Source of the DNA: Schumannella soli
Lineage (GTDB): Bacteria; Actinomycetota; Actinomycetes; Actinomycetales; Microbacteriaceae
Direction: 5' to 3'
DNA: 64,000 nt
Assembly: GCF_006517435.1 (NCBI RefSeq)
Contig: NZ_VHQG01000002.1
Span: 1,072,799-1,136,798 of the forward strand
Of the stretch, positions 1 to 64,000 are shown in pieces. Within the stretch, counting starts at the first letter, position 1. Each line of letters begins with the position of its first letter. The notes beneath the pieces were generated by a model. It did not search any database. It was given only the letters and a program-made list of their open reading frames with translations, and was not told where the DNA came from. The translations under genes were made by a program, and so were the position numbers.

Positions 1-56
1 CGAGCGAGCCGCAACCGAGCCGAGCAGCCGCGTCTGCGCGCAGCGCCACAACGCAG

Positions 57-86
57 AAAGGCCCCGACCGCATGGTCGGGGCCTTT
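57..86 (-). terminator. Intrinsic terminator after rpmE2
   Basis: A perfect 13-bp inverted repeat (AAAGGCCCCGACC, 57-69, and its complement, 74-86) with a GCAT loop lies 24 bases past the rpmE2 stop. The arm ends give a short T run on either strand, so it can act in both directions; a convergent gene to the left is outside the window. Confidence 0.8.
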
Positions 87-109
87 CGTCGCTCGCGAGG
101 AGCGGATGC

Positions 110-358
110 TTACTTGCCGAAGTTGGCGAAGCGCTTGTTGAACTTCTCGACGCGGCCGGCGCTGTCCATGATGCGCTGCTTGCCCGTGTAGAACGGGTGC
201 GAGGCCGACGAGATCTCGACGTCGATGACGGGGTAGGTCTCGCCGTCGAGCTCGATGGTCTTGTCGCTGGTCGCGGTCGAGCGGGTCAGGAAGGTCTCAC
301 CGCTCGCGAGGTCGCGGAAGACGATCGCGCGGTACTCGGGGTGGGTCTCGGTCTTCAT
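110..358 (-). CDS. rpmE2: 50S ribosomal protein L31 type B
   Basis: 82-residue ribosomal protein L31 of the type B class, a component of the large subunit near the central protuberance. It starts [10 protein letters not shown] and carries the family motif SHPFYTGKQ. It has no cysteine at all, so it is the zinc-independent C-minus form; in many bacteria that form replaces the zinc-binding L31 when zinc is scarce. The start at 358 has a GAGG ribosome site 8 bases upstream; a longer reading starting at 418 adds a 20-residue tail with no family match. A possible -10 (TAGCAT) sits at 425-430. No Zur box was recognised, so zinc control is not supported by the sequence. Confidence 0.93.
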
Positions 359-486
359 GGCTCTACCTCGGATGGATCGAATCGTGGGATGGAAAGTCTG
401 CGGGCCCGAACGGACCAAGGGTCGATGCTACCAGATCGACGCCGCCGCCCGGCCGCAGGATCCGGGGGCGGTGTGTCGGTGTCGGC

Positions 487-1272
487 TCAGGCCGCGCGGG
501 CCGCGAACCGGCCATCATCGCTGCGCTCGACCATGAGCGGCAGACCGAAGGCCTCGCTCAGGTGCGGCTCGGTGATGACGTCCTCGATCGGGCCGGCAGC
601 GCGCACGCGCGCGTCGGCGATGAGGAGCGCGTGAGTGAATCCCGGCGGGATCTCCTCGACGTGGTGGGTGACCATGACCATGGCCGGCGCCTCGGACGAA
701 CGGGCGTAGTTGCCGAGCAGCTGCACGAGCTCCTCGCGCGCGCCGAGGTCGAGACTGGCGGCGGGCTCGTCGAGCAGCAGCAGCTCGGGGTCGGTCATGA
801 CCGAGCGGGCGATCTGCACGCGCTTCTGCTCGCCGTCGCTGAGGTTGCCGAAGCGGCGCTCGGCGAGGTGGTCGAGCTTCCACTCGGCCAGCACGCGGCG
901 GGCGCGGCGGATGTCGACGTCCTCGTAGTTCTCGTTCCAGCGGCCGGTGACCGAGTAGGCCGCGGTCAGCACGACATCCAGCACGCTCTCGTCGGCGGGG
1001 ATGCGGCGGGCCAGGGCGCTCGACGCGAAGCCGATGCGCGGGCGGAGGTCGAAGACGTCGACCTTGCCGACCGTCTCACCGAGAAGGATCGACTCGCCCT
1101 CGGTCGCGTGGATCGACGCGGACACGACCTGCAGGAGCGTCGTCTTGCCGGCGCCGTTGGGTCCGAGGATGACCCAGCGGTCGGTGGGCTGCACCTCCCA
1201 CGACACGCGATCGAGGATGCGATTGCCGTCACGCACGACCGACACGTCGGTGAGCTGGAGAACACTGCCCAT
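487..1272 (-). CDS. ABC transporter ATP-binding protein (stand-alone)
   Basis: 261-residue ABC ATPase. Walker A is GPNGAGKTT (residues 37-45), the signature is LSDGE (144-148, an unusual D in place of G), and Walker B with catalytic Glu is LLLLDEP (164-170); a switch histidine follows in VMVTHH. No permease or binding protein is adjacent, so the transported substrate is unknown; the single-domain layout with SDGE signature resembles the ModF/YlmA-like orphan ATPases. Start ATG at 1272 is chosen because a TAGGGT -10 element lies at 1281-1286, eight bases upstream, and no Shine-Dalgarno sequence is seen, suggesting a leaderless mRNA. The in-frame ATG at 1335 lies upstream of that promoter. Confidence 0.85.
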   Translation of the reverse strand: MGSVLQLTDVSVVRDGNRILDRVSWEVQPTDRWVILGPNGAGKTTLLQVVSASIHATEGESILLGETVGKVDVFDLRPRIGFASSALARRIPADESVLDVVLTAAYSVTGRWNENYEDVDIRRARRVLAEWKLDHLAERRFGNLSDGEQKRVQIARSVMTDPELLLLDEPAASLDLGAREELVQLLGNYARSSEAPAMVMVTHHVEEIPPGFTHALLIADARVRAAGPIEDVITEPHLSEAFGLPLMVERSDDGRFAARAA

Positions 1273-1348
1273 GATCCCCAACCCTAGTCGGCTGGAGCCG
1301 GGCGCGGCCGGTACGCCGGCGCGTGTCCGGCGCACGATCCGGATCGGA

Positions 1349-2542
1349 TCAGGCGAGCACCCGGTCGTAGATCGCGCGGGTCGCCTGGGCGATGCTCGAC
1401 CAGCTGAACTGCGAATCGGCGCGGGCCCGCCCGGCCTCGCCGTAGCGACGCGCCTGCTCCGGGTCGGAGACGACCTCGGTGAGTGTGCGCGCGAGATCGT
1501 TCACGAAGGTCTCCGGGTCGATCGGGGTGCCGGTGCCGTCATCCACCTGCTCGATCGGCACCAGGCGGCCGGTGACGCCGTCATCGACGACCTCGGGGAT
1601 GCCGCCCGTCGCCGTGCCGACGACCGCCGCCCCGCAGGCCATGGCCTCGAGGTTGACGATGCCGAGCGGCTCGTACACCGAGGGGCAGACGAAGGTCGTC
1701 GCCTGCGACAGCACGGCGCTGAGCTCGTGGCGACTGAGGATGCGCTCGATCCAGACGACGCCGGTGCGCTCCTGCTGCAGCAAGTTCACGCCCGCCTGCA
1801 CCTCGGCGAGGATCTCGGGGGTGTCCGGAGCGCCGGCGCAGAGCACGAGCTGCACCTCGGGCGGCAGCTGCCGAGCGGCCGCCAGCAGGTAGGGCAGGCC
1901 CTTCTGCCGGGTGATGCGGCCGACGAAGACCACGCTCGGCCGGTCGGGGTCGATGCCGAGCTCGCGCAGCACCTCGCCGTCGTCGACGCGCTGCCAGCGG
2001 CTCAGGTCGATGCCGTTGTGCACGACGTGCAGGCGGGTCTCGTCGAGGTCGGGGTAGCTGCGCACGATGTCAAGCGCCATGCCGTTCGAGACGGCGATCA
2101 CCGCATCCGCCGCCTCGAAGGCGGTCTTCTCGATCCAGCTCGACACGCGATAGCCGCCGCCGAGCTGCTCGGCCTTCCAGGGGCGCAGCGGCTCGAGGCT
2201 GTGGGCGGTGACGACATGCGGGATGCCGTGCAGCAGCTTCGCGAGGTGCCCCGCGCCGTTCGCGTACCAGGTGTGCGAGTGCACGAGGTCGGCGCCGGCG
2301 ACGTCCTGCGCGATCGCGAGGTCGACGCCGAGCGTCGCCAGCGCGGGGTTGGCGCTCGTGAGCGTGGGCGGCACCAGGTAGCTGGTGACGCCGTCCTCCT
2401 CGCGGGGCATGCCGAAGGCGCGCACCTGCACGTCGAGGTCGGCCTGCGTGTCGCGGAGCGCGGTGACGAGCTCGGCGACGTGCACCCCCGCACCTCCGTA
2501 GACCTCCGGCGGGAACTCACGGCTCAGCAGGTCGACTCGCAT
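1349..2542 (-). CDS. glgA: Glycogen synthase GlgA/GlgM, GT4 family
   Basis: 397-residue GT-B glycosyltransferase of family GT4. The N-terminus has the glycine-rich donor loop ([14 protein letters not shown], residues 8-21) and the C-terminal domain shows the E-x7-E catalytic motif (EPLGIVNLE). In actinobacteria this type joins ADP-glucose to glucose-1-phosphate to make maltose-1-phosphate (GlgM activity) or extends glycogen. The gene is divergent from glgC, which makes its donor ADP-glucose; the same divergent pair is found in Mycobacterium (Rv1212c/Rv1213). Start ATG 2542 matches the conserved [12 protein letters not shown] beginning; no clear ribosome site is visible. Which of the two activities dominates cannot be told from the sequence. 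Confidence 0.9.
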
Positions 2543-2555
2543 GGTGCCGACGGTA

Positions 2556-2579
2556 GTACAGACTGACCGCGCGCTGTAC
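2556..2579. promoter_or_regulatory. Inverted repeat between glgA and glgC
   Basis: GTACAG (2556-2561) and CTGTAC (2574-2579) form a perfect 6-bp inverted repeat with a 12-base spacer in the 88-base gap between the divergent glgA and glgC starts. It lies just upstream of glgA and upstream of the glgC -10. It could be an operator shared by both genes; no regulator is known for it. Confidence 0.35.
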
Positions 2580-2618
2580 GGGCGGAATCGACGGTGGTCG
2601 CGGCGGGCATCCACCGCC

Positions 2619-2624
2619 TATGTT
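2619..2624 (+). promoter_or_regulatory. glgC -10 element, leaderless start
   Basis: TATGTT lies 6 bases before the glgC ATG at 2631. The bases between are GGCCCC and hold no ribosome site, which points to transcription starting at or next to the A of the ATG. Confidence 0.55.
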
Positions 2625-2630
2625 GGCCCC

Positions 2631-3869
2631 ATGGCATCGAAGAAGATCTTCGGAATCGTTCTGGCTGGGGGCGAGGGGAAGAGGCTGATGCCTCTCACCG
2701 CCGACCGCGCCAAGCCCGCGGTCCCGTTCGCCGGCGGCTACCGACTGATCGACTTCGCGTTGTCGAACCTCGTGAACTCCGGCCTGCGGCAGGTCGTCGT
2801 GCTCACGCAGTACAAGTCGCACTCGCTCGATCGTCACGTCTCGCAGACCTGGCGCCTCTCCGGCATGCTCGGCGCCTACGTCGCCTCGGTGCCGGCGCAG
2901 CAGCGCCTCGGCAAGCGCTGGTTCAGCGGCTCGGCCGACGCGATCCTGCAGAGCCTCAACCTGCTGCGCGACGAGAAGCCCGACATCGTGGTCGTGGTCG
3001 GCGCCGATCACGTCTACCGCATGGACTTCAGCCAGATGATCGAGGCGCACATCGAGTCGGGCGCCGGTGTCACGGTCGCGGCGATCCGGCAGCCGATCTC
3101 GCTCGCCGACCAGTTCGGCGTCATCCAGACCGACGCGGACGACCCGACGAAGATCGCCGAGTTCCTCGAGAAGCCGAAGAACCCCGTTGGTCTCGCCGAC
3201 TCCCCCGGCGAGGTGCTCGCCTCGATGGGCAACTACGTCTTCGACGCCGACGTGCTGATGGATGCGGTCATCCGTGACGGCGAGAAGCCCGACTCGAACC
3301 ACGACATGGGCGGCGACATCGTGCCGGACTTCGTCTCGCGCGGTGAGGCAGCCGTGTACGACCTCAACCGCAACGAGGTGCCCGGGTCGACCGACCGCGA
3401 CAAGTTCTACTGGCGCGACGTGGGCACGATCGACAGCTTCTTCGAAGCCCACCAGGACCTCATCTCGGCGCTGCCGGTCTTCAACCTCTACAACCGCGAC
3501 TGGCCGATCTTCAGTCAGCAGCTCAACTCGCCGCCGGCCAAGTTCGTGCGCGACGAGGGCGGCGCGATCGGCACCGTGATCGACTCGATCGTGTCGCTCG
3601 GCGTGGTGGTCGTCGGCGGTCATGTCGAACGCAGCGTCGTCGGACCGTGGACCACGATCGGATCCGGGGCGAAGCTGAGCGACTCGATCGTGTTCGACCA
3701 GGTGACGATCGGCGCGGGCGCCGTCGTGCAGCGCGCGATCCTCGACAAGGAGGTCACCGTCTCGCCCGGGGCGCAGATCGGGGTCGATCACGACGCCGAC
3801 CGCGCGCGCGGCTTCACGGTGACCGACTCGGGAATCACGGTGGTCGGCAAGGGCGAGCGGGTCGACTGA
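2631..3869 (+). CDS. glgC: Glucose-1-phosphate adenylyltransferase
   Basis: 412-residue ADP-glucose pyrophosphorylase: makes ADP-glucose and pyrophosphate from ATP and glucose-1-phosphate, the committed step of glycogen synthesis. The nucleotide-binding signature [13 protein letters not shown] starts at residue 11, followed by [17 protein letters not shown]. The C-terminal third carries the left-handed beta-helix repeats of the family. Start ATG 2631 gives the usual MASKK beginning; an upstream ATG at 2541 would run into the glgA start and add 30 residues without homology. The gene is expressed divergently from glgA and probably as a leaderless transcript. Confidence 0.96.
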
Positions 3870-3953
3870 TCGCGGGGGCTCATCCCGATCGCTCCGACTC
3901 CGCGTGACGGGGCGGCTCAGGGGGCTCTCGTCGCGCCGCTAGGCTCGGGAGCC

Positions 3954-4595
3954 GTGCCCCGCTTCCTCGTGCTGCTCGATGTCGATTCCACTCTGATCGA
4001 GAACGAGGTGATCGAGCTGCTGGCCGACGAGGCCGGATCCGCCGACGCCGTGCGCGACGTGACCTTCCGCGCGATGAACGGCGAGCTCGACTTCGAGCAG
4101 AGCCTCCGCGAGCGCGCCGCGACCCTCGCCGGGCTCGACGACGGCGTCTTCGATCGCGTCGGCGCCCGCGTCGAGGTCACCCGCGGGGTTCCGGAGCTGG
4201 TCGCGGGCGTGCACGCGGCGGGCGGTCACGTCGCCGTCGTCTCGGGTGGATTCCACGAGATCGTCGACCCCGTCGCCGAGCGGCTGGGTCTCGATCATTG
4301 GCGCGCCAACCGCCTCGAGGTCGTCGACGGCCGACTGACCGGCGGGCTCGTCGGCCCGATCATCGACGCCGCCGCCAAGTCGACCGCCCTGCGCGAGTGG
4401 GCCGCCGCGCTCGATGTGCCGCTGAGCCAGACGATCGCGATCGGCGACGGAGCGAACGACCTCGACATGATGTCGAACTGCGGCCTGTCGATCGGCTTCG
4501 ACGCCAAAGCCCCGGTCCGTGACGAGGCGGCCGTGCTGCTCGACGAGCGCGACCTGTCTCTCGTGCTGCCGCTGCTCGGCCTGCCGCGCGTCTGA
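3954..4595 (+). CDS. serB: Phosphoserine phosphatase SerB
   Basis: 213-residue HAD-family phosphatase, last step of serine synthesis (O-phosphoserine to serine). Motif I is DVDST (residues 9-13) with nucleophile D9 and acid D11, and motif IV is GDGANDLDM. The protein has only the catalytic core, without the N-terminal ACT-like part of longer SerB proteins. The GTG start at 3954 is preceded at 8 bases by TAGGCT (3940-3945), a -10 element, and by no ribosome site, so the message is probably leaderless. It stands alone between glgC and a convergent small membrane gene. Confidence 0.92.
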   Translation: MPRFLVLLDVDSTLIENEVIELLADEAGSADAVRDVTFRAMNGELDFEQSLRERAATLAGLDDGVFDRVGARVEVTRGVPELVAGVHAAGGHVAVVSGGFHEIVDPVAERLGLDHWRANRLEVVDGRLTGGLVGPIIDAAAKSTALREWAAALDVPLSQTIAIGDGANDLDMMSNCGLSIGFDAKAPVRDEAAVLLDERDLSLVLPLLGLPRV

Positions 4596-4618
4596 TCCCG
4601 CGAACGCCCACGCCCATC

Positions 4619-4649
4619 CGCTCACGCCCGTCGCCGGCGGCCGTGAGCG
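4619..4649. terminator. Hairpin between convergent serB and 4656-5036
   Basis: CGCTCACG (4619-4626) pairs with CGTGAGCG (4642-4649) around a GC-rich loop of 15 bases, between two convergent genes. There is no T tract, so termination is likely but not certain. Confidence 0.45.
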
Positions 4650-4655
4650 CGGTCG

Positions 4656-5036
4656 TCAGACGAGGTAGCTGACGGTCACGAGCGCGACGACGACCGCGAC
4701 CGAGACGACGCCGATCGGCCAGAGCACCCGGCGAGCGACCGCATCCGCCACTCCCCCGCGGCGCAGCGCCGAGCCGGCGATGAGCAGGGTCGCGAACAGC
4801 ACGCCCGCGGTGAGGATGACGCCGATCGCCAGCGGGATCGGCAGCACCCCGGAGCCGGCCCCGTGCAGCGACGACGCCACGAGCGGCGCCGAGACGATCC
4901 ACTGCACCGCGGCGCCGATCAGTCCGACACCCGCCGCCGAGGCGATGACCCGTGCGCGGTTCGGCGGGATCTCGGCGCGATCGTCGTGCCGCGACGCCGA
5001 GGCGGGACGGCCGGAGCGAGAGGGGCGACGCGTCAT
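4656..5036 (-). CDS. Small three-helix membrane protein, unknown
   Basis: 126 residues. The first 30 are basic and polar (RRPSRSGRPASASR), then three hydrophobic stretches follow, at roughly residues 30-52, 62-88 and 102-125, so the N-terminus probably faces the cytoplasm. No catalytic motif or family was recognised. It sits 22 bases downstream of fabG on the same strand, so it may be the second gene of a fabG transcript, but a role in fatty-acid synthesis is not implied by the sequence. Confidence 0.7.
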   Translation of the reverse strand: MTRRPSRSGRPASASRHDDRAEIPPNRARVIASAAGVGLIGAAVQWIVSAPLVASSLHGAGSGVLPIPLAIGVILTAGVLFATLLIAGSALRRGGVADAVARRVLWPIGVVSVAVVVALVTVSYLV

Positions 5037-5058
5037 GATGCGCTGCCGACGCTGCGCG

Positions 5059-5766
5059 TCAGTGGCCCATGCCCAGGCCGCCGTCGACCGGGATCACGGC
5101 GCCCGAGATGTAGCCGGCGTCATCGCCGGCGAGCCAGGTCACGACACGGGCGACCTCGTTCGCGCTGGCGTAGCGGCCCGCCGGGATCGCCTTGAGGTAC
5201 TCGGCCTGCTGCGCCTCGGGCAGCGCGGCGGTCATCTCGGTCTCGATGAAGCCGGGCGCGACGACGTTCGCGGTGATGCCGCGGGCGCCGAGCTCGCGGG
5301 TGAGCGAGCGGGCGAAGCCGACGAGGCCCGCCTTCGACGCCGAGTAGTTCGCCTGACCGGCGCTGCCGTAGAGGCCGACCACGCTGGAGATGAGCACGAT
5401 GCGGCCGAAGCGGGCCTTGAGCATGCCCTTCGACGCGCGCTTGACGACGCGGAAGGCGCCGCCGAGGTTCGTGTCGACGACGGCGTCGAAGTCGTCCTCG
5501 CTCATGCGCATCAGCAGCATGTCGCGCGTGATGCCGGCATTCGCGACGACGACCTCGACCGGGCCGAGCTTCGCCTCCACCTCGGTGAAAGCCGCGTCGA
5601 GCGCGGCCGAGTCGGTCACATCCGCTCGCACCGTGAGGGCGCCCTCGGGACCTTCTCCGGAGCGCGCCGTGACGGCCACGCGGTGGCCCTGGGCGACGAA
5701 CTCCTCCGCGATCGCGCGGCCGATGCCGCGGTTGCCGCCGGTGATGAGAACGGTGCGAGAGGTCAT
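5059..5766 (-). CDS. fabG: 3-oxoacyl-ACP reductase, FabG/SDR family
   Basis: 235-residue short-chain dehydrogenase. NADP-binding TGGNRGIG is at residues 9-16, NAG at 76-78, and the catalytic set N100, S128, Y141 (in YSASK) and K145 is complete. The segment from ISSVVG to NYSASKAG is characteristic of FabG, which reduces 3-oxoacyl-ACP in fatty-acid elongation; the short length resembles mycobacterial FabG1/MabA. The ATG at 5766 is chosen because TAGGCT (5775-5780) lies 8 bases upstream as a -10 element; readings with a longer N-terminus cross that promoter. Substrate range cannot be read from sequence. Confidence 0.88.
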   Translation of the reverse strand: MTSRTVLITGGNRGIGRAIAEEFVAQGHRVAVTARSGEGPEGALTVRADVTDSAALDAAFTEVEAKLGPVEVVVANAGITRDMLLMRMSEDDFDAVVDTNLGGAFRVVKRASKGMLKARFGRIVLISSVVGLYGSAGQANYSASKAGLVGFARSLTRELGARGITANVVAPGFIETEMTAALPEAQQAEYLKAIPAGRYASANEVARVVTWLAGDDAGYISGAVIPVDGGLGMGH

Positions 5767-5827
5767 GACTCCCGAGCCTATCGGCGTGCAGGTGATGCCC
5801 CCGCGACGGACGTACTCTTGACGGGCA

Positions 5828-6109
5828 ATGCGCCACGAGTCCGCCGCCGTCACCGAGCTCCCGATCTCACCCGAGCAGGAGCGTCGATCGCGCATGATCA
5901 AGTACGTCGTGGCGATGACGATCCGCGTCGTCTGCGTGATCCTCTGCGTCGTCGTGAAGGGATGGTGGCTGGTGCTCCCGATCCTCGGCGCGGTCTTCCT
6001 GCCGTACTTCGCCGTCGTGATCGCGAACGCCGCCGGCCCCCGCACGACCCGCCGCGTCGCGCGTCCGGGCGCCGTCGTGAAGGTCACGCGGCGGGACCGC
6101 GACGCGTGA
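5828..6109 (+). CDS. DUF3099 family membrane protein
   Basis: 93-residue protein recognisable as DUF3099, an actinobacterial family of unknown function. Two hydrophobic helices lie at about residues 25-43 and 45-68 and are followed by a strongly basic tail (RTTRRVARPG, VTRRDRD). The ATG at 5828 follows a TACTCT -10 element at 5813-5818 by 9 bases. Its stop overlaps the GTG of the next gene, so it heads a tightly coupled three-gene unit with the Cys/His protein and SURF1. Confidence 0.85.
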   Translation: MRHESAAVTELPISPEQERRSRMIKYVVAMTIRVVCVILCVVVKGWWLVLPILGAVFLPYFAVVIANAAGPRTTRRVARPGAVVKVTRRDRDA

Positions 6110-6408
6110 TCGGCCTCGGCGGCGACCCGGACCGCACGACCTGCTCCTCGGCACGCTGCCGCGCCGATGCGGCGTGGCGCGTGAACTGGCGCAACCCCCG
6201 CATCCACGGCGCCGACCGGGTGAAGGTCTGGCTCGCGTGCGACGAGCACCGTGCGACGCTCGGCGACTACCTCGCGACCCGCGGGTTCCCCGTCGTGATC
6301 TCGCCGCTCGACTCCCCGGTCGACGTCGTGCCGGATGGCGCCGTCCCGGCCGGATCCGCGGTGACCGACGCCGCTTCCGCCCCTCGACCCGACGGAGCCC
6401 GCTCGTGA
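6106..6408 (+). CDS. Small Cys/His protein, possible zinc ribbon, unknown
   Basis: 100-residue soluble protein starting at GTG 6106, which overlaps the previous TGA (GTGA). It has a C-x4-C pair (C13, C18) and, after a basic/aromatic middle, C45-x2-H48, a spacing consistent with one small zinc site. The last 25 residues are low-complexity Ala/Pro/Asp. The stop overlaps the SURF1 start by the same GTGA arrangement, so translation of the three genes is coupled. Together with SURF1 this suggests a link to membrane or cytochrome oxidase biogenesis, but that is inference only; no family function is known to me. Confidence 0.75.
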   Translation: MIGLGGDPDRTTCSSARCRADAAWRVNWRNPRIHGADRVKVWLACDEHRATLGDYLATRGFPVVISPLDSPVDVVPDGAVPAGSAVTDAASAPRPDGARS

Positions 6409-7238
6409 GCGCGATCATCCGCTTCCTGCGTCGCTGGGGCGGCTACCTCGCCCTCGTGATCGTGTTCGCGATCGCCTGCGCCCTGCTGTCGAACTGGCAG
6501 TGGGAGCGCCGCGCCGAGGCCGTCGCCGCCATCCAGCGCGTCGTCGACAACTACGACGCGAAGCCCGTCGCCCTCGACACGGTGCTGCCCGAGCTCGACT
6601 CGTGGAAGCTCGACGACGAGTGGACGCCCGTGACGTTGACCGGCCGCTACCTGCGCAGCGAGCAGGCGCTGGTGCGCAACCGTCCGCTCGAGGGCAACCC
6701 CGGCTGGGAGGTGCTCGTGCCGCTGCAGCTCGACGACGGCCGCGTGTTCCTGGTCGACCGCGGCTGGGTCTCGGTCGGCGACAAGCAGGATCTGCCCGAC
6801 AGCATCCCCGCCGCGCCGAAGGGCGAGGTCACGGTCATCGCGCGACTCAAGGCGAGCGAGCCGACGATCGGCGCGAGCACCTCGTCGAAGGGACAGCTGG
6901 CCACCATCCATCTGCCGACCGTCGCCGAGCACCTCGGCGACCGCCCGACCTACACGGGCGCCTACGGGCTGCTGGCGAGCGAGAGCCCCGCCGTCGCGAC
7001 GCCGACCCTCTCGCAGAAGCCCGAACCCGACGAGGGACCGCACCTGTCGTACGCGCTGCAGTGGATCGCCTTCGGCATCCTCGCCTTCGTCGGCCTCGTC
7101 TGGGCCGTGCGTCGCGAACGGCGGATCGCCCGCGAGGAGGCCGCCGAGCGCGCCGGACTGCCGAAGCCGGAACCGAAGCGGCGCCGACGACTCAGCGACG
7201 CCGACATCGAGGACGAGCTGCTCGACAGCGTGCGCTGA
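6405..7238 (+). CDS. SURF1 family protein, cytochrome oxidase assembly
   Basis: 277-residue SURF1-like membrane protein. It has the family plan of one N-terminal helix (residues about 10-27, then the conserved NWQWERR), a large extracytoplasmic domain with RNRPLEGNPGWEVLVPL and VDRGWV, and a second helix near 220-240 followed by a basic cytoplasmic tail. SURF1 proteins assist heme a insertion into cytochrome c oxidase subunit I, which fits the presence of ctaA and ctaB 10 kb downstream. GTG 6405 overlaps the preceding stop. It converges on the ABC-F gene with 19 bases between stops. Confidence 0.9.
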   Translation: MSAIIRFLRRWGGYLALVIVFAIACALLSNWQWERRAEAVAAIQRVVDNYDAKPVALDTVLPELDSWKLDDEWTPVTLTGRYLRSEQALVRNRPLEGNPGWEVLVPLQLDDGRVFLVDRGWVSVGDKQDLPDSIPAAPKGEVTVIARLKASEPTIGASTSSKGQLATIHLPTVAEHLGDRPTYTGAYGLLASESPAVATPTLSQKPEPDEGPHLSYALQWIAFGILAFVGLVWAVRRERRIAREEAAERAGLPKPEPKRRRRLSDADIEDELLDSVR

Positions 7239-7257
7239 CGTCGGATCGTCGGAGCGC

Positions 7258-8856
<1,599 letters not shown>

Positions 8857-9012
8857 GATGGAGGTCCGATCTGCGGGATGCGGGAGAGGTCTGGGAGCGT
8901 CGGCGGCGACGCGCGGGCGCGGCATCGGGTGACGATGACGAGAGCCAGCCGCCCAGTTTACGTCAGCCCGGCACTCCGCGCCGACGCGACCACCGAGGCG
9001 GAAGCCGGCGCC

Positions 9013-9621
9013 TCAGTCGACCCCGCGCGCCGACAGCGCGTCGGCGACGTCGTCGGCGTGCCGCAGCGCGAGCACGAGCAGCGGCACGACCGCACGGAAT
9101 CCCAACCGCACACCGCGGGCGCGCTGCGCCTCGCGCACCCGCTGCGCCAGAGCGGCGATCACCGGCACCATCGTGATCGCGAGCGACAGCGTCAGGCCGA
9201 CCCGTCGCGGATCGACGCCGAGCCGGCGCAACGGGCCGAGCCCGGTCTCGAGGGCGGCCAGCACATCGGAGCTGCGCGTCGTGAGGCTGAGCAGCCCCGC
9301 GAGCAGCACGATCGCGACGACGCGCACCGTGTTCACGGCCGCGTCGCCGGGCGTGAGGAAGATCAGCTGGGTTCCCACCATCGCCACGACGATCCAGCGC
9401 GTCGACCAGAGCTGCCGCAGCAGCGGGCGACCCGCGAGCTCGGCGAGGGCGAAGAACGCCACGACGAGAACGAGCCCGCCCGCGGCGAGGCTCAGCCCGA
9501 GCACGATCGGCTGGCGCGGCATCAGTGAGAACCCGACCCCGAGCAGCGCGAGCAGCGCGAGCTTGAGACCCGCCGGCGCGCGATGCAGCGGGCTCGTTCC
9601 GGGCCGGTAGAGCGAGATCAC
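9013..9621 (-). CDS. bioN: Biotin ECF transporter T component BioN
   Basis: 202-residue energy-coupling factor transmembrane protein. It begins VISLYRPGTSPLHRAPAGLKL, followed by several hydrophobic helices, and has the coupling-helix arginine motif near the C-terminus (QRVREAQRARG) typical of EcfT/BioN. It links the ATPase BioM to the substrate-binding BioY. GTG 9621 overlaps the bioM stop (GTGA). It is last in bioY-bioM-bioN on the minus strand. Confidence 0.88.
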   Translation of the reverse strand: MISLYRPGTSPLHRAPAGLKLALLALLGVGFSLMPRQPIVLGLSLAAGGLVLVVAFFALAELAGRPLLRQLWSTRWIVVAMVGTQLIFLTPGDAAVNTVRVVAIVLLAGLLSLTTRSSDVLAALETGLGPLRRLGVDPRRVGLTLSLAITMVPVIAALAQRVREAQRARGVRLGFRAVVPLLVLALRHADDVADALSARGVD

Positions 9622-10373
9622 GCGTGCAGCGCCCGGTAGTCGGCGATGAGCGCGGCAGGATCCCCCGCATCCACGAGACGCCCCTCGGCGAAGCGGAGCG
9701 CCACGTCGCAGCGGGCCGCGAGCTCGAGGTCGTGCGTGACGACGACGAGCTGTGCGTCGAGCTCGTCGATGAGGATGCCGCCGACCCGACGCGCATTGCC
9801 GAGGTCGAGCAGCGTCGTCGGCTCGTCGGCGATGACGAGGGCGGGTCGCCGCACGAGAACCGCCGCGAGGGCGAGCAGCTGCTTCTGCCCGCCCGACAGC
9901 TGATGCGCGGGCGATTCGGCCAGCGCGGTCAGACCGTACGCGTCGAGCGCCGCGGCGACGCGGTCCGCGGCCTCCGCGCGGTCGAGCCCGCTCCCCCGCA
10001 GCGAGAAGGCGACGTCTTCGGCGACGGTGGGCATGAGGATCTGCGCGTCGGGGTTGGTGAACACGATGCCGACGGCGCGTCGCAGCGGCTTCGGCTCGCG
10101 TCGCACGTCGATGCCGTGCACGGCGACCGTCCCGCGGGTCGGCGGGACGAGTCCGCCGAGCACCCGGGCGAACGTCGACTTGCCCGAGCCGTTCGCGCCG
10201 ATCACGGCGACGCGGCGCTGGTCGAGGCGAACCGAGACCTCGGAGAGCACGACGGTTCCGCCGAGCTCGACGTCGAGCGCGTCGACGACGAGCTCGCGCG
10301 GCGCGGGGTGGTCGGCGCCCTGGCCGGTGTCCGGGCCGGTGTCCGGGCCGGTGTCCGGACCGGATCGTCTCAT
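9618..10373 (-). CDS. bioM: Biotin ECF transporter ATPase BioM
   Basis: 251-residue ATPase of the biotin ECF transporter. Walker A is GANGSGKST, the Q-loop region reads FTNPDAQI (the CbiO-like NP-DxQ motif of ECF ATPases), the signature is LSGGQKQLLALA and Walker B is LVIADEP followed by THD. The ATG at 10373 overlaps the bioY stop (ATGA). The N-terminus holds a threefold repeat of PDTG encoded by a 12-bp tandem repeat; it precedes the ABC domain and is probably a flexible tail. Usual ECF ATPases begin close to the domain, so this extension is extra. Confidence 0.9.
   Translation of the reverse strand: MRRSGPDTGPDTGPDTGQGADHPAPRELVVDALDVELGGTVVLSEVSVRLDQRRVAVIGANGSGKSTFARVLGGLVPPTRGTVAVHGIDVRREPKPLRRAVGIVFTNPDAQILMPTVAEDVAFSLRGSGLDRAEAADRVAAALDAYGLTALAESPAHQLSGGQKQLLALAAVLVRRPALVIADEPTTLLDLGNARRVGGILIDELDAQLVVVTHDLELAARCDVALRFAEGRLVDAGDPAALIADYRALHA
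10322..10357. repeat. Three tandem 12-bp units in the 5' end of bioM
   Basis: GGCCGGTGTCCG occurs three times back to back and is in frame on the minus strand, coding PDTG repeated. Copy number may vary between strains by slippage without shifting the frame. Confidence 0.85.
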
Positions 10374-11056
10374 CGCTCGCCGGCGTCGGCGGCGTCGACG
10401 GGAGACAGCGACGACGGCTCGGCCGGTGCTCCCGTCGCCGGTGCGCCGGACGTCGGGACCGGCGCCGCGGAGCGCGCGACACCCCGCCGATCCGCCCGGC
10501 GTCCGAACGCCGGAGGGTAGGCGCGCCAGAGCGCGAGGGTCAGCAGGGTCGCGACGACGACCTTGATCGCGTCGCCCGGGACGAACAGCAGGCTGCCGAG
10601 CGCGGTGGCCCCGAGCGGCAGCCCGGTCAGCGCCGCCTGCACCGGGATGCCGATCGCGTAGATGACGACGATCCCGCCGACGACCGCGCCGAGTGCGACG
10701 CGCCACCAGGCGAGCGCCCCGCGCCCGCTGTAGGCGAGGAGGCCGGTGACGAACGCTCCGGGCAGCCAGCCGAGCAGGTAGCCGGCGCTGAAGCCGACGA
10801 ACACCGACGGGCCGCCGAATCCCCCGGACAGGAGAGGGAGGCCGACGAGCACCAGCACCTCGAACACGGCGACCGCGGCGAGTCCGCGCAGCGGCCCCAG
10901 CACGGCCCCGGCGAGGATCACGCCGAGCGTCTGTGCCGTGATCGGCACGAGACCGGGGAGCTGGATGGGGGCGATGAGCCCGAGCGCGGCGATGATCGCG
11001 GCGAAGACGGCGATGCGCGCGATGTCGCGCGTGTCGAAGCGGGGGGACCGGGCCAT
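10370..11056 (-). CDS. bioY: Biotin transporter substrate-binding component BioY (copy 1)
   Basis: 228-residue membrane protein of the BioY family, the S component that binds biotin. Six hydrophobic helices are visible; conserved parts are LGLIAPIQLPGLVPITAQTL near residue 25 and GFSAGYLLGWLPGAF near 90. The last 35 residues are a hydrophilic Ala/Pro-rich tail. The ATG at 11056 has a GAGGAG ribosome site. First gene of bioY-bioM-bioN, transcribed divergently from a BioQ-type repressor whose operators lie in the 86-base gap, so repression by biotin status is likely. Confidence 0.92.
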   Translation of the reverse strand: MARSPRFDTRDIARIAVFAAIIAALGLIAPIQLPGLVPITAQTLGVILAGAVLGPLRGLAAVAVFEVLVLVGLPLLSGGFGGPSVFVGFSAGYLLGWLPGAFVTGLLAYSGRGALAWWRVALGAVVGGIVVIYAIGIPVQAALTGLPLGATALGSLLFVPGDAIKVVVATLLTLALWRAYPPAFGRRADRRGVARSAAPVPTSGAPATGAPAEPSSLSPVDAADAGER

Positions 11057-11101
11057 GGCAGCTCCTCGGGTTCGGGGTCGGGGGGTGTCGGGCACGCCTC
11101 C

Positions 11102-11130
11102 TGAACAGCGTTCACCTGAACGGCGTTCAC
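11102..11130. promoter_or_regulatory. Two tandem BioQ-type operators
   Basis: TGAAC-N3-GTTCA occurs twice (11102-11114 and 11117-11129), each a perfect palindrome and each followed by C, with centres 15 bases apart. The known BioQ boxes of Corynebacterium and Mycobacterium have the form TGAAC-N3-GTTAC. The pair lies between divergent bioY and bioQ and directly abuts the bioQ -10, so a bound repressor would block both genes. Confidence 0.85.
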
Positions 11131-11136
11131 TATAGT
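11131..11136 (+). promoter_or_regulatory. bioQ -10 element
   Basis: TATAGT lies 6 bases before the bioQ ATG at 11143 and directly next to the second operator. The short spacing suggests a leaderless transcript. Confidence 0.6.
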
Positions 11137-11142
11137 GAGGGC

Positions 11143-11832
11143 ATGCCCGTCGACCGCAACTCCGCGCGTCACGATCGCGACGCCGTCATCGGCACGGCCC
11201 TCGCTCTCCTCGACGAGCACGGCCTGCCCGAGCTCACGATGCGCCGACTCGCCGCCGCCCTCGGCGTGCAGCCGAGCGCGCTCTACTGGCACGTCGAGAA
11301 CAAGCAGACCCTGCTCGCCGCGGTCGCCGACCGTATCCTCGCCGCGGCCCGTCCGTCGCCGCCGTCCGACGCCGACTGGCGCACGGCGACGCTCGCCGAG
11401 GTGGAGGCCGTGCGCGACGCCGTGCTCGCCTTCCGCGACGGGGCCGAGGTCGTGCTCAGCACCCGCGCGCTCGGGCTGGGAGCCGACGCCGCGCACGAGC
11501 GCCTCCGCTCGGCCCTCAGCCCGCGCCACGACTCCCCGGTCGCCGGAGTCGTCGCGACGGCGCTGCTCGACCTGGTGCTGGGCGACGCCGTGCTCGTGCA
11601 GCAGCGCGCACACGCCGACGTCCTCGGCGTCACCAGCTCCCGCGTCGGGCTCGATCCGGAACACTCCGACGCCTCCGCCGATGCTCCCGTCGACGCGGTG
11701 CTGCTCGGCGCCGAGCTGATGCTCGCCGGGCTCGAGCTGCGCTCGACGCAGCCCGGGCGAGCGCAGGGCGGGAGTCCCGATCGCGCCGCGCGAGCGGAGC
11801 CGGTCACGCTGGGCACGGGGATGAGCGCATGA
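11143..11832 (+). CDS. bioQ: TetR-family repressor, BioQ-like
   Basis: 229-residue TetR-type regulator. The N-terminal helix-turn-helix covers about residues 14-55 (LTMRRLAAALGVQPSALYWHVENKQTLL); the rest is a helical effector domain ending in a low-complexity Gly/Arg/Ala tail. It is flanked by bioY genes on both sides and faces two BioQ-type operators, so its likely job is repression of biotin uptake. In Corynebacterium and Mycobacterium BioQ proteins control biotin genes in the same way. The stop overlaps the ATG of the second bioY (ATGA), so repressor and transporter are made together. Confidence 0.85.
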   Translation: MPVDRNSARHDRDAVIGTALALLDEHGLPELTMRRLAAALGVQPSALYWHVENKQTLLAAVADRILAAARPSPPSDADWRTATLAEVEAVRDAVLAFRDGAEVVLSTRALGLGADAAHERLRSALSPRHDSPVAGVVATALLDLVLGDAVLVQQRAHADVLGVTSSRVGLDPEHSDASADAPVDAVLLGAELMLAGLELRSTQPGRAQGGSPDRAARAEPVTLGTGMSA

Positions 11833-12473
11833 GCGGCGCCTCGCCGAGGCTCGTGCTCGCCGACCGCGTCATCCGGCGATCCCTCGGCGTCGACGTCCTG
11901 CTCGTCGTCGGGGCCGTGCTGCTCACCGCGCTGCTCGCTCAGGCCTCCATCCCGCTGCCGATCGTGCCCATCACCGGCCAGACGCTCGCCGTGCTGCTCG
12001 TCGGCGCGAGCCTCGGCGCCGCCCGCGGAGCGATCGCGATGATCCTCTACGCCGCTCTCGGCGCCGCCGGCGCGCCCGTGTTCAGCGGTCTCAGCTCGGG
12101 CGTGCACGTGCTCACCGGGCCCAGCGGCGGCTTCATCGTCAGCTATGTCGCGTCGGCGGCGTTCGTCGGATGGCTCTCCGAGCACGAATGGGATCGCCGG
12201 CGACTGCGCGCGCTGCTCACCTTCCTCGCCGGCACGGTCGTCACCTTCGCGATCGGCGTCCCCTGGCTCTACGCCTCGTTCACGGCCCTCGGGCCCGCAG
12301 CCTGGAGCGGCATCGCCGACACCCCGTTCCAGGCGGCGCTCCTGAGCGGACTCGTGCCGTTCATCCCCGGCGGGATCGTGAAGGCGGGCATCGCGGCGCT
12401 GCTGATCCCCCTCTGCTGGCGCGGAGCCGACGCCCTCGCCGCCCGGCGCGAACGCCGCCTCGCCGCGGCCTGA
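11829..12473 (+). CDS. bioY: Biotin transporter component BioY (copy 2)
   Basis: 214-residue BioY family membrane protein with about six hydrophobic helices. It shows the family signature IPLPIVPITGQTLAVLLVG near residue 38 and GPSGGFIVSYVASAAFVGWL near 97, closer to the classical BioY pattern than copy 1. It is clearly divergent in sequence from copy 1, so the two are not a recent duplication. Translationally coupled to bioQ by an ATGA overlap. It has no ATPase or T component of its own and could share BioMN or work alone, as some BioY proteins do. Confidence 0.9.
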   Translation: MSGASPRLVLADRVIRRSLGVDVLLVVGAVLLTALLAQASIPLPIVPITGQTLAVLLVGASLGAARGAIAMILYAALGAAGAPVFSGLSSGVHVLTGPSGGFIVSYVASAAFVGWLSEHEWDRRRLRALLTFLAGTVVTFAIGVPWLYASFTALGPAAWSGIADTPFQAALLSGLVPFIPGGIVKAGIAALLIPLCWRGADALAARRERRLAAA

Positions 12474-12558
12474 CTCACCGCGACCGGCGTGCTCCGCATG
12501 CAGGAGAGCCCTGCACCTCAGCGGTACGGGGCTCTCGCTCGTCGCGGGTGCGCGTCGA

Positions 12559-12888
12559 TCAGATGCTGAATCCGATCGCGCGCATCATGTCGCGGCCGTC
12601 GTCGGTGATGCGCTCGGGACCCCACGGCGGCATCCACACCCAGTTGATCCGGAAGCGCTCGACGATGCCGTCGAGCGACTGACCGACCTGCTCCTCGATC
12701 ACATCGGTCAGCGGGCAGCCCGCCGACGTCAGCGTCATCGAGATGATCAGCGCGTCGTTCTCGTCATCCCAGGCCAGGTCGTAGACGAGGCCGAGGTCGA
12801 CGATGTTGACCCCGAGCTCGGGGTCGATCACGTTCTTCAGCCCCTCTTCGACGTCGTCGAAGAGCTTCGGCTCGAGAGCAGTGGGCAT
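12559..12888 (-). CDS. sufT: MIP18/SufT family Fe-S maturation protein
   Basis: 109-residue protein of the DUF59/MIP18 family. It has the family motifs DPELGVNIVDLGLVY (residues 22-36) and TSAGCPL with conserved C58. SufT proteins help deliver or maintain Fe-S clusters in target proteins. It is the last gene of the suf operon, 47 bases after sufC, with a GAGGAGG ribosome site. Confidence 0.9.
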   Translation of the reverse strand: MPTALEPKLFDDVEEGLKNVIDPELGVNIVDLGLVYDLAWDDENDALIISMTLTSAGCPLTDVIEEQVGQSLDGIVERFRINWVWMPPWGPERITDDGRDMMRAIGFSI

Positions 12889-12935
12889 TCCGGCCTCCTC
12901 GGGGATCTCGATCGGCGGTAGCGGTGCGCCGGAGC

Positions 12936-13694
12936 TTACGCCTGGGCGGTGAGGTAGCGGTCGTAGCCCTCGTCCTCGAGGCGGTCGGCCAGCTCGCGGC
13001 CGCCCTCCTCCGCGACGCGGCCGTTCACGAAGACGTGCACGTGCGTGGGCTGGATGTAGCGCAGGATGCGCGTGTAGTGCGTGATCAGCAGCACGCCGAG
13101 ATCGCTGGTCTCGTGGGCGCGGTTGACGCCCTCGGAGACGATCTTGAGCGCATCCACGTCGAGGCCCGAATCGGTCTCGTCGAGCACCGCGAAGCGCGGC
13201 TTGAGCAGCTCGAGCTGCAGGATCTCGTGACGCTTCTTCTCGCCGCCCGAGAAGCCCTCGTTGACGTTGCGCGCCGAGAAGGACTTGTCCATGCGCAGCT
13301 GGTCCATGTGCTCGTTGACCGTCTTGGCCCAGCCGCGGATCGCCGGCGCCTCGCCGTCGATCGCGGTCTTGGCGGTGCGCAGGAAGTTCGCGACCGTGAC
13401 ACCCGGGATCTCGACCGGGTACTGCATCGCGAGGAAGAGACCGGCGCGGGCGCGCTCGTCGACGCTCATCGCCAGCACGTCCTCGCCGTCGAGGGTGATG
13501 GTGCCGCCGTCGACGTTGTAGCGCGGGTGGCCGGCGATCGTGTACGCGAGGGTCGACTTGCCCGAGCCGTTGGGGCCCATGATCGCGTGGATCCCGCCGC
13601 TCTCGATCGTCAGGTCGACGCCCTTGAGGATCGGCTTCGTGCCCTGGTCGGTCTCGATGCTGACCTGGAGGTCGCGGATCTCGAGGGTGCTCAT
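12936..13694 (-). CDS. sufC: Fe-S cluster assembly ATPase SufC
   Basis: 252-residue ABC-type ATPase of the SufBCD scaffold. Walker A is GPNGSGKST (residues 40-48), the signature FSGGEKKRHEILQ is the SufC form, and Walker B is FAVLDETDSGLD. It drives conformational change of SufBD during cluster assembly. Start ATG 13694 has an AAGGAAG ribosome site and follows the Rieske gene by 23 bases. A longer reading to 13859 overlaps the Rieske gene and is not used. Confidence 0.95.
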   Translation of the reverse strand: MSTLEIRDLQVSIETDQGTKPILKGVDLTIESGGIHAIMGPNGSGKSTLAYTIAGHPRYNVDGGTITLDGEDVLAMSVDERARAGLFLAMQYPVEIPGVTVANFLRTAKTAIDGEAPAIRGWAKTVNEHMDQLRMDKSFSARNVNEGFSGGEKKRHEILQLELLKPRFAVLDETDSGLDVDALKIVSEGVNRAHETSDLGVLLITHYTRILRYIQPTHVHVFVNGRVAEEGGRELADRLEDEGYDRYLTAQA

Positions 13695-13717
13695 GCTTCT
13701 TCCTTGCTGCTTCTGAT

Positions 13718-14044
13718 TCAGACCGCGAGCTTCTGGCTCGGATCGATGTACACGTCGCCGTCGACGATCTCGACGGCGAAGACGGGGACCGGCTCGTAGG
13801 CCGGGAGGGTGAGGGGCTTGCCGGTCGTCAGCTCGAACTTGGAGCCGTGCGCCCAGCACTCGAGGGTGTCGCCCTCGACGAAGCCCTCGGCGAGCGAGAT
13901 GTCGCCGTGCGTGCAGGTGTCGCCGATCGCGTGCACCGTGCCCGACGAGTCGAGCACCACGGCGATCGCGATGCCCTCGACGACGACGCGATGCGCTTCG
14001 TCCTGGCTCAGCTCGTCGAGCGCCAGAACGCGGGTCGAGGTCAT
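13718..14044 (-). CDS. Rieske [2Fe-2S] ferredoxin-like protein of the suf operon
   Basis: 108 residues with an intact Rieske site: C44-x-H46 (CTHG) and C63-x2-H66 (CWAH). This is the small ferredoxin type (non-heme iron oxygenase ferredoxin family), soluble and without a membrane anchor. ATG 14044 overlaps the sufD stop (ATGA) and sufC follows, so it is made with the Suf scaffold. It may supply electrons for cluster assembly or be an early recipient of clusters; actinobacterial suf operons often hold this gene but its partner is not known from sequence. Confidence 0.9.
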   Translation of the reverse strand: MTSTRVLALDELSQDEAHRVVVEGIAIAVVLDSSGTVHAIGDTCTHGDISLAEGFVEGDTLECWAHGSKFELTTGKPLTLPAYEPVPVFAVEIVDGDVYIDPSQKLAV

Positions 14045-15225
14045 GCCCCCGCCTTCGACGCCGGAGCGAGACCCGCGCCGCGCGCGAGCTCGGCCTCGAT
14101 GTCGGCCGCGAGGCGTTCCTCGAGCTCGGGGATGCCGATGCGCTGCACGATCTCCATGAGGAAGCCGGCGACGACGAGACGGCGGGCCGTCTCCTCGGTG
14201 ATGCCGCGCGCCTGCAGGTAGAACAGCTGCTCGTCGTCGAAGCGTCCGGTCGCGCTCGCGTGACCGGCGCCGGCGATGTCGCCGGTCTCGATCTCGAGGT
14301 TCGGGATGCTGTCGGCGCGGGTGCCGTCGGTCAGCACGAGGTTCTGGTTCTTCTCGTAGCTGTCGGTGCCGGTCGCGTCGGGTCCGATGAGCACGTCGCC
14401 GATCCAGACCGTGCGCGCACCCTGCCCCTGCAGCGCGCCCTTGTAGAGCACGTCGCCCTTGGTGTCCTGGCCCTCGTGGAACAGGTACACCTGCGACTCG
14501 AGGTGCTGGCCCGCGTCCGAGAAGGCGAGACCGTAGAGCGCGGTCTCCGAGCCCTGCCCGGCGAGACGCACCGACGGGTTGACGCGCACGACGCCGCCGC
14601 CGAAGGAGACGACGATGTGCTTGAGGGTGGCGCGCTCGCCGACGACCGCCTGATGGGCCGCGGCGTGCACCGCGTCGTCCTCCCACTGCTGCACCGTGAT
14701 GACGGTCAGCGTGGCGCGGTCGCGCACGATGATCTCGACGTTCTGAGCGAGCGCCGCCGTGCCGCTGTGGTCGAGCACCACGGTCGCGACGCTGTCGGGC
14801 AGCGCCTCGATCACGATGTGGTCGTTGCCGTGCAGTCCGGCGCCGAGACCACGCAGGCGCGCGATGAGCGGCTCGGAGAGCACCTCGCCGGCCGGGATGC
14901 GCACGTGCAGCCCGGTCTCACTGCGCTTCCAGGCGATCGCGCTGGGCAGGTCCTCCGGGCGGAAGATCTCGCCGCGCGCGGCGTCGTCGCCCGTCACGAG
15001 GACGCCGGCGGCCTCGAGGGCCGACAGGTCGTACTCAACGGCGCCCGAGGTCTCCTCGTCGGCGAACAGCGGCGCGAGGCGCGCGGTGTCCGACAGCTTC
15101 CAGTTGACCTCGCGCCCGCTGGGCGTGCCGAAGTCGGCCGGGTCGAAGGAGGTCGGACGCTCCGAGCGCGTCTGGATCGGCGCCGCCGATCCGGGGGTGG
15201 ACGGGGCGGTGTCGACCAGGGTCAT
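14041..15225 (-). CDS. sufD: Fe-S cluster assembly protein SufD
   Basis: 394-residue member of the SufBD beta-helix family. The N-terminal 60 residues are variable; the C-terminal part has the family ending [19 protein letters not shown] and [11 protein letters not shown]. SufD pairs with SufB on the SufC dimer. The ATG at 15225 overlaps the sufB stop (ATGA) and its own stop overlaps the Rieske ATG, so sufB-sufD-Rieske are coupled. Confidence 0.93.
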
Positions 15226-16640
15226 CCGACGCTGCCTTCCATGCTCATCTCGATGAGCTTGTTCAGTTCCAGGGCGTACTCCATCGGCAGCTCGCGCGCG
15301 ATCGGCTCGATGAAGCCGCGCACGATCATCGCCATGGCCTCGTCTTCGGGCATGCCGCGCGACTGCAGGTAGAAGAGCTGCTCCTCGCTCACACGCGACA
15401 CGGTCGCCTCGTGGCCGAGCTGCACGTCATCCACGCGGATGTCGATGGCCGGGTAGGTGTCCGAGCGCGAGATCGTGTCGACCAGCAGCGCGTCGCAGCG
15501 CACCGTGTTGGCGGCGTGGTGGGCGCCGGCATCCACGCGCACCTCTCCCCGGTAGCCGGCACGGCCGCCGCCGCGGGCGATCGACTTCGAGACGATCGAC
15601 GACGTCGTGTACGGCGCCATGTGGATCATCTTCGCGCCGGCGTCCTGGTGCTGGCCGGGGCCCGCGAAGGCCACCGAGAGGGTCTCGCCCTTGGCGTGCT
15701 CGCCCGCGAGGAAGATCGACGGGTACTTCATCGTCACCTTCGAGCCGATGTTGCCGTCGATCCACTCCATGGTCGCGCCCTCGTGCGCGATCGCGCGCTT
15801 CGTGACCAGGTTGTAGACGTTGTTCGACCAGTTCTGGATCGTCGTGTAGCGCACGCGGGCGTTCTTCTTCACGATGATCTCGACGACGGCCGAGTGCAGC
15901 GAGTCGGACTTGTAGATCGGGGCGGTGCAGCCCTCGATGTAGTGCACGTAGCTGCCCTCGTCGGCGATGATCAGCGTGCGCTCGAACTGGCCCATGTTCT
16001 CGGTGTTGATGCGGAAGTAGGCCTGCAGCGGGATCTCGACGTGCACGCCCTTGGGCACGTAGACGAACGATCCGCCCGACCAGACGGCCGTGTTCAGCGC
16101 AGCGAACTTGTTGTCGCCCGAGGGGATGACCGAGCCGAAGTACTCCTCGAAGAACTCCGGGTGCTCCTTGAGCGCCGTGTCGGTGTCCATGAAGATGACG
16201 CCCTGCGCCTCCAGATCCTCCTGGATCTGGTGGTAGACGACCTCGGACTCGTACTGCGCCGCGACACCGGCGACGAGGCGCTTGCGCTCGGCCTCGGGGA
16301 TGCCCAGGCGGTCGTAGGTGTTGCGGATGTCCTCGGGCAGGTCCTCCCACGACTGGGCCTGCTTCTCCGTCGACCGCACGAAGTACTTGATGTTGTCGAA
16401 GTCGATGCCGCTGAGGTCGGCGCCCCAGGTGGGCATCGGCTTGCGGTGGAAGATGCTGAGCGCCTTGAGGCGGTTCTTGGTCATCCACTCCGGTTCGCTC
16501 TTGAGCGCGGAGATCTCGCTGACGATCTGGTCGGAGAGACCGCGCTTGGCGATCGCGCCGGCGGCGTCGGAGTCGGCCCACCCGAATTCGTACTGGCCGA
16601 GAGAGGCCAGTTCGGGTCGGTCGATGAGCACATCGGACAT
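15222..16640 (-). CDS. sufB: Fe-S cluster assembly protein SufB
   Basis: 472-residue SufB, the scaffold subunit where the cluster forms. Conserved blocks are [40 protein letters not shown] (a conserved Cys in the core) and [20 protein letters not shown]. Length is normal. ATG 16640 has an AGGT ribosome site 7 bases away. It is the first gene of the operon; no SufR-like regulator precedes it and no cysteine desulfurase (sufS) or sufU follows, unlike many suf operons. Confidence 0.96.
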
Positions 16641-16804
16641 GGGTTACCTCGTTTCTGCCGAAGCGGACTGTCCTGTCCGTGTCGGTGCGTCAGGCTGCGC
16701 GGGGTTCCGGTGCGCAGACGCGGGATTCAGGAGCCGATCTCGACCGGGGCAGCGGAGCCTCGTCCGGAGCAGCGGACCGAGCGACGACGCTCCTGAACTC
16801 ACCA

Positions 16805-16810
16805 AGTCTA
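16805..16810 (-). promoter_or_regulatory. Possible suf operon -10 element
   Basis: TAGACT on the minus strand, about 165 bases upstream of sufB in the 211-base gap to ctaA. No convincing -35 is seen. The remaining gap shows no ORF or repeat. Confidence 0.3.
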
Positions 16811-16851
16811 CAGGGCGCGGAGCCGTGACGCAGGCGACTGGTCGGCCGGGT

Positions 16852-17820
16852 TCAGGATGCCGCGACCGGCTCAGCGGCGCGCGTCGGCGCCGTGGGGATG
16901 TCGCGCACCGCGAAGAGGCGGGTGTCGGTGTCGAGCAGCACGCGCAGGGCGCCGATCCAGACCAGCGACGCGCCGACCAGGTGCAGGGCGACCTGCCACT
17001 CCGGGAGGCCCGTGAGCGCCTGCACGGCGCCGAGCGCGCCCTGCAGCAGCGTCACGACGACGAAGGCGAGCGCCCGACCGCGCGCGAGCGGGTAGCCGCG
17101 CAGCACGACGAGCAGGGCGATGCCGAGCACGAGCACCGCCGTGCCGAGCACGGCGTGGACGAGCGTGACCGACTCCCAGTGGAACGGCATCCGCGTCACC
17201 TCCTGCGAGTCGCCGGAGTGCGGTCCCGACCCGGTCACGAGGGTGCCGACGAGGATGAGCACGAGCGTCGCGGCGACGAGCGTCCACGCCAGCGTGCGGG
17301 CGGCGCGCGGCGCGCGCGGCGGATTCTCGTGCCGGAGCCCGGCACGGGCGCGATGCCAGGTGAGCGTCGCCGTCGTGAGCAGTCCGATCGCGAGCACGAA
17401 GTGCACGGCGACCATCCACGGACTCAGCTTGAACAGCACGGTGAAGCCGCCGGCGACCGCGTTGGCGACGACGAGCCAGAACTGCGACCAGGCGAGGCGG
17501 GTCAGCACGCGGTCGCGCGGGCGCTGCAGGCGCGCCGCGATGATCGCCCAGCCGACGGCGACGATGAGCAGGCCCGTCAGCATCCGGTTCGTCTGCTCGA
17601 TGAGGAGGTGGATCGAGTCGGGCACGAGCTGGATGACGCTCTGCCCGTCGCAGGTCGGCCAGGTCGGGCAGCCGAGCCCGGATCCGGTGACGCGCACGAC
17701 TCCCCCGCCGAGCACGATCAGCACGCTCACCACGAGTGCCGCCGTGGTGCCCCAGCGCAGGGCGCGAGGGCCGAGCTGCCAGCGGGACGCCGCCCAGCCG
17801 AGCGGGGTCATGATCCTCAT
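16852..17820 (-). CDS. ctaA: Heme A synthase (COX15/CtaA)
   Basis: 322-residue polytopic membrane protein, eight predicted helices, of the CtaA/COX15 family, which oxidises the C8 methyl of heme O to make heme A. The conserved segments VLGGGVVRVTGSGLGCPTWP and the histidine in IHLLIEQTNRM are present, as is a second half with HAVLGTAVL and a late His in ALHLVGASLVW. A cysteine pair (CPTWPTC) sits in the first loop. It follows ctaB by 13 bases. ATG 17820 is preferred over 17811 because GGAG lies 7 bases upstream. Confidence 0.92.
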   Translation of the reverse strand: MRIMTPLGWAASRWQLGPRALRWGTTAALVVSVLIVLGGGVVRVTGSGLGCPTWPTCDGQSVIQLVPDSIHLLIEQTNRMLTGLLIVAVGWAIIAARLQRPRDRVLTRLAWSQFWLVVANAVAGGFTVLFKLSPWMVAVHFVLAIGLLTTATLTWHRARAGLRHENPPRAPRAARTLAWTLVAATLVLILVGTLVTGSGPHSGDSQEVTRMPFHWESVTLVHAVLGTAVLVLGIALLVVLRGYPLARGRALAFVVVTLLQGALGAVQALTGLPEWQVALHLVGASLVWIGALRVLLDTDTRLFAVRDIPTAPTRAAEPVAAS

Positions 17821-17833
17821 CTCCGCGCTCCGA

Positions 17834-18769
17834 TCAGAACGGGATGGGCAGGTGCACGAGCGGGTCGATGCCCACCGCGAGGAAGACGAGCGTGAGGTAG
17901 CTGATGCTGGCGTGGAAGACGCGCATCGGCTTGATCTCGGCGCCGCGCACCGCGCGGCTGTAGAGCTTGTGCGACTCGACGACGAACCAGGCGCCCGAGG
18001 CGAGCGCGACGACGCCGTAGATCATGCCCATCTGCGCGAGCGGCACGAGCAGCAGCGAGCAGGCGACGGTCGCCCAGGCGTAGAGCACGACCTGCAGCCC
18101 GACCGCGGTCCCCCCGCGCACGACGCCGAGCATCGGAACCGACACGGCGGCGTAGTCGGCCTTGTAGCGCATCGAGAGCGGCCAGTAGTGCGGCGGAGTC
18201 CAGAGGAACACGATGCCGAACAGGATGACCGGCGCCCAGTCGAGCGAGCCGGTCACGGCGGCCCAGCCGATCAGCACGGGCATGCAGCCGGCGGCGCCGC
18301 CCCAGACGATGTTCTGCGGCGTGCGGCGCTTGAGCCAGAGCGTGTAGACGAAGACGTAGAACAGGATCGCGACGACCGAGAGCGCGGCGGCGAGCCAGTT
18401 CATGAGCAGGCCGAGCCAGATGGTCGAGCCGATGCCGGTCGCCCAGGCGAAGACCAGGGCCTCGCGCGGCGACAGCTCGCCGGTGACGAGGGGGCGCTTC
18501 TTCGTGCGCTCCATCACCTTGTCGATGTCGCGGTCGATATAGCAGTTGAAGGCGTTCGCCGAGGCCGCCGACAGCGATCCGCCGACGAGGGTGCCGAGCA
18601 GCAGCCAGAGATTCGGGATGCCCTGCGCGGCCAGGATCATGACCGGCGCGGTCGTGACGAGCAGCAGCTCGATCACGCGGGGCTTGGTCAGTGCGACGTA
18701 GGCCTTGATCTTGCGGCGGACGCCGATCCTCTCGAGCTGCGGGCTCGCGGACTCGGCGACAGGCTGCAT
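17834..18769 (-). CDS. ctaB: Protoheme IX farnesyltransferase (heme O synthase)
   Basis: 311-residue UbiA-family prenyltransferase that adds a farnesyl group to heme B to make heme O. The first Asp-rich motif is [22 protein letters not shown] and the second loop reads [13 protein letters not shown]; nine hydrophobic helices are seen. The first gene of ctaB-ctaA on the minus strand, with a GAGG ribosome site before ATG 18769. Its product feeds CtaA, and the SURF1 gene at 6405 serves the same oxidase. Confidence 0.94.
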
Positions 18770-19142
18770 GGTTCCTCAGACGTGTGACGTGCGGGTGCCG
18801 CGCCGCCGGCGAAAGCGAGGCGACGACTCTGGCGGTGCGCCGGGGTGAGACGGCGCGACAGGACAGGAGTCTACGTGACGACGCGCGGGTCGGATGCGGG
18901 GCCGCGCGGGCGAAGCATGCTGTATATACAACCATGTACACGTCTCCTGGACGCGGGCTCCGATTCGGCAGCGAGCGGGGTCGCCGGTCTAGGATCGGGA
19001 CTGCTCGCCGGTGCCGATGCCGACCCGTGCGTTGTCGCCCGCTTCCTGTGGTTCGACGCGGCGCGCAGAGCTCGGCGAGACGATTTCCACCCGTGGCGCC
19101 GCGATGCAGCGTCGCGAACCTAACGAAGGGTCACACTCCACC
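18770..19142. other. Divergent regulatory gap between ctaB and tkt
   Basis: A 373-base gap without a supported gene. It holds a possible ctaB -10 (TAGACT on the minus strand, 18868-18873), a possible tkt -10 (TAGGAT, 18990-18995) and, between them, a small AT-rich island (18916-18940) with the palindrome TGTATATACA. In-frame extensions of tkt into this gap (ATG at 19011 or 19104) have no homologous beginning. Confidence 0.5.
18921..18930. promoter_or_regulatory. Palindrome TGTATATACA, possible operator
   Basis: A perfect 10-bp palindrome followed after four bases by TGTACA (18935-18940), in a short AT-rich island within otherwise GC-rich DNA between divergent ctaB and tkt. It could bind a regulator for either gene; no regulator gene is adjacent. 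Confidence 0.4.
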
Positions 19143-21242
19143 GTGACAGCTCTGAACTGGGAACCCATCGACGCGAAGGCCGTTGACACGGCTCGAGTCC
19201 TCGCCGCGGACGCCGTGGAGAAGGTCGGCAACGGCCACCCCGGAACGGCCATCAGCCTGGCCCCCGCCGCCTACCTGCTCTTCCAGAAGGTCATGCGTCG
19301 CGACCCCAGCGACGACCAGTGGATCGGACGCGACCGCTTCATCCTCTCGGCGGGCCACAGCTCGCTGACCCAGTACGTGCAGCTCTACCTCGGCGGCTAC
19401 GGCCTCGAGCTGAAGGACCTCGAGGCCCTGCGCACCTGGGGCTCCCTCACCCCCGGCCACCCGGAGTACGGGCACACCAAGGGCGTCGAGATCACCACCG
19501 GCCCGCTCGGCCAGGGCCTCGCCTCCGCCGTCGGCTTCGCCTACGCGCAGCGCTACGAGCGCGGCCTGTTCGACCCCGAGGCCGCCGCGGGCACCAGCCC
19601 CTTCGACCACCACGTCTACGTGATCGCCAGCGACGGCGACATCCAGGAGGGCGTGACCAGCGAGGCCGGCTCGCTCGCCGGACTGCAGCAGCTCGGCAAC
19701 CTGATCGCGATCTACGACTCGAACCAGATCTCGATCGAGGACGACACCGACATCGCCCTCGGCGAGGACGTCGCCGCGCGCTACGCCGCCTACGGCTGGC
19801 AGGTGCAGACGGTCGACTGGAACACCAAGGCCGGCTACGTCGAGAACGTCGCCGAGCTGTTCGACGCGATCGAGACCGCCAAGGCCAACACGACGCAGCC
19901 CTCGCTGATCGTGCTCAAGACCATCATCGGCTGGCCCTCGCCGACCAAGCAGAACACCGGCAAGATCCACGGATCCGCTCTGGGCGGCGACGAGGTCGCC
20001 GGGCTGAAGAAGGCCGTCGGCTTCGACCCCGAGAAGCACTTCGACGTCGCCGACGACGTCATCGCTCACACCCGCGGCGCCATCGAGCGCGGCCAGGCCG
20101 AGCGCGCCGAGTGGCAGAAGGGCTTCGACGCCTGGGCCGCCGCCAACCCCGAGCGCAAGCAGCTCTTCGACCGCCTCGAGGCGGGCGAGCTGCCCGAGGG
20201 CATCGCCGCGGCGCTGCCGGTGTTCGAGCCCGGCAAGGACGTCTCGACCCGCGTCGCCTCCGGCAAGTCGATCAACGGCCTCGCGCCGCTGCTGCCCGAG
20301 TTCTGGGGCGGATCGGCCGACCTGGCCGAGTCGAACAACACCACGATCGAGGAGGCCGGCTCCTTCGCGCCGGCCGAGCGCTCGACCGCCATGTGGACGG
20401 CGAACCCCTACGGGCGCGTGCTGCACTTCGGCATCCGCGAGCACGCCATGGGCGCGATCATCAACGGCATCGTGCTGCACGGCAAGACCCGCCCGTTCGG
20501 CGCGACCTTCCTCATCTTCAGCGACTACATGCGCCCCGCCGTCCGTCTGGCCGCTCTCATGGGCATCCCCTCGGTGTTCGTCTGGACGCACGACTCGGTC
20601 GCCCTCGGCGAGGACGGCCCGACCCACCAGCCGGTCGAGACGCTCACCGCGCTGCGCGCCATCCCGAACCTGACGATCGTGCGCCCCGCCGACGCCAACG
20701 AGACGGCCTGGGCGTGGAAGGCGATCATCGAGCACCGCGACGGCCCAGTCGGCCTCGTGCTCAGCCGCCAGAACCTGCCGGTCTTCGAGCGCGGAGAGGG
20801 CGACGCCTCGGGCGACACCTTCGCGGCCGCCTCGAACACCGCCAAGGGCGCCTACGTGCTCGCCGAGGCGCCGAACGGCACCCCCGACGTGATCTTCCTG
20901 GCCACCGGCTCGGAGGTGCAGATCGCCGTCGAAGCCCGCGAGGTGCTGCGTGGCCAGGGCGTCAACGCCCGCGTCGTGTCGGTCCCGAGCCAGGAGTGGT
21001 TCCTCGCTCAGGACGCCGCCTACCGCGAGTCGGTCCTTCCGGCCGCCGTCAAGGCCCGCGTCTCGATCGAGGCCGGCCTGAAGCTGACCTGGGCGCCGTT
21101 CCTCGGCGACGCCGGGCGCAGCGTCTCGATCGAGCACTTCGGCGCGTCCGCCGACTACAAGACGCTGTTCCGCGAGTTCGGCATCACGACCGAGGCCGCC
21201 GTCGCGGCCGCCACCGAGTCGATCGCCGCCGCGCGCGCCTGA
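19143..21242 (+). CDS. tkt: Transketolase
   Basis: 699-residue thiamine-diphosphate enzyme moving two-carbon units between sugar phosphates. GNGHPGT (residues 29-35), the ThDP motif beginning SDGDIQEG and the C-terminal DSVALGEDGPTHQPVE block are all present. GTG 19143 is chosen because homologues begin within ALNWEPIDAKAVDTARVLAADAV and because GAAGGG lies 12 bases upstream. First gene of the operon tkt-tal-pgi-zwf-opcA-pgl. Confidence 0.95.
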   Translation: MTALNWEPIDAKAVDTARVLAADAVEKVGNGHPGTAISLAPAAYLLFQKVMRRDPSDDQWIGRDRFILSAGHSSLTQYVQLYLGGYGLELKDLEALRTWGSLTPGHPEYGHTKGVEITTGPLGQGLASAVGFAYAQRYERGLFDPEAAAGTSPFDHHVYVIASDGDIQEGVTSEAGSLAGLQQLGNLIAIYDSNQISIEDDTDIALGEDVAARYAAYGWQVQTVDWNTKAGYVENVAELFDAIETAKANTTQPSLIVLKTIIGWPSPTKQNTGKIHGSALGGDEVAGLKKAVGFDPEKHFDVADDVIAHTRGAIERGQAERAEWQKGFDAWAAANPERKQLFDRLEAGELPEGIAAALPVFEPGKDVSTRVASGKSINGLAPLLPEFWGGSADLAESNNTTIEEAGSFAPAERSTAMWTANPYGRVLHFGIREHAMGAIINGIVLHGKTRPFGATFLIFSDYMRPAVRLAALMGIPSVFVWTHDSVALGEDGPTHQPVETLTALRAIPNLTIVRPADANETAWAWKAIIEHRDGPVGLVLSRQNLPVFERGEGDASGDTFAAASNTAKGAYVLAEAPNGTPDVIFLATGSEVQIAVEAREVLRGQGVNARVVSVPSQEWFLAQDAAYRESVLPAAVKARVSIEAGLKLTWAPFLGDAGRSVSIEHFGASADYKTLFREFGITTEAAVAAATESIAAARA

Positions 21243-21290
21243 TCCGGCCGACCCGACACGTCAGAACAGACAGAGAAGAGAATCCGGATC

Positions 21291-22403
21291 ATGTCCGACA
21301 CCACCCCCACCGCCCAGCTGTCCGCCGTCGGCGTCAGCATCTGGCTCGACGACCTCTCGCGTGAGCGCATCGCCTCGGGCGGCCTCGAGAAGCTGATCGC
21401 CGAGCGCGACGTCGTCGGCGTCACGACCAACCCGACGATCTTCGCCGGCGCCCTCGCCAAGGGCGAGGCGTACGACGAGCAGGTCGCGACCCTCGCTGCC
21501 GCGGGCACCAGCGTCACCGACGCCGTGTTCGCGATCACGACCGACGACGTGCGCGCCGCCTCCGACGTCTTCCGCGGCGTCTACGACTCCACCGAGGGCG
21601 AGGACGGCCGCGTCTCGATCGAGGTCGAGCCGGGCCTCGCGCACGACGCCGCCGGCACGATCGCCCAGGCCAAGCAGCTCTGGGCCACGGTCGACCGCCC
21701 CAACGCGATGATCAAGATCCCCGCGACGATCGAGGGCCTCGAGGCCATCACCGAGGTCATCGGCCTCGGCATCAGCGTCAACGTGACCCTGATCTTCAGC
21801 CTCGAGCGCCACCGTCAGGTCATCCAGGCCTACCTGACCGGTCTCGAGAAGGCGCAGGCCGCGGGCATCGACCTGTCGACCATCCGCTCGGTCGCCTCGT
21901 TCTTCGTGTCGCGTGTCGACACCGAGACCGACAAGCGCCTCGAGGCGATCGGCACCGACGAGGCCCTCGCGCTCAAGAGCAAGCTCGGCGTCGCGAACGC
22001 CCAGCTCGCCTACCGCCTCTACGAGGAGGAGTTCGCGAGCGACCGCGCCCAGGCGCTGCTCGGCTCGGGCGCGAACGTGCAGCGTCCGCTCTGGGCCTCG
22101 ACCGGCGTCAAGGACCCGAACCTGCCCGACACGCTCTACGTGACCGAGCTCGCCGTCGACGGCGTCGTCAACACGATGCCCGAGAAGACCCTCGAGGCGA
22201 CCTTCGACCACGGCGTCGTCACCGGCGACGCGGTCACCGGCTCCTACGCGGCGGCCGACGAGGTCTTCGCCGCGATCGCCGCCGTGGGCGTCGACTACGA
22301 CGACGTCAGCGCCGTGCTCGAGAAGGAGGGCGTCGAGAAGTTCATCGTGTCCTGGAACGAGCTGCTCGACACGGTCACCGCCGCGCTGGAGGCCGCCAAG
22401 TGA
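21291..22403 (+). CDS. tal: Transaldolase
   Basis: 370-residue transaldolase of the actinobacterial/cyanobacterial long type, transferring dihydroxyacetone units between sedoheptulose-7-phosphate and glyceraldehyde-3-phosphate. The Schiff-base lysine is K142 in NAMIKIPAT and the early motif GVTTNPTIF is at residues 43-51. It follows tkt by 48 bases with an AGAGAAGAG ribosome site, and its stop overlaps the pgi GTG. Confidence 0.95.
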
Positions 22404-24007
22404 GTGCCACGGTCCACGCCACCGGCGCGGCCGCGGAGGCGGTCGAGCGCATCGTGCCGCAGCTCGTCAGCGACGGCGTCGCCGGCGGCATCACGACGCA
22501 GGACCCGACGCTCTGGGGCGCCGCGGCCGAGGACGAGTCGTCGAAGCGACTCGGCTGGGTCGAGGCCGCCGCGATCAGCGCCGGGCTCGTCGACGACATC
22601 CTCGCCCTGCGTGAGGACCTGCACGCCAAGGGCGTCGAGCACATCGTGCTCGGCGGCATGGGCGGCTCGTCGCTGGCCCCCGAGGTCATCACGCGCACCT
22701 ACGGCGTGCCGCTGACCGTGCTCGACTCGACCGACCCGCGCCAGGTGCGCTCGGCCCTCGCCGACCGCCTGGAGAAGACCGCCGTGGTCATCTCGTCGAA
22801 GTCGGGTTCGACCCTCGAGACGGACAGCCAGAAGCGCGTCTACGAGGCGGCGTTCCGCGAGGCCGGCATCGAGCCGACCGAGCGCATCGTCATCGTGACC
22901 GACCCCGGCTCGCCGCTCGACCAGGCCGCGCGCGCCGACGGCTACCGCGTGTTCAACGCCGACCCCAACGTCGGCGGACGCTACTCGGCGATCACCGCCT
23001 TCGGCCTCGTGCCGAGCGGCCTCGCCGGCGCCGACATCCGCGAGCTGCTCGACGAGGTGCAGGCCGCCTCCCTCGAGCTCGCGATCGACCGCGAGAGCAA
23101 CCCGGGCCTCGTGCTCGGCGCCGCGATCGGCGGCACGAAGCCCCTGCGCGACAAGATCGTGATCGTCGCCGACGGCACCCACATCGTCGGCTTCGGCGAC
23201 TGGGTCGAGCAGCTCATCGCCGAGTCGACCGGCAAGGACGGCACGGGCCTGCTCCCGGTCGTCGTCGGCCTGGATGCGCCGGAACTCACGAGCGGCGCCG
23301 CCGACGTGCAGATCGTGCGCCTGGTCGCCGACGCCGAGGCCACCCGCGAGGTGCGCGAGGGTGAGATCGAGGTGTCGGGCTCGCTCGGCGCCCAGATCCT
23401 CACCTGGGAGTACGCAGTCGCGGTCGCCGGTGGTCTGCTGGGCATCAACCCCTTCGACCAGCCCGACGTCGAGTCGGCCAAGGCCGCCGCGCGCAGCCTG
23501 CTCGACGCGACGCCCGCCCCCGAGGAGCCGATCTTCGTCGACGGCGCCGTGCAGGTGCGCGTCAAGGGCGACCTCTCCCCCGCCGAGCAGACCGTCGCCG
23601 CCGCGGTGGACGCGCTGCTCGCGACGGTCCAGGATCACGGCTACATCGCGGTGCAGGCCTACCTCGACCGCCTCGCCCACAGCGAGCTCGAGTCGGTGCG
23701 CGACGCCCTCGCCGCGCGCTCGGGCCGCCCGGTCACCTTCGGCTGGGGCCCGCGCTTCCTGCACTCGACCGGCCAGTACCACAAGGGCGGAGCGCCGGTC
23801 GGCGTCTTCCTGCAGATCGTCGCCGACGCCGACAGCGACGGCCCCGACCTGCAGATCCCCGACCGTCCCTTCACCTTCGGCCAGCTCATCCGCGCCCAGG
23901 CCGCCGGCGACGCGAGCGTGCTCGCCGAGCACGGTCGCCCGGTGCTCACCCTGACGCTGAGCGACGTCGCCGCCGGCATCCAGCAGATCCGTTCGGCGGT
24001 CGCCTGA
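22400..24007 (+). CDS. pgi: Glucose-6-phosphate isomerase
   Basis: 535-residue phosphoglucose isomerase with two SIS-type subdomains: [12 protein letters not shown] near residue 84, [13 protein letters not shown] near 133 and [17 protein letters not shown] near 265. It interconverts glucose-6- and fructose-6-phosphate and so links this pentose-phosphate operon to glycolysis. GTG 22400 overlaps the tal stop (GTGA). Confidence 0.92.
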
Positions 24008-24010
24008 GCC

Positions 24011-25573
24011 ATGTCCCCAGCAGAGATCACCCCGGAGTCGAATCCGCTCCGGGTCTCCTACGATCGCCGCCTGAACCGCATCGCCGGTCCGAGCGGGCTC
24101 GTGATCTTCGGCGTCACGGGCGACCTGTCGCGCAAGAAGCTCATGCCAGCGGTCTACGACCTCGCCAACCGCGGCCTGCTGCCGCCGGGCTTCGCACTCG
24201 TCGGCTTCGCGCGCCGCGACTGGGAGGACCAGGACTTCGCGAAGGTCGTCCACGACGCGGTGCGGGATCACGCCCGCACCACGTTCGACGAGGACGTCTG
24301 GAACCAGCTCGCGCAGGGCATCCGCTTCGTGCAGGGCGAGTTCGACGACGACGCGGCGTTCGACCGCCTCAAGGCCACGCTCGACGAGCTCGACCGTGAG
24401 CGCGGCACCATGGGCAACCACGCGTTCTACCTCTCGATCCCGCCGAAGTCGTTCCCGCAGGTCACCGAGCAGCTGCGCCGCTCCGGCCTCGCCGACCCGA
24501 AGGGCGGCCAGGATGGCGAGCCCGGTCAGTGGCGTCGCGTCGTGATCGAGAAGCCGTTCGGCTCGGACCTGCAGACGGCCCGCGAGCTCAACGCCGTGGT
24601 CGAGTCGGTCTTCCCGCCCGACGCGGTGTTCCGCATCGACCACTACCTGGGCAAGGAGACGGTGCAGAACATCCTCGCTCTGCGCTTCGCCAACCAGCTC
24701 TACGAGCCCATCTGGAACGCCAACTACGTCGACCACGTGCAGATCACGATGGCCGAGGACATCGGCGTCGGCGGCCGGGCCGGCTACTACGACGGCATCG
24801 GCGCGGCCCGCGACGTCATCCAGAACCACCTGCTGCAGCTCTTCGCCCTCACAGCCATGGAGGAGCCGGTGTCGTTCGACGCCGCCGACCTGCGTGCCGA
24901 GAAGGAGAAGGTGCTCTCGGCGGTGCACCTCGACGAGGACCTCTCGACGGCGACCGCGCGCGGTCAGTACTCGGGCGGATGGCAGGGCGGCGAGAAGGTC
25001 GTCGGCTTCCTCGACGAAGACGGGATGAACCCCGAGTCGGTCACCGAGACCTACGCCGCGATCAAGCTCAACGTCGACACCCGACGCTGGGCCGGGGTGC
25101 CCTTCTACCTGCGCGCCGGCAAGCGCCTGGGACGTCGCGTCACCGAGATCGCCGTCGTGTTCAAGCGCGCCCCACAGTACCTCTTCGCCGAGGAGCAGAC
25201 CTCGGCGCTCGGTCAGAACGCGCTCGTCATCCGCGTGCAGCCTGACGAGGGCGTCACCATCCGCTTCGGCTCCAAGGTGCCGGGCGCGGGGATGCAGGTG
25301 CGCGACGTCACGATGGACTTCGGCTACGGCCACGCCTTCACCGAGGCGAGCCCCGAGGCCTACGAGCGACTCATCCTCGACGTGCTGCTGGGCGACCCGC
25401 CGCTGTTCCCGCGCCATCAGGAGGTGGAGCTGAGCTGGAAGATCCTCGACCCGATCGAGGAGTTCTGGGCGAAGCAGGGCGGCCCGCTCGAGCAGTACAA
25501 GCCCGGGACGTGGGGTCCGCCCGAGGCGGACGAGCTCCTCGCCCGCGACGGACGTGTCTGGAGGCGCCCGTGA
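24011..25573 (+). CDS. zwf: Glucose-6-phosphate 1-dehydrogenase
   Basis: 520-residue enzyme for the first step of the oxidative pentose-phosphate path (glucose-6-phosphate to 6-phosphogluconolactone with NADP). The coenzyme motif GVTGDLSRKKLMPA starts at residue 34, and the active-site block RIDHYLGKETVQN holds the conserved His and Lys. ATG 24011 is three bases after the pgi stop. OpcA, which actinobacterial Zwf needs for assembly or redox control, is encoded next with a GTGA overlap. Confidence 0.96.
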   Translation: MSPAEITPESNPLRVSYDRRLNRIAGPSGLVIFGVTGDLSRKKLMPAVYDLANRGLLPPGFALVGFARRDWEDQDFAKVVHDAVRDHARTTFDEDVWNQLAQGIRFVQGEFDDDAAFDRLKATLDELDRERGTMGNHAFYLSIPPKSFPQVTEQLRRSGLADPKGGQDGEPGQWRRVVIEKPFGSDLQTARELNAVVESVFPPDAVFRIDHYLGKETVQNILALRFANQLYEPIWNANYVDHVQITMAEDIGVGGRAGYYDGIGAARDVIQNHLLQLFALTAMEEPVSFDAADLRAEKEKVLSAVHLDEDLSTATARGQYSGGWQGGEKVVGFLDEDGMNPESVTETYAAIKLNVDTRRWAGVPFYLRAGKRLGRRVTEIAVVFKRAPQYLFAEEQTSALGQNALVIRVQPDEGVTIRFGSKVPGAGMQVRDVTMDFGYGHAFTEASPEAYERLILDVLLGDPPLFPRHQEVELSWKILDPIEEFWAKQGGPLEQYKPGTWGPPEADELLARDGRVWRRP

Positions 25574-26568
25574 TCGTCGATCTTCCCAACACCACGACGA
25601 GCGCGATCTCGAAGGCGCTCGTGTCGATCCGCGAGGAGGGCGGCGCCGTCGCCCTCGGTCGCGTGCTGACGCTCGTGATCTCGACCGTGCTCGGCGAGGA
25701 GGAGGAGGCCATCGAGGCCGCCAACGACGCCTCGCGCGAGCACCCGATGCGCGTCATCGTCGTGTCGGTCGGTCCGGATGCCCGCACGGGCGTCGCGACG
25801 GCCGCCCCCGCGGGCGCCGAGATCCAGGACGCACGACTGGACGCGCAGATCCGCGTCGGCGGCGACGCCGGCGCGAGCGAGGTCATCGTGCTGCGCGCCT
25901 ACGGCGAGGCCGCCTCCGACGAGGAGGGTCTCGTCACGAGCCTGCTGCTGCCCGACGCGCCCGTCGTCGTCTGGTGGCCGCATGTCACGCCCGAGAACCC
26001 GAGCGAGTCGCCGCTGGGCCGCATCGCTCAGCGCCGCATCACCGACTCGGCCACGGCGAAGGACCCGAACAGCGCGATCGAGCGCCTCAGCTCGAACTAC
26101 CGCCCGGGCGACACCGACTTCGCCTGGACGCGTCTGACGCTGTGGCGGGCCCAGCTCGCCGCCGTGCTCGACCAGCCGCCCTACGAGCCGGTCACCGCGA
26201 TCCAGGTCGAGGGCGCCGCGCAGTCGCCGTCGACCGAGCTGCTCGCCGCCTGGCTCGGCCTGCAGCTGGATGCGCCGGTCACCCTCGATCTCGCCGGCCC
26301 CGGTCACGGATCGAGCGGCATCCACAAGGTCGTGCTGCACCGCACCTCGGGCGAGGTGCGCCTCGAGCGCAACACCCCCACGGTGGCCACGCTCGAGCAG
26401 CCCGGACAGCCGACGCACGACATCTCGCTCCCCCGGCGCAGCCTGCGCGACTGCCTCGCCGAGGAGCTGCGCCGACTCGACCCCGACGAGCTCTTCGGCG
26501 AGGTCGTGCAGAAGGGCGTCACCCTGCTCGGGCGACGTGCGACCACCGATGGAGGCGATCGAGCGTGA
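25570..26568 (+). CDS. opcA: Glucose-6-phosphate dehydrogenase assembly protein OpcA
   Basis: 332-residue OpcA, an actinobacterial and cyanobacterial partner of Zwf. It begins VIVDLPNTTTSAISKALV and has the conserved VVWWPHVTPENPSESPLG block near residue 135. It has no enzymatic motif; family members bind Zwf and raise its activity. GTG 25570 overlaps the zwf stop and its own stop overlaps the pgl GTG. Confidence 0.93.
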   Translation: MIVDLPNTTTSAISKALVSIREEGGAVALGRVLTLVISTVLGEEEEAIEAANDASREHPMRVIVVSVGPDARTGVATAAPAGAEIQDARLDAQIRVGGDAGASEVIVLRAYGEAASDEEGLVTSLLLPDAPVVVWWPHVTPENPSESPLGRIAQRRITDSATAKDPNSAIERLSSNYRPGDTDFAWTRLTLWRAQLAAVLDQPPYEPVTAIQVEGAAQSPSTELLAAWLGLQLDAPVTLDLAGPGHGSSGIHKVVLHRTSGEVRLERNTPTVATLEQPGQPTHDISLPRRSLRDCLAEELRRLDPDELFGEVVQKGVTLLGRRATTDGGDRA

Positions 26569-27368
26569 CCAACGAGCGGCGGGTGCTGGTCCACCCTGAC
26601 AAGGCGGCGCTGGCCGGCAGCGTCGCGGCGCGGTTCATCACGAAGATCATCGACGTGCTCGAGGAGCAGGGCTCCGCCCACGTCGCCCTCACGGGCGGCA
26701 CCATGGGCGGAGCCGTGCTCCGCGCGATCGGAGACTCCCCCGCTCACCAGAGCGTGGACTGGTCGAAGATCACGTTCTGGTTCAGCGACGAGCGGTATCT
26801 GCCGCACGGCGACGCCGAGCGCAATGACTCCCAGGCGAAGGCGGCCCTGCTGGATGCGCTCGAGCTGGCCCCCGGCCAGGTCAAATCGCTCCCGGCGCCG
26901 GGCGAGCACGCCGACATCGAGGCGGCTGCCGACGCCTACGCGGCGGAGCTGGCCGCGGCTGCCCCGGAGGGCGCCGAGTACCCGCGCTTCGATGTGCTGT
27001 TCCTCGGCGTCGGACCGGACGGGCACATCGCCTCGCTGTTCCCCGACCGCGCGGGCGTGCACGTCACCGACCGCACGGTCATCGCCGAGACGAACTCGCC
27101 CAAGCCGCCGCCGGAGCGCCTGAGCTTCACACTGCCGGTCATCAACTCGGCCGACCGCATCTGGATGGTGCTCGCCGGCGCCGACAAGGCCGGCGCCCTG
27201 GGCCTCGCCCTCGCCGACGCCAGCATCTCCGACGTGCCCGCCGCGGGCGCACAGGGGCGCAAGCGCACGGTGTTCTTCGTCGACCAGGACGCGGCCGCCG
27301 AGGTGCCCGCCGAGCTCATCACGAGCGAGCAGTTCTGGACTGCCGCGCACTCGATCGACGAGCACTGA
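26565..27368 (+). CDS. pgl: 6-phosphogluconolactonase
   Basis: 267-residue lactonase of the DevB/SOL family, hydrolysing 6-phosphogluconolactone. The signatures WFSDERYLPHGDAERND and GVGPDGHIASLFP are intact. GTG 26565 overlaps the opcA stop (GTGA). It is the last gene of the operon; gnd, for the next step, is not in the window. A strong terminator follows 40 bases later. Confidence 0.94.
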   Translation: MTNERRVLVHPDKAALAGSVAARFITKIIDVLEEQGSAHVALTGGTMGGAVLRAIGDSPAHQSVDWSKITFWFSDERYLPHGDAERNDSQAKAALLDALELAPGQVKSLPAPGEHADIEAAADAYAAELAAAAPEGAEYPRFDVLFLGVGPDGHIASLFPDRAGVHVTDRTVIAETNSPKPPPERLSFTLPVINSADRIWMVLAGADKAGALGLALADASISDVPAAGAQGRKRTVFFVDQDAAAEVPAELITSEQFWTAAHSIDEH

Positions 27369-27408
27369 TCGTCGGCAGCACGTCGCGACGGGGAACCGCC
27401 GACAGCGA

Positions 27409-27440
27409 AAGGCCCGGATCCCTCAGGGGATCCGGGCCTT
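27409..27440. terminator. Bidirectional terminator between pgl and rbpA
   Basis: AAGGCCCGGATCCC (27409-27422) pairs perfectly with its complement at 27427-27440 around a four-base loop. It lies between the convergent pgl and rbpA genes and ends in short A/T runs on both sides. Confidence 0.88.
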
Positions 27441-27456
27441 CGTCGTTCGCGGGGAT

Positions 27457-27822
27457 TCAGCTCGCGGTCGTCGTGCCGCGGCGGGCGCGCAGGGCCTGCA
27501 GCGCCTCCTCGAGGAGCTGAGCCGCCTCCTCGTCGGTGCGACGCTCCTTCACGTAGGCGAGGTGCGTCTTGTACGGCTCGTTCTTCGCCGACTGCGGCGG
27601 GTTGGCCTTGTCGCGACCGGCCGGCAGACCCGTGGACGGGCTGTCGATGGTCTCGGGGATCTCTTCGGCCGGCACATTCGCCGCGAAGTAGCGGACGGTC
27701 TCGTTGCCCATCGCATCCCAGTACGACACGGCGACGCGCTCGGCGTGATATCCGCGGTCCTGCTCGCCCATGGGTCCGGATCCGACACGGGATCCGCGGA
27801 TGGCGCTGCCTCCGGTAGCCAC
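27457..27822 (-). CDS. rbpA: RNA polymerase-binding protein RbpA
   Basis: 121-residue RbpA, an actinobacterial transcription factor that binds the principal sigma factor and stabilises the open promoter complex. The core AIRGSRVGSGP, VSYWDAMGNETVRYFAANVP and the helical C-terminal sigma-interaction part (HLAYVKERRTDEEAAQLL) are present. The central zinc-ligand cysteines of mycobacterial RbpA are absent; many actinobacterial members share this. A GGAG-type ribosome site precedes ATG 27822. Confidence 0.93.
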   Translation of the reverse strand: MATGGSAIRGSRVGSGPMGEQDRGYHAERVAVSYWDAMGNETVRYFAANVPAEEIPETIDSPSTGLPAGRDKANPPQSAKNEPYKTHLAYVKERRTDEEAAQLLEEALQALRARRGTTTAS

Positions 27823-27876
27823 TGCTGTGCTCCTTCTCCGTCGCCGCGCGACGGACGTTCGATCGGGTGAGCCGGC

Positions 27877-28128
27877 TCAGCTGCCGGCGTCGAACCGGGT
27901 GATCAGGCCGAGCACGATCACCGAGGCGACCCACACGAGCCCGAGCACGACGGTGATGCGGTTCAGGTTGCGCTCTGCTACGCCCGAGGCGCCGAGGTTC
28001 GAGGTGACGCCGCCGCCGAACATGTCGGAGAGACCGCCGCCGCGACCGCGGTGCAGGAGGATGAGCAGGGTCAGCAGGAGGCTCGTGATGCCGAGCACCA
28101 CCTGCACGATGACCTGGAGGATTTCCAC
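27877..28128 (-). CDS. secG: Preprotein translocase subunit SecG
   Basis: 83-residue SecG, an accessory subunit of the SecYEG channel. Two hydrophobic helices (residues about 3-25 and 58-78) flank the conserved GRGGGLSDMFGGG loop. AAGG-type ribosome site upstream of ATG 28128. It lies between tpiA and rbpA on the same strand and probably has its own promoter. Confidence 0.93.
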   Translation of the reverse strand: MEILQVIVQVVLGITSLLLTLLILLHRGRGGGLSDMFGGGVTSNLGASGVAERNLNRITVVLGLVWVASVIVLGLITRFDAGS

Positions 28129-28184
28129 GCGAGACCTTTCCTGTGCTTCCGAGAAGCGCGATGAGCGCCGGAATGCCAGCGTTC

Positions 28185-28190
28185 AGTATA
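28185..28190 (-). promoter_or_regulatory. secG -10 element
   Basis: TATACT on the minus strand about 57 bases before the secG ATG, just downstream of the terminator-like hairpin that follows tpiA. It suggests that secG-rbpA is transcribed separately from the glycolytic genes. Confidence 0.45.
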
Positions 28191-28195
28191 GGCGA

Positions 28196-28224
28196 CGGGC
28201 CGGGCGCCGAAGCGCTCCGGCCCG
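28196..28224 (-). terminator. Hairpin after tpiA
   Basis: CGGGCCGG (28196-28203) pairs with CCGGCCCG (28217-28224); inside it GCGC pairs with GCGC around a CGAA tetraloop, with one bulged base. It lies 18 bases past the tpiA stop. There is no U tract, so strength is uncertain. Confidence 0.55.
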
Positions 28225-28241
28225 CCGTCGGGGTTTCTGAC

Positions 28242-29030
28242 TCAGACGCCCACGTGGCTCTTGAAGCGCACGATGGCCGCGAACTCGTCGACGACGAGGC
28301 TCGCGCCGCCCACCAGGGCGCCGTCGACATCCTTCTCGCGCAGGAAGCCGGCGATGTTGCCCGACTTCACCGAGCCGCCGTAGAGGATGCGCGTCGACTC
28401 GCCCGCCTCGGCGCCGAGCTCCTCGGCGACGACGGCGCGCAGCGCTTCGGCGACCTGCTGAGCCTGCTCGGCCGTGGCCGCCTGACCCGAGCCGATCGCC
28501 CAGACCGGCTCGTAGGCCACGACGACCTCGGAGCCCTTCTTCGCGCCGCCGAGGGCGGTGCGCAGCTGGGCGACGGGCACGGCGCTCGCGCCGTGCTTCT
28601 CGAGGTCGTCGGCGGTCTCGCCGACGCAGATGATCGGCACGATGCCGTGACGGTGCGCCGCGGCGACCTTCTCGGCGATGAGCTCGTCGGTCTCGTGGTG
28701 GTACTCGCGACGCTCGGAGTGCCCGATGAGCACGTACTTCGCGTCGAGGGCCGCCAGGAACGCGCCCGAGATCTCACCCGTGTAGGCACCCGAGTCGTGG
28801 GCCGACAGGTCCTGCGCGCCGTAGGCGAGCGAGTACTTGTCGGCGGCCGCGAGGGTCTGCACCGAACGCAGGTCGGTGAACGGCGGGAAGACCGCGACCT
28901 CCGCGTCGGCGTAATCGTGGTTGCCCTCCTCGAGCTTCCAGTGCAGCTTCTGCACGAAGGCGATCGCCTGCAGGTGGTCGAGGTTCAACTTCCAGTTGCC
29001 CGCGATGAGCGGGGTGCGCTTCACTGCCAT
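28242..29030 (-). CDS. tpiA: Triosephosphate isomerase
   Basis: 262-residue TIM-barrel enzyme interconverting dihydroxyacetone phosphate and glyceraldehyde-3-phosphate. Catalytic residues are in GNWKLN (K14), GHSERR and AYEPVWAIG; the phosphate loop ends GGSVKSGN and GALVGGASL. ATG 29030 lies inside the last codons of pgk (10-base overlap), so the two are coupled. Confidence 0.96.
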   Translation of the reverse strand: MAVKRTPLIAGNWKLNLDHLQAIAFVQKLHWKLEEGNHDYADAEVAVFPPFTDLRSVQTLAAADKYSLAYGAQDLSAHDSGAYTGEISGAFLAALDAKYVLIGHSERREYHHETDELIAEKVAAAHRHGIVPIICVGETADDLEKHGASAVPVAQLRTALGGAKKGSEVVVAYEPVWAIGSGQAATAEQAQQVAEALRAVVAEELGAEAGESTRILYGGSVKSGNIAGFLREKDVDGALVGGASLVVDEFAAIVRFKSHVGV

Positions 29031-30229
29031 CCGAGGACCTCCAGTCCGGGGAGCTTCTTGCCCTCGAGGAATTCCAGGCTCGCTCCGCCGCCTGTCGAGA
29101 TGTGACCGAACTGGTCATCGTTGAAACCGAGTGCGCGCACGGCCGCGGCCGAGTCGCCGCCGCCGACCACGCCGAGGCCAGAGACCTCGGTCAGCGCCTG
29201 CGCGACGGCCTTCGTGCCGGCCGCGAACGGCGCGAGCTCGAAGACGCCCATCGGGCCGTTCCAGAACACGGTGCGCGAGCGGCCGATGACCGCGGCGAAG
29301 GCCGCCGCGGTGTCGGGGCCGATGTCGAGGCCGAGTCCCTCGGCGCCGAACGGCGTCTGCTCGATCGCGTCGGCCGCGGTCACGACGTGCTCCGCGTCGG
29401 CGCCGAACTTCGAGGCCACCACGACGTCGGTGGGGATGAGCAGCTCGATGCCGCGCTCCTCCGCCTCACGGATGTAGCCCTTGACGGTCTCGATCTGGTC
29501 GACCTCGAGCAGGCTCTTGCCGACCTTGTGGCCCTGGGCCGCGAGGAAGGTGAAGAGCATGCCGCCGCCGATGAGCAGGGCATCCACCCGCGGCAGCAGA
29601 TGGGCGATCACGCCGAGCTTGTCGCTGACCTTCGAGCCGCCCAGCACGACGGCGTAGGGCTTCTCGGGGTTCTCGGTCAGACGGTCGAGCACGTCGAGCT
29701 CGGCCGCGATGAGCAGACCGGCCGCGCTCGGCAGCTGCTGCGCGAGCTCGTAGACGCTGGCCTGCTTGCGGTGCACGACGCCGAAGCCGTCGGAGACGAG
29801 CACGTCGCCGAAGGCGGCGAGCTGCGCGGCGAAGGCGGCGCGCTCCTCGTCGCTCTTCGCGGTCTCGCCCGGGTTGAAGCGCAGGTTCTCGAGCAGCACG
29901 ACGCGGGCGTCGCTCGCAACGGCCTCACGGGCGCTCTCGCCGACCGTGTCGGTCGCGAAGCGCACGGACTCGCCGAGCAGCTCGCCGAGGCGCTCGGCCA
30001 CCGGCGCGAGGCTGTACTTCGCGTCAGGGGCGCCCTCGGGCCGGCCGAGGTGCGAGAAGGCCACGACCTTCGCGCCCGCGGCGAGCAGCGCCTGGATGGT
30101 GGGGACGGAGGCGCGGATGCGGCCGTCGTCGGTGATCGCGCCGTCCTTGAGCGGCACGTTCAGGTCGCTGCGCAGCAGCACCGTCTTGCCGGAGAGAGCT
30201 CCCAGGCTCTCGATGGTGCGAAGAGCCAT
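29021..30229 (-). CDS. pgk: Phosphoglycerate kinase
   Basis: 402-residue kinase of lower glycolysis. It shows the N-terminal DLNVPLKDG, FSHLGRPEG, and the C-terminal nucleotide loop GGGDSAAAVRALG. The gene follows gap with a terminator-like hairpin in the 58-base gap, so part of the gap transcripts may stop before pgk. Confidence 0.96.
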   Translation of the reverse strand: MALRTIESLGALSGKTVLLRSDLNVPLKDGAITDDGRIRASVPTIQALLAAGAKVVAFSHLGRPEGAPDAKYSLAPVAERLGELLGESVRFATDTVGESAREAVASDARVVLLENLRFNPGETAKSDEERAAFAAQLAAFGDVLVSDGFGVVHRKQASVYELAQQLPSAAGLLIAAELDVLDRLTENPEKPYAVVLGGSKVSDKLGVIAHLLPRVDALLIGGGMLFTFLAAQGHKVGKSLLEVDQIETVKGYIREAEERGIELLIPTDVVVASKFGADAEHVVTAADAIEQTPFGAEGLGLDIGPDTAAAFAAVIGRSRTVFWNGPMGVFELAPFAAGTKAVAQALTEVSGLGVVGGGDSAAAVRALGFNDDQFGHISTGGGASLEFLEGKKLPGLEVLGWQ

Positions 30230-30249
30230 GCTCTCCCTTTCTCAGAGGA

Positions 30250-30280
30250 AAGGCCCGGAACCGCGGGGGTTCCGGGCCTT
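30250..30280 (-). terminator. Terminator or attenuator between gap and pgk
   Basis: AAGGCCCGGAACC (30250-30262) pairs perfectly with 30268-30280 around a five-base loop and is followed on the minus strand by TTCCTC. Placed inside a co-directional gap-pgk-tpiA run, it could set a higher level of gap than of pgk. Confidence 0.8.
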
Positions 30281-30287
30281 CGGTGGA

Positions 30288-32010
<1,723 letters not shown>

Positions 32011-32071
32011 TCGGATGTCATCTCCTCGCAGGATCGATCCGGGCGCCAGTTCGAACAGCACCCGGCTTCTT

Positions 32072-32089
32072 CTTTCACAGTAGTGAAAG
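32072..32089. promoter_or_regulatory. sodA promoter palindrome
   Basis: CTTTCAC (32072-32078) and GTGAAAG (32083-32089) form a perfect 7-bp inverted repeat with a 4-base centre. On the minus strand the centre contains TACTGT (32077-32082), a likely -10 for sodA 66 bases upstream of its ATG, so a bound protein would cover the promoter. The regulator is not known. Confidence 0.6.
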
Positions 32090-32212
32090 TCACGGAGCCG
32101 CTCAGGGATTCCGAGATCGACGTCCAGAGAACTCCCGGTGCACGCAGAACCGACGCACGCCCCGCGCCGACCTCGATGACGCTCCGTTACGCGGCGGGGA
32201 TCTCCGGGCGCG

Positions 32213-33187
32213 TCACTCCGCGCCGGGCGGGACGTTCGCCTCGGTGCCGGGGATGCCGCGGTCGCCGGCCTCCTTGTCGGCCATCGCGAGCAGGCGGCGG
32301 ATGCGGCCGGCCACGGCGTCCTTCGTCATCGGCGGGTCGGCGTGGTGGCCGAGCTCGTCGAGGCTGGCGTCGCGGTGCGCGAGGCGCAGCTCGCCGGCGT
32401 AGCGCAGGTGCTCGGGCACGCCCTCGCCGAGGATCTCGAGCGCGCGCTCGACGCGGGCGCAGGCGGCGACGGCGGCCTGGGCCGAGCGGCGCAGGTTGGC
32501 GTCGTCGAAGTTGACGAGGCGGTTGGCGGTCGCCCGCACCTCGCGGCGCTGGCGCATCTCCTCCCACTCGTCGACCGTGTTGCCGGCGCCCATGAGGCGC
32601 AGAATCGCCGAGATGGCCTCGCCGTCGCGCACGACGACACGGTGGATGCCGCGCACCTCGCGGGCTTTCGCCGGGATGCGCAGACGGCCGGCCGCGCCGA
32701 CGAGCGCCATGGCGGCCTCGTTGCCGGGGCAGGTCACCTCGAGCGCGGCGGAGCGGCCCGGGTCGGTGAGGGTGCCGGAGGCGAGGAAGGCGCCGCGCCA
32801 GACGGCGGCGAGCTCCTCGCGGGAACCCGTCGTGAGACGGTTCGGGAGGCCGCGGATGGGGCGACGACGCGCATCCATCAGCCCGGTCTGGCGGGCGAGC
32901 GTCTCGCCGCCCTCGATGACGCGCACGACGAAGCTCTCGCCCTTGCGCGAGCCGCCCGACGAGATCGAGCCGACCTCGCTGCGCACGCCGTAGAGCTCGG
33001 CGAGGTCCTTGCGCACGCGGCGGGCGATCGCCGGGGTGTCGACCTCCGACTCGACCGCGATGCGGCCCGAGATGATGTGCAGTCCGCCCGAGAAGCGCAG
33101 CAGCGCGGCGAGCTCGGCCGCCCGCACGGTGTTCTTGGCGACCTGCACGGCCGTCAGCTCGTCCTTCACATCGGACGTCAGTGCCAC
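32213..33187 (-). CDS. whiA: Sporulation/cell-division regulator WhiA
   Basis: 324-residue WhiA: an N-terminal LAGLIDADG homing-endonuclease-like domain (about residues 10-200, no longer catalytic in the family) and a C-terminal helix-turn-helix ([30 protein letters not shown]). In Streptomyces WhiA activates sporulation-septation genes; in non-sporulating relatives it affects growth and division. GTG 33187 is used because AGAGGA lies 6 bases upstream; ATG 33202 has no ribosome site. Usually yvcK precedes whiA, but here rapZ is directly upstream. Confidence 0.93.
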
Positions 33188-33255
33188 GCCGTGTCCTCTC
33201 ATCGAGATCGTTCAGGGGGCGCGCGCACGCGCCGGTGTTCTGGTGGTGGGGTGGG

Positions 33256-34146
33256 CTACTCGCGGCCGAGATCGCGGTGCTTCACGGTCACCGCCACATC
33301 GGGGGCGGCGCGGAGCCTGCGCGCGATCTCCTCGGCCATCGCGACCGAGCGGTGCTTTCCGCCGGTGCAGCCGACAGCGATCGTAGCGTGTCGTTTGTTC
33401 TCGCGGAGATACCCCGCCAGCTGCGGCTCGAGAGCGGCGACATAGCGCTCGGCGAAGAGCAGCGCGCCCTCCTGCCCCAGCACGTACGCCGACACCTCGG
33501 GATCGAGCCCGGTGTGCTCGCGCAGCTCGGGCACCCAGAACGGATTCGGCAGGAATCGCACGTCGGCCACGTTGTCGGCATCGGCGGGCAGGCCGTACTT
33601 GAAGCCGAAGGTGAGCACGATCACGCGCATCCGCACGGCGCCGTCGGCCGAGAAGCGCTCGGCCGTCTCGCGCGCGAGCTGGTGGATGTTGAGGTCGGAG
33701 GTGTCGATGAGCACGTCGCTCGACGAGCGCAGCTCGGCCATGCGCGCGCGCTCGGCGTGGATGCCGTCGAGCAGCGTCCCTTCGCCCTGCAGCGGATGCG
33801 GTCGCCGCACCTGCTCGAAGCGGCGCACGAGAGCGGCGTCGCCCGCGTCGAGGTAGAGCACGCGCACCGGCACCGCGGTCTTCAACTCGGTGATCGCCTC
33901 CTGCACGTCGGCGAACAGCCGTCCGCCGCGCACATCCACGATCGCCGCGATCTTCGGGATCGTGTCGGCCGCGTGCTCCGAGAGGTCGGCGAGCGGCCGC
34001 AGCATCTGCGGCGGCAGGTTGTCGACGACATACCAGCCGAGGTCTTCGAGCGCGTTCGCGACGGTCGAGCGCCCGGCGCCGGACATCCCCGTCACGATGA
34101 GGATCTCCCGCTCTTCGCGGGGGTCGTCCTGGCCGGGATCGGTCAT
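33256..34146 (-). CDS. rapZ: RNase adapter / nucleotide-binding protein RapZ
   Basis: 296-residue RapZ/YvcJ family protein. Walker A variant GMSGAGRST (residues 20-28), Walker B-like VLIDTSDLN and the C-terminal [12 protein letters not shown] loop are present. Enterobacterial RapZ senses glucosamine-6-phosphate metabolism via a small RNA; the actinobacterial role is not settled. ATG 34146 overlaps the uvrC stop (ATGA), so it is translated with the excision-repair genes. Confidence 0.92.
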
Positions 34147-36277
34147 GTCTCCTCGTCGCTGCGCTCGGGGATGCTCGCGGGTGCTGCGCCGGCGACGGCG
34201 GCGGGAGATGCCGCGTCCGCCTTCGGCCTGCCCAGCCTAGCCGCGATGGTGTCGGCGAGGGCGGGGCCGATCCCCTTGACCTCGGCGATCTGCGCCGCGT
34301 CGGCGCCGCGCAGTCGGGTGACCGAGCCGAAGTGCTTGAGCAGCGCCTGCACGCGGGTCGGGCCGAGCCCGGGGATGCCGCTGAGCTCGGTCTGGATGCC
34401 GCCCTTGCGCTTCTGCCGCTGGAACGTGATCGCGAAGCGGTGGGCCTCGTCGCGCACGCGCTGCAGCAGGAACAGCGCCTCGCTGTTGCGGGGCAGGATG
34501 ACGGGGTAGTCGCTGCCGGGCAGCCAGATCTCCTCGAGTCGCTTGGCGAGCCCGGCGAGCGGGATGTCGGTCACCCCGGCATCGGCCATGGCGCGCGCCG
34601 CGGCCTCGACCTGGGGCTGACCGCCGTCGACGATGAGCAGTCCGGGGCGGTAGGCGAAGCGCTTGCGCTGACTGCTCGTCGACGTCTCGGCGGTGACGCG
34701 GTCGGCGATCTGCTCGGCGGTCGGCGCGGCGTCAGGGTCGGCGGCGTCGGCGTCGGCGTCGAACTCGTCGCCGAAGTCCACGTCGTCGTCCGCCGCGTCC
34801 TCGGCCGCACTCGCGTCCGCGTCCAGCGCGTCGTCGAGGTCGATCGTCGCCCCCCGCTCCCCCGGCGATCCCGGCTCGGGGTCGTCCTCGAGGTGCGCGA
34901 GTCGACGCGAGAGCACCTGGTAGAGCGCGGCCGTGTCATCGGCGTACTCGGGCACGCCGAACTTGCGGTACTGGTTCTTGCGCGGCAGTCCGTCTTCGAA
35001 GACGACCATCGAGGCGACGATGCCGGTGCCGCCCAGATGCGAGACGTCGTAGCACTCGATGCGCAGCGGCGCCTCGTCGAGCCCGAGGGCGTCGCGGATG
35101 TCCTCGAGGGCCTGCGTGCGCGCCACGTAGTCGGCCGTGCGGCGGGTCTTGTAGAGCGCAAGCGCCTGCTTCGCGTTGAGCGTCGCCGTCTCGAGCACCT
35201 GCCTCTTGTCGCCGCGCTGCGCCGTGCGGATGACGACCTGCCGGTTCTGCCTCCGCTCCCCCAGCCACAGCTGCAGCGCCTCGACGTCGTCGGGCACCTC
35301 GGGCACGATGATCTCGCGCGGCGGCTCCTCGTTCTCGTAGGCCGTCTCGAGCACGCCGTCGACGAGCTCGCCGAGCGGCACATCCAGCTCCTTGTCGACG
35401 ACCCAGCTGCGCACACCGCGCACCCGGCCGCCGCGCACGACGAACTGCTGCACGGCGGCGGCGAGCTCATCGTGCTCGATGCCGAACACGTCGGCGTCGA
35501 CGCCGTCGGCGAGCACGACGGCGCTCTTCTCGAGCACGTTCTCGAGGGCGACGATGCGGTCGCGCAGCTTCGCGGCCTCCTCGTAGTCCTGCATCGCCGC
35601 GGCGTCTTTCATGTCGCGCTGCAGCGACCCGATGATCGAGCGGTCGTGGCTCGCCATGAAGGCGACGAACTGCTCGACCGTGCGCCGGTGCTGCTCGATC
35701 GAGACCTTGTGCGAGCAGGGCCCGCCGCAGCGCCCGATCTGGCCGGGGAAGCAGGGACGCCCGGTCTGCATCGCGCGCTTGTAGCTCGAGTCGGAGCAGG
35801 TGCGGATGGGGAAGGCCTTCACCATCAGCTCGATCGTCTCGCGCACCGCCCAGATCTTCGGGTACGGGCCGAAGTACCGGGCGCCGGGGATGCGGCGGTT
35901 GCGCGTGACCATCACGCGCGGCGCCTCATCCGCCATCGTCACCGCGAGGTAGGGGTAGCTCTTGTCGTCGCGGAACTTGACGTTGAACGGCGGATCGAAC
36001 TCCTTGATCCAGGTGTACTCGAGCTGCAGCGACTCGAAGTCGCTGCCGACGACGGTCCACTCGACACTCGCCGCCGTGAGCACCATCGCCCGGGTGCGCT
36101 CGTGCAGGCTGCGCAGCGGCTGGAAGTAGTTCGCCAGCCGCTGGCGCAGGTTCACGGCCTTGCCGACGTAGATCACCCGCCCCGAGGGCGAGCGGAAGCG
36201 GTAGACGCCCGGCTGGGTCGGGATCTCGCTCGGCTTCGGCCGCCACGGGATGGCGTCGGCGCGCTCGGGCCGCGCCA

Positions 36278-36278
<1 letters not shown>
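34143..36278 (-). CDS. uvrC: Excinuclease ABC subunit UvrC, with acidic insert
   Basis: 711-residue UvrC, the dual-incision nuclease of nucleotide excision repair. Order: GIY-YIG nuclease (residues about 20-98, GVYRF and VIYVGKA), Cys-rich segment, UVR helix (EAAKLRDRI, near 240), RNase H-like 5' nuclease ([11 protein letters not shown]) and two C-terminal helix-hairpin-helix motifs ([26 protein letters not shown]). Residues about 463-532, inside the RNase H-like region, form an Asp/Ala-rich low-complexity insert that makes the protein 70-90 residues longer than usual. ATG 36278 overlaps the uvrA stop by one base (TGATG). Confidence 0.93.
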
Positions 36279-39181
<2,903 letters not shown>

Positions 39182-39187
39182 CCCGAG

Positions 39188-39210
39188 AGTCTACGAACGA
39201 CCACCGACAT
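39188..39210 (-). promoter_or_regulatory. uvrA promoter, RecA-NDp (PafBC) type
   Basis: On the minus strand ATGTCGGTG (39210-39202), then 8 bases, then TAGACT (39193-39188). This fits the mycobacterial SOS-independent damage promoter TTGTCRGTG-N8-TANNNT used with the PafBC activator. Start codon 6 bases further on. Confidence 0.8.
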
Positions 39211-39243
39211 CCGCCGGACACCCCCGTCGCGGGAGCGCGACGA

Positions 39244-40665
39244 TCAGCTCTCGCGGAGGAAGCGCCGGGGCTTCCCCTCCCCCAGATCGATCGGCCGCGC
39301 GACGCGGTCGAGCTCCACCGGCTGCGCTAGCAGGGCGCGGATGCTGCGGGCCGCGCGCTCCGGGTCGCCGCCGGCCACACGCGCGGTCACCGAGCCGTCG
39401 GCGCGCTGCACCAGCGACCAGGCGAGCGCGCCCGCGTCCTGGAGGTACTGCGTCAGGTCGACCGTGTTGATCGCCCGCCCGCCGGCCGTGACGAACTCGA
39501 CGTGCTCGCGGCCCTCGAGGTCGGCGATCGCCGGGCGGCCGTCGCGCTCGACGAGGCGGCCGTGATCGCCCGTGCGGTAGCGAGCGAGCGGCAGTAGCGG
39601 GTTGCTGCCGGCGGTGACCACCAGCTCGCCGCGGGCCGCGCCGGCGGGGCGACCCGCCGCATCCACCGTCTCGACCAGCACCCGGGTGTCGAGCACCCGG
39701 AAGGGTCCGTCGTCGGCGCGCCAGGCGATCGGGCGGGTCTCGTGCAGGCCGTAGAGGTCGAGCACCGGAACGCCGAAGCGGGTCTCGAGCGCGGCGCGCA
39801 GCGCCGGGGTGAGATGCAGGGCCCCGCTCACGATCGCGAGGGGGTTCAGCACCGCGGCCGTCGCGGGTTCGAGCAGCGTCGCGAGACTGCTCGGGTTGCC
39901 GCTGATCAGCTGAGGATCCTGGTCGCGCAGGAACGCGATCCGATCGGTGGTCGGCCAGTCGCGCGGATCGAGGTTGAGGCGCGCCATCAGGGTCTGGCCG
40001 TCGGCGCTCCGTCCGGTGGCACCGGCGCCCCCGTCGCCTCCCTCGGCGATGAATCCGGGCACTGGCGAGACGTAGGTGAAGGCCTGCCGCTGGTGCACCA
40101 CGAGCGCGAGCGCGAGGCGGCGCGGATCGGGCCGCCAGTCGACGCCCAGTCCGGCGAGCAGGCGGTGCACGAGCCAGAAGGTGCGGGCCACATCCTCGAT
40201 GTCGTCGGGCAGCCGGAGCGCCGCCCCGGTCGACCCCGAGCTCGAGCCCTGCACGAGCCGGGAGAGGTCGGCGTCGCGCGGCACGAAGCCGCCGATGTCG
40301 GCCGCGAGCTCCGCTCGGGAGACGAGCGGGAAGTCGTCGAGAGCGTGCAGGCGTCCGCGCAGACCGCGGTACGCGGGCAGCTCGCGCACCGCGTCGAGGT
40401 GCGCCGGCAGCCAGTCGTCGGTCGGGAGCTCCGTGCGCGCCCGCTCGACGGCGGCGGGGTCGAGCCGATGCCCCACCCGATGACGCCAGACCGGGGCGGC
40501 CGGATGCGCGAGCACCGAGTCCAGGTGGGCGCGCGCCGCCGCGGGCAGCGCCGGCCAGCGCTCGTCGTCGCTCAGGGCGACGGTGGAGCCCGGCACGTAG
40601 TGCGGCAGCAGCAGGTCAGCGGGACCGGACTCGGCGGCCGGAACCGCGGCCCCCGCGTCACTCAT
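39244..40665 (-). CDS. ANL-family adenylating enzyme, PaaK/CapK-like
   Basis: 473-residue member of the acyl-adenylate-forming (ANL) superfamily, closest in layout to phenylacetate-CoA ligase/CapK-like enzymes. Seen motifs: the P-loop SSGSTG (142-147), YGLHETRP (305-312, aromatic/TE motif), YRTGDHG (363-369, with the ribose-binding Asp), a hinge region [10 protein letters not shown] (382-391) and the C-terminal catalytic lysine K465 in GEGKPRRF. So it should still adenylate an acid. The acid and the acceptor (CoA, a protein or a small molecule) are unknown; no carrier protein is nearby. Last gene of the MoxR/vWA operon: its ATG overlaps the previous stop by 8 bases (ATGAGTGA). Only 62 bases, holding the uvrA promoter, separate it from uvrA. 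Confidence 0.8.
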
Positions 40666-41353
40666 GCGAATACCGTGCCGCCGCCTCCGCCGCACGCTTC
40701 TCGGCCAGGGCGGCCTGCACGCGTCGCCGGTGCTCCTCGTCGGCCACGAGCTCGCGCAGGGCCGCGTCGCGCGCGATCGTGTCGCGACGCTCCCAGCGCG
40801 CCCGCGCGGTCGCCGCATCCTCGCCCGCCGGCGTCCGGCCGGACCAGAGCAGGAACAGCCGGGCCGCCTCCTCGCGGCTCTCGCCGTCGGCGAGCCAGCG
40901 ACGCGGCTCGACGAGCGGCGCGAGCCGGAACGCGAGCGCGCCGATCGACGAGTGCGCCCAACGCACGTCGAGCTCCGGGCGGAACGGCGCGAGCAGCTCG
41001 TGCGAGGCCCAGAGCCAGAGCGCCAGGGCCGCGCCCTGCCGCGACGCGGGATCGCGCTGGGCCCCGTCGGCGATCGCGGCCGCGGTCGTCCGCACGTGCT
41101 CGGGAGCCTCGGCGAGCACGTCGCCCGTGAGCGCGCGCAGCGAGATCGACTCGGCCAGGAACGACTGCGGAGCCGAGGAGATGCGCGTCTGCACGACCTC
41201 GAGCGCGGGGCCGGGCGCGAGCGCGTCCCAGACGCGGGTCTCGTCCAGGCGCAGGGCGAACCAGCGGTCGAGCGGTCCCGGCCCGCCGAGCGTCGAGGAT
41301 CCGCGCGCGTCTCCGCCACCGGCTCCAGCCCCGACTCCGCTGCTGTCAGACAC
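40658..41353 (-). CDS. Unknown helical protein of the MoxR/vWA operon
   Basis: 231 residues, no family recognised. A Gly/Ser-rich N-terminal 25 residues is followed by an all-helical, Ala- and Trp-containing body (PLDRWFALRLDETRVWDAL, LALWLWASHELLAPF, RLFLLWSGRTPAGED) and a charged, probably coiled-coil C-terminus (residues about 185-231, rich in R, E and A). It has no signal peptide or membrane helix. GTG 41353 overlaps the vWA gene stop by 8 bases and its stop overlaps the ANL gene, so expression is tightly linked. It may be an adaptor between the vWA protein and the adenylating enzyme, which is a guess. Confidence 0.65.
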   Translation of the reverse strand: MSDSSGVGAGAGGGDARGSSTLGGPGPLDRWFALRLDETRVWDALAPGPALEVVQTRISSAPQSFLAESISLRALTGDVLAEAPEHVRTTAAAIADGAQRDPASRQGAALALWLWASHELLAPFRPELDVRWAHSSIGALAFRLAPLVEPRRWLADGESREEAARLFLLWSGRTPAGEDAATARARWERRDTIARDAALRELVADEEHRRRVQAALAEKRAAEAAARYSHE

Positions 41354-43364
41354 GCGCGCGTCCTCTCCTGCTCGGCTGCCCCGCCCGCGCGATCTGCTCG
41401 GCCAGTCGCCGGCAGGCCGCCGGCGCATCCGCGTGCCGCTGCACGTGCTCGACCGCGTAGCCGTTCGCCTCCGCCAGTTCGGGCACGCGCCCCAGCCAGC
41501 CGATCACGATCAGCGTCGCCGTGTCGATCCGCTGCCGCACGTCGCCGGCGACGTGCTCGAGACCCGGCTGCCCCTGGCCGAACAGCGACTCGAGTCCGCC
41601 GTCCGACAGCACGACGAGATGACGACGGCGATCGCGCGCGCTCGGCAGCGTGCGGTAGCGCTCCGCCAGCACGTCGAGCGGGAAGGTGGTGCCGCCGCCG
41701 AAGTAGTGCAGCAGCGCGCCGAGCGCCTCGGAGCGGTTTCGGGTCGGGCGCGCCAGACCGGCGACCTGGCGGGGGCCGGAGAACGAGGTGACCTGCACGC
41801 GCCCGCCGCCCGCCAGCACCGACTCGATGAGGATGGCGCCCGCGAGCAGCGCGGGAGAATCCGCCGCCGGGCTCGGCATCGACCCCGAGGAGTCGACCCA
41901 GAGGTCGAGGTCGACGCTCTCCTGCCGCGTCGGCGGATCGTCCTCCAGCCAGGTGCGGCGCCGGGTCGTGACCCCGGGCACGATCCGCGGCGACGCGGCC
42001 AGCGTCGCCCGCCAGTCGACCGCGCTGAGCTCGTCGTCGACATCCCACAGCTCCGTCGGCCCGGGGATCTGCGCTCCGGTCGAGATCGGCTGCGCCGGCT
42101 CGCGGATCGGCTTCACCCAGCGCCGCGCGCCGTCGAGGTACCAGGCCCGCAGCACCGCATCGGCGATCGCCGGATCGTAGAGCTCGAGCGTCTGAGCGAG
42201 TCCGTAGGCCTGGCTGTCCGATCCGGTGGATGTCGGGTCGTCGGCCGTCGAGACGGCTCGGCCGTCGTCGTCGAGGGCCGGATGCCGCGGCTCTTCACGC
42301 AGACGCGCGTCGCGCAGCACCTCGCCGAGCTCGGCCTCCGTGGGGTCTGCGCCGCCGACCTGGCCGCCGCAGATCGCCGATCCCGCCAGGCCGCCGCCCT
42401 GGCCGCGGTGGTCGCCCGGATCCCCCGGGTCGCCCTGGTCACCTTGGTCGCCTTCGAGCAGGTACGGCGCCAGGATCATGCCGGCGCGCAGGGCTCCGCG
42501 GATCGGGTCGTCGCCGAAGGTGCGCACCGTGCGCGCCAGCAGACGCGCATCCGGTTCGGGATGGGTGCGGGTCAGCGCGAGCAGCTCGGCGCGGGCGCGC
42601 TCGGCCTCCGCCGTCGCCGCGTCGAGCTTCGCCTGCTGCTCGCGGAAGCGCTCGGGCACGGTCGCGGCACGCGCCGGGGCCGGCGTGAGCGGCGCGGCTC
42701 TCGGCGGCGTCGGCGGAGGCTCGGCGGCCACGTAGGAGCCGTCGGGCAGATCCCAGATCAGCTCGTAGGCGCGCAGCATGACCCAGAACACGTGGCTGCG
42801 CCCCGACGACGGAGCCAGGATCCGCCACAGCCGCACGATCCCGGGCTCGACGGACGCGCCCGCGGCGGGGTCGGCCACCGGATCCGCCGCCGCCTGTCGC
42901 GCATCCCGCCGCCGCTGCAGTTCGGCGACGCGCACGTTGATCAGCAGGTCGCACCAGACGTTCGCGAGCCAGTTCGCGCGGTCGCGCAGCTGTGCCGGCG
43001 GCTCGAAGGAGCTCGCGACGAGAGCGCGTGCCATCTGCTGCACGATCTTGAGGTCGACGATCCGCGTGCTCGGCGCGAGCACGTGATGCCCGATCTCGTG
43101 GGCGAAGACCGACTCCCACTCGGCGTCGATGCCGTCCCGCTGCGCCAGGGCGGGGTCGACGGTCACCTGCGGCGGGAAGCTGAACCAGGCGAAGCTGCGT
43201 TCGCCGGCATCGGGATGCGCCTGCGCGGGGTGCAGGTGCACGCCCCACAGCGCCTGCGCCGAATCCCACGCGGGCAGCAGGCTCGTCGGCAGGGGGCCGG
43301 GCTGCGTGCCGCGGCGCCCGACGCGACTCCGGTTCCCGCGCTCCGGACGCGGCGCGCGGCTCAT
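41346..43364 (-). CDS. Fusion of HExxH metallopeptidase-like domain and vWA domain
   Basis: 672 residues. The N-terminal part has HEIGHH (zinc motif H89-E90-x2-H93) followed at about 40 residues by NVWCDLLINVRV (N135 to V146), the pattern of the putative metallopeptidase domain of COG3864/DUF2201. The middle (210-350) is variable, with an Ala/Glu helix and a collagen-like GDQGDQGDPGDPGD stretch (305-318). The C-terminal von Willebrand A domain has an intact metal site: D491-x-S493-x-S495, T560 and D588. COG3864 proteins commonly accompany MoxR ATPases, as here. ATG 43364 overlaps the previous stop by one base. Probable role: substrate recognition or metal-dependent processing steered by the ATPase; the target is unknown. 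Confidence 0.82.
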   Translation of the reverse strand: MSRAPRPERGNRSRVGRRGTQPGPLPTSLLPAWDSAQALWGVHLHPAQAHPDAGERSFAWFSFPPQVTVDPALAQRDGIDAEWESVFAHEIGHHVLAPSTRIVDLKIVQQMARALVASSFEPPAQLRDRANWLANVWCDLLINVRVAELQRRRDARQAAADPVADPAAGASVEPGIVRLWRILAPSSGRSHVFWVMLRAYELIWDLPDGSYVAAEPPPTPPRAAPLTPAPARAATVPERFREQQAKLDAATAEAERARAELLALTRTHPEPDARLLARTVRTFGDDPIRGALRAGMILAPYLLEGDQGDQGDPGDPGDHRGQGGGLAGSAICGGQVGGADPTEAELGEVLRDARLREEPRHPALDDDGRAVSTADDPTSTGSDSQAYGLAQTLELYDPAIADAVLRAWYLDGARRWVKPIREPAQPISTGAQIPGPTELWDVDDELSAVDWRATLAASPRIVPGVTTRRRTWLEDDPPTRQESVDLDLWVDSSGSMPSPAADSPALLAGAILIESVLAGGGRVQVTSFSGPRQVAGLARPTRNRSEALGALLHYFGGGTTFPLDVLAERYRTLPSARDRRRHLVVLSDGGLESLFGQGQPGLEHVAGDVRQRIDTATLIVIGWLGRVPELAEANGYAVEHVQRHADAPAACRRLAEQIARAGQPSRRGRARV

Positions 43365-43996
43365 CAGCGCCGCCACACGGAGACGAGATAGCTGTCGGGC
43401 GAGATCGCGGCGGCGAGACGCGCGCGATCCGACGGCGCCTCGCTGAGCGGCTCGGCCGCCGGCGTGATGCGGCAGCCCACCGCATCCAACTCGACCTGCC
43501 ACCACTGCGCGCCCGTGGCCACCGACAGCACGGCGCCCTCGGCGACGACGAGGTCGCTCGGGGCCTCGGTCCAGACACCCCCGAGGCCGCGGAATCCGCC
43601 CACCAGAGCGAGTTCGCTGCCTGCGCCGGGCCACGCCAGCGGATCGTCGGATGCCAGGAGCTCGCCGATACGATCGGTGTCGAGGGCGAGCGCCGCCCCG
43701 GCCACGTCCCGCGGCAGCTCGGCCGCCGCGCCGCGCGCCGCGCGTCGGAACGCAGGGATGCCGCTGCGCCAGGCCGAGACCGCGCCGATCGCGCGAAGCG
43801 CAGGCTCCGTCGCCGCCTCGTCGCCCCCGATCGCGCGCAGCCTCGCGAGACCGGACGCCGCCGACTCCGTGTACCGGCCCGGATCACCGCCCCACCCGGC
43901 GACGCGCTCCACCGTCGCGGTCAGCAGCGGCGGCAGCTCCACCGCCGTCGGCCGCCGCAGCTGCGCGTTCGCCGCCATCCCCGCGCGCTGCATCAT
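43364..43996 (-). CDS. Unknown protein of the MoxR/vWA operon
   Basis: 210 residues without a recognised family. The N-terminal 100 residues are Ala/Arg-rich and helical; the C-terminal half reads as beta strands (ELALVGGFRGLGGVW, DLVVAEGAVLSVATG, QWWQVELDAVGC, SYLVSVWRR). No signal peptide, membrane helix or catalytic motif is seen. ATG 43996 overlaps the MoxR stop (ATGA) and its own stop overlaps the vWA-peptidase start, so it lies between the two core components and is made in fixed ratio with them. Homologues may be limited to this operon type. Confidence 0.65.
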   Translation of the reverse strand: MMQRAGMAANAQLRRPTAVELPPLLTATVERVAGWGGDPGRYTESAASGLARLRAIGGDEAATEPALRAIGAVSAWRSGIPAFRRAARGAAAELPRDVAGAALALDTDRIGELLASDDPLAWPGAGSELALVGGFRGLGGVWTEAPSDLVVAEGAVLSVATGAQWWQVELDAVGCRITPAAEPLSEAPSDRARLAAAISPDSYLVSVWRR

Positions 43997-45561
43997 CGGC
44001 CGGTCGACTCCAGCCAGCGCAGGTAGTTCGTGTAGCGCTGGTGCAGGTACTTCAGGGCGAGCAGCTCGTCGTAGTGCCGACCGTAGAGCTTGCGGGTCGC
44101 CGCGATCGCGCCGATCGCCGACTCGACGGCCGTGATGCGGCGCGAGGTCTCGAGCGCATCCAGGCCCTCGAGCCCACCCGACGCCTGCGCGAGCAGCGCG
44201 CCGACGGGATCGTCGCGGTCGAGGCCCAGCGCCCGGAACTGCTCACCCGACTGGCGCCACAGATCGCGCAGCCAGGCCACCGCATCCGTCGCCAGCTCGC
44301 GGTCGAGCTCGCCCTCGAACCGCGGATGCGTCGGGTTCGGCAGCAGCTTGCCCCGCAGCACGAACGGCAGCACCGCCGCCACGTCGTCGAGCCCGACCGC
44401 GCCGACGCCGCGGAACCAGGCCATCGCCTTGGCGTAGAGGATCAGCGTCTGCAGCGCGCGCACCGAGATGCTGTTGACCGTCTGCGCGCCGAGATCGACC
44501 TCGAGGTCGGCGCCGCCGTTGCTCTCGATCGCCTCGGAGACGCTCGCTCCCCCGGTCGCCACGGTGTCCTTGGTGCGGTACTCGAAGGCGCGGCCGCCGT
44601 GCTGCACGAACTCGAAGTGGCTCGTGAAGAACTCCAGACGGCGTTGTACGTCGGCCGGGAGCGGCACGGCGCGGATCTCTGCCGCCATGCGGGTGCGCCG
44701 GTCGGCGTCGAACCGCAGCTCGACGGGCACGTGATCCTCGGGGCGCTCCCCCGCCTCGACGCGCGACACCAGCTCGCCGAAGAAGCGGCTGTTGAAGCCG
44801 AGCGCCGCGACCGTGACGTCCATGCGATCCCGCAGCGCCTGGATCACCGGGAAGGTGCCGCCGCCGGCGTCGTCGTTCGCCGTGAAGTACCAGGCGTCGA
44901 CGCCCGACTCCCCCGCCGTGCGCAGCTGCTGGTCGTAGCTCTCGACGTAGCCCTCGGCGACCATCGTCAGCAGCGCCGACTGGGTCTTCGTCGGGATGCG
45001 GTTGTACTCGTCGACGATCTTCACCGGTCGGGCGAGCCAGCCGCGCCAGGCGACACGCACCGCATCCAGGCTGTCGGCCTCGACCAGGTCGCGCGGAAGC
45101 GGAGCGCCGACGAGATCGCTCACGGTCAGCTGCGGCTGCCCCTGCACGACCGAGGTGCGCACCACGGTCGGCTCGTCGCCGGCCAGCACGCCCATCAGTA
45201 CGGCCAGCGTCGTCTTGCCACGACCGGGTCCGCCGATGAGCAGGCAGCGCCCGCCGACCGCGAAGGTGAGCAGCGGCAGCAGCACGTTCGACGAGTAGGA
45301 CTGGTCGGTGGCCAGCTCGAGTCGCGCCCCGGCATCGCCGAGCTCGAAGCTCAGCGGGGCGTCACGGGAGAACTCGACGTCGTAGAAGGGCGAGATCACG
45401 GCGCGGTTGACGAGCCAGAAGTAGGCCTGGCGCAGCCGTTCGTCGAGGGGCGGGTCGACCGGCGCGGTGGACGCGAACAGGTCGTCGGCCGTGAGCTCGG
45501 CTCCGGCGTCGGCACCGCTGCGGGTGGGCGAAGACGAGATGTGGCTCCACCGGTCGCTCAT
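43993..45561 (-). CDS. MoxR-like AAA+ ATPase
   Basis: 522-residue AAA+ ATPase. Walker A is GGPGRGKTT (110-118), Walker B VKIVDEYNR (180-188, the MoxR-type DExNR), sensor 1 TAND (227-230) and an arginine-finger-like ALRDRMD (242-248). N-terminal 90 residues and the C-terminal 170 residues are extra to the usual 320-350-residue MoxR core. MoxR ATPases act as chaperones that, with vWA proteins, activate or mature other proteins. First gene of a five-gene coupled operon; ATG 45561 lies 6 bases after TAGAGT (45568-45573), a -10 giving a leaderless start. Confidence 0.85.
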   Translation of the reverse strand: MSDRWSHISSSPTRSGADAGAELTADDLFASTAPVDPPLDERLRQAYFWLVNRAVISPFYDVEFSRDAPLSFELGDAGARLELATDQSYSSNVLLPLLTFAVGGRCLLIGGPGRGKTTLAVLMGVLAGDEPTVVRTSVVQGQPQLTVSDLVGAPLPRDLVEADSLDAVRVAWRGWLARPVKIVDEYNRIPTKTQSALLTMVAEGYVESYDQQLRTAGESGVDAWYFTANDDAGGGTFPVIQALRDRMDVTVAALGFNSRFFGELVSRVEAGERPEDHVPVELRFDADRRTRMAAEIRAVPLPADVQRRLEFFTSHFEFVQHGGRAFEYRTKDTVATGGASVSEAIESNGGADLEVDLGAQTVNSISVRALQTLILYAKAMAWFRGVGAVGLDDVAAVLPFVLRGKLLPNPTHPRFEGELDRELATDAVAWLRDLWRQSGEQFRALGLDRDDPVGALLAQASGGLEGLDALETSRRITAVESAIGAIAATRKLYGRHYDELLALKYLHQRYTNYLRWLESTGR

Positions 45562-45567
45562 GTCGCC

Positions 45568-45573
45568 ACTCTA
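45568..45573 (-). promoter_or_regulatory. -10 element of the MoxR/vWA operon
   Basis: TAGAGT on the minus strand, 6 bases before the MoxR ATG. Upstream, GATGTCGATG resembles the TTGTCRGTG half of the damage promoter, but the distance to the -10 is 11 rather than 8 bases, so damage control is not claimed. Confidence 0.5.
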
Positions 45574-45676
45574 TTGCGAGCCGCCATCGACATCCGGGCG
45601 CCCCTCAGCCCTCACGACGGCGGCCGCCGACCCGGGAGGGGTCGACGGCCGCTGCTCGCTGCGTTTCCGGAGTGGA

Positions 45677-46861
45677 TCACTCGTAGCTGACGGTGACCTT
45701 GTCGCCCGAGACCTTGATCGTGCCGAAGAGGTAGAAGGTGTCGGTGGACGTGCGCGGCGTGTAGGGGCTGCTCGAGCTGTAGCGCTGCTGGTACGTCGCC
45801 GTCGCCTTGCCGCCGTCGCCTGTGAAGCGCAGCGTGCTCCCGTTCTGGATCTTGATCGTCGGGTAGCTGTCGACCTTCCAGCTGAGACCCTGCACGTCGC
45901 CGTAGGCGTAGGTGTAGAACGGGCAGCCGCTGGGGCGCGCCTCGGTACTGGCGGCGCACTTGTCGATGTTCGCGTTGATCTGCTTCTCGACCTCCTTCTG
46001 GAGCGCGGCCGTCGGCTGGATGTCGATGCTCGCCGCTCCATCGGAGCCGTAGGCGCCGACGACGACCTTCGCGTTGTCGGCCTCGAGCCACTTGTTCGAG
46101 TCGGGCGTGCCGATGTCGTACACGCCGGGGTAGGCCAGGATGCTGAGGTAGCCCCCGGCCTTGCGCGAGACCGCCACGTCGACGCCGTTGACCGACACCG
46201 AGTCGGCGCCGCTCGCGCTCACGCTGATCGGGTAGGCGATCGACTTGTCGACGACCCACTTGTCGAAGAAGACCGCCTGCTTGCCGGCGCGGGCGAGCTG
46301 CAGGCTGATCGACTGCTTGTGGCCGTCGACCGAGAACGTGACTCGCGTGTATCCGGTGGAGCCGACGCTGCCGACCTGCACGTCGGAGATGCGGTTCTCG
46401 GCCTTCGCGAGCACCTCCTTGCTCTCGAGCAGGGTGGCGTCGTCGCGGCTGGTGCTCTCGGGCTCGGCCATCTTGGTGGCCTTCGCGAGGTCTCCGGAGG
46501 CGATCGCGTTCATGTACTCGCGGGCGACCGACTGCGGCGAGAAGAACGTCGATCCGACGATGTTGAGTCCGACCGCTCCGACGATGACGGCGCCGAGCAC
46601 GATGCCGCCGATGACGATGCCGCGGGCAAGGCCCGACATGCCGGGGGTCGCGTTCGGGTAGCCGGGGTGGCGCGGTGCGGCGGGCTTCGACGGCTGCGCG
46701 GGAGCGCCGGCATAGGCCTGCTGCGGAGCGCCGTACGGAGTCGTGTTCGGCGCGGCCGCGCCGGGCTGCGCGCCGTTCGGCTGCCCGGGCTGCTGCGGCG
46801 ACCCGTAGCCGAAGCCGCCCTGGGGCTGCTGAGGGGTGTTCGGATCGTAGGGCGTCGACAT
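45677..46861 (-). CDS. Membrane-anchored protein with Pro/Gln-rich cytoplasmic N-terminus, unknown
   Basis: 394 residues. The first 75 are Pro/Gln/Gly/Ala-rich and disordered; one helix (about residues 80-104) is followed by an extracytoplasmic part of about 290 residues made of repeated beta-rich segments, beginning SPQSVAREYMNAIASGDLAKA, a pattern seen in TcaA/DUF4878-like proteins. Two cysteines in DKCAASTEARPSGCPFY could form a disulfide. ATG 46861 has a GGAG ribosome site; a -10 (TAGGGT) may lie at 46944-46949. Function unknown; a cell-envelope sensor or assembly role would fit the layout. It lies between uvrB and the MoxR operon and has its own likely promoter. Confidence 0.78.
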   Translation of the reverse strand: MSTPYDPNTPQQPQGGFGYGSPQQPGQPNGAQPGAAAPNTTPYGAPQQAYAGAPAQPSKPAAPRHPGYPNATPGMSGLARGIVIGGIVLGAVIVGAVGLNIVGSTFFSPQSVAREYMNAIASGDLAKATKMAEPESTSRDDATLLESKEVLAKAENRISDVQVGSVGSTGYTRVTFSVDGHKQSISLQLARAGKQAVFFDKWVVDKSIAYPISVSASGADSVSVNGVDVAVSRKAGGYLSILAYPGVYDIGTPDSNKWLEADNAKVVVGAYGSDGAASIDIQPTAALQKEVEKQINANIDKCAASTEARPSGCPFYTYAYGDVQGLSWKVDSYPTIKIQNGSTLRFTGDGGKATATYQQRYSSSSPYTPRTSTDTFYLFGTIKVSGDKVTVSYE

Positions 46862-47038
46862 GGGATGTGCTCCGTGCTCGTCAGGTGTCGTGAGTGTCGT
46901 GACGTGGTGTCAGCGTCGTCGGTCCGGTGAGGGACTCCGCATCACCCTACGGGGAACCCGAAGGTGATTCGACGTCGTGTCACGACCATGGTGCTCCGCT
47001 GCGCGGTGGTCCGCGATGGAGACGACTCCCCATGCGGG

Positions 47039-49105
47039 TCAGCGCACGTGCCCCGCGGCCTCCATCTGACGCAGCTCCTTCTTGAGATCGGAGAGCTCGT
47101 CACGCAGGCGCCCCGCCAGCTCGAACTTGAGCTCGTCGGCCGCCGCCAGCATCTGGCTGTTGAGGTCGGCGATGATCGCCTCCAGCTCGTTCGCGCCCTT
47201 CGCGGCGAGGCCCTCACGGCGCAGGTTCGGTGTCGCGGCGCGCTTGCCGGGGTCGCGACCCGAGAGCAGCTTGGCGGTGTCGGCGCCTTCGCGGGCCAGC
47301 ACGTCGGTGATGTCGGCGATGCGCTTGCGCAGTGCGGTCGGCTCGATGCCGTTCTCGGTGTTGTACGCGATCTGCTTCTCGCGGCGGCGCTCGGTCTCCT
47401 CGATCGCGGAGGCCATCGAGTCGGTGATGTTGTCGGCGTACATGTGCACCTCACCCGAGACGTTGCGGGCGGCACGGCCGATCGTCTGGATGAGCGAGGT
47501 CGAGCTGCGCAGGAACCCCTCCTTGTCGGCGTCGAGGATCGCCACGAGCGACACTTCGGGCAGGTCGAGGCCCTCGCGCAGCAGGTTGATGCCGACGAGC
47601 ACGTCGTAGACGCCGGCGCGCAGCTCGGTGAGCAGCTCGACACGACGCAGGGTGTCGACGTCGCTGTGCAGGTAGCGCACCTGCACCCCCGCCTCGCTGA
47701 GGAAGTCGGTGAGCTCCTCGGCCATCTTCTTCGTCAGCGTCGTGACCAGCACGCGTTCGTCACGCTCGACGCGGGTGCGGATCTCTTCGAGCAGGTCGTC
47801 GATCTGCCCCTTCGACGGCTTGACCACGATCTGCGGGTCGACGAGTCCGGTCGGGCGGATGATCTGCTCGACGATGCCGTCGGCGACGCCCATCTCGTAG
47901 CGGCCCGGCGTGGCCGACAGGTAGACCTTCTGACCGACGCGATCGAGGAACTCCTCCCAGCGCAGCGGCCGGTTGTCGAGAGCGCTCGGCAGGCGGAATC
48001 CGTGCTCGACCAGGGTGCGCTTGCGGCTCGCATCGCCCTCGTACATCGCGCCGATCTGCGGCACGGTCACGTGCGACTCGTCGATCACGACGAGGAAGTC
48101 GTCGGGGAAGTAGTCGAGCAGCGTGTTCGGCGGCTGGCCGGCGACGCGGCCGTCCATGTGGCGGGAGTAGTTCTCGATGCCGTTGCAGAAGCCGATCTGC
48201 TCCATCATCTCGAGGTCGAAGGTCGTGCGCATGCGCAGACGCTGGGCCTCGAGCAGCTTGCCCTGCCGCTCGAGCTCGGGCAGTCGCTCGCCCAGCTCGC
48301 TCTTGATCGTGCCGATCGCCTTGTGCATGGTCTCGGGGCTCGCCGCATAGTGCGTGGCCGGGAAGATCGAGATGGCGTCCATCTTGCGGATCACCTCGCC
48401 GGTCAGCGCGTGCAGCTCGTAGAGCGCCTCGATCTCGTCACCGAACATCTCGATGCGCAGCGCGTGCTCTTCGTACATCGGGATGATCTCGATCGTGTCG
48501 CCGCGCACGCGGAATATGCCGCGCGAGAAGTCGATGTCGTTGCGCTCGTACTGCATTCCGACGAACTGGCGGATGAGCCGGTCGCGCGACACGCGATCGC
48601 CCACCTGCACGGCGACCATCGCGTCCAGGTACTCCTCGGCGGCGCCGAGGCCGTAGATGCAGGAGACCGTCGAGACGACGACCACGTCGCGCCGGGAGAG
48701 GAGCGAGTTCGTCGTGGAGTGACGCAGGCGCTCGACCTCGGCGTTGACCGAGGAGTCCTTCTCGATGAAGGTGTCCGTCTGCGGCACGTAGGCCTCGGGC
48801 TGGTAGTAGTCGTAGTAGCTGACGAAGTACTCGACCGCGTTGTTCGGCAGCAGGTCGCGGAACTCGTTCGCGAGCTGCGCCGCGAGGGTCTTGTTGTGCG
48901 CGAGCACGAGGGTCGGACGCTGCACCTGCTCGATCAGCCAGGCGGTCGTCGCCGACTTGCCGGTTCCGGTCGCGCCGAGCAGCACGATGTCGGTCTCACC
49001 CGCGTTGATGCGCCCCGCCAGCTGCTTGATCGCGGTCGGCTGGTCTCCGCTCGGCTGGTACTCCGAGATGACCTCGAAGGGGCGGACGGAGCGGGTCGGT
49101 TCCAT
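47039..49105 (-). CDS. uvrB: Excinuclease ABC subunit UvrB
   Basis: 688-residue UvrB, the helicase-like damage verifier of excision repair. Walker A GATGTGKS (44-51), the DNA-clamping beta-hairpin [12 protein letters not shown], the DESH box in VIDESHVT, helicase motif VI with QTIGRAARN, and a C-terminal UVR helix ([16 protein letters not shown]) are present. ATG 49105 lies 6 bases after TAGGCT, part of a RecA-NDp-type promoter, so it should be co-induced with uvrA and polA. Confidence 0.97.
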
Positions 49106-49111
49106 GGCTCC

Positions 49112-49134
49112 AGCCTAGGGACGACCACCGACAC
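49112..49134 (-). promoter_or_regulatory. uvrB promoter, RecA-NDp (PafBC) type
   Basis: On the minus strand GTGTCGGTG (49134-49126), 8 bases, TAGGCT (49117-49112), then 6 bases to the ATG. Same spacing and nearly the same bases as at uvrA and polA. Confidence 0.8.
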
Positions 49135-49187
49135 GCGCTGGCGCGCCCAGCCCGCACGCAGAGCGGACGCATCGCCGGAGGCGGGGA

Positions 49188-49787
49188 TCAGCCCCGGTGC
49201 GCCGCCCACCACGAGTCGACCTGCGCCAGCGTCTGCTCGAGCGTGCCCGACGCGTCGATCACCGCCGTCGCGACCGCCCGGCGATCCTCGTCGCTCGCCT
49301 GGGCGGCGATGCGGCGCTCCGCCTCGGCACGATCCATGCCGCGCAGCTCGACCATGCGGCGGATGCGCTCCTCGGCGGGCGCGTGCACGACGATGACCTC
49401 GTCGAAGCCGTGATCGCGGCCGCGCGATTCGACCAGCAGCGGCACGTCGTTCACGACGACCGCATCCGGATCGGCCGCCAGCGCCGCATCCCGCAGCGCC
49501 CGCGTGCGCTCGCGGATCGCGGGATGCGTGATGCCCTCGAGCGCGACGCGCTTCGCCGGGTCGCGGAAGACGATCGCGCCGAGCGCCGGACGGATGAGGC
49601 GGCCGTCCGCATCCACCACCTCGGGCCCGAACTCCTCGACGATGCGGTCGAGACCCGCGGTGCCGGGCTCGACCACCTCGCGGGCGACGACGTCGGCGTC
49701 GATGATGACGGCGCCGTGCTCCGCCAGCCGCTGCGCGACCGCGCTCTTGCCCGCCGCGATGCCCCCGGTCAGTCCGATCCAGCTCAC
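49188..49787 (-). CDS. coaE: Dephospho-CoA kinase
   Basis: 199-residue P-loop kinase for the last step of CoA synthesis (phosphorylates the 3'-OH of dephospho-CoA). P-loop GGIAAGKS (8-15), IIDADVVAREVVEPG and NDVPLLVES are characteristic. Length matches single-domain CoaE; mycobacterial CoaE has an added C-terminal domain that is missing here. GTG 49787 lies 6 bases after TAGGCT (49794-49799), a -10 for a leaderless start. Confidence 0.94.
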   Translation of the reverse strand: MSWIGLTGGIAAGKSAVAQRLAEHGAVIIDADVVAREVVEPGTAGLDRIVEEFGPEVVDADGRLIRPALGAIVFRDPAKRVALEGITHPAIRERTRALRDAALAADPDAVVVNDVPLLVESRGRDHGFDEVIVVHAPAEERIRRMVELRGMDRAEAERRIAAQASDEDRRAVATAVIDASGTLEQTLAQVDSWWAAHRG

Positions 49788-49847
49788 CGATCCAGCCTAG
49801 GCGCTGTCGCGGCAGGCGCCCCGACTCCCGACATGCGGCTCAACGCC

Positions 49848-49885
49848 GGAAGCCGGCCAGCACCCGAAGGTGCTGACCGGCTTCC
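49848..49885 (-). terminator. Terminator after rpsA
   Basis: A 17-bp stem (49848-49864 with 49869-49885) with one mismatch and a CGAA loop, 37 bases past the rpsA stop and before coaE. Confidence 0.82.
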
Positions 49886-49921
49886 GAAGAGATCTCGGTC
49901 TCACGACCGATCAGGCTGCGA

Positions 49922-51382
49922 TCAGGCGTTGCCCGACAGCTTCTCGCGCAGAGCCGCGAGCGACTCGTCGTCGGCGAGGGTGCCGCTGCCGCTGTCGCTG
50001 GAGTAGCTCGACGACGTGCTCGGGAGGAAGTCGTCGTTGTCGCCAGCAGCCTCGGCCGCGAGGATCTGCGCCTTGTGCGCCTCCCAGCGGGTCTGAGCGG
50101 CGGCGTACTCGCCCTCCCAGGCCTCGCGCTGGGCCTCGAAGCCCTCGAGCCACTCGCCCGTCTCCGGGTCGAAGCCCTCGGGGTACTTGTAGTTGCCCTG
50201 CTCGTCGTACTCGGTGACCATGCCGTACAGCGCGGCCAGGCCCGAGTCGAACTCGGCCGAGTTGGGGTCGATGCCCTCGTTGGCCTGCTTGAGCGACAGC
50301 GAGATGCGGCGACGGTCGAGGTCGATGTCGATGACCTTGACGAAGACCTCGTCGCCGACCGACACGACCTGCTCGGCGAGCTCGACGTGCTTGGTCGAGA
50401 GCTCCGAGATGTGCACGAGGCCCTCGATGCCGTCGGCCACGCGCACGAAGGCGCCGAAGGGGACGAGCTTGGTGACCTTGCCCGGCGCGATCTGACCGAT
50501 CGCGTGGGTGCGGGCGAAGACCTGCCACGGGTCCTCCTGGGTCGCCTTGAGCGACAGCGACACGCGCTCGCGCTCCAGGTCGACCTCGAGGATCTCGACG
50601 GTGACCTCCTGGCCGACCTCGACGACCTCGCTGGCGTGCTCGATGTGCTTCCAGCTGAGCTCGGAGACGTGCACGAGGCCGTCCACGCCGCCCAGGTCGA
50701 CGAACGCGCCGAAGTTGACGATCGACGAGACGACGCCCTTGCGGACCTGGCCCTTCGAGAGGTTGTTGAGGAAGGTCGAGCGCGACTCCGACTGGGTCTG
50801 CTCGAGCAGCGCACGGCGGCTCAGGACCACGTTGTTGCGGTTCTTGTCGAGCTCGAGGATCTTCGCCTCGATCTCCTGGCCGAGGTACGGCGTGAGGTCG
50901 CGGACGCGACGCAGCTCGATGAGCGAGGCGGGGAGGAAGCCGCGGAGGCCGATGTCGACGATGAGGCCGCCCTTGACGACCTCGATGACGGTGCCGGTGA
51001 CGACGCCGTCCGACTCCTTGATCTTCTCCACGTCGCCCCAGGCGCGCTCGTACTGCGCGCGCTTCTTCGACAGGATGAGGCGGCCTTCCTTGTCCTCCTT
51101 CTGGAGAACGAGGGCCTCGACGGTGTCGCCGACCTCGACGACCTCGTTGGGGTCGACGTCGTGCTTGATCGAGAGCTCGCGCGAGGGGATGACACCCTCG
51201 GTCTTGTAGCCGACGTCGAGGAGGACCTCGTCGCGGTCGATCTTGACGACGGTGCCCTCGATGAGGTCTCCGTCGTTGAAGAACTTCAGCGTCTTCTCGA
51301 CCGCGGCCAGGAAGTCGTCAGCGGATCCGATGTCGTTGATCGCGATCTGCTTGGGGGCCGAGGCGGTCGTAGCGGTAGTCAT
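49922..51382 (-). CDS. rpsA: 30S ribosomal protein S1
   Basis: 486-residue S1, which holds mRNA on the 30S subunit. Four S1 RNA-binding repeats are visible, starting near residues 38, 125, 211 and 298; repeats 3 and 4 have the strong pattern [20 protein letters not shown] and [21 protein letters not shown]. The C-terminal 110 residues are acidic and low in complexity, as in other actinobacteria. A long 5' region (about 140 bases) separates the promoter from the ATG and may serve autoregulation. Confidence 0.97.
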
Positions 51383-51531
51383 GTAGTGGTTGCTCCGTGG
51401 GGCGGATGCCCGGGGGTCATGTCAGGCCGGCGACGATGAACTCGGATGAGCTCGAGCACGATCTCGCAGGAGCGGGATCGGACCCTCCGCCGACGGCGCG
51501 CGGATGGGATGTCGCAGAGAAGCGACGGTCT

Positions 51532-51560
51532 AGCTTAGCCACAGGAAGGTAACCGTTCAA
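51532..51560 (-). promoter_or_regulatory. rpsA promoter
   Basis: TTGAAC (-35, 51560-51555) and TAAGCT (-10, 51537-51532) on the minus strand with an ideal 17-base spacer. The predicted leader is about 140 bases; the rest of the 225-base gap up to 51607 holds no gene. Confidence 0.72.
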
Positions 51561-51607
51561 CAACGCGGCCGATTCCCCCGCCGGCGGGCGCCGTCGAACC
51601 GCTCCGA

Positions 51608-53287
51608 TCAGTCGAGCAGGGCCGACTTCAGGGTATCGAGGCCGACGCCGCCGATGTTCAGCGCACGGGTGTGGAGGCGCTTCATGTCGAAGGCCGCGCC
51701 CTCGCGACGCCGGTACTCGTCGCGCAGCTGCTCCCAGATGCGCTGGCCGACCTTGTACGACGGCGCCTGCCCCGGCCAGCCGAGGTAGCGGTTCGTCTCG
51801 AAGCGCACGAACTCGTCGGGCATGTTGACGTTGGCGCGCAGGAAGGGGAAGGCGTCGTCGCCCGTCCAGACCCGGTCGCTTCCCGGCATCCGCTTCTCGA
51901 GGTGCACGCCGATGTCGAGCACGACGCGAGCGGCACGCATGCGCTGGCCGTCGAGCATGCCGAAGCGGTCGGCGGGCGCGTCGAGGTAGCCGAGGTCGGC
52001 CATGAGCCGCTCGGCGTAGAGCGCCCAGCCCTCGGCGTGGCCGGAGGTGCCGGCGAAGCGGCGCCAGGTGTTCAGCTCGGCCTTGTTGAAGGTGGCCTGC
52101 GCGATCTGTAGGTGATGGCCCGGGACGCCCTCGTGGTAGACGGTCGTCAGCTCACGCCAGGTGTCGAACTCGGTGACGCCCTCGGGCACGCTCCACCACA
52201 TCCGGCCCGGGCGCGAGAAGTCGTCGGAGGGTCCGGTGTAGTAGATGCCGCCCTCCTGCGTGGGCGCGATGCGACACTCGAGCGCGCGCATCTCCGGCGC
52301 GATGTCGAAGTGGGTGCGGCCGAGCTCCTCGATGGCGCGGTCGCTGGTCTCCTGCATCCAGCGCTGCAGCGCCTCGGTGCCGTGCAGCTTGCTGGCCGGA
52401 TCGGCGTCGAGGAAGGCGATGGCCTCGGCCACTCCCCCGCCGGCGACGATCTCGGCGGCGATCGACTCCTGCTCGGCGACCATGCGCGCGAGCTCCTCGA
52501 TGCCCCACTCGTAGGTCTCGTCGAGGTCGACCGTCGCGCCGAGGAAGTCGCGCGAGGCGAGCGCGTAGAGCTCGCGGCCGACGGCGTCCTTCTCGGGAGC
52601 GGCCGGAGCGAGCTCCTGCTCGAGGAACTCGGCGAGGCGGCCGTAGGCGGCGCTCGCGCCGGTGGCCGCCCCGGTCAGCTCCGTGCGCAGCGCTGACGGC
52701 AGTTCTGCGCCGCCAGCTGACGCCGATCCGGCAAACTGCGCGAAGAACCCGTCGGCCGCAGCGTGCTCACGCACCTGGGCGGCAACCTCGCGCACCTGGC
52801 GGATCGCGGGCACCACTCCCGTGCGCACGCCCTCGCGCAGAGTCGCGACGTAGCCGTCGACCGCCGCGGGCAGATTGCGCAGTCGGCGGGCGATGCCCTC
52901 CCAGTTCTCGGAGGTGGCTGTCGGCTCGAGGTCGAAGATCGCGCGCAGATCCTGCGGCGGCGACGCGATCACGTTGAGGTCGCGCAGCGGGAAGCCGGCC
53001 TCGTGCTTCTCGATCGCGAGGGTGAGCTCGCGGCTCAGGTCGAGCTGGGTGACGCGGTCGACCTCGTCGACGACGGGTGCGGCCTCGACCTCGGCGAGAG
53101 CGGCGCGGGTCGCGGCGACCGCGCGCTCGGCGCCCTCCGGCGAGTAGTCCGAGTACTCGCCCTCACGCCCCGGGCGACCGAGGTAGACGTGGAACTCGGG
53201 GAAGAGCTCGAGCTGGGTGTCGATCCATCGCTCGGCGACGGAGTCGAGTTCGGTGGACGCGCGGCCGGGCTGGGGATCATTCGCCAT
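51608..53287 (-). CDS. DUF885 family protein, putative metallopeptidase
   Basis: 559-residue DUF885 protein. It has the family zinc motif HEGVPGHHLQ (HExxxGHH) and downstream TSGHAEGWALYAERL with the third ligand Glu, and the late block ALNIGGVGLDTLKS. DUF885 members are soluble M3/M32-like peptidases of largely unknown substrate. ATG 53287 gives MANDPQPG; a longer reading covers the promoter region. A weak -10 (CAGGCT) lies 7 bases upstream. It stands alone between rpsA and ptsH. Confidence 0.88.
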   Translation of the reverse strand: MANDPQPGRASTELDSVAERWIDTQLELFPEFHVYLGRPGREGEYSDYSPEGAERAVAATRAALAEVEAAPVVDEVDRVTQLDLSRELTLAIEKHEAGFPLRDLNVIASPPQDLRAIFDLEPTATSENWEGIARRLRNLPAAVDGYVATLREGVRTGVVPAIRQVREVAAQVREHAAADGFFAQFAGSASAGGAELPSALRTELTGAATGASAAYGRLAEFLEQELAPAAPEKDAVGRELYALASRDFLGATVDLDETYEWGIEELARMVAEQESIAAEIVAGGGVAEAIAFLDADPASKLHGTEALQRWMQETSDRAIEELGRTHFDIAPEMRALECRIAPTQEGGIYYTGPSDDFSRPGRMWWSVPEGVTEFDTWRELTTVYHEGVPGHHLQIAQATFNKAELNTWRRFAGTSGHAEGWALYAERLMADLGYLDAPADRFGMLDGQRMRAARVVLDIGVHLEKRMPGSDRVWTGDDAFPFLRANVNMPDEFVRFETNRYLGWPGQAPSYKVGQRIWEQLRDEYRRREGAAFDMKRLHTRALNIGGVGLDTLKSALLD

Positions 53288-53322
53288 GCTCCCCAGCCTG
53301 GCACACGCCTCCGACGGAGCGT

Positions 53323-53592
53323 CTACTCCTTGTCGAGGTCGCGCGAGAGCAGCGCGACGAGCTCGTCGAGCGCGGCCTCCGAGCCCTCGGCGTCGGAGGC
53401 CAGCGTGACCTCCTCGCCCGAGCCGATGCCGAGCGAGAGCACGCCGAGGATGCTGGCGGCGTTGACCGACTTGCCGGCGGCCGAGGTCAGGGTGACGGGA
53501 ACGCCGGCCTTCGCCGCGGCCTGGCTGAACAGCGAGGCGGGGCGGGCGTGCAGGCCGACGCTCGAGGCGACGGTGACGGTGCGTTCGGGCAT
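53323..53592 (-). CDS. ptsH: Phosphocarrier protein HPr
   Basis: 89-residue HPr, which passes phosphate from enzyme I to EIIA proteins. The active His is H15 in VGLHARPA; a serine is present in the regulatory-site segment ASILGVLSLG. It is the last gene of the PTS operon, 57 bases after the dehydrogenase, with an AGGAGGA ribosome site. Enzyme I is not in the window. Confidence 0.94.
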   Translation of the reverse strand: MPERTVTVASSVGLHARPASLFSQAAAKAGVPVTLTSAAGKSVNAASILGVLSLGIGSGEEVTLASDAEGSEAALDELVALLSRDLDKE

Positions 53593-53649
53593 GGGATCCT
53601 CCTGGTTGTCGGGGGTTCGGTGTCGGTCGATGAAGTCGTGGGCGAGCCG

Positions 53650-54690
53650 TCAGGGCTCGATGGTCACCTTGATCGCCTCGCCGCGGGCGACGAGCTCGAT
53701 CGCGTCGAGCACCTGCTCGAGCGGCAGGCGATGGGTGATGAGATCGGCGACCGGGACGGCGCCGGTGGCGATGAGGCGCAGGGCCTCGGCGTTGTGCGCG
53801 GGGCTCGAGCCGTTGACGCCGAGCACGCTGAGCTCGCGGTAGTGCACGAGATTCGCGTCGAGGGCGATCACGGCGGCGTCCTTCGGCAGCCCGCCGAACA
53901 GACTCAGCCGGCCACGACGGGCGAGCATCTGCAAGCCCAGCTCCTGGGCGCGACCCGAGGCCGCCGCGGTGATGACGACATCCGCGCCGTCGCCGCCCGT
54001 GGCCTCCAGCACCCGGGCGACGATGTCGCCGTCGCCGGCCGCGATGGCCAGGTCGGGCTTCACGATGTCGGCCGACGCGGCGAGCCGGTCGGCGTTGAGG
54101 TCGATCAGGATGACGCGCTCGGCGCCGCGAGCGCGGGCGAGCCGCACATGCAGGCAGCCGATCGGGCCGGCGCCGATGACGACGACCGTGTCGCCGTCGC
54201 CGACTCCGGCGATCTCCTGGCCGTTGAGCACGCAGGCGAGCGGCTCGGCGAGCGATGCCTCGGCGAAGGACAGCGCCTCGGGGATGCGGTTGAGCCCGTC
54301 GACGGCGAGCACCTCGCGCGGCACGATCATGTGCTCGGCGAAGCCACCCGGGAACTGATATCCCATCGACAGCTGGTTGCGGCACACCGCGGGGTGGCCG
54401 GCACGGCACTCGCGGCAGGTGCCGTCGGGGATCGCGGCGATGACCTGCACGCGATCCCCGACAGCCCAGCCGTCGACCGCACGGCCGACCTGGGTGATCT
54501 CTCCCGCGATCTCGTGGCCCATGACCTGCGGAGGGGTCATGTTCGGGTGGCCCGAGCGGGAGATCTTGACGTCGGTTCCACAGGTCGAGCACGCGCGCAC
54601 GCGGATCACGACCTCGTCGTCGGACGCCACCGGGTCGGGATCCGTCTCCAGACGGATGTCACCGGGGGCGTGGAACCTCGCGACTCTCAC
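53650..54690 (-). CDS. Zinc-dependent MDR dehydrogenase, probably polyol (phosphate) dehydrogenase
   Basis: 346-residue medium-chain dehydrogenase. Catalytic zinc ligands C37 (in CSTCGTD) and H59-E60, and the Rossmann motif GAGPIG near residue 174, are present. The structural zinc loop has C92, C95 and C103 but Asp at 89 where the first Cys is usual. Placed between the PTS IIA gene and ptsH, it probably oxidises the imported polyol phosphate to a ketose phosphate, taking the place of the unrelated MtlD. The exact polyol is not readable. Six bases after the IIA stop. Confidence 0.85.
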   Translation of the reverse strand: MRVARFHAPGDIRLETDPDPVASDDEVVIRVRACSTCGTDVKISRSGHPNMTPPQVMGHEIAGEITQVGRAVDGWAVGDRVQVIAAIPDGTCRECRAGHPAVCRNQLSMGYQFPGGFAEHMIVPREVLAVDGLNRIPEALSFAEASLAEPLACVLNGQEIAGVGDGDTVVVIGAGPIGCLHVRLARARGAERVILIDLNADRLAASADIVKPDLAIAAGDGDIVARVLEATGGDGADVVITAAASGRAQELGLQMLARRGRLSLFGGLPKDAAVIALDANLVHYRELSVLGVNGSSPAHNAEALRLIATGAVPVADLITHRLPLEQVLDAIELVARGEAIKVTIEP

Positions 54691-54696
54691 GTGGGT

Positions 54697-55167
54697 CTAC
54701 TCGTCCTCGTCCTCGGAGGCGAGCAGCTCGTACACCTTCTCCGGAGTCGTCGCACCGCGGAGAGCGGCAGCTTTCTCCGAGTCGAGCAGGATCGTCGCGA
54801 GCTGTGAGAGCAGGGCGATGTGCCCGTTGCCCTTCGCGGCGATGCCGACGGCGACGCTGACCTCGTTGCCGTCCCAGTCCACGGTGTCGGGGAAGCGGAT
54901 GACGCTGAGCGCATCCGACTTCACCGCCTCCTTGCCGGCGAGGGTGCCGTGCGGGATCGCCACACCCTCGCCGACGTAGGTGGACACCGAGTTCTCGCGC
55001 TCGAGCATCGCGTCGATGTACGACGCGTCGATCGCGCCGGCGTCGAGCAGGGCCTGACCGGCCTGACGGATCGCGTCATCGCGGCCCGTCGCGCTCGACT
55101 CCAGTCGGATCGACTGCTCGGCGAGCAGCTCAGTCAGCGGCTTCGACTCGTTCGACTCGTCGCTCAT
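54697..55167 (-). CDS. PTS mannitol/fructose-type EIIA component
   Basis: 156-residue EIIA of the fructose-mannitol family. The phosphorylated His is H73 in GVAIPHGTL; VGIAAKGNGHIALLSQLA follows. It accepts phosphate from HPr (same operon) and passes it to EIIB. Three bases from the EIIB stop. Separate EIIA, EIIB and EIIC genes contrast with the fused MtlA of enterobacteria. Confidence 0.93.
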   Translation of the reverse strand: MSDESNESKPLTELLAEQSIRLESSATGRDDAIRQAGQALLDAGAIDASYIDAMLERENSVSTYVGEGVAIPHGTLAGKEAVKSDALSVIRFPDTVDWDGNEVSVAVGIAAKGNGHIALLSQLATILLDSEKAAALRGATTPEKVYELLASEDEDE

Positions 55168-55170
55168 CGA

Positions 55171-55479
55171 TCAGACCTCGACCGTCTCGCCGTTCTGGAT
55201 CGCCTTGACGACCTTCGTGATGGCGGGGTCGCCCAGGAAGAGCTGGAAGGGCACGACCGGGACGTCGGGGACGACGCCGCGGGCGCGCTCGGCCAGGCTC
55301 GCCTGGGTCACGACGACATCGGCGTCGGACGGGATGTGCGCGACGGGCGAGTGCTCGACCGTCACCCCGCTCTTCGCGAGCTGCTTCTTGAGCGTGGAGG
55401 CGAGCATGACGCTCGATCCCATGCCCGCGTCGCAGGCGACGATGAGCTTCTTCACGTTCGATCCGTCGATGGTTGCCAT
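55171..55479 (-). CDS. PTS mannitol-type EIIB component
   Basis: 102-residue EIIB with the phosphocysteine C16 in VACDAGMGSS, as in mannitol EIIB. It receives phosphate from EIIA and hands it to the sugar bound by EIIC. GGAG-type ribosome site; 32 bases after the EIIC stop. Confidence 0.94.
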   Translation of the reverse strand: MATIDGSNVKKLIVACDAGMGSSVMLASTLKKQLAKSGVTVEHSPVAHIPSDADVVVTQASLAERARGVVPDVPVVPFQLFLGDPAITKVVKAIQNGETVEV

Positions 55480-55511
55480 GAGGGGTCTCCTTCGGTGAGT
55501 GACGGTGTCGG

Positions 55512-56777
55512 TCAGGCCGCGGAACCGGCCGCGGGCTGGTTCTTCGACTCTGCCTTATTCTGCGCGGTCTTCTCCTGCGCCGCTTCGAGGTCGATCGCCG
55601 CATCCGTGGCGCTCTCCTTGCGACCGAAGCCGAGGAGCAGGGCGCCGACGATGAACGTGACGGCGGCGGAGATGATCACACCGGCCACGATCAGCGGGAT
55701 CTGCGTGGGCGGCGAGACCGCGACCCAGGCGATGATGCTGCCCGGCGAGGCCGGTCCGACGAGGCCGAGACCGAAGATCGTCTCCCAGAGCACACCGGTC
55801 GCACCGCCGACGATGGCGGCGACGATGAGGATCGGCTTCATGAGCACGTAGGGGAAGTAGATCTCGTGGATGCCGCCGAGGAAGTGCACGACCATGGCGG
55901 CCGGGACGGTCGGGCGGATCGCGCGGGGTCCGAAGAGGAGCATCGCGGTCAGGATGCCGAGGCCGGGCCCGGGGTTCGACTCGATCATGAAGAAGATCGA
56001 GTGACCGGCGCCGGCGCCGGCCTGCTCGATTCCGAGCGGGGTGAACACACCGTGGTTGATCGCGTTGTTGAGGAACAGCACCTTGGCGGGCTCGACCACG
56101 ATCGACACGAGCGGGAGGAGACCCGCGTTGACGAGCGCGTTCGCCAGCCAGCCGAGGCCCTGCGTGATCCAGAAGGTGATCGGGCCGACGACGTAGAGGC
56201 CGAGCACGGCGAAGACCGCGCCGACGATGCCGGCCGAGAAGTTGTCGACGAGCATCTCGAAGCCGCCGCGCACCTTGCCGGAGATGAAGTTGTCCCACCA
56301 CTTCATCACGAGGGCCGCCAGCGGTCCGAGCACGAACGCGGCCAGGATGGTCGGTCCGATCTCGGCGATGCTCTTCGGCGCGGAGACCTCCTCGCCGTTC
56401 AGCGGGATCGCGACGAGCTGCAGCGCGACCGGCGCGAGCATCGCGCCGATCAGCGCCACGGCGCCGACGACGCCGCCGCGGTGGCCGTGCACGTTCTTGC
56501 CGCCGGTGTAGGCGATCAGGATCGGGATGAGGATCGTGATCAGCGGCCCGACGATCGAGCCGATCTGGTCGGTGATCGGCAGGGTCTTGTCGGCCGGCAG
56601 ACCGCCCCAGTGGGCGATGAGGTTGATCCAGCCGGTGGGGATGAACAGCGTGGTGACGATACCGAACGCGATGAACGCGCCCAGGTTCGGCATCACCATG
56701 CCGGCGAGGAACGCGCCGAACCGCTGGACGCGGGCGCGGGCCCCGGTGCCGGTGGCGGCGGGGGTGTAGTCGGACAT
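55512..56777 (-). CDS. mtlA: PTS mannitol-type EIIC component
   Basis: 421-residue membrane permease of the mannitol PTS class with about eight to ten helices. The conserved blocks MPNLGAFIAFGIVTTLF, NNAINHGVFTPLG and FLGGIHEIYFPYVLMKP match MtlA EIIC. The protein ends in a hydrophilic Ala/Lys/Glu tail where fused MtlA would continue into EIIB. It follows the PfkB kinase gene by 72 bases. Mannitol is the best guess for substrate, but related hexitols are possible. Confidence 0.9.
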   Translation of the reverse strand: MSDYTPAATGTGARARVQRFGAFLAGMVMPNLGAFIAFGIVTTLFIPTGWINLIAHWGGLPADKTLPITDQIGSIVGPLITILIPILIAYTGGKNVHGHRGGVVGAVALIGAMLAPVALQLVAIPLNGEEVSAPKSIAEIGPTILAAFVLGPLAALVMKWWDNFISGKVRGGFEMLVDNFSAGIVGAVFAVLGLYVVGPITFWITQGLGWLANALVNAGLLPLVSIVVEPAKVLFLNNAINHGVFTPLGIEQAGAGAGHSIFFMIESNPGPGLGILTAMLLFGPRAIRPTVPAAMVVHFLGGIHEIYFPYVLMKPILIVAAIVGGATGVLWETIFGLGLVGPASPGSIIAWVAVSPPTQIPLIVAGVIISAAVTFIVGALLLGFGRKESATDAAIDLEAAQEKTAQNKAESKNQPAAGSAA

Positions 56778-56849
56778 CGGGGGTACTCCTTCGTACAGAG
56801 CGAGTTGCGGTGGTAGGTGGTGGTGCAGGTTTCAGCGGCGCCGGAGGCG

Positions 56850-57803
56850 TCAGCCGGCCACGAGGGGCCGATCCAGGTCTGGCTGCCACACCAGCTGGAC
56901 GTTCTCAGGGTGCAGGTCGCTCGGCGAGGGGACCGCGCTGCCGGGGAGTCCGGCGGCGGCGGCGCCCCAGGTGAGCCCCTCGGTGAACGCGGCGACGAGA
57001 TCGCTCTCATCCGTCCCGTACTTCGAGAGGAACCCGGCGAGCAGGCAGTCCCCCGCGCCGACCGGGCTGACCGGTCGGGCGACGGGCGACTCGCCGACGA
57101 GCTCGGTGTCGTCGGCGACGAGCACGGCGCCGGCGGCGCCGAGCGTGACGAGCACGATCGCGACACCCGAGTCGCGCACCTCGCGCGCGGCTTCGAGCAC
57201 GTCGGCGATCGTGCGCAGCGGACGGCCCACCAGTTCGGCGAGCTCGTCACGATTGGGCTTGAGGATGCGCGGGGCCGCGGCGACGGCGGCGGCCAGCGGG
57301 TCGCCGCTCGTGTCGACGGCGACCGAGGCTCCCCCAGCGGTCGCGGCCTCGATGAGCGCGCGCACGTCGTCGGCGATGAGGCCGGGGGTGCCGCTGCCCG
57401 AGACGACCAGCCAGTCGCCGGGGCGCACGGTGCCGCGCAGGGTCGTCGCGATCGCGAGCAGGTCATCGGCGTCGAGCGGCGACCCGGGCTCGTTGAGCTT
57501 GGTGACGGCGCCGTCGGCGCCGACGATGCTGAGGTTCGAGCGCGTGCGGCCGCTCACGGCGACGTAACGGCCGTCGACGCCGGCCGCATCCAGCAGGCGC
57601 CCGAGCTCGCTGCCCTCGGCGCCCGCGACCGGCACGACCGCGATCGAGGCGTGCCCGTTCGCGGTGAGCGCGCGAGTGACGTTGACGCCCTTGCCGCCGG
57701 GCTCGAGCACGGGGGCCGAGGTGCGCAGCACGCGGCCGGGCTCGAGGCGGTCGAGGGTGACCGTGCGGTCGAGGCTCGGGTTGATGGTGAGCGTGACGAT
57801 CAC
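56850..57803 (-). CDS. PfkB-type sugar-phosphate kinase, 1-phosphofructokinase-like
   Basis: 317-residue PfkB kinase of the FruK/LacC group. It starts VIVTLTINPSLDRTV, has GGKGVNVTRAL (37-46), LKPNRDEL and the anion-hole motif PVGAGDCLLAGF. It phosphorylates a ketose phosphate to a bisphosphate. With a mannitol-type PTS and an MDR dehydrogenase the expected substrate is a fructose- or tagatose-phosphate; no fructose PTS is present, so naming it fruK is not certain. GTG 57803 overlaps the deoR stop (GTGA). Confidence 0.88.
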   Translation of the reverse strand: MIVTLTINPSLDRTVTLDRLEPGRVLRTSAPVLEPGGKGVNVTRALTANGHASIAVVPVAGAEGSELGRLLDAAGVDGRYVAVSGRTRSNLSIVGADGAVTKLNEPGSPLDADDLLAIATTLRGTVRPGDWLVVSGSGTPGLIADDVRALIEAATAGGASVAVDTSGDPLAAAVAAAPRILKPNRDELAELVGRPLRTIADVLEAAREVRDSGVAIVLVTLGAAGAVLVADDTELVGESPVARPVSPVGAGDCLLAGFLSKYGTDESDLVAAFTEGLTWGAAAAGLPGSAVPSPSDLHPENVQLVWQPDLDRPLVAG

Positions 57804-58564
57804 GGCGCGATCACCACCCGCGGGCCGGCGTTCTCGAGGTCCTCCGCGAGCTCCGCGTCGATGGCCGCGTCGGTGATGATCGTGTCGATCGCCGAGATCG
57901 GGGCGACGCGCGCGAAGTCCTCGCGGCCGAACTTCGAGTGGTCGGCCAGCAGCACCGTGCGGCGGGCGGCCGTGATCAGCTCGCGCTTGACCGACGCCTC
58001 GGCCATGTCGGGCGTGGTGAGCCCGCGCTCGACGCTGATTCCGTTCGTTCCCATGAACGCCACGTCGGCGAAGACCTCGCCGATCTGCGCCCGCGTCCAC
58101 TCGCCGACGGCGGCGAGGGTTCGCGGGCGCACGACTCCACCCAGCAGGTGCAGGCTGATGTTCGGGCGCGCGACGAGCGCGGCGGCCACGGGAAGACTGT
58201 GGGTGACGACCGTGAACTCGCGGTCGGTGGGGAGAAGCTCGGCCAGGCGCACGGTCGTGGTGCCGGCGTCGAGGATGATCGATCCGCCGTCGGGCAGCTC
58301 GTCGAGCGCGGCGCGGGCGATCGACTCCTTCTCGCCGGTGGCGCGCACCTCGCGGTCGGCGACGCCCGGTTCGATGCCGAGTCGCTCGACGGGGATCGCG
58401 CCGCCGTGCACGCGGCGCAGCACGCCGCGGCGCTCGAGGGCCGTCAGATCGCGGCGCACGGTCTCCGGGGTGACCGAGAGCTCCTTGGCGAGACCGGCGA
58501 CATCCACGCGACCGCGCGAGCGCGCGGTGGCGAGGATCTGCTGGTGACGCTCCGGTGCGTACAT
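57800..58564 (-). CDS. DeoR/GlpR-family sugar operon repressor
   Basis: 254-residue DeoR-family regulator. The winged helix-turn-helix covers residues 5-58 (LSVTPETVRRDLTALERRG), followed by the sugar-phosphate-sensing domain with ILDAGTTTVRLAELL and FMGTNGISVERGLTTPDMAEASVK. It is the first gene of deoR-pfkB-EIIC-EIIB-EIIA-dehydrogenase-ptsH and probably represses it until a sugar phosphate binds. Inverted repeats in the promoter are its likely targets. Confidence 0.92.
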   Translation of the reverse strand: MYAPERHQQILATARSRGRVDVAGLAKELSVTPETVRRDLTALERRGVLRRVHGGAIPVERLGIEPGVADREVRATGEKESIARAALDELPDGGSIILDAGTTTVRLAELLPTDREFTVVTHSLPVAAALVARPNISLHLLGGVVRPRTLAAVGEWTRAQIGEVFADVAFMGTNGISVERGLTTPDMAEASVKRELITAARRTVLLADHSKFGREDFARVAPISAIDTIITDAAIDAELAEDLENAGPRVVIAP

Positions 58565-58592
58565 CGATCGACCTCTTCGTGATGCGGGCGGG

Positions 58593-58660
58593 CTTTGCTG
58601 GCAAAGTCCTGTGTTGATCTGTGCCCATAAAAGCCCGATTGCGTCCGGATGTCAACACAG
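58593..58660 (-). promoter_or_regulatory. Promoter and operators of the PTS operon
   Basis: On the minus strand TTGACA (-35, 58655-58650) and TTTATG (-10, 58631-58626) with an 18-base spacer. CTGTGTTGA (58609-58617) and its complement (58652-58660) form a 9-bp inverted repeat with centres 43 bases apart, one arm over the -35 and one near the start of transcription. CTTTGCTGGCAAAG (58593-58606) is a further palindrome in the leader. This fits repression by the DeoR protein. Confidence 0.7.
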
Positions 58661-58721
58661 CCGGGCGGTGTGGCGTGGCGCACCCGGAGCAAAACGGACA
58701 TGATCGGCGCTCGGAATGCGA

Positions 58722-58752
58722 AACCCCCGTCAGCGCGGGGCTGACGGGGGTT
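58722..58752 (-). terminator. Terminator after polA
   Basis: AACCCCCGTCAGC (58722-58734) pairs with 58740-58752 around a five-base loop, 69 bases past the polA stop and before the PTS operon promoter. Confidence 0.82.
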
Positions 58753-58821
58753 CCGGATACGGCTCACGCCAGCGTCACGGCCCGCCCGGGATGGCGGGCG
58801 CGACGAGGCGGCCAGCGAAGC

Positions 58822-61479
58822 TCAGTGCGCGGCGGCGTCCCAGTTCGGGCCGGTGCCGACCTGCACGACGAGCGGCACCGAGAGCTCGGCCGCGCCCTCC
58901 ATGCGCGAGCGCACGATCTCGGCCATCGCATCCTGCTCGCCGTCGACGACCTCGAAGACGAGTTCGTCGTGCACCTGCAGCAGCATGCGCGACGCGAGGC
59001 CCTTCTCGCGGATGTCTCCATCGATGTCGATCGAGGCGCGCTTGATGATGTCGGCCGCGGACCCCTGGATGGGCGAGTTGAGCGCCTGGCGCTCCGCGTT
59101 GTCACGCAGAACCCGGTTGGTCGACACCAGGTCGGGGAACGGGCGGCGGCGACCGAAGATCGTCGTCGTGTATCCGTCGACGCGGGCCTGCTCGACCACG
59201 CCGCGCAGGTAGTCGCGCACGGCGCCGAAGCGGGCGAAGTAGTCGGCCATGAGCTCCTTCGCCTCCTTCGTCTCGATGCGCAGCTGCTTCGACAGGCCGA
59301 AGGCGCTGAGCCCGTAGGCGAGGCCGTACGACATGGCCTTGACCTTGGTGCGCATGACCGGCGTGACGTCGGCCGGGTCGACGTGGAAGATGCGGGCGCC
59401 GACGAAGCGGTGCAGGTCTTCACCGGAGTGGAAGGCCTCGATGAGACCCTCGTCGCCGGAGAGGTGCGCCATGATGCGCATCTCGATCTGCGAGTAGTCG
59501 GCGGTGAGCAGTTGGGCGAACTCGGGACCGCTGCGGAACGCCGAGCGCACCTCGCGACCGGTCTCGGTCTTGATCGGGATGTTCTGCAGGTTCGGGTCGT
59601 TCGACGACAGACGGCCGGTGCTCGACCCCGCCTGCTCGTAGGTGGTGTGCACCCGGTGGTCGGGCGCGATCGCCTTCTCGAGCGTCTCGACCATCTGCTT
59701 GAGCTTGGTCGCGTCGCGGTGCTGCAGCAGCAGCGCGAGGAAGGGATGCGGGCTCTTCTCCTGCAGGTCGGCGAGCGACGCGGCATCGGTCGAGTATCCG
59801 GTCTTGTTCGCCCGGGTCTTCGGCATCTGCAGCTGCTCGAACAGCACCTCCTGCAGCTGCTTGGGCGAGCCGAGGTTCACCTCGCGGCCGATCTCGGCGT
59901 AGGCCGATGCCGCGTACTCGGCGGCGTTCGCGGTGAGTCGCGCGTTGAGGTCGCCGAGCACGTCCGTGTCGACCGTGACGCCCTGGAGCTCCATGCGGGC
60001 GAGAACGGGGATGAGCGGCACCTCGATGTCGTTCAGCACGCCGAGCGAGCCGGCGTCGAGCTGCTCCTGGAACTCGTCGCGCAGCCGCAGCAGGTACCAG
60101 GCCTCGGTGGCCGGGCTCACCTGCGCCTCAGGCACGAGCTGGTTCGGGTCGGGCTCGGGCAGCGTCTCGCCGAGGTGGTCGTAGACCTGCTTCGACAACG
60201 ACTCCGGCTTGTTGCCGGGCCGCAGCAGCCAGCCGGCGATCGCGGTGTCGAAGACGACGCCGTCGAGCGGGATGTCGAGCTTGGCGAGGGCCTTGATGGC
60301 GCGCTTCGATTCGTGCAGCACCTTCGGAGCCGGGCTCGCGAGCCACTCCTCGAGCGCCGCGTAGTCGGGACGGTGGGCACCCCACGGCACCCACGCGCTC
60401 TCGGTCGCCGTGGCGATGCCGAAGCCGTCGAGCTCGCCGCCGGCGACCGTGACGCGCAGGCCGAGCGGCTCCCCCGCCTTCGTGGCGGTCTGCAGCCACT
60501 TCGCGAGCTCCTCGTCGACCATCTGCCGCACGGCCGGGGCGCCCGCTCCGGCGAGGGTCTGCTCGACGCCGGCCGCCGCATCCTCGGCCGTGCCCTCGAG
60601 CTTGATGACGCGATCGAGCAGGGTGCGGAACTGCAATCGCGCGAAGACCTCGCGCACCGCCGCGGCGTCGATCGGCTTGCGTGCGAGGTCGGCGGGCTTC
60701 GCCGGCAGCTCGACATCGCGCACGAGGCGGTTGAGCCGGCGGTTGCGCACGGCGCGCTCCTGCTGCTCGCGCAGGTTGTTGCCGACCACGCCCTTGATCT
60801 CGTCGGCGTGCTTCAGCAGCTCGTCGACCGTTCCGTACTGCTGGATCCACTTGACGGCGGTCTTCTCGCCGACCTTGTCGATGCCGACCAGGTTGTCGCT
60901 GGTCTCGCCGACGAGCGCGGCGATCTCGGGGTACTGCGCCGGCTCGATTCCGTAGCGCTCGACGACGGCGTCGCGGTCGTAGCGCTTGAGCTCGCTGACG
61001 CCGCGCACGTTCGGGTAGAGCAGGGTCACGTCGTCGTCGACGAGCTGGATCGTGTCGCGGTCGCCCGAGACGACGAGCACGCGGAAGCCGTCGGCCGCGC
61101 CCTGCGTGGCGAGCGTCGCGAGGATGTCGTCGGCCTCGAAGTCCTCTTTGCTCAGGGTCGTGATGCCCATCGCGTGCAGCGCCTCCTCGAGCAGCGGGAT
61201 CTGGCCCACGAACTCCGGCGGTGTCTCGGCGCGGGTGCCCTTGTACTCGGGCAGCTCGCGCGTGCGGAAGGAGAACCGCGAGATGTCGAAGGCGACGGCG
61301 AGGTGGGTCGGCTTCTCGTTCTGCAGCAGGTTCAGCAGCATCGAGATGAATCCGTGGATGCCGTTGGTGTGCTGCCCGTCGCGGGTCACGAAGCTGTCGA
61401 CCGGCAGCGCGTAGAACGCGCGGAAGGCGAGCGAGTGGCCGTCGATGAGCAGAAGGGTGGGCTTGTCGTTGTCCGGCAC
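58822..61479 (-). CDS. polA: DNA polymerase I
   Basis: 885-residue family A polymerase. Order: 5'-3' exonuclease (about 1-300, LIDGHSLAFRAFYALP, FEADDILATLA, VSGDRDTIQLV), a 3'-5' exonuclease fold whose first motif reads VTVAGGELDGFG without the DxE metal ligands, so proofreading is probably absent as in mycobacterial PolA, and a complete polymerase domain (ADYSQIEMRIMAHLSGD, KAMSYGLAYGLSAFGLS, QVHDELVFEV). GTG 61479 lies 6 bases after the TAGGCT of a RecA-NDp-type promoter. Confidence 0.97.
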   Translation of the reverse strand: MPDNDKPTLLLIDGHSLAFRAFYALPVDSFVTRDGQHTNGIHGFISMLLNLLQNEKPTHLAVAFDISRFSFRTRELPEYKGTRAETPPEFVGQIPLLEEALHAMGITTLSKEDFEADDILATLATQGAADGFRVLVVSGDRDTIQLVDDDVTLLYPNVRGVSELKRYDRDAVVERYGIEPAQYPEIAALVGETSDNLVGIDKVGEKTAVKWIQQYGTVDELLKHADEIKGVVGNNLREQQERAVRNRRLNRLVRDVELPAKPADLARKPIDAAAVREVFARLQFRTLLDRVIKLEGTAEDAAAGVEQTLAGAGAPAVRQMVDEELAKWLQTATKAGEPLGLRVTVAGGELDGFGIATATESAWVPWGAHRPDYAALEEWLASPAPKVLHESKRAIKALAKLDIPLDGVVFDTAIAGWLLRPGNKPESLSKQVYDHLGETLPEPDPNQLVPEAQVSPATEAWYLLRLRDEFQEQLDAGSLGVLNDIEVPLIPVLARMELQGVTVDTDVLGDLNARLTANAAEYAASAYAEIGREVNLGSPKQLQEVLFEQLQMPKTRANKTGYSTDAASLADLQEKSPHPFLALLLQHRDATKLKQMVETLEKAIAPDHRVHTTYEQAGSSTGRLSSNDPNLQNIPIKTETGREVRSAFRSGPEFAQLLTADYSQIEMRIMAHLSGDEGLIEAFHSGEDLHRFVGARIFHVDPADVTPVMRTKVKAMSYGLAYGLSAFGLSKQLRIETKEAKELMADYFARFGAVRDYLRGVVEQARVDGYTTTIFGRRRPFPDLVSTNRVLRDNAERQALNSPIQGSAADIIKRASIDIDGDIREKGLASRMLLQVHDELVFEVVDGEQDAMAEIVRSRMEGAAELSVPLVVQVGTGPNWDAAAH

Positions 61480-61485
61480 GCGATC

Positions 61486-61508
61486 AGCCTAGCGACGACC
61501 TCCGACAG
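61486..61508 (-). promoter_or_regulatory. polA promoter, RecA-NDp (PafBC) type
   Basis: On the minus strand CTGTCGGAG (61508-61500), 8 bases, TAGGCT (61491-61486), 6 bases to the GTG. It differs from the uvrA and uvrB versions at one core position (GAG for GTG). Confidence 0.72.
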
Positions 61509-61601
61509 TGCCGGAGCGACAGAGAGCACCGGTCACCGGGTCGCGCGCGGCCGCGGCGGCATAGGCTCGCCGGGTCCGCATCCGACGCGAAGGAGCCCCG
61601 C

Positions 61602-62027
61602 GTGACCCTGCTGCCGCCCGACCTCGACCCCGAGCTGGTCGACCGCATCGTCAACACGAAGGGCGGCTCGCTCTCGGTCAAGATGGGCATCGAGTTCCTC
61701 GAGCTCTCGGCCGAGCGCTCGGTCGCCCGCATGCCGGTCGAGGGCAATCAGCAGGTCATCGGCCTGCTGCACGGCGGAGCGCATGTCGTGCTCGGCGAGT
61801 CGCTCGGCTCGATCTCGGCCGCCATCCACGCCGGTCCCGGCCGCTACGCGGTCGGCATCGAGATCAACGCCACCCACAGCCGCTCGGTGACCGAGGGCTG
61901 GGTCACCGGCACCTGCACGGCGCTGCAGCTCGGCCGCACGCTGTGCACGCACGAGATCGTCAACACCGACGAGCAGGGTCGCCGTCTCTCCACGATCCGC
62001 ATCACGAATCTGCTGCGCGACCAGTGA
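61602..62027 (+). CDS. PaaI-type hotdog-fold thioesterase
   Basis: 141-residue hotdog thioesterase of the PaaI/YigI type, which hydrolyses acyl-CoA thioesters. The active-site helix reads GLLHGGAHVVLGESLGS with the conserved HGG and catalytic-type Glu; NATHSRSVTEGWVTG follows. GTG 61602 has AAGGAG upstream; TAGGCT at 61562-61567 may be its -10. The gene diverges from polA and its stop overlaps the phosphatase GTG (GTGA). Natural substrate unknown. Confidence 0.88.
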   Translation: MTLLPPDLDPELVDRIVNTKGGSLSVKMGIEFLELSAERSVARMPVEGNQQVIGLLHGGAHVVLGESLGSISAAIHAGPGRYAVGIEINATHSRSVTEGWVTGTCTALQLGRTLCTHEIVNTDEQGRRLSTIRITNLLRDQ

Positions 62028-62752
62028 CCTCCCTCCGGCCGCTCACGCCGCGCGACGTCGACTGGGAGGGGCTGCCGAACGCCCGTGACCTCGGCGGCAT
62101 CCCGCTCGAGGCGGGCACGACCACGGCGGCCGGACGGCTGTTCCGCTCTGGCCGCCCCGACGGGATGACGGCCGCGGGCTGGTCCGAGCTGGTCGCCGCC
62201 GGCGTGCGCCGGGTCGTCGATCTGCGCAACGAGCGCGAGCGCGAGCTCTCCGGTGCGATCCCCGACGCCGTCGAGGTGGTCTGGACGCCGATCGAGGACG
62301 ACGAGGATCTCGAGTTCCTCGCCGAGTGGCGGGCGCACCTCGGCAGCCCGCGCTACTACGCGACGGCCGTGCGCCGCTGGCCTCTGCTGCTGGCCGCCGC
62401 CCTGCGCGCGATCGCCGGATCCCCCGCCGACGCCGGCGTGTTGGTGCACTGCTTGGCCGGGCGAGACCGCACCGGTCTCGTCGTCGCGCTGCTGCTGCAG
62501 GCGGCAGGAGCGCCGCTCGACGCGATCGTCGACGACTACGCGGCGGCGGCCCGCGGCATCCGCGCGCACTTCGCGACGTTGCCGTCGCCGCCCGAGCCGC
62601 CGCTCGACGACGCGGCGTTCGAGTCGGCGCTGCGCGAGAACGCGGCGACGCTGAGAGAGTTCCTCACCACGGTCGACGTGCCGGCGATCCTGACCGCGGC
62701 CGGAGCGGAGCCCGACCTGCTCGCGCGGGCCGCGGCGCGACTGCGCGCCTGA
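62024..62752 (+). CDS. Tyrosine-protein phosphatase (PtpB-like)
   Basis: 242-residue dual-specificity/PtpB-like phosphatase. The P-loop HCLAGRDRTG gives catalytic Cys and Arg (C-x5-R) with the D/R pattern of the MptpB-type family, and the early block PNARDLGGIP is diagnostic of that group. Substrates could be phosphotyrosine, phosphoserine or phosphoinositides. GTG 62024 overlaps the thioesterase stop; the ATG at 61943 lies inside the thioesterase gene. Confidence 0.88.
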   Translation: MTSLRPLTPRDVDWEGLPNARDLGGIPLEAGTTTAAGRLFRSGRPDGMTAAGWSELVAAGVRRVVDLRNERERELSGAIPDAVEVVWTPIEDDEDLEFLAEWRAHLGSPRYYATAVRRWPLLLAAALRAIAGSPADAGVLVHCLAGRDRTGLVVALLLQAAGAPLDAIVDDYAAAARGIRAHFATLPSPPEPPLDDAAFESALRENAATLREFLTTVDVPAILTAAGAEPDLLARAAARLRA

Positions 62753-62800
62753 ATCGCGAGCCGGCCCGCGGTCCCGGAAGCCCGGCCAGGAGCCCGCGCC

Positions 62801-62828
62801 CGAGACGCCGCGAGCCCCCGGCGTCTCG
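62801..62828. terminator. Hairpin between convergent phosphatase and pdtaR
   Basis: CGAGACGCCG (62801-62810) pairs perfectly with CGGCGTCTCG (62819-62828) around an 8-base loop in the 110-base gap between convergent genes. Confidence 0.68.
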
Positions 62829-62862
62829 AGAGGACGGCGGGGCCTCGCGCGGCGCGGGTGCG

Positions 62863-63465
62863 TTACTTCTTCGCGCCCAGCTGGTCGATGATCGCCTGGG
62901 CGACGTCGTGCATGGTCAGTCGGCGGTCCATCGACGCCTTCTGGATCCAGCGGAACGCCTCCGGCTCGGAGAGACCCATCTTCTCGTTGAGCAGGCCCTT
63001 GGCGCGGTCGACGAGCTTGCGGGTCTCGAAGCGCTCGACGAGGTCGGCGACCTCCGACTCGAGCGTCACGATCTGCTGGTAGCGGCTCAGCGCGATCTCG
63101 ATCGCGGGCAGCAGGTCGTTGGGGGTGAACGGCTTCACCACGTAGGCCAGGGCGCCGGCCTCGCTCGCGCGCTCGACCAGTTCCTTCTGGCTGAACGCCG
63201 TGAGCAGCACGACCGGGGCGATGTGGTTCTTGCTGAGCTTCTCGGCGGCCGAGATGCCGTCGAGCTGAGGCATCTTGACGTCCATCACGACGAGGTCGGG
63301 CTTGAGCTCGGTGGCCAGCGCGACCGCGGTCTCGCCGTCGCCGGCCTCGCCGACGACCTCGAAGCCGTTGTCGCGGAGGATCTCCACGATGTCGAGGCGG
63401 ATGAGGGACTCGTCCTCGGCCACGACGACGCGGCGCGGACGGCTGATCTCGGTCTCGTCGGTCAC
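62863..63465 (-). CDS. pdtaR: ANTAR-domain response regulator PdtaR
   Basis: 200-residue regulator: a receiver domain (phosphoacceptor D62 in VVMDVKMP, acidic pocket E17-D18, later T and K in LLTAFS and VVKPFTP) and a C-terminal ANTAR RNA-binding domain (ETRKLVDRAKGLLNEKMGLSEPEAF). It matches mycobacterial Rv1626, which also sits near polA and causes transcription antitermination after phosphorylation by PdtaS. GTG 63465 is used: TAGGCT (63473-63478) lies 7 bases upstream, whereas ATG 63471 would be one base from that -10 and so upstream of the transcript start. PdtaS is not in the window. Confidence 0.92.
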   Translation of the reverse strand: MTDETEISRPRRVVVAEDESLIRLDIVEILRDNGFEVVGEAGDGETAVALATELKPDLVVMDVKMPQLDGISAAEKLSKNHIAPVVLLTAFSQKELVERASEAGALAYVVKPFTPNDLLPAIEIALSRYQQIVTLESEVADLVERFETRKLVDRAKGLLNEKMGLSEPEAFRWIQKASMDRRLTMHDVAQAIIDQLGAKK

Positions 63466-63543
63466 GATCATGAGCCTACGGCATGTCCGTACACCCGCCG
63501 CGCGCGGGTGAACGGATGTGCGTGCATCCCGCTCGAGCACGGG

Positions 63544-63627
63544 TGCCGGATAAGGGACTCGAACCCTTAAGCCCTCACGGACAGAGCATTTTGAGTGCCC
63601 CGCGTCTGCCAATTCCGCCAATCCGGC
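63544..63627 (-). tRNA. tRNA-Leu (anticodon CAA)
   Basis: An 84-base class II tRNA. The acceptor arms GCCGGAT and ATCCGGC pair, the T arm reads AGGGTTCGAGTCCCT, the anticodon loop is CTCAAAA (anticodon CAA) on a GGGCA/TGCTC stem, and a long variable arm follows. The 3' CCA is not encoded (genome has CCC after the discriminator A). Confidence 0.95.
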
Positions 63628-63734
63628 GCACGCGTCGAGACGCGGCACTCGAACGATACCCGACCGGCGGCGCCGCGCCCGACTGGGGCCGAGAGGGCCA
63701 GGATGCGGCGAGCCGGCCCGCGTAGCCTGACCGG

Positions 63735-64000
63735 GTGAGCGACGACAACGAGCTGGGCGACTACCTGCGCGCGCGCCGCGGTCTGGTCGACCCGACCGAG
63801 GTCGGTCTGCCCGGCGGCGGCGTGCGGCGCACCCCGGGGCTGCGCCGCGAGGAGGTCGCGACGCTCGCCGGCATCAGCGCCGACTACTACCTGCGCCTCG
63901 AGCAGGGACGCGACCGCAACCCCTCCGGCCAGGTGCTCGAGGCCCTCGCACGCGTGCTGCTCCTCGACGGGGCCGCCACCGCGTACCTGCACGGTCTCGT
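63735..64000 (+). CDS. XRE-family HTH regulator (MmyB-like), truncated by window end
   Basis: The first 88 codons of a helix-turn-helix regulator. It begins VSDDNELGDYLRARRGLVDP and has the family motif RRTPGLRREEVATLAGISADYYLRLEQGRDRNPS, seen in actinobacterial MmyB-like regulators that carry a C-terminal ligand domain (outside the window). GTG 63735 lies 6 bases after TAGCCT (63723-63728), a -10 for a leaderless start. Such genes often sit next to a dehydrogenase they control; its neighbour to the right cannot be seen. Confidence 0.85.
   Translation, partial: MSDDNELGDYLRARRGLVDPTEVGLPGGGVRRTPGLRREEVATLAGISADYYLRLEQGRDRNPSGQVLEALARVLLLDGAATAYLHGL

Follow-up and report, generated by a model that had tools for sequence, protein, structure and literature searches.

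Five overlapping genes, which we call A to E, form a single unit that recurs in several bacterial phyla and encodes a predicted MoxR-type AAA+ ATPase, a protein combining an HExxH motif with a vWA domain, a PaaK-like member of the ANL superfamily, and two further proteins. The unit is very probably tied to nicotinamide riboside (NR) and NAD salvage, represented by the PnuC importer and NadR, a connection that is new here. It was found in a 64,000-nucleotide stretch of Schumannella soli DNA (the window), of which a preliminary description had pointed out five genes on one strand with every junction overlapping; the gene coordinates confirm this layout (Table 1). The PnuC-NadR link escaped that description because it lies outside the window.

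A conserved five-gene unit

The genes occupy positions 39244-45561 of the minus strand, flanked by uvrB and uvrA, and overlap by 4, 1, 8, and 8 nt at the A/B, B/C, C/D, and D/E junctions, respectively. In a genome of the same genus that lacks the module, uvrB and uvrA are separated by a gap of 118 nt, which supports the earlier suggestion that the block was acquired between these two genes. In other genera, the module occupies different places.

Table 1. Positions of the module genes, selected motifs, and flanking genes in the window.
Feature	Coordinates	Strand	Description
Gene A	45561..43993	(-)	522 aa; predicted MoxR-type AAA+ ATPase
Gene B	43996..43364	(-)	210 aa
Gene C	43364..41346	(-)	672 aa; N-terminal zincin-like HExxHH domain and C-terminal vWA domain
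Gene D	41353..40658	(-)	231 aa; GTG start
Gene E	40665..39244	(-)	473 aa; PaaK-like, predicted ANL superfamily
HEIGHH motif of C, residues 89-94	43083..43100	(-)	putative zinc site, from sequence
DSSGS motif of C, residues 491-495	41880..41894	(-)	vWA metal site, from sequence
Codon of K465 of E, in GEGKPRR	39271..39273	(-)	candidate catalytic lysine, C-terminal ANL motif
uvrB, upstream flank, outside module	47039..49105	(-)	
uvrA, downstream flank, outside module	36278..39181	(-)	

We fetched 80 loci, five of which are cut by contig ends and one of which is rearranged. The remaining 74 all have A, C, D, and E in that order on one strand, and B was detected in 70. The overlaps recur as well, with -4 at A/B in 62/70 loci and at B/C in 68/70, and -8 at C/D in 44/70 and at D/E in 39/70. 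Rare adjacency of E to the other four genes had been named as grounds for abandoning the idea of one system; the presence of E in every uncut locus, the rearranged one aside, instead upholds it. Within Microbacteriaceae, C and a high-scoring E are confined to the same 8 of 199 genomes, where E scores 565-647 bits and the next best match 112. Since other genera and phyla keep the gene order, the same-genus genome lacks the block, and the HEIGHH-type motif of C is intact in 82/82 sequences, the arrangement is not due to chance. The deep-phylum loci are mostly metagenome-assembled genomes (MAGs), whose taxonomy may be off.

Additional genes were observed at some loci: C and D are separated by a protein kinase gene in a Myxococcales MAG and by two metal-transporter-like genes (named by eye) at a Spirochaetaceae locus, and a gene with a nucleoside deoxyribosyltransferase-like domain is present at two Planctomycete loci.

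Features of the encoded proteins

By sequence, A is a MoxR-type AAA+ ATPase, with both an AAA_3 core (8.1e-7, 29.4 bits, cut-off 27) and an AAA_lid_2 domain (9.1e-7, 29 bits, cut-off 22.7) exceeding the Pfam cut-offs. It carries the Walker A motif GGPGRGKT, the Walker B region DEYNR, and the sensor TAND, and shares 52-98% identity with eight relatives. The Walker B pattern and T[AG]ND are present in 85/85 copies of A and the Walker A pattern in 81/85, the four misses probably reflecting start calls set too far into the gene or a differing loop.

The zinc-peptidase motif and vWA metal site proposed for C were both recovered. DxSGS, corresponding to MIDAS DxSxS, is present in 79/82 C sequences, and N135, D139, and N143 are invariant across 27 members. 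The Pfam matches of C fall below cut-off (Peptidase_M48, 0.0098; VWA_2, 0.041, 14.9 bits, cut-off 27), with weak M48 matches in 6/27 members; the window copy reaches no Pfam VWA model over cut-off, and VWA is matched at E<=0.1 in 1/27 members. A profile of C gave no convincing match to solved structures (best E 0.011). The conserved HExxH motif agrees with a zincin assignment; zinc binding and peptidase activity are putative.

E is assigned to the ANL superfamily from its AMP-binding match and conserved core residues: 25/27 members match Pfam AMP-binding at E<=0.01 (the window copy on its own scores 19.8 bits, under the 29.9 cut-off), and E309, D367, and R386, the A5, A7, and A8 residues, are invariant in 76/76 copies. 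The E profile matches PDB 9s3l (2.1e-20) and 2y27 (4.8e-19), and the window copy, which carries YRTGD and GEGKPRR, matches PaaK-type ligases (NCBIfam NF045666, 1.3e-13, far under its equivalog cut-off; PDB 2y4o, 3.1e-9). Identity as phenylacetate-CoA ligase (PaaK) proper was rejected (TIGR02155 gives 33.5 bits where its cut-off is 646.3). The preliminary description had listed a P-loop, YRTGD, and a catalytic lysine for E; K465, in the C-terminal ANL motif, is the candidate for that lysine. It overstated the case for adenylation, as the P-loop lysine is missing from 74/76 aligned copies (it is kept in L119 and L253), the window copy included, a loss that the description did not mention. At the K465 column (A10), lysine is found in 66/76 copies, arginine in five, and another residue or a gap in five; the lysine is one or two places off this column in L116 and L120, and L122, L125, and L127 have none there. 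Since most copies have no P-loop lysine and the C-terminal one is gone or substituted in some, ordinary adenylation is uncertain and a single fixed chemistry for E doubtful.

In B, the N-terminal half is helical and the C-terminal half, which contains a GGFRGLGG motif, is beta-structured; D is all-helical, ending in a helix of 39 residues. No Pfam family is matched by two or more members of either protein family, and their structure models, which are confident, have no confident match among solved structures in the PDB.

Linkage to PnuC and NadR

NadR was found for 78/79 module loci tested, against 6/191 module-free Microbacteriaceae. At 52 of the 80 loci, from 16 genera, NadR lies within 1.2 kb upstream of the module on the same strand (one of these lies at a contig end and retains just part of NadR), accompanied in 51/52 by PnuC. 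Four further loci are linked in other ways: two in Oerskovia with NadR about 3.8 kb upstream, one in a Spirochaetaceae MAG where NadR overlaps the end of E, and one in a Planctomycetota MAG where the pnuC-nadR pair is divergent. The partner genes match Pfam NMN_transporter, AAA_28, and CTP_transf_like; the domains of NadR are described in part of PMC9503650. NadR does not adjoin the module in Agreia, in Mycolicibacterium, or in the genome from which the window was taken, and for 22 of the 23 genomes without a linked NadR, the gene was found elsewhere in the genome. PnuC is present in 21/23 module genomes searched and, from a comparison of coordinates, adjoins NadR in 20. One module-bearing MAG (G603) has neither gene, and another genome (G602) has NadR without PnuC.

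All eight Microbacteriaceae module genomes have NadR, five of them unlinked (hypergeometric p 5.7e-11 against the module-free genomes, kinship ignored). In the Planctomycete class, for which NadR was searched in 50 of 88 genomes, it is present in the module genomes G608 and G634 and in 2/47 module-free genomes. Two-way tests gave p values of 8.4e-4 for the phylum and 0.005 for the Planctomycetes, which ignore kinship and overstate independence because they include G000 and G608, whose possession of both module and NadR had been established beforehand. NadR is not restricted to module genomes: it occurs in the six Microbacteriaceae above and in 10/394 genomes of the phylum sample (phylum-wide absences are soft, since only 3-5 candidates were scored per genome), which indicates that the module needs NadR and not the reverse.

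A proposed protein-processing machine and competing explanations

Our tentative proposal, whose chances as a whole we judge to be slightly short of even, is that A-E constitute an ATP-driven protein-processing machine working with NR salvage. If A-E work together with PnuC and NadR, the functional unit would comprise seven genes: the five module subunits, the PnuC importer, and the NadR kinase/adenylyltransferase. The mechanism in detail is more doubtful. A may form a MoxR-type AAA+ ring on which C would dock by its vWA domain, bringing an HExxH metallopeptidase to cleave proteins, with B and D as dedicated subunits or adaptors. E would be a nucleotide-binding subunit, its ligand being AMP, ATP, or a pyridine nucleotide, and may activate a carboxylate in many lineages, while NMN or NAD from PnuC-NadR would feed or control the machine. 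MoxR-vWA machines are widespread and their clients are mostly unknown; the fixed subunit list, conserved metallopeptidase site, and near-strict NR-salvage tie of A-E offer a concrete, testable client pathway. If the proposal is true, there would be an extra protein-processing layer on NAD metabolism in Actinomycetota, Planctomycetota, and others.

Activation of metal enzymes is a common role of MoxR-vWA pairs, and CbbQ-CbbO and NorQ-NorD are maturation machines. The module could likewise mature an NAD-metabolic enzyme that depends on a metal or cofactor; C would trim this target and E would load a small acid. Consistent with this are the AAA_lid_2 domain of A, the weak match of its profile to ChlI of Mg-chelatase (PDB 6l8d, E 0.0096), and the metal-transporter-like genes of the Spirochaetaceae locus. 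However, no enzyme other than PnuC-NadR recurs beside the module, and E. coli-type NadR works without any such module; we regard this explanation as unlikely.

Less probable still is an indirect link: a common lifestyle, or chance, would put the module and PnuC-NadR in the same genomes without any joint work between them. Both are accessory genes, the upstream linkage could largely be one inherited arrangement within Actinomycetota, and many of the hosts come from few genera, Microbacterium accounting for 21 of the 52 upstream-linked loci. Yet there are three arrangements of the linkage (upstream, downstream of E, and divergent), and the module and NadR co-occur even when unlinked. The contrast is repeated within two genera: in g1, G000, G118, and G173 have both the module and NadR and G048 has neither, and in g5, G087 has both and G004 neither. 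In addition, most unlinked actinobacterial NadRs fall in a clade apart from the linked ones in a tree of 79 rows, from which L119 (empty) and L091 (cut) were dropped and in which L050, L052, and L118 (antisense frame) were ignored.

The preliminary description also raised a conflict system. Here the MoxR-vWA chaperone pair and its peptidase and effector parts would act on infection, and NadR and PnuC would refill NAD. MoxR-vWA pairs form the core of conflict systems described in part of PMC7159879, the module is sporadic in Microbacteriaceae and inserted amid core genes, and the deoxyribosyltransferase-like and kinase genes seen at three loci would fit such a role. The searches do not bear this out: B-E match no PADLOC model and A only GajB and TRIP13 P-loops (E 0.036-0.044); all PHROGs matches of A-E are weak (best 0.0022, an ATPase); and relatives of C are absent from 72,556 plasmid and 50,697 phage records (tblastn, 1e-5 for phage), as are relatives of A from viral contigs. 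The same five genes recur with no variable effector, and the neighbors in recurring clusters are PnuC-NadR rather than defense genes. We consider a conflict role improbable, marginally more so than the indirect link.

It is very unlikely that E serves NAD synthesis directly by acting on an acid pyridine precursor (nicotinate or its riboside or mononucleotide) to yield an amide, or some other derivative, usable by NadR: E is related to aromatic-acid ligases and NadR acts on the amide forms NMN and NR, but A and C are left unexplained and the catalytic lysines are absent from E in some lineages. Least probable of all, E would be an ANL-fold enzyme whose AMP donor is NAD rather than ATP, with A-C processing or unloading the protein it modifies; loss of the pyrophosphate-binding P-loop lysine with the AMP-binding residues kept could mean that NMN is released and NAD remade by NadR, which would explain the nearly strict NadR dependence. 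We know of no NAD-dependent adenylation in the ANL superfamily, for which it would be new.

Comparison with known systems

Our searches of open-licence papers found no description of the five-gene set, in agreement with the preliminary description. A related AAA+/vWA-like pair occurs in 16 genomes of Actinomycetota (families f22 and f28; L038-L049), and its C homolog aligns over nearly its full length (hhalign probability 99.9, E 9.5e-33). This pair has YQLLHY in place of HExxHH in the seven aligned sequences, a different third gene, and no adjoining E, and NadR is absent from all 16 of these genomes, which have the C homolog and no E. This contrast speaks for the link between the module and NAD salvage.

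COG3864/DUF2201-type proteins, to which the preliminary description had pointed, resemble C in having an HExxH motif followed by a vWA domain, beside a MoxR ATPase; C differs in that none of 27 members matches Pfam DUF2201 at E<=0.1. PaaK-type aryl-CoA ligases (PDB 9s3l, 2y27, 4r1l) share their superfamily and conserved AMP-binding motifs with E, which stands apart in generally lacking the P-loop lysine, in a C-terminal lysine that is not universal, and in its fixed place within a MoxR-vWA operon. The partner genes are those of PnuC-NadR salvage, a pair that E. coli and others run without A-E.

Group 2.2 jumbo phages encode a MoxR protein next to a vWA protein that has a metallopeptidase at its N terminus, a pair for which a role in virion assembly was proposed; by this description, taken from part of PMC7824862, its two proteins are organized like A and C. 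That part names no ANL enzyme, B, D, or PnuC-NadR, and the phage collection searched above yielded no match to C. The MoxR-vWA ternary conflict systems, with VMAP, iSTAND, FtsH, and beta-propeller components (described in part of PMC7159879), share with A-E a MoxR and vWA core plus extra components. The terms AMP-forming, acyl-CoA, adenylat, CoA ligase, and HEXXH are absent from the main text of that paper, and A-E differs from the systems described there in its fixed set of five genes free of variable effectors, in the HExxHH motif carried by C, and in its ANL partner.

Composition of the five-gene set

Five minus-strand genes, A to E, were confirmed at the position given in the preliminary description, with uvrB on one side and uvrA on the other and junction overlaps of 4, 1, 8 and 8 nt. 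A is a MoxR-type AAA+ protein (Pfam AAA_3 and AAA_lid_2), C has an HEIGHH motif followed 400 residues further on by DSSGS, with matches to Pfam M48 and VWA_2 that both fall below cut-off, and E is PaaK-like by sequence matches. No family was matched by the B and D proteins of the window; their predicted models are confident (pLDDT 94.8 and 91.4, respectively), and neither had a Foldseek match at E<=0.001. A membrane protein encoded beside A weakly resembles the Rv0361 family (below cut-off), and the Rv0361-like protein is duplicated in two sister genomes.

Coordinates of the module, its neighbors and associated genes
Feature	Location	Remarks
Genes A to E	window 39244-45561	minus strand
uvrB	window 47039-49105	
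uvrA	window 36278-39181	
Membrane-protein gene	window 45677-46861	between uvrB and A
Duplicated Rv0361-like protein	L030:11618-14121; L031:12504-14793	
NadR of the window genome	G000:C6:784269-785357	unlinked, about 0.33 Mb from the module
pnuC-nadR of the window genome	L160 (G000:C6:776000-794000), about 8240-9990	minus strand; unlinked; between nusA-like and infB-like genes (by eye)
Additional gene	L127:11468-12490; L115:1843-2808	Planctomycete MAGs; between A and B
Two membrane proteins	L122:14526-16099	Spirochaetaceae MAG; between C and D
737-aa protein and protein kinase gene	L111:9157-13003	Myxococcales MAG; between C and D
Radical SAM gene	L125:8751-9875	Planctomycetota MAG; between divergent pnuC-nadR and A
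Non-Actinomycetota module loci, all MAGs	L111; L115, L125, L127; L120; L122; L119	by record name: Myxococcales; Planctomycetota; Desulfosudis; Spirochaetaceae; unclassified bacterium

Conservation of the module across genomes

A to E are one system, as the preliminary description had suggested. An A profile built from 9 sequences gave 421 related stretches in a one-genome-per-species collection, and we examined the best 80. Five of these reach a contig end before E (L061, L078, L107, L115 and L129) and one rearranged locus was set aside; in each of the 74 remaining, A is followed on its own strand by C, D and E, in that order, with E itself reaching the contig end in L095, L111, L112 and L121. 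B was detected in 70 of the 74, with overlaps of -4 at A/B (62/70) and B/C (68/70) and of -8 at C/D (44/70) and D/E (39/70). Among 199 Microbacteriaceae genomes, C occurs in eight; the E profile matches 41, of which only eight score 565-647 bits (next best 112 bits), and these are the same eight genomes, tested both ways.

The locus set aside, L085 from Mycolicibacterium houstonense, has a complete C upstream of A, beside a gene resembling def, and C and D fragments after B, and is a rearranged or misassembled copy. Several MAG loci, for which deep-phylum taxonomy may be off, have insertions within the module. The additional planctomycete gene encodes a Nuc_deoxyrib_tr domain at its C terminus (PF05014; for L127, 7e-7), the two spirochaete membrane proteins resemble, by eye, metal transporters of the CDF and ZIP types, and the Myxococcales insertion pairs a protein without a Pfam match with a kinase (PF00069, 4e-42).

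The HEIGHH-type motif is intact in 82/82 C sequences, and C residues N135, D139 and N143 are invariant (27 members), with D139 a possible additional ligand of zinc. In E, residues E309, D367 and R386 are invariant (76/76), the P-loop lysine is present in only two copies (L119 and L253), and the K465 column holds K in 66, R in five and another residue or a gap in five, with E of L125 and L127 stopping short of it. Given this combination of invariant residues and patchy lysines, E likely binds nucleotide in all lineages and likely performs ordinary-type adenylation in many of them, not all.

A sample of 396 genomes across the phylum gave C-profile matches in 18. The two strong ones (G000, the window genome, and G360) come with A, C, D and E. 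The other 16 score 126-144 bits; in the loci examined, C is a near-full-length homologue (hhalign probability 99.9) beside an AAA+ gene; the third gene is a different one, no E is adjacent, and YQLLHY replaces HEIGHH in the seven aligned homologues. This set in sixteen Actinomycetota genomes (L038-L049), in which the HExxH of the C homologue is degenerate and the third gene (about 282 aa) lacks a Pfam match, is possibly a peptidase-less sister system. The planctomycete G696 has A and C without D or E, though its HEVGHH is intact.

Association with NadR and PnuC

The strongest functional evidence is a tie to NadR, seen in three linkage arrangements and in co-occurrence when unlinked. When genes flanking the 80 loci were clustered, two families dominated, both upstream on the same strand: PnuC (Pfam NMN_transporter, 1.5e-48) and NadR (AAA_28, with CTP_transf_like seen in spirochaete and planctomycete copies; in Demequina NadR the latter is undetected at E<=0.01, yet HxGH and SGTxxR are kept). 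By tblastn against raw DNA, a same-strand NadR lies within 1.2 kb upstream of A in 52/80 loci, which span 16 genera and include 21 from Microbacterium, and PnuC is also present in 51 of the 52, the exception being L121, with only a NadR fragment at the contig end. Four more loci show other linkage: NadR lies about 3.8 kb upstream in two Oerskovia loci, overlaps the end of E in L122, and in L125 belongs to a pnuC-nadR pair divergent from the module, with a radical SAM gene (PF04055, 5e-12) between.

Linked NadR is missing at 24 loci; a search of 23 of their genomes (all but that of L078) showed that 22 encode NadR elsewhere (E 1e-36 or better); the sole exception, G603, the MAG of L115, gave none on genome search. 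NadR was thus found for 78 of 79 loci tested. Of 23 module genomes searched for PnuC, 21 have it, by coordinates beside NadR in 20. Among the 199 Microbacteriaceae, NadR occurs in 8/8 module genomes (three adjacent, five unlinked) versus 6/191 others (hypergeometric p 5.7e-11, without phylogenetic correction), and only two of those six copies (G194 and G019) are full-length without stops. Three genomes of genus g1 have both module and NadR and G048 neither; in genus g5, one has both and G004 neither. NadR occurs in 12/396 genomes of the phylum sample, including both module genomes, and is absent from all 16 with an E-less C homologue. Within the planctomycete class, the module occurs together with an unlinked NadR in G608 and in G634, the latter newly sampled, compared with NadR in 2/47 module-free genomes; NadR was not found in G696.

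A NadR tree separates most of the unlinked actinobacterial copies, as a clade, from those linked to the module, so the module's need is met by different NadR lineages. T or S replaces the kinase-domain P-loop lysine in actinobacterial NadRs (GAESTGTT), module present or not; spirochaete and planctomycete NadRs retain K.

Insertion site

The proposal that the module was acquired agrees with uvrB-uvrA spacing in relatives: 118 nt in G048, a module-free member of the genus, and between about 0.14 and 4.8 kb in six other family genomes, with no A to E in the gap. The module thus entered the junction by insertion (or exchange) in the window's lineage; it occupies other sites in other genomes. The junction holds about 4.8 kb (L240, genome G001) and 3.4 kb (L245, genome G016) of other DNA and may be insertion-prone. 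The site of the window genome's pnuC-nadR is another otherwise tight housekeeping block.

Proposed working and known parallels

The chemistry of the proposed A-E machine we infer as follows. A would probably be a MoxR ring paired with C, a vWA partner doubling as metallopeptidase, with B and D probably two dedicated subunits and E probably its nucleotide-binding ANL protein. Together they would probably act on a protein, in a reaction that nicotinamide riboside salvage probably feeds or controls. We found no description of the five-gene set and its PnuC-NadR tie in the literature searched. The A-C core has parallels: PMC7824862 describes a MoxR-vWA pair of like architecture in group 2.2 jumbo phages, and PMC7159879 describes conflict systems with a MoxR-vWA core, as in A and C.
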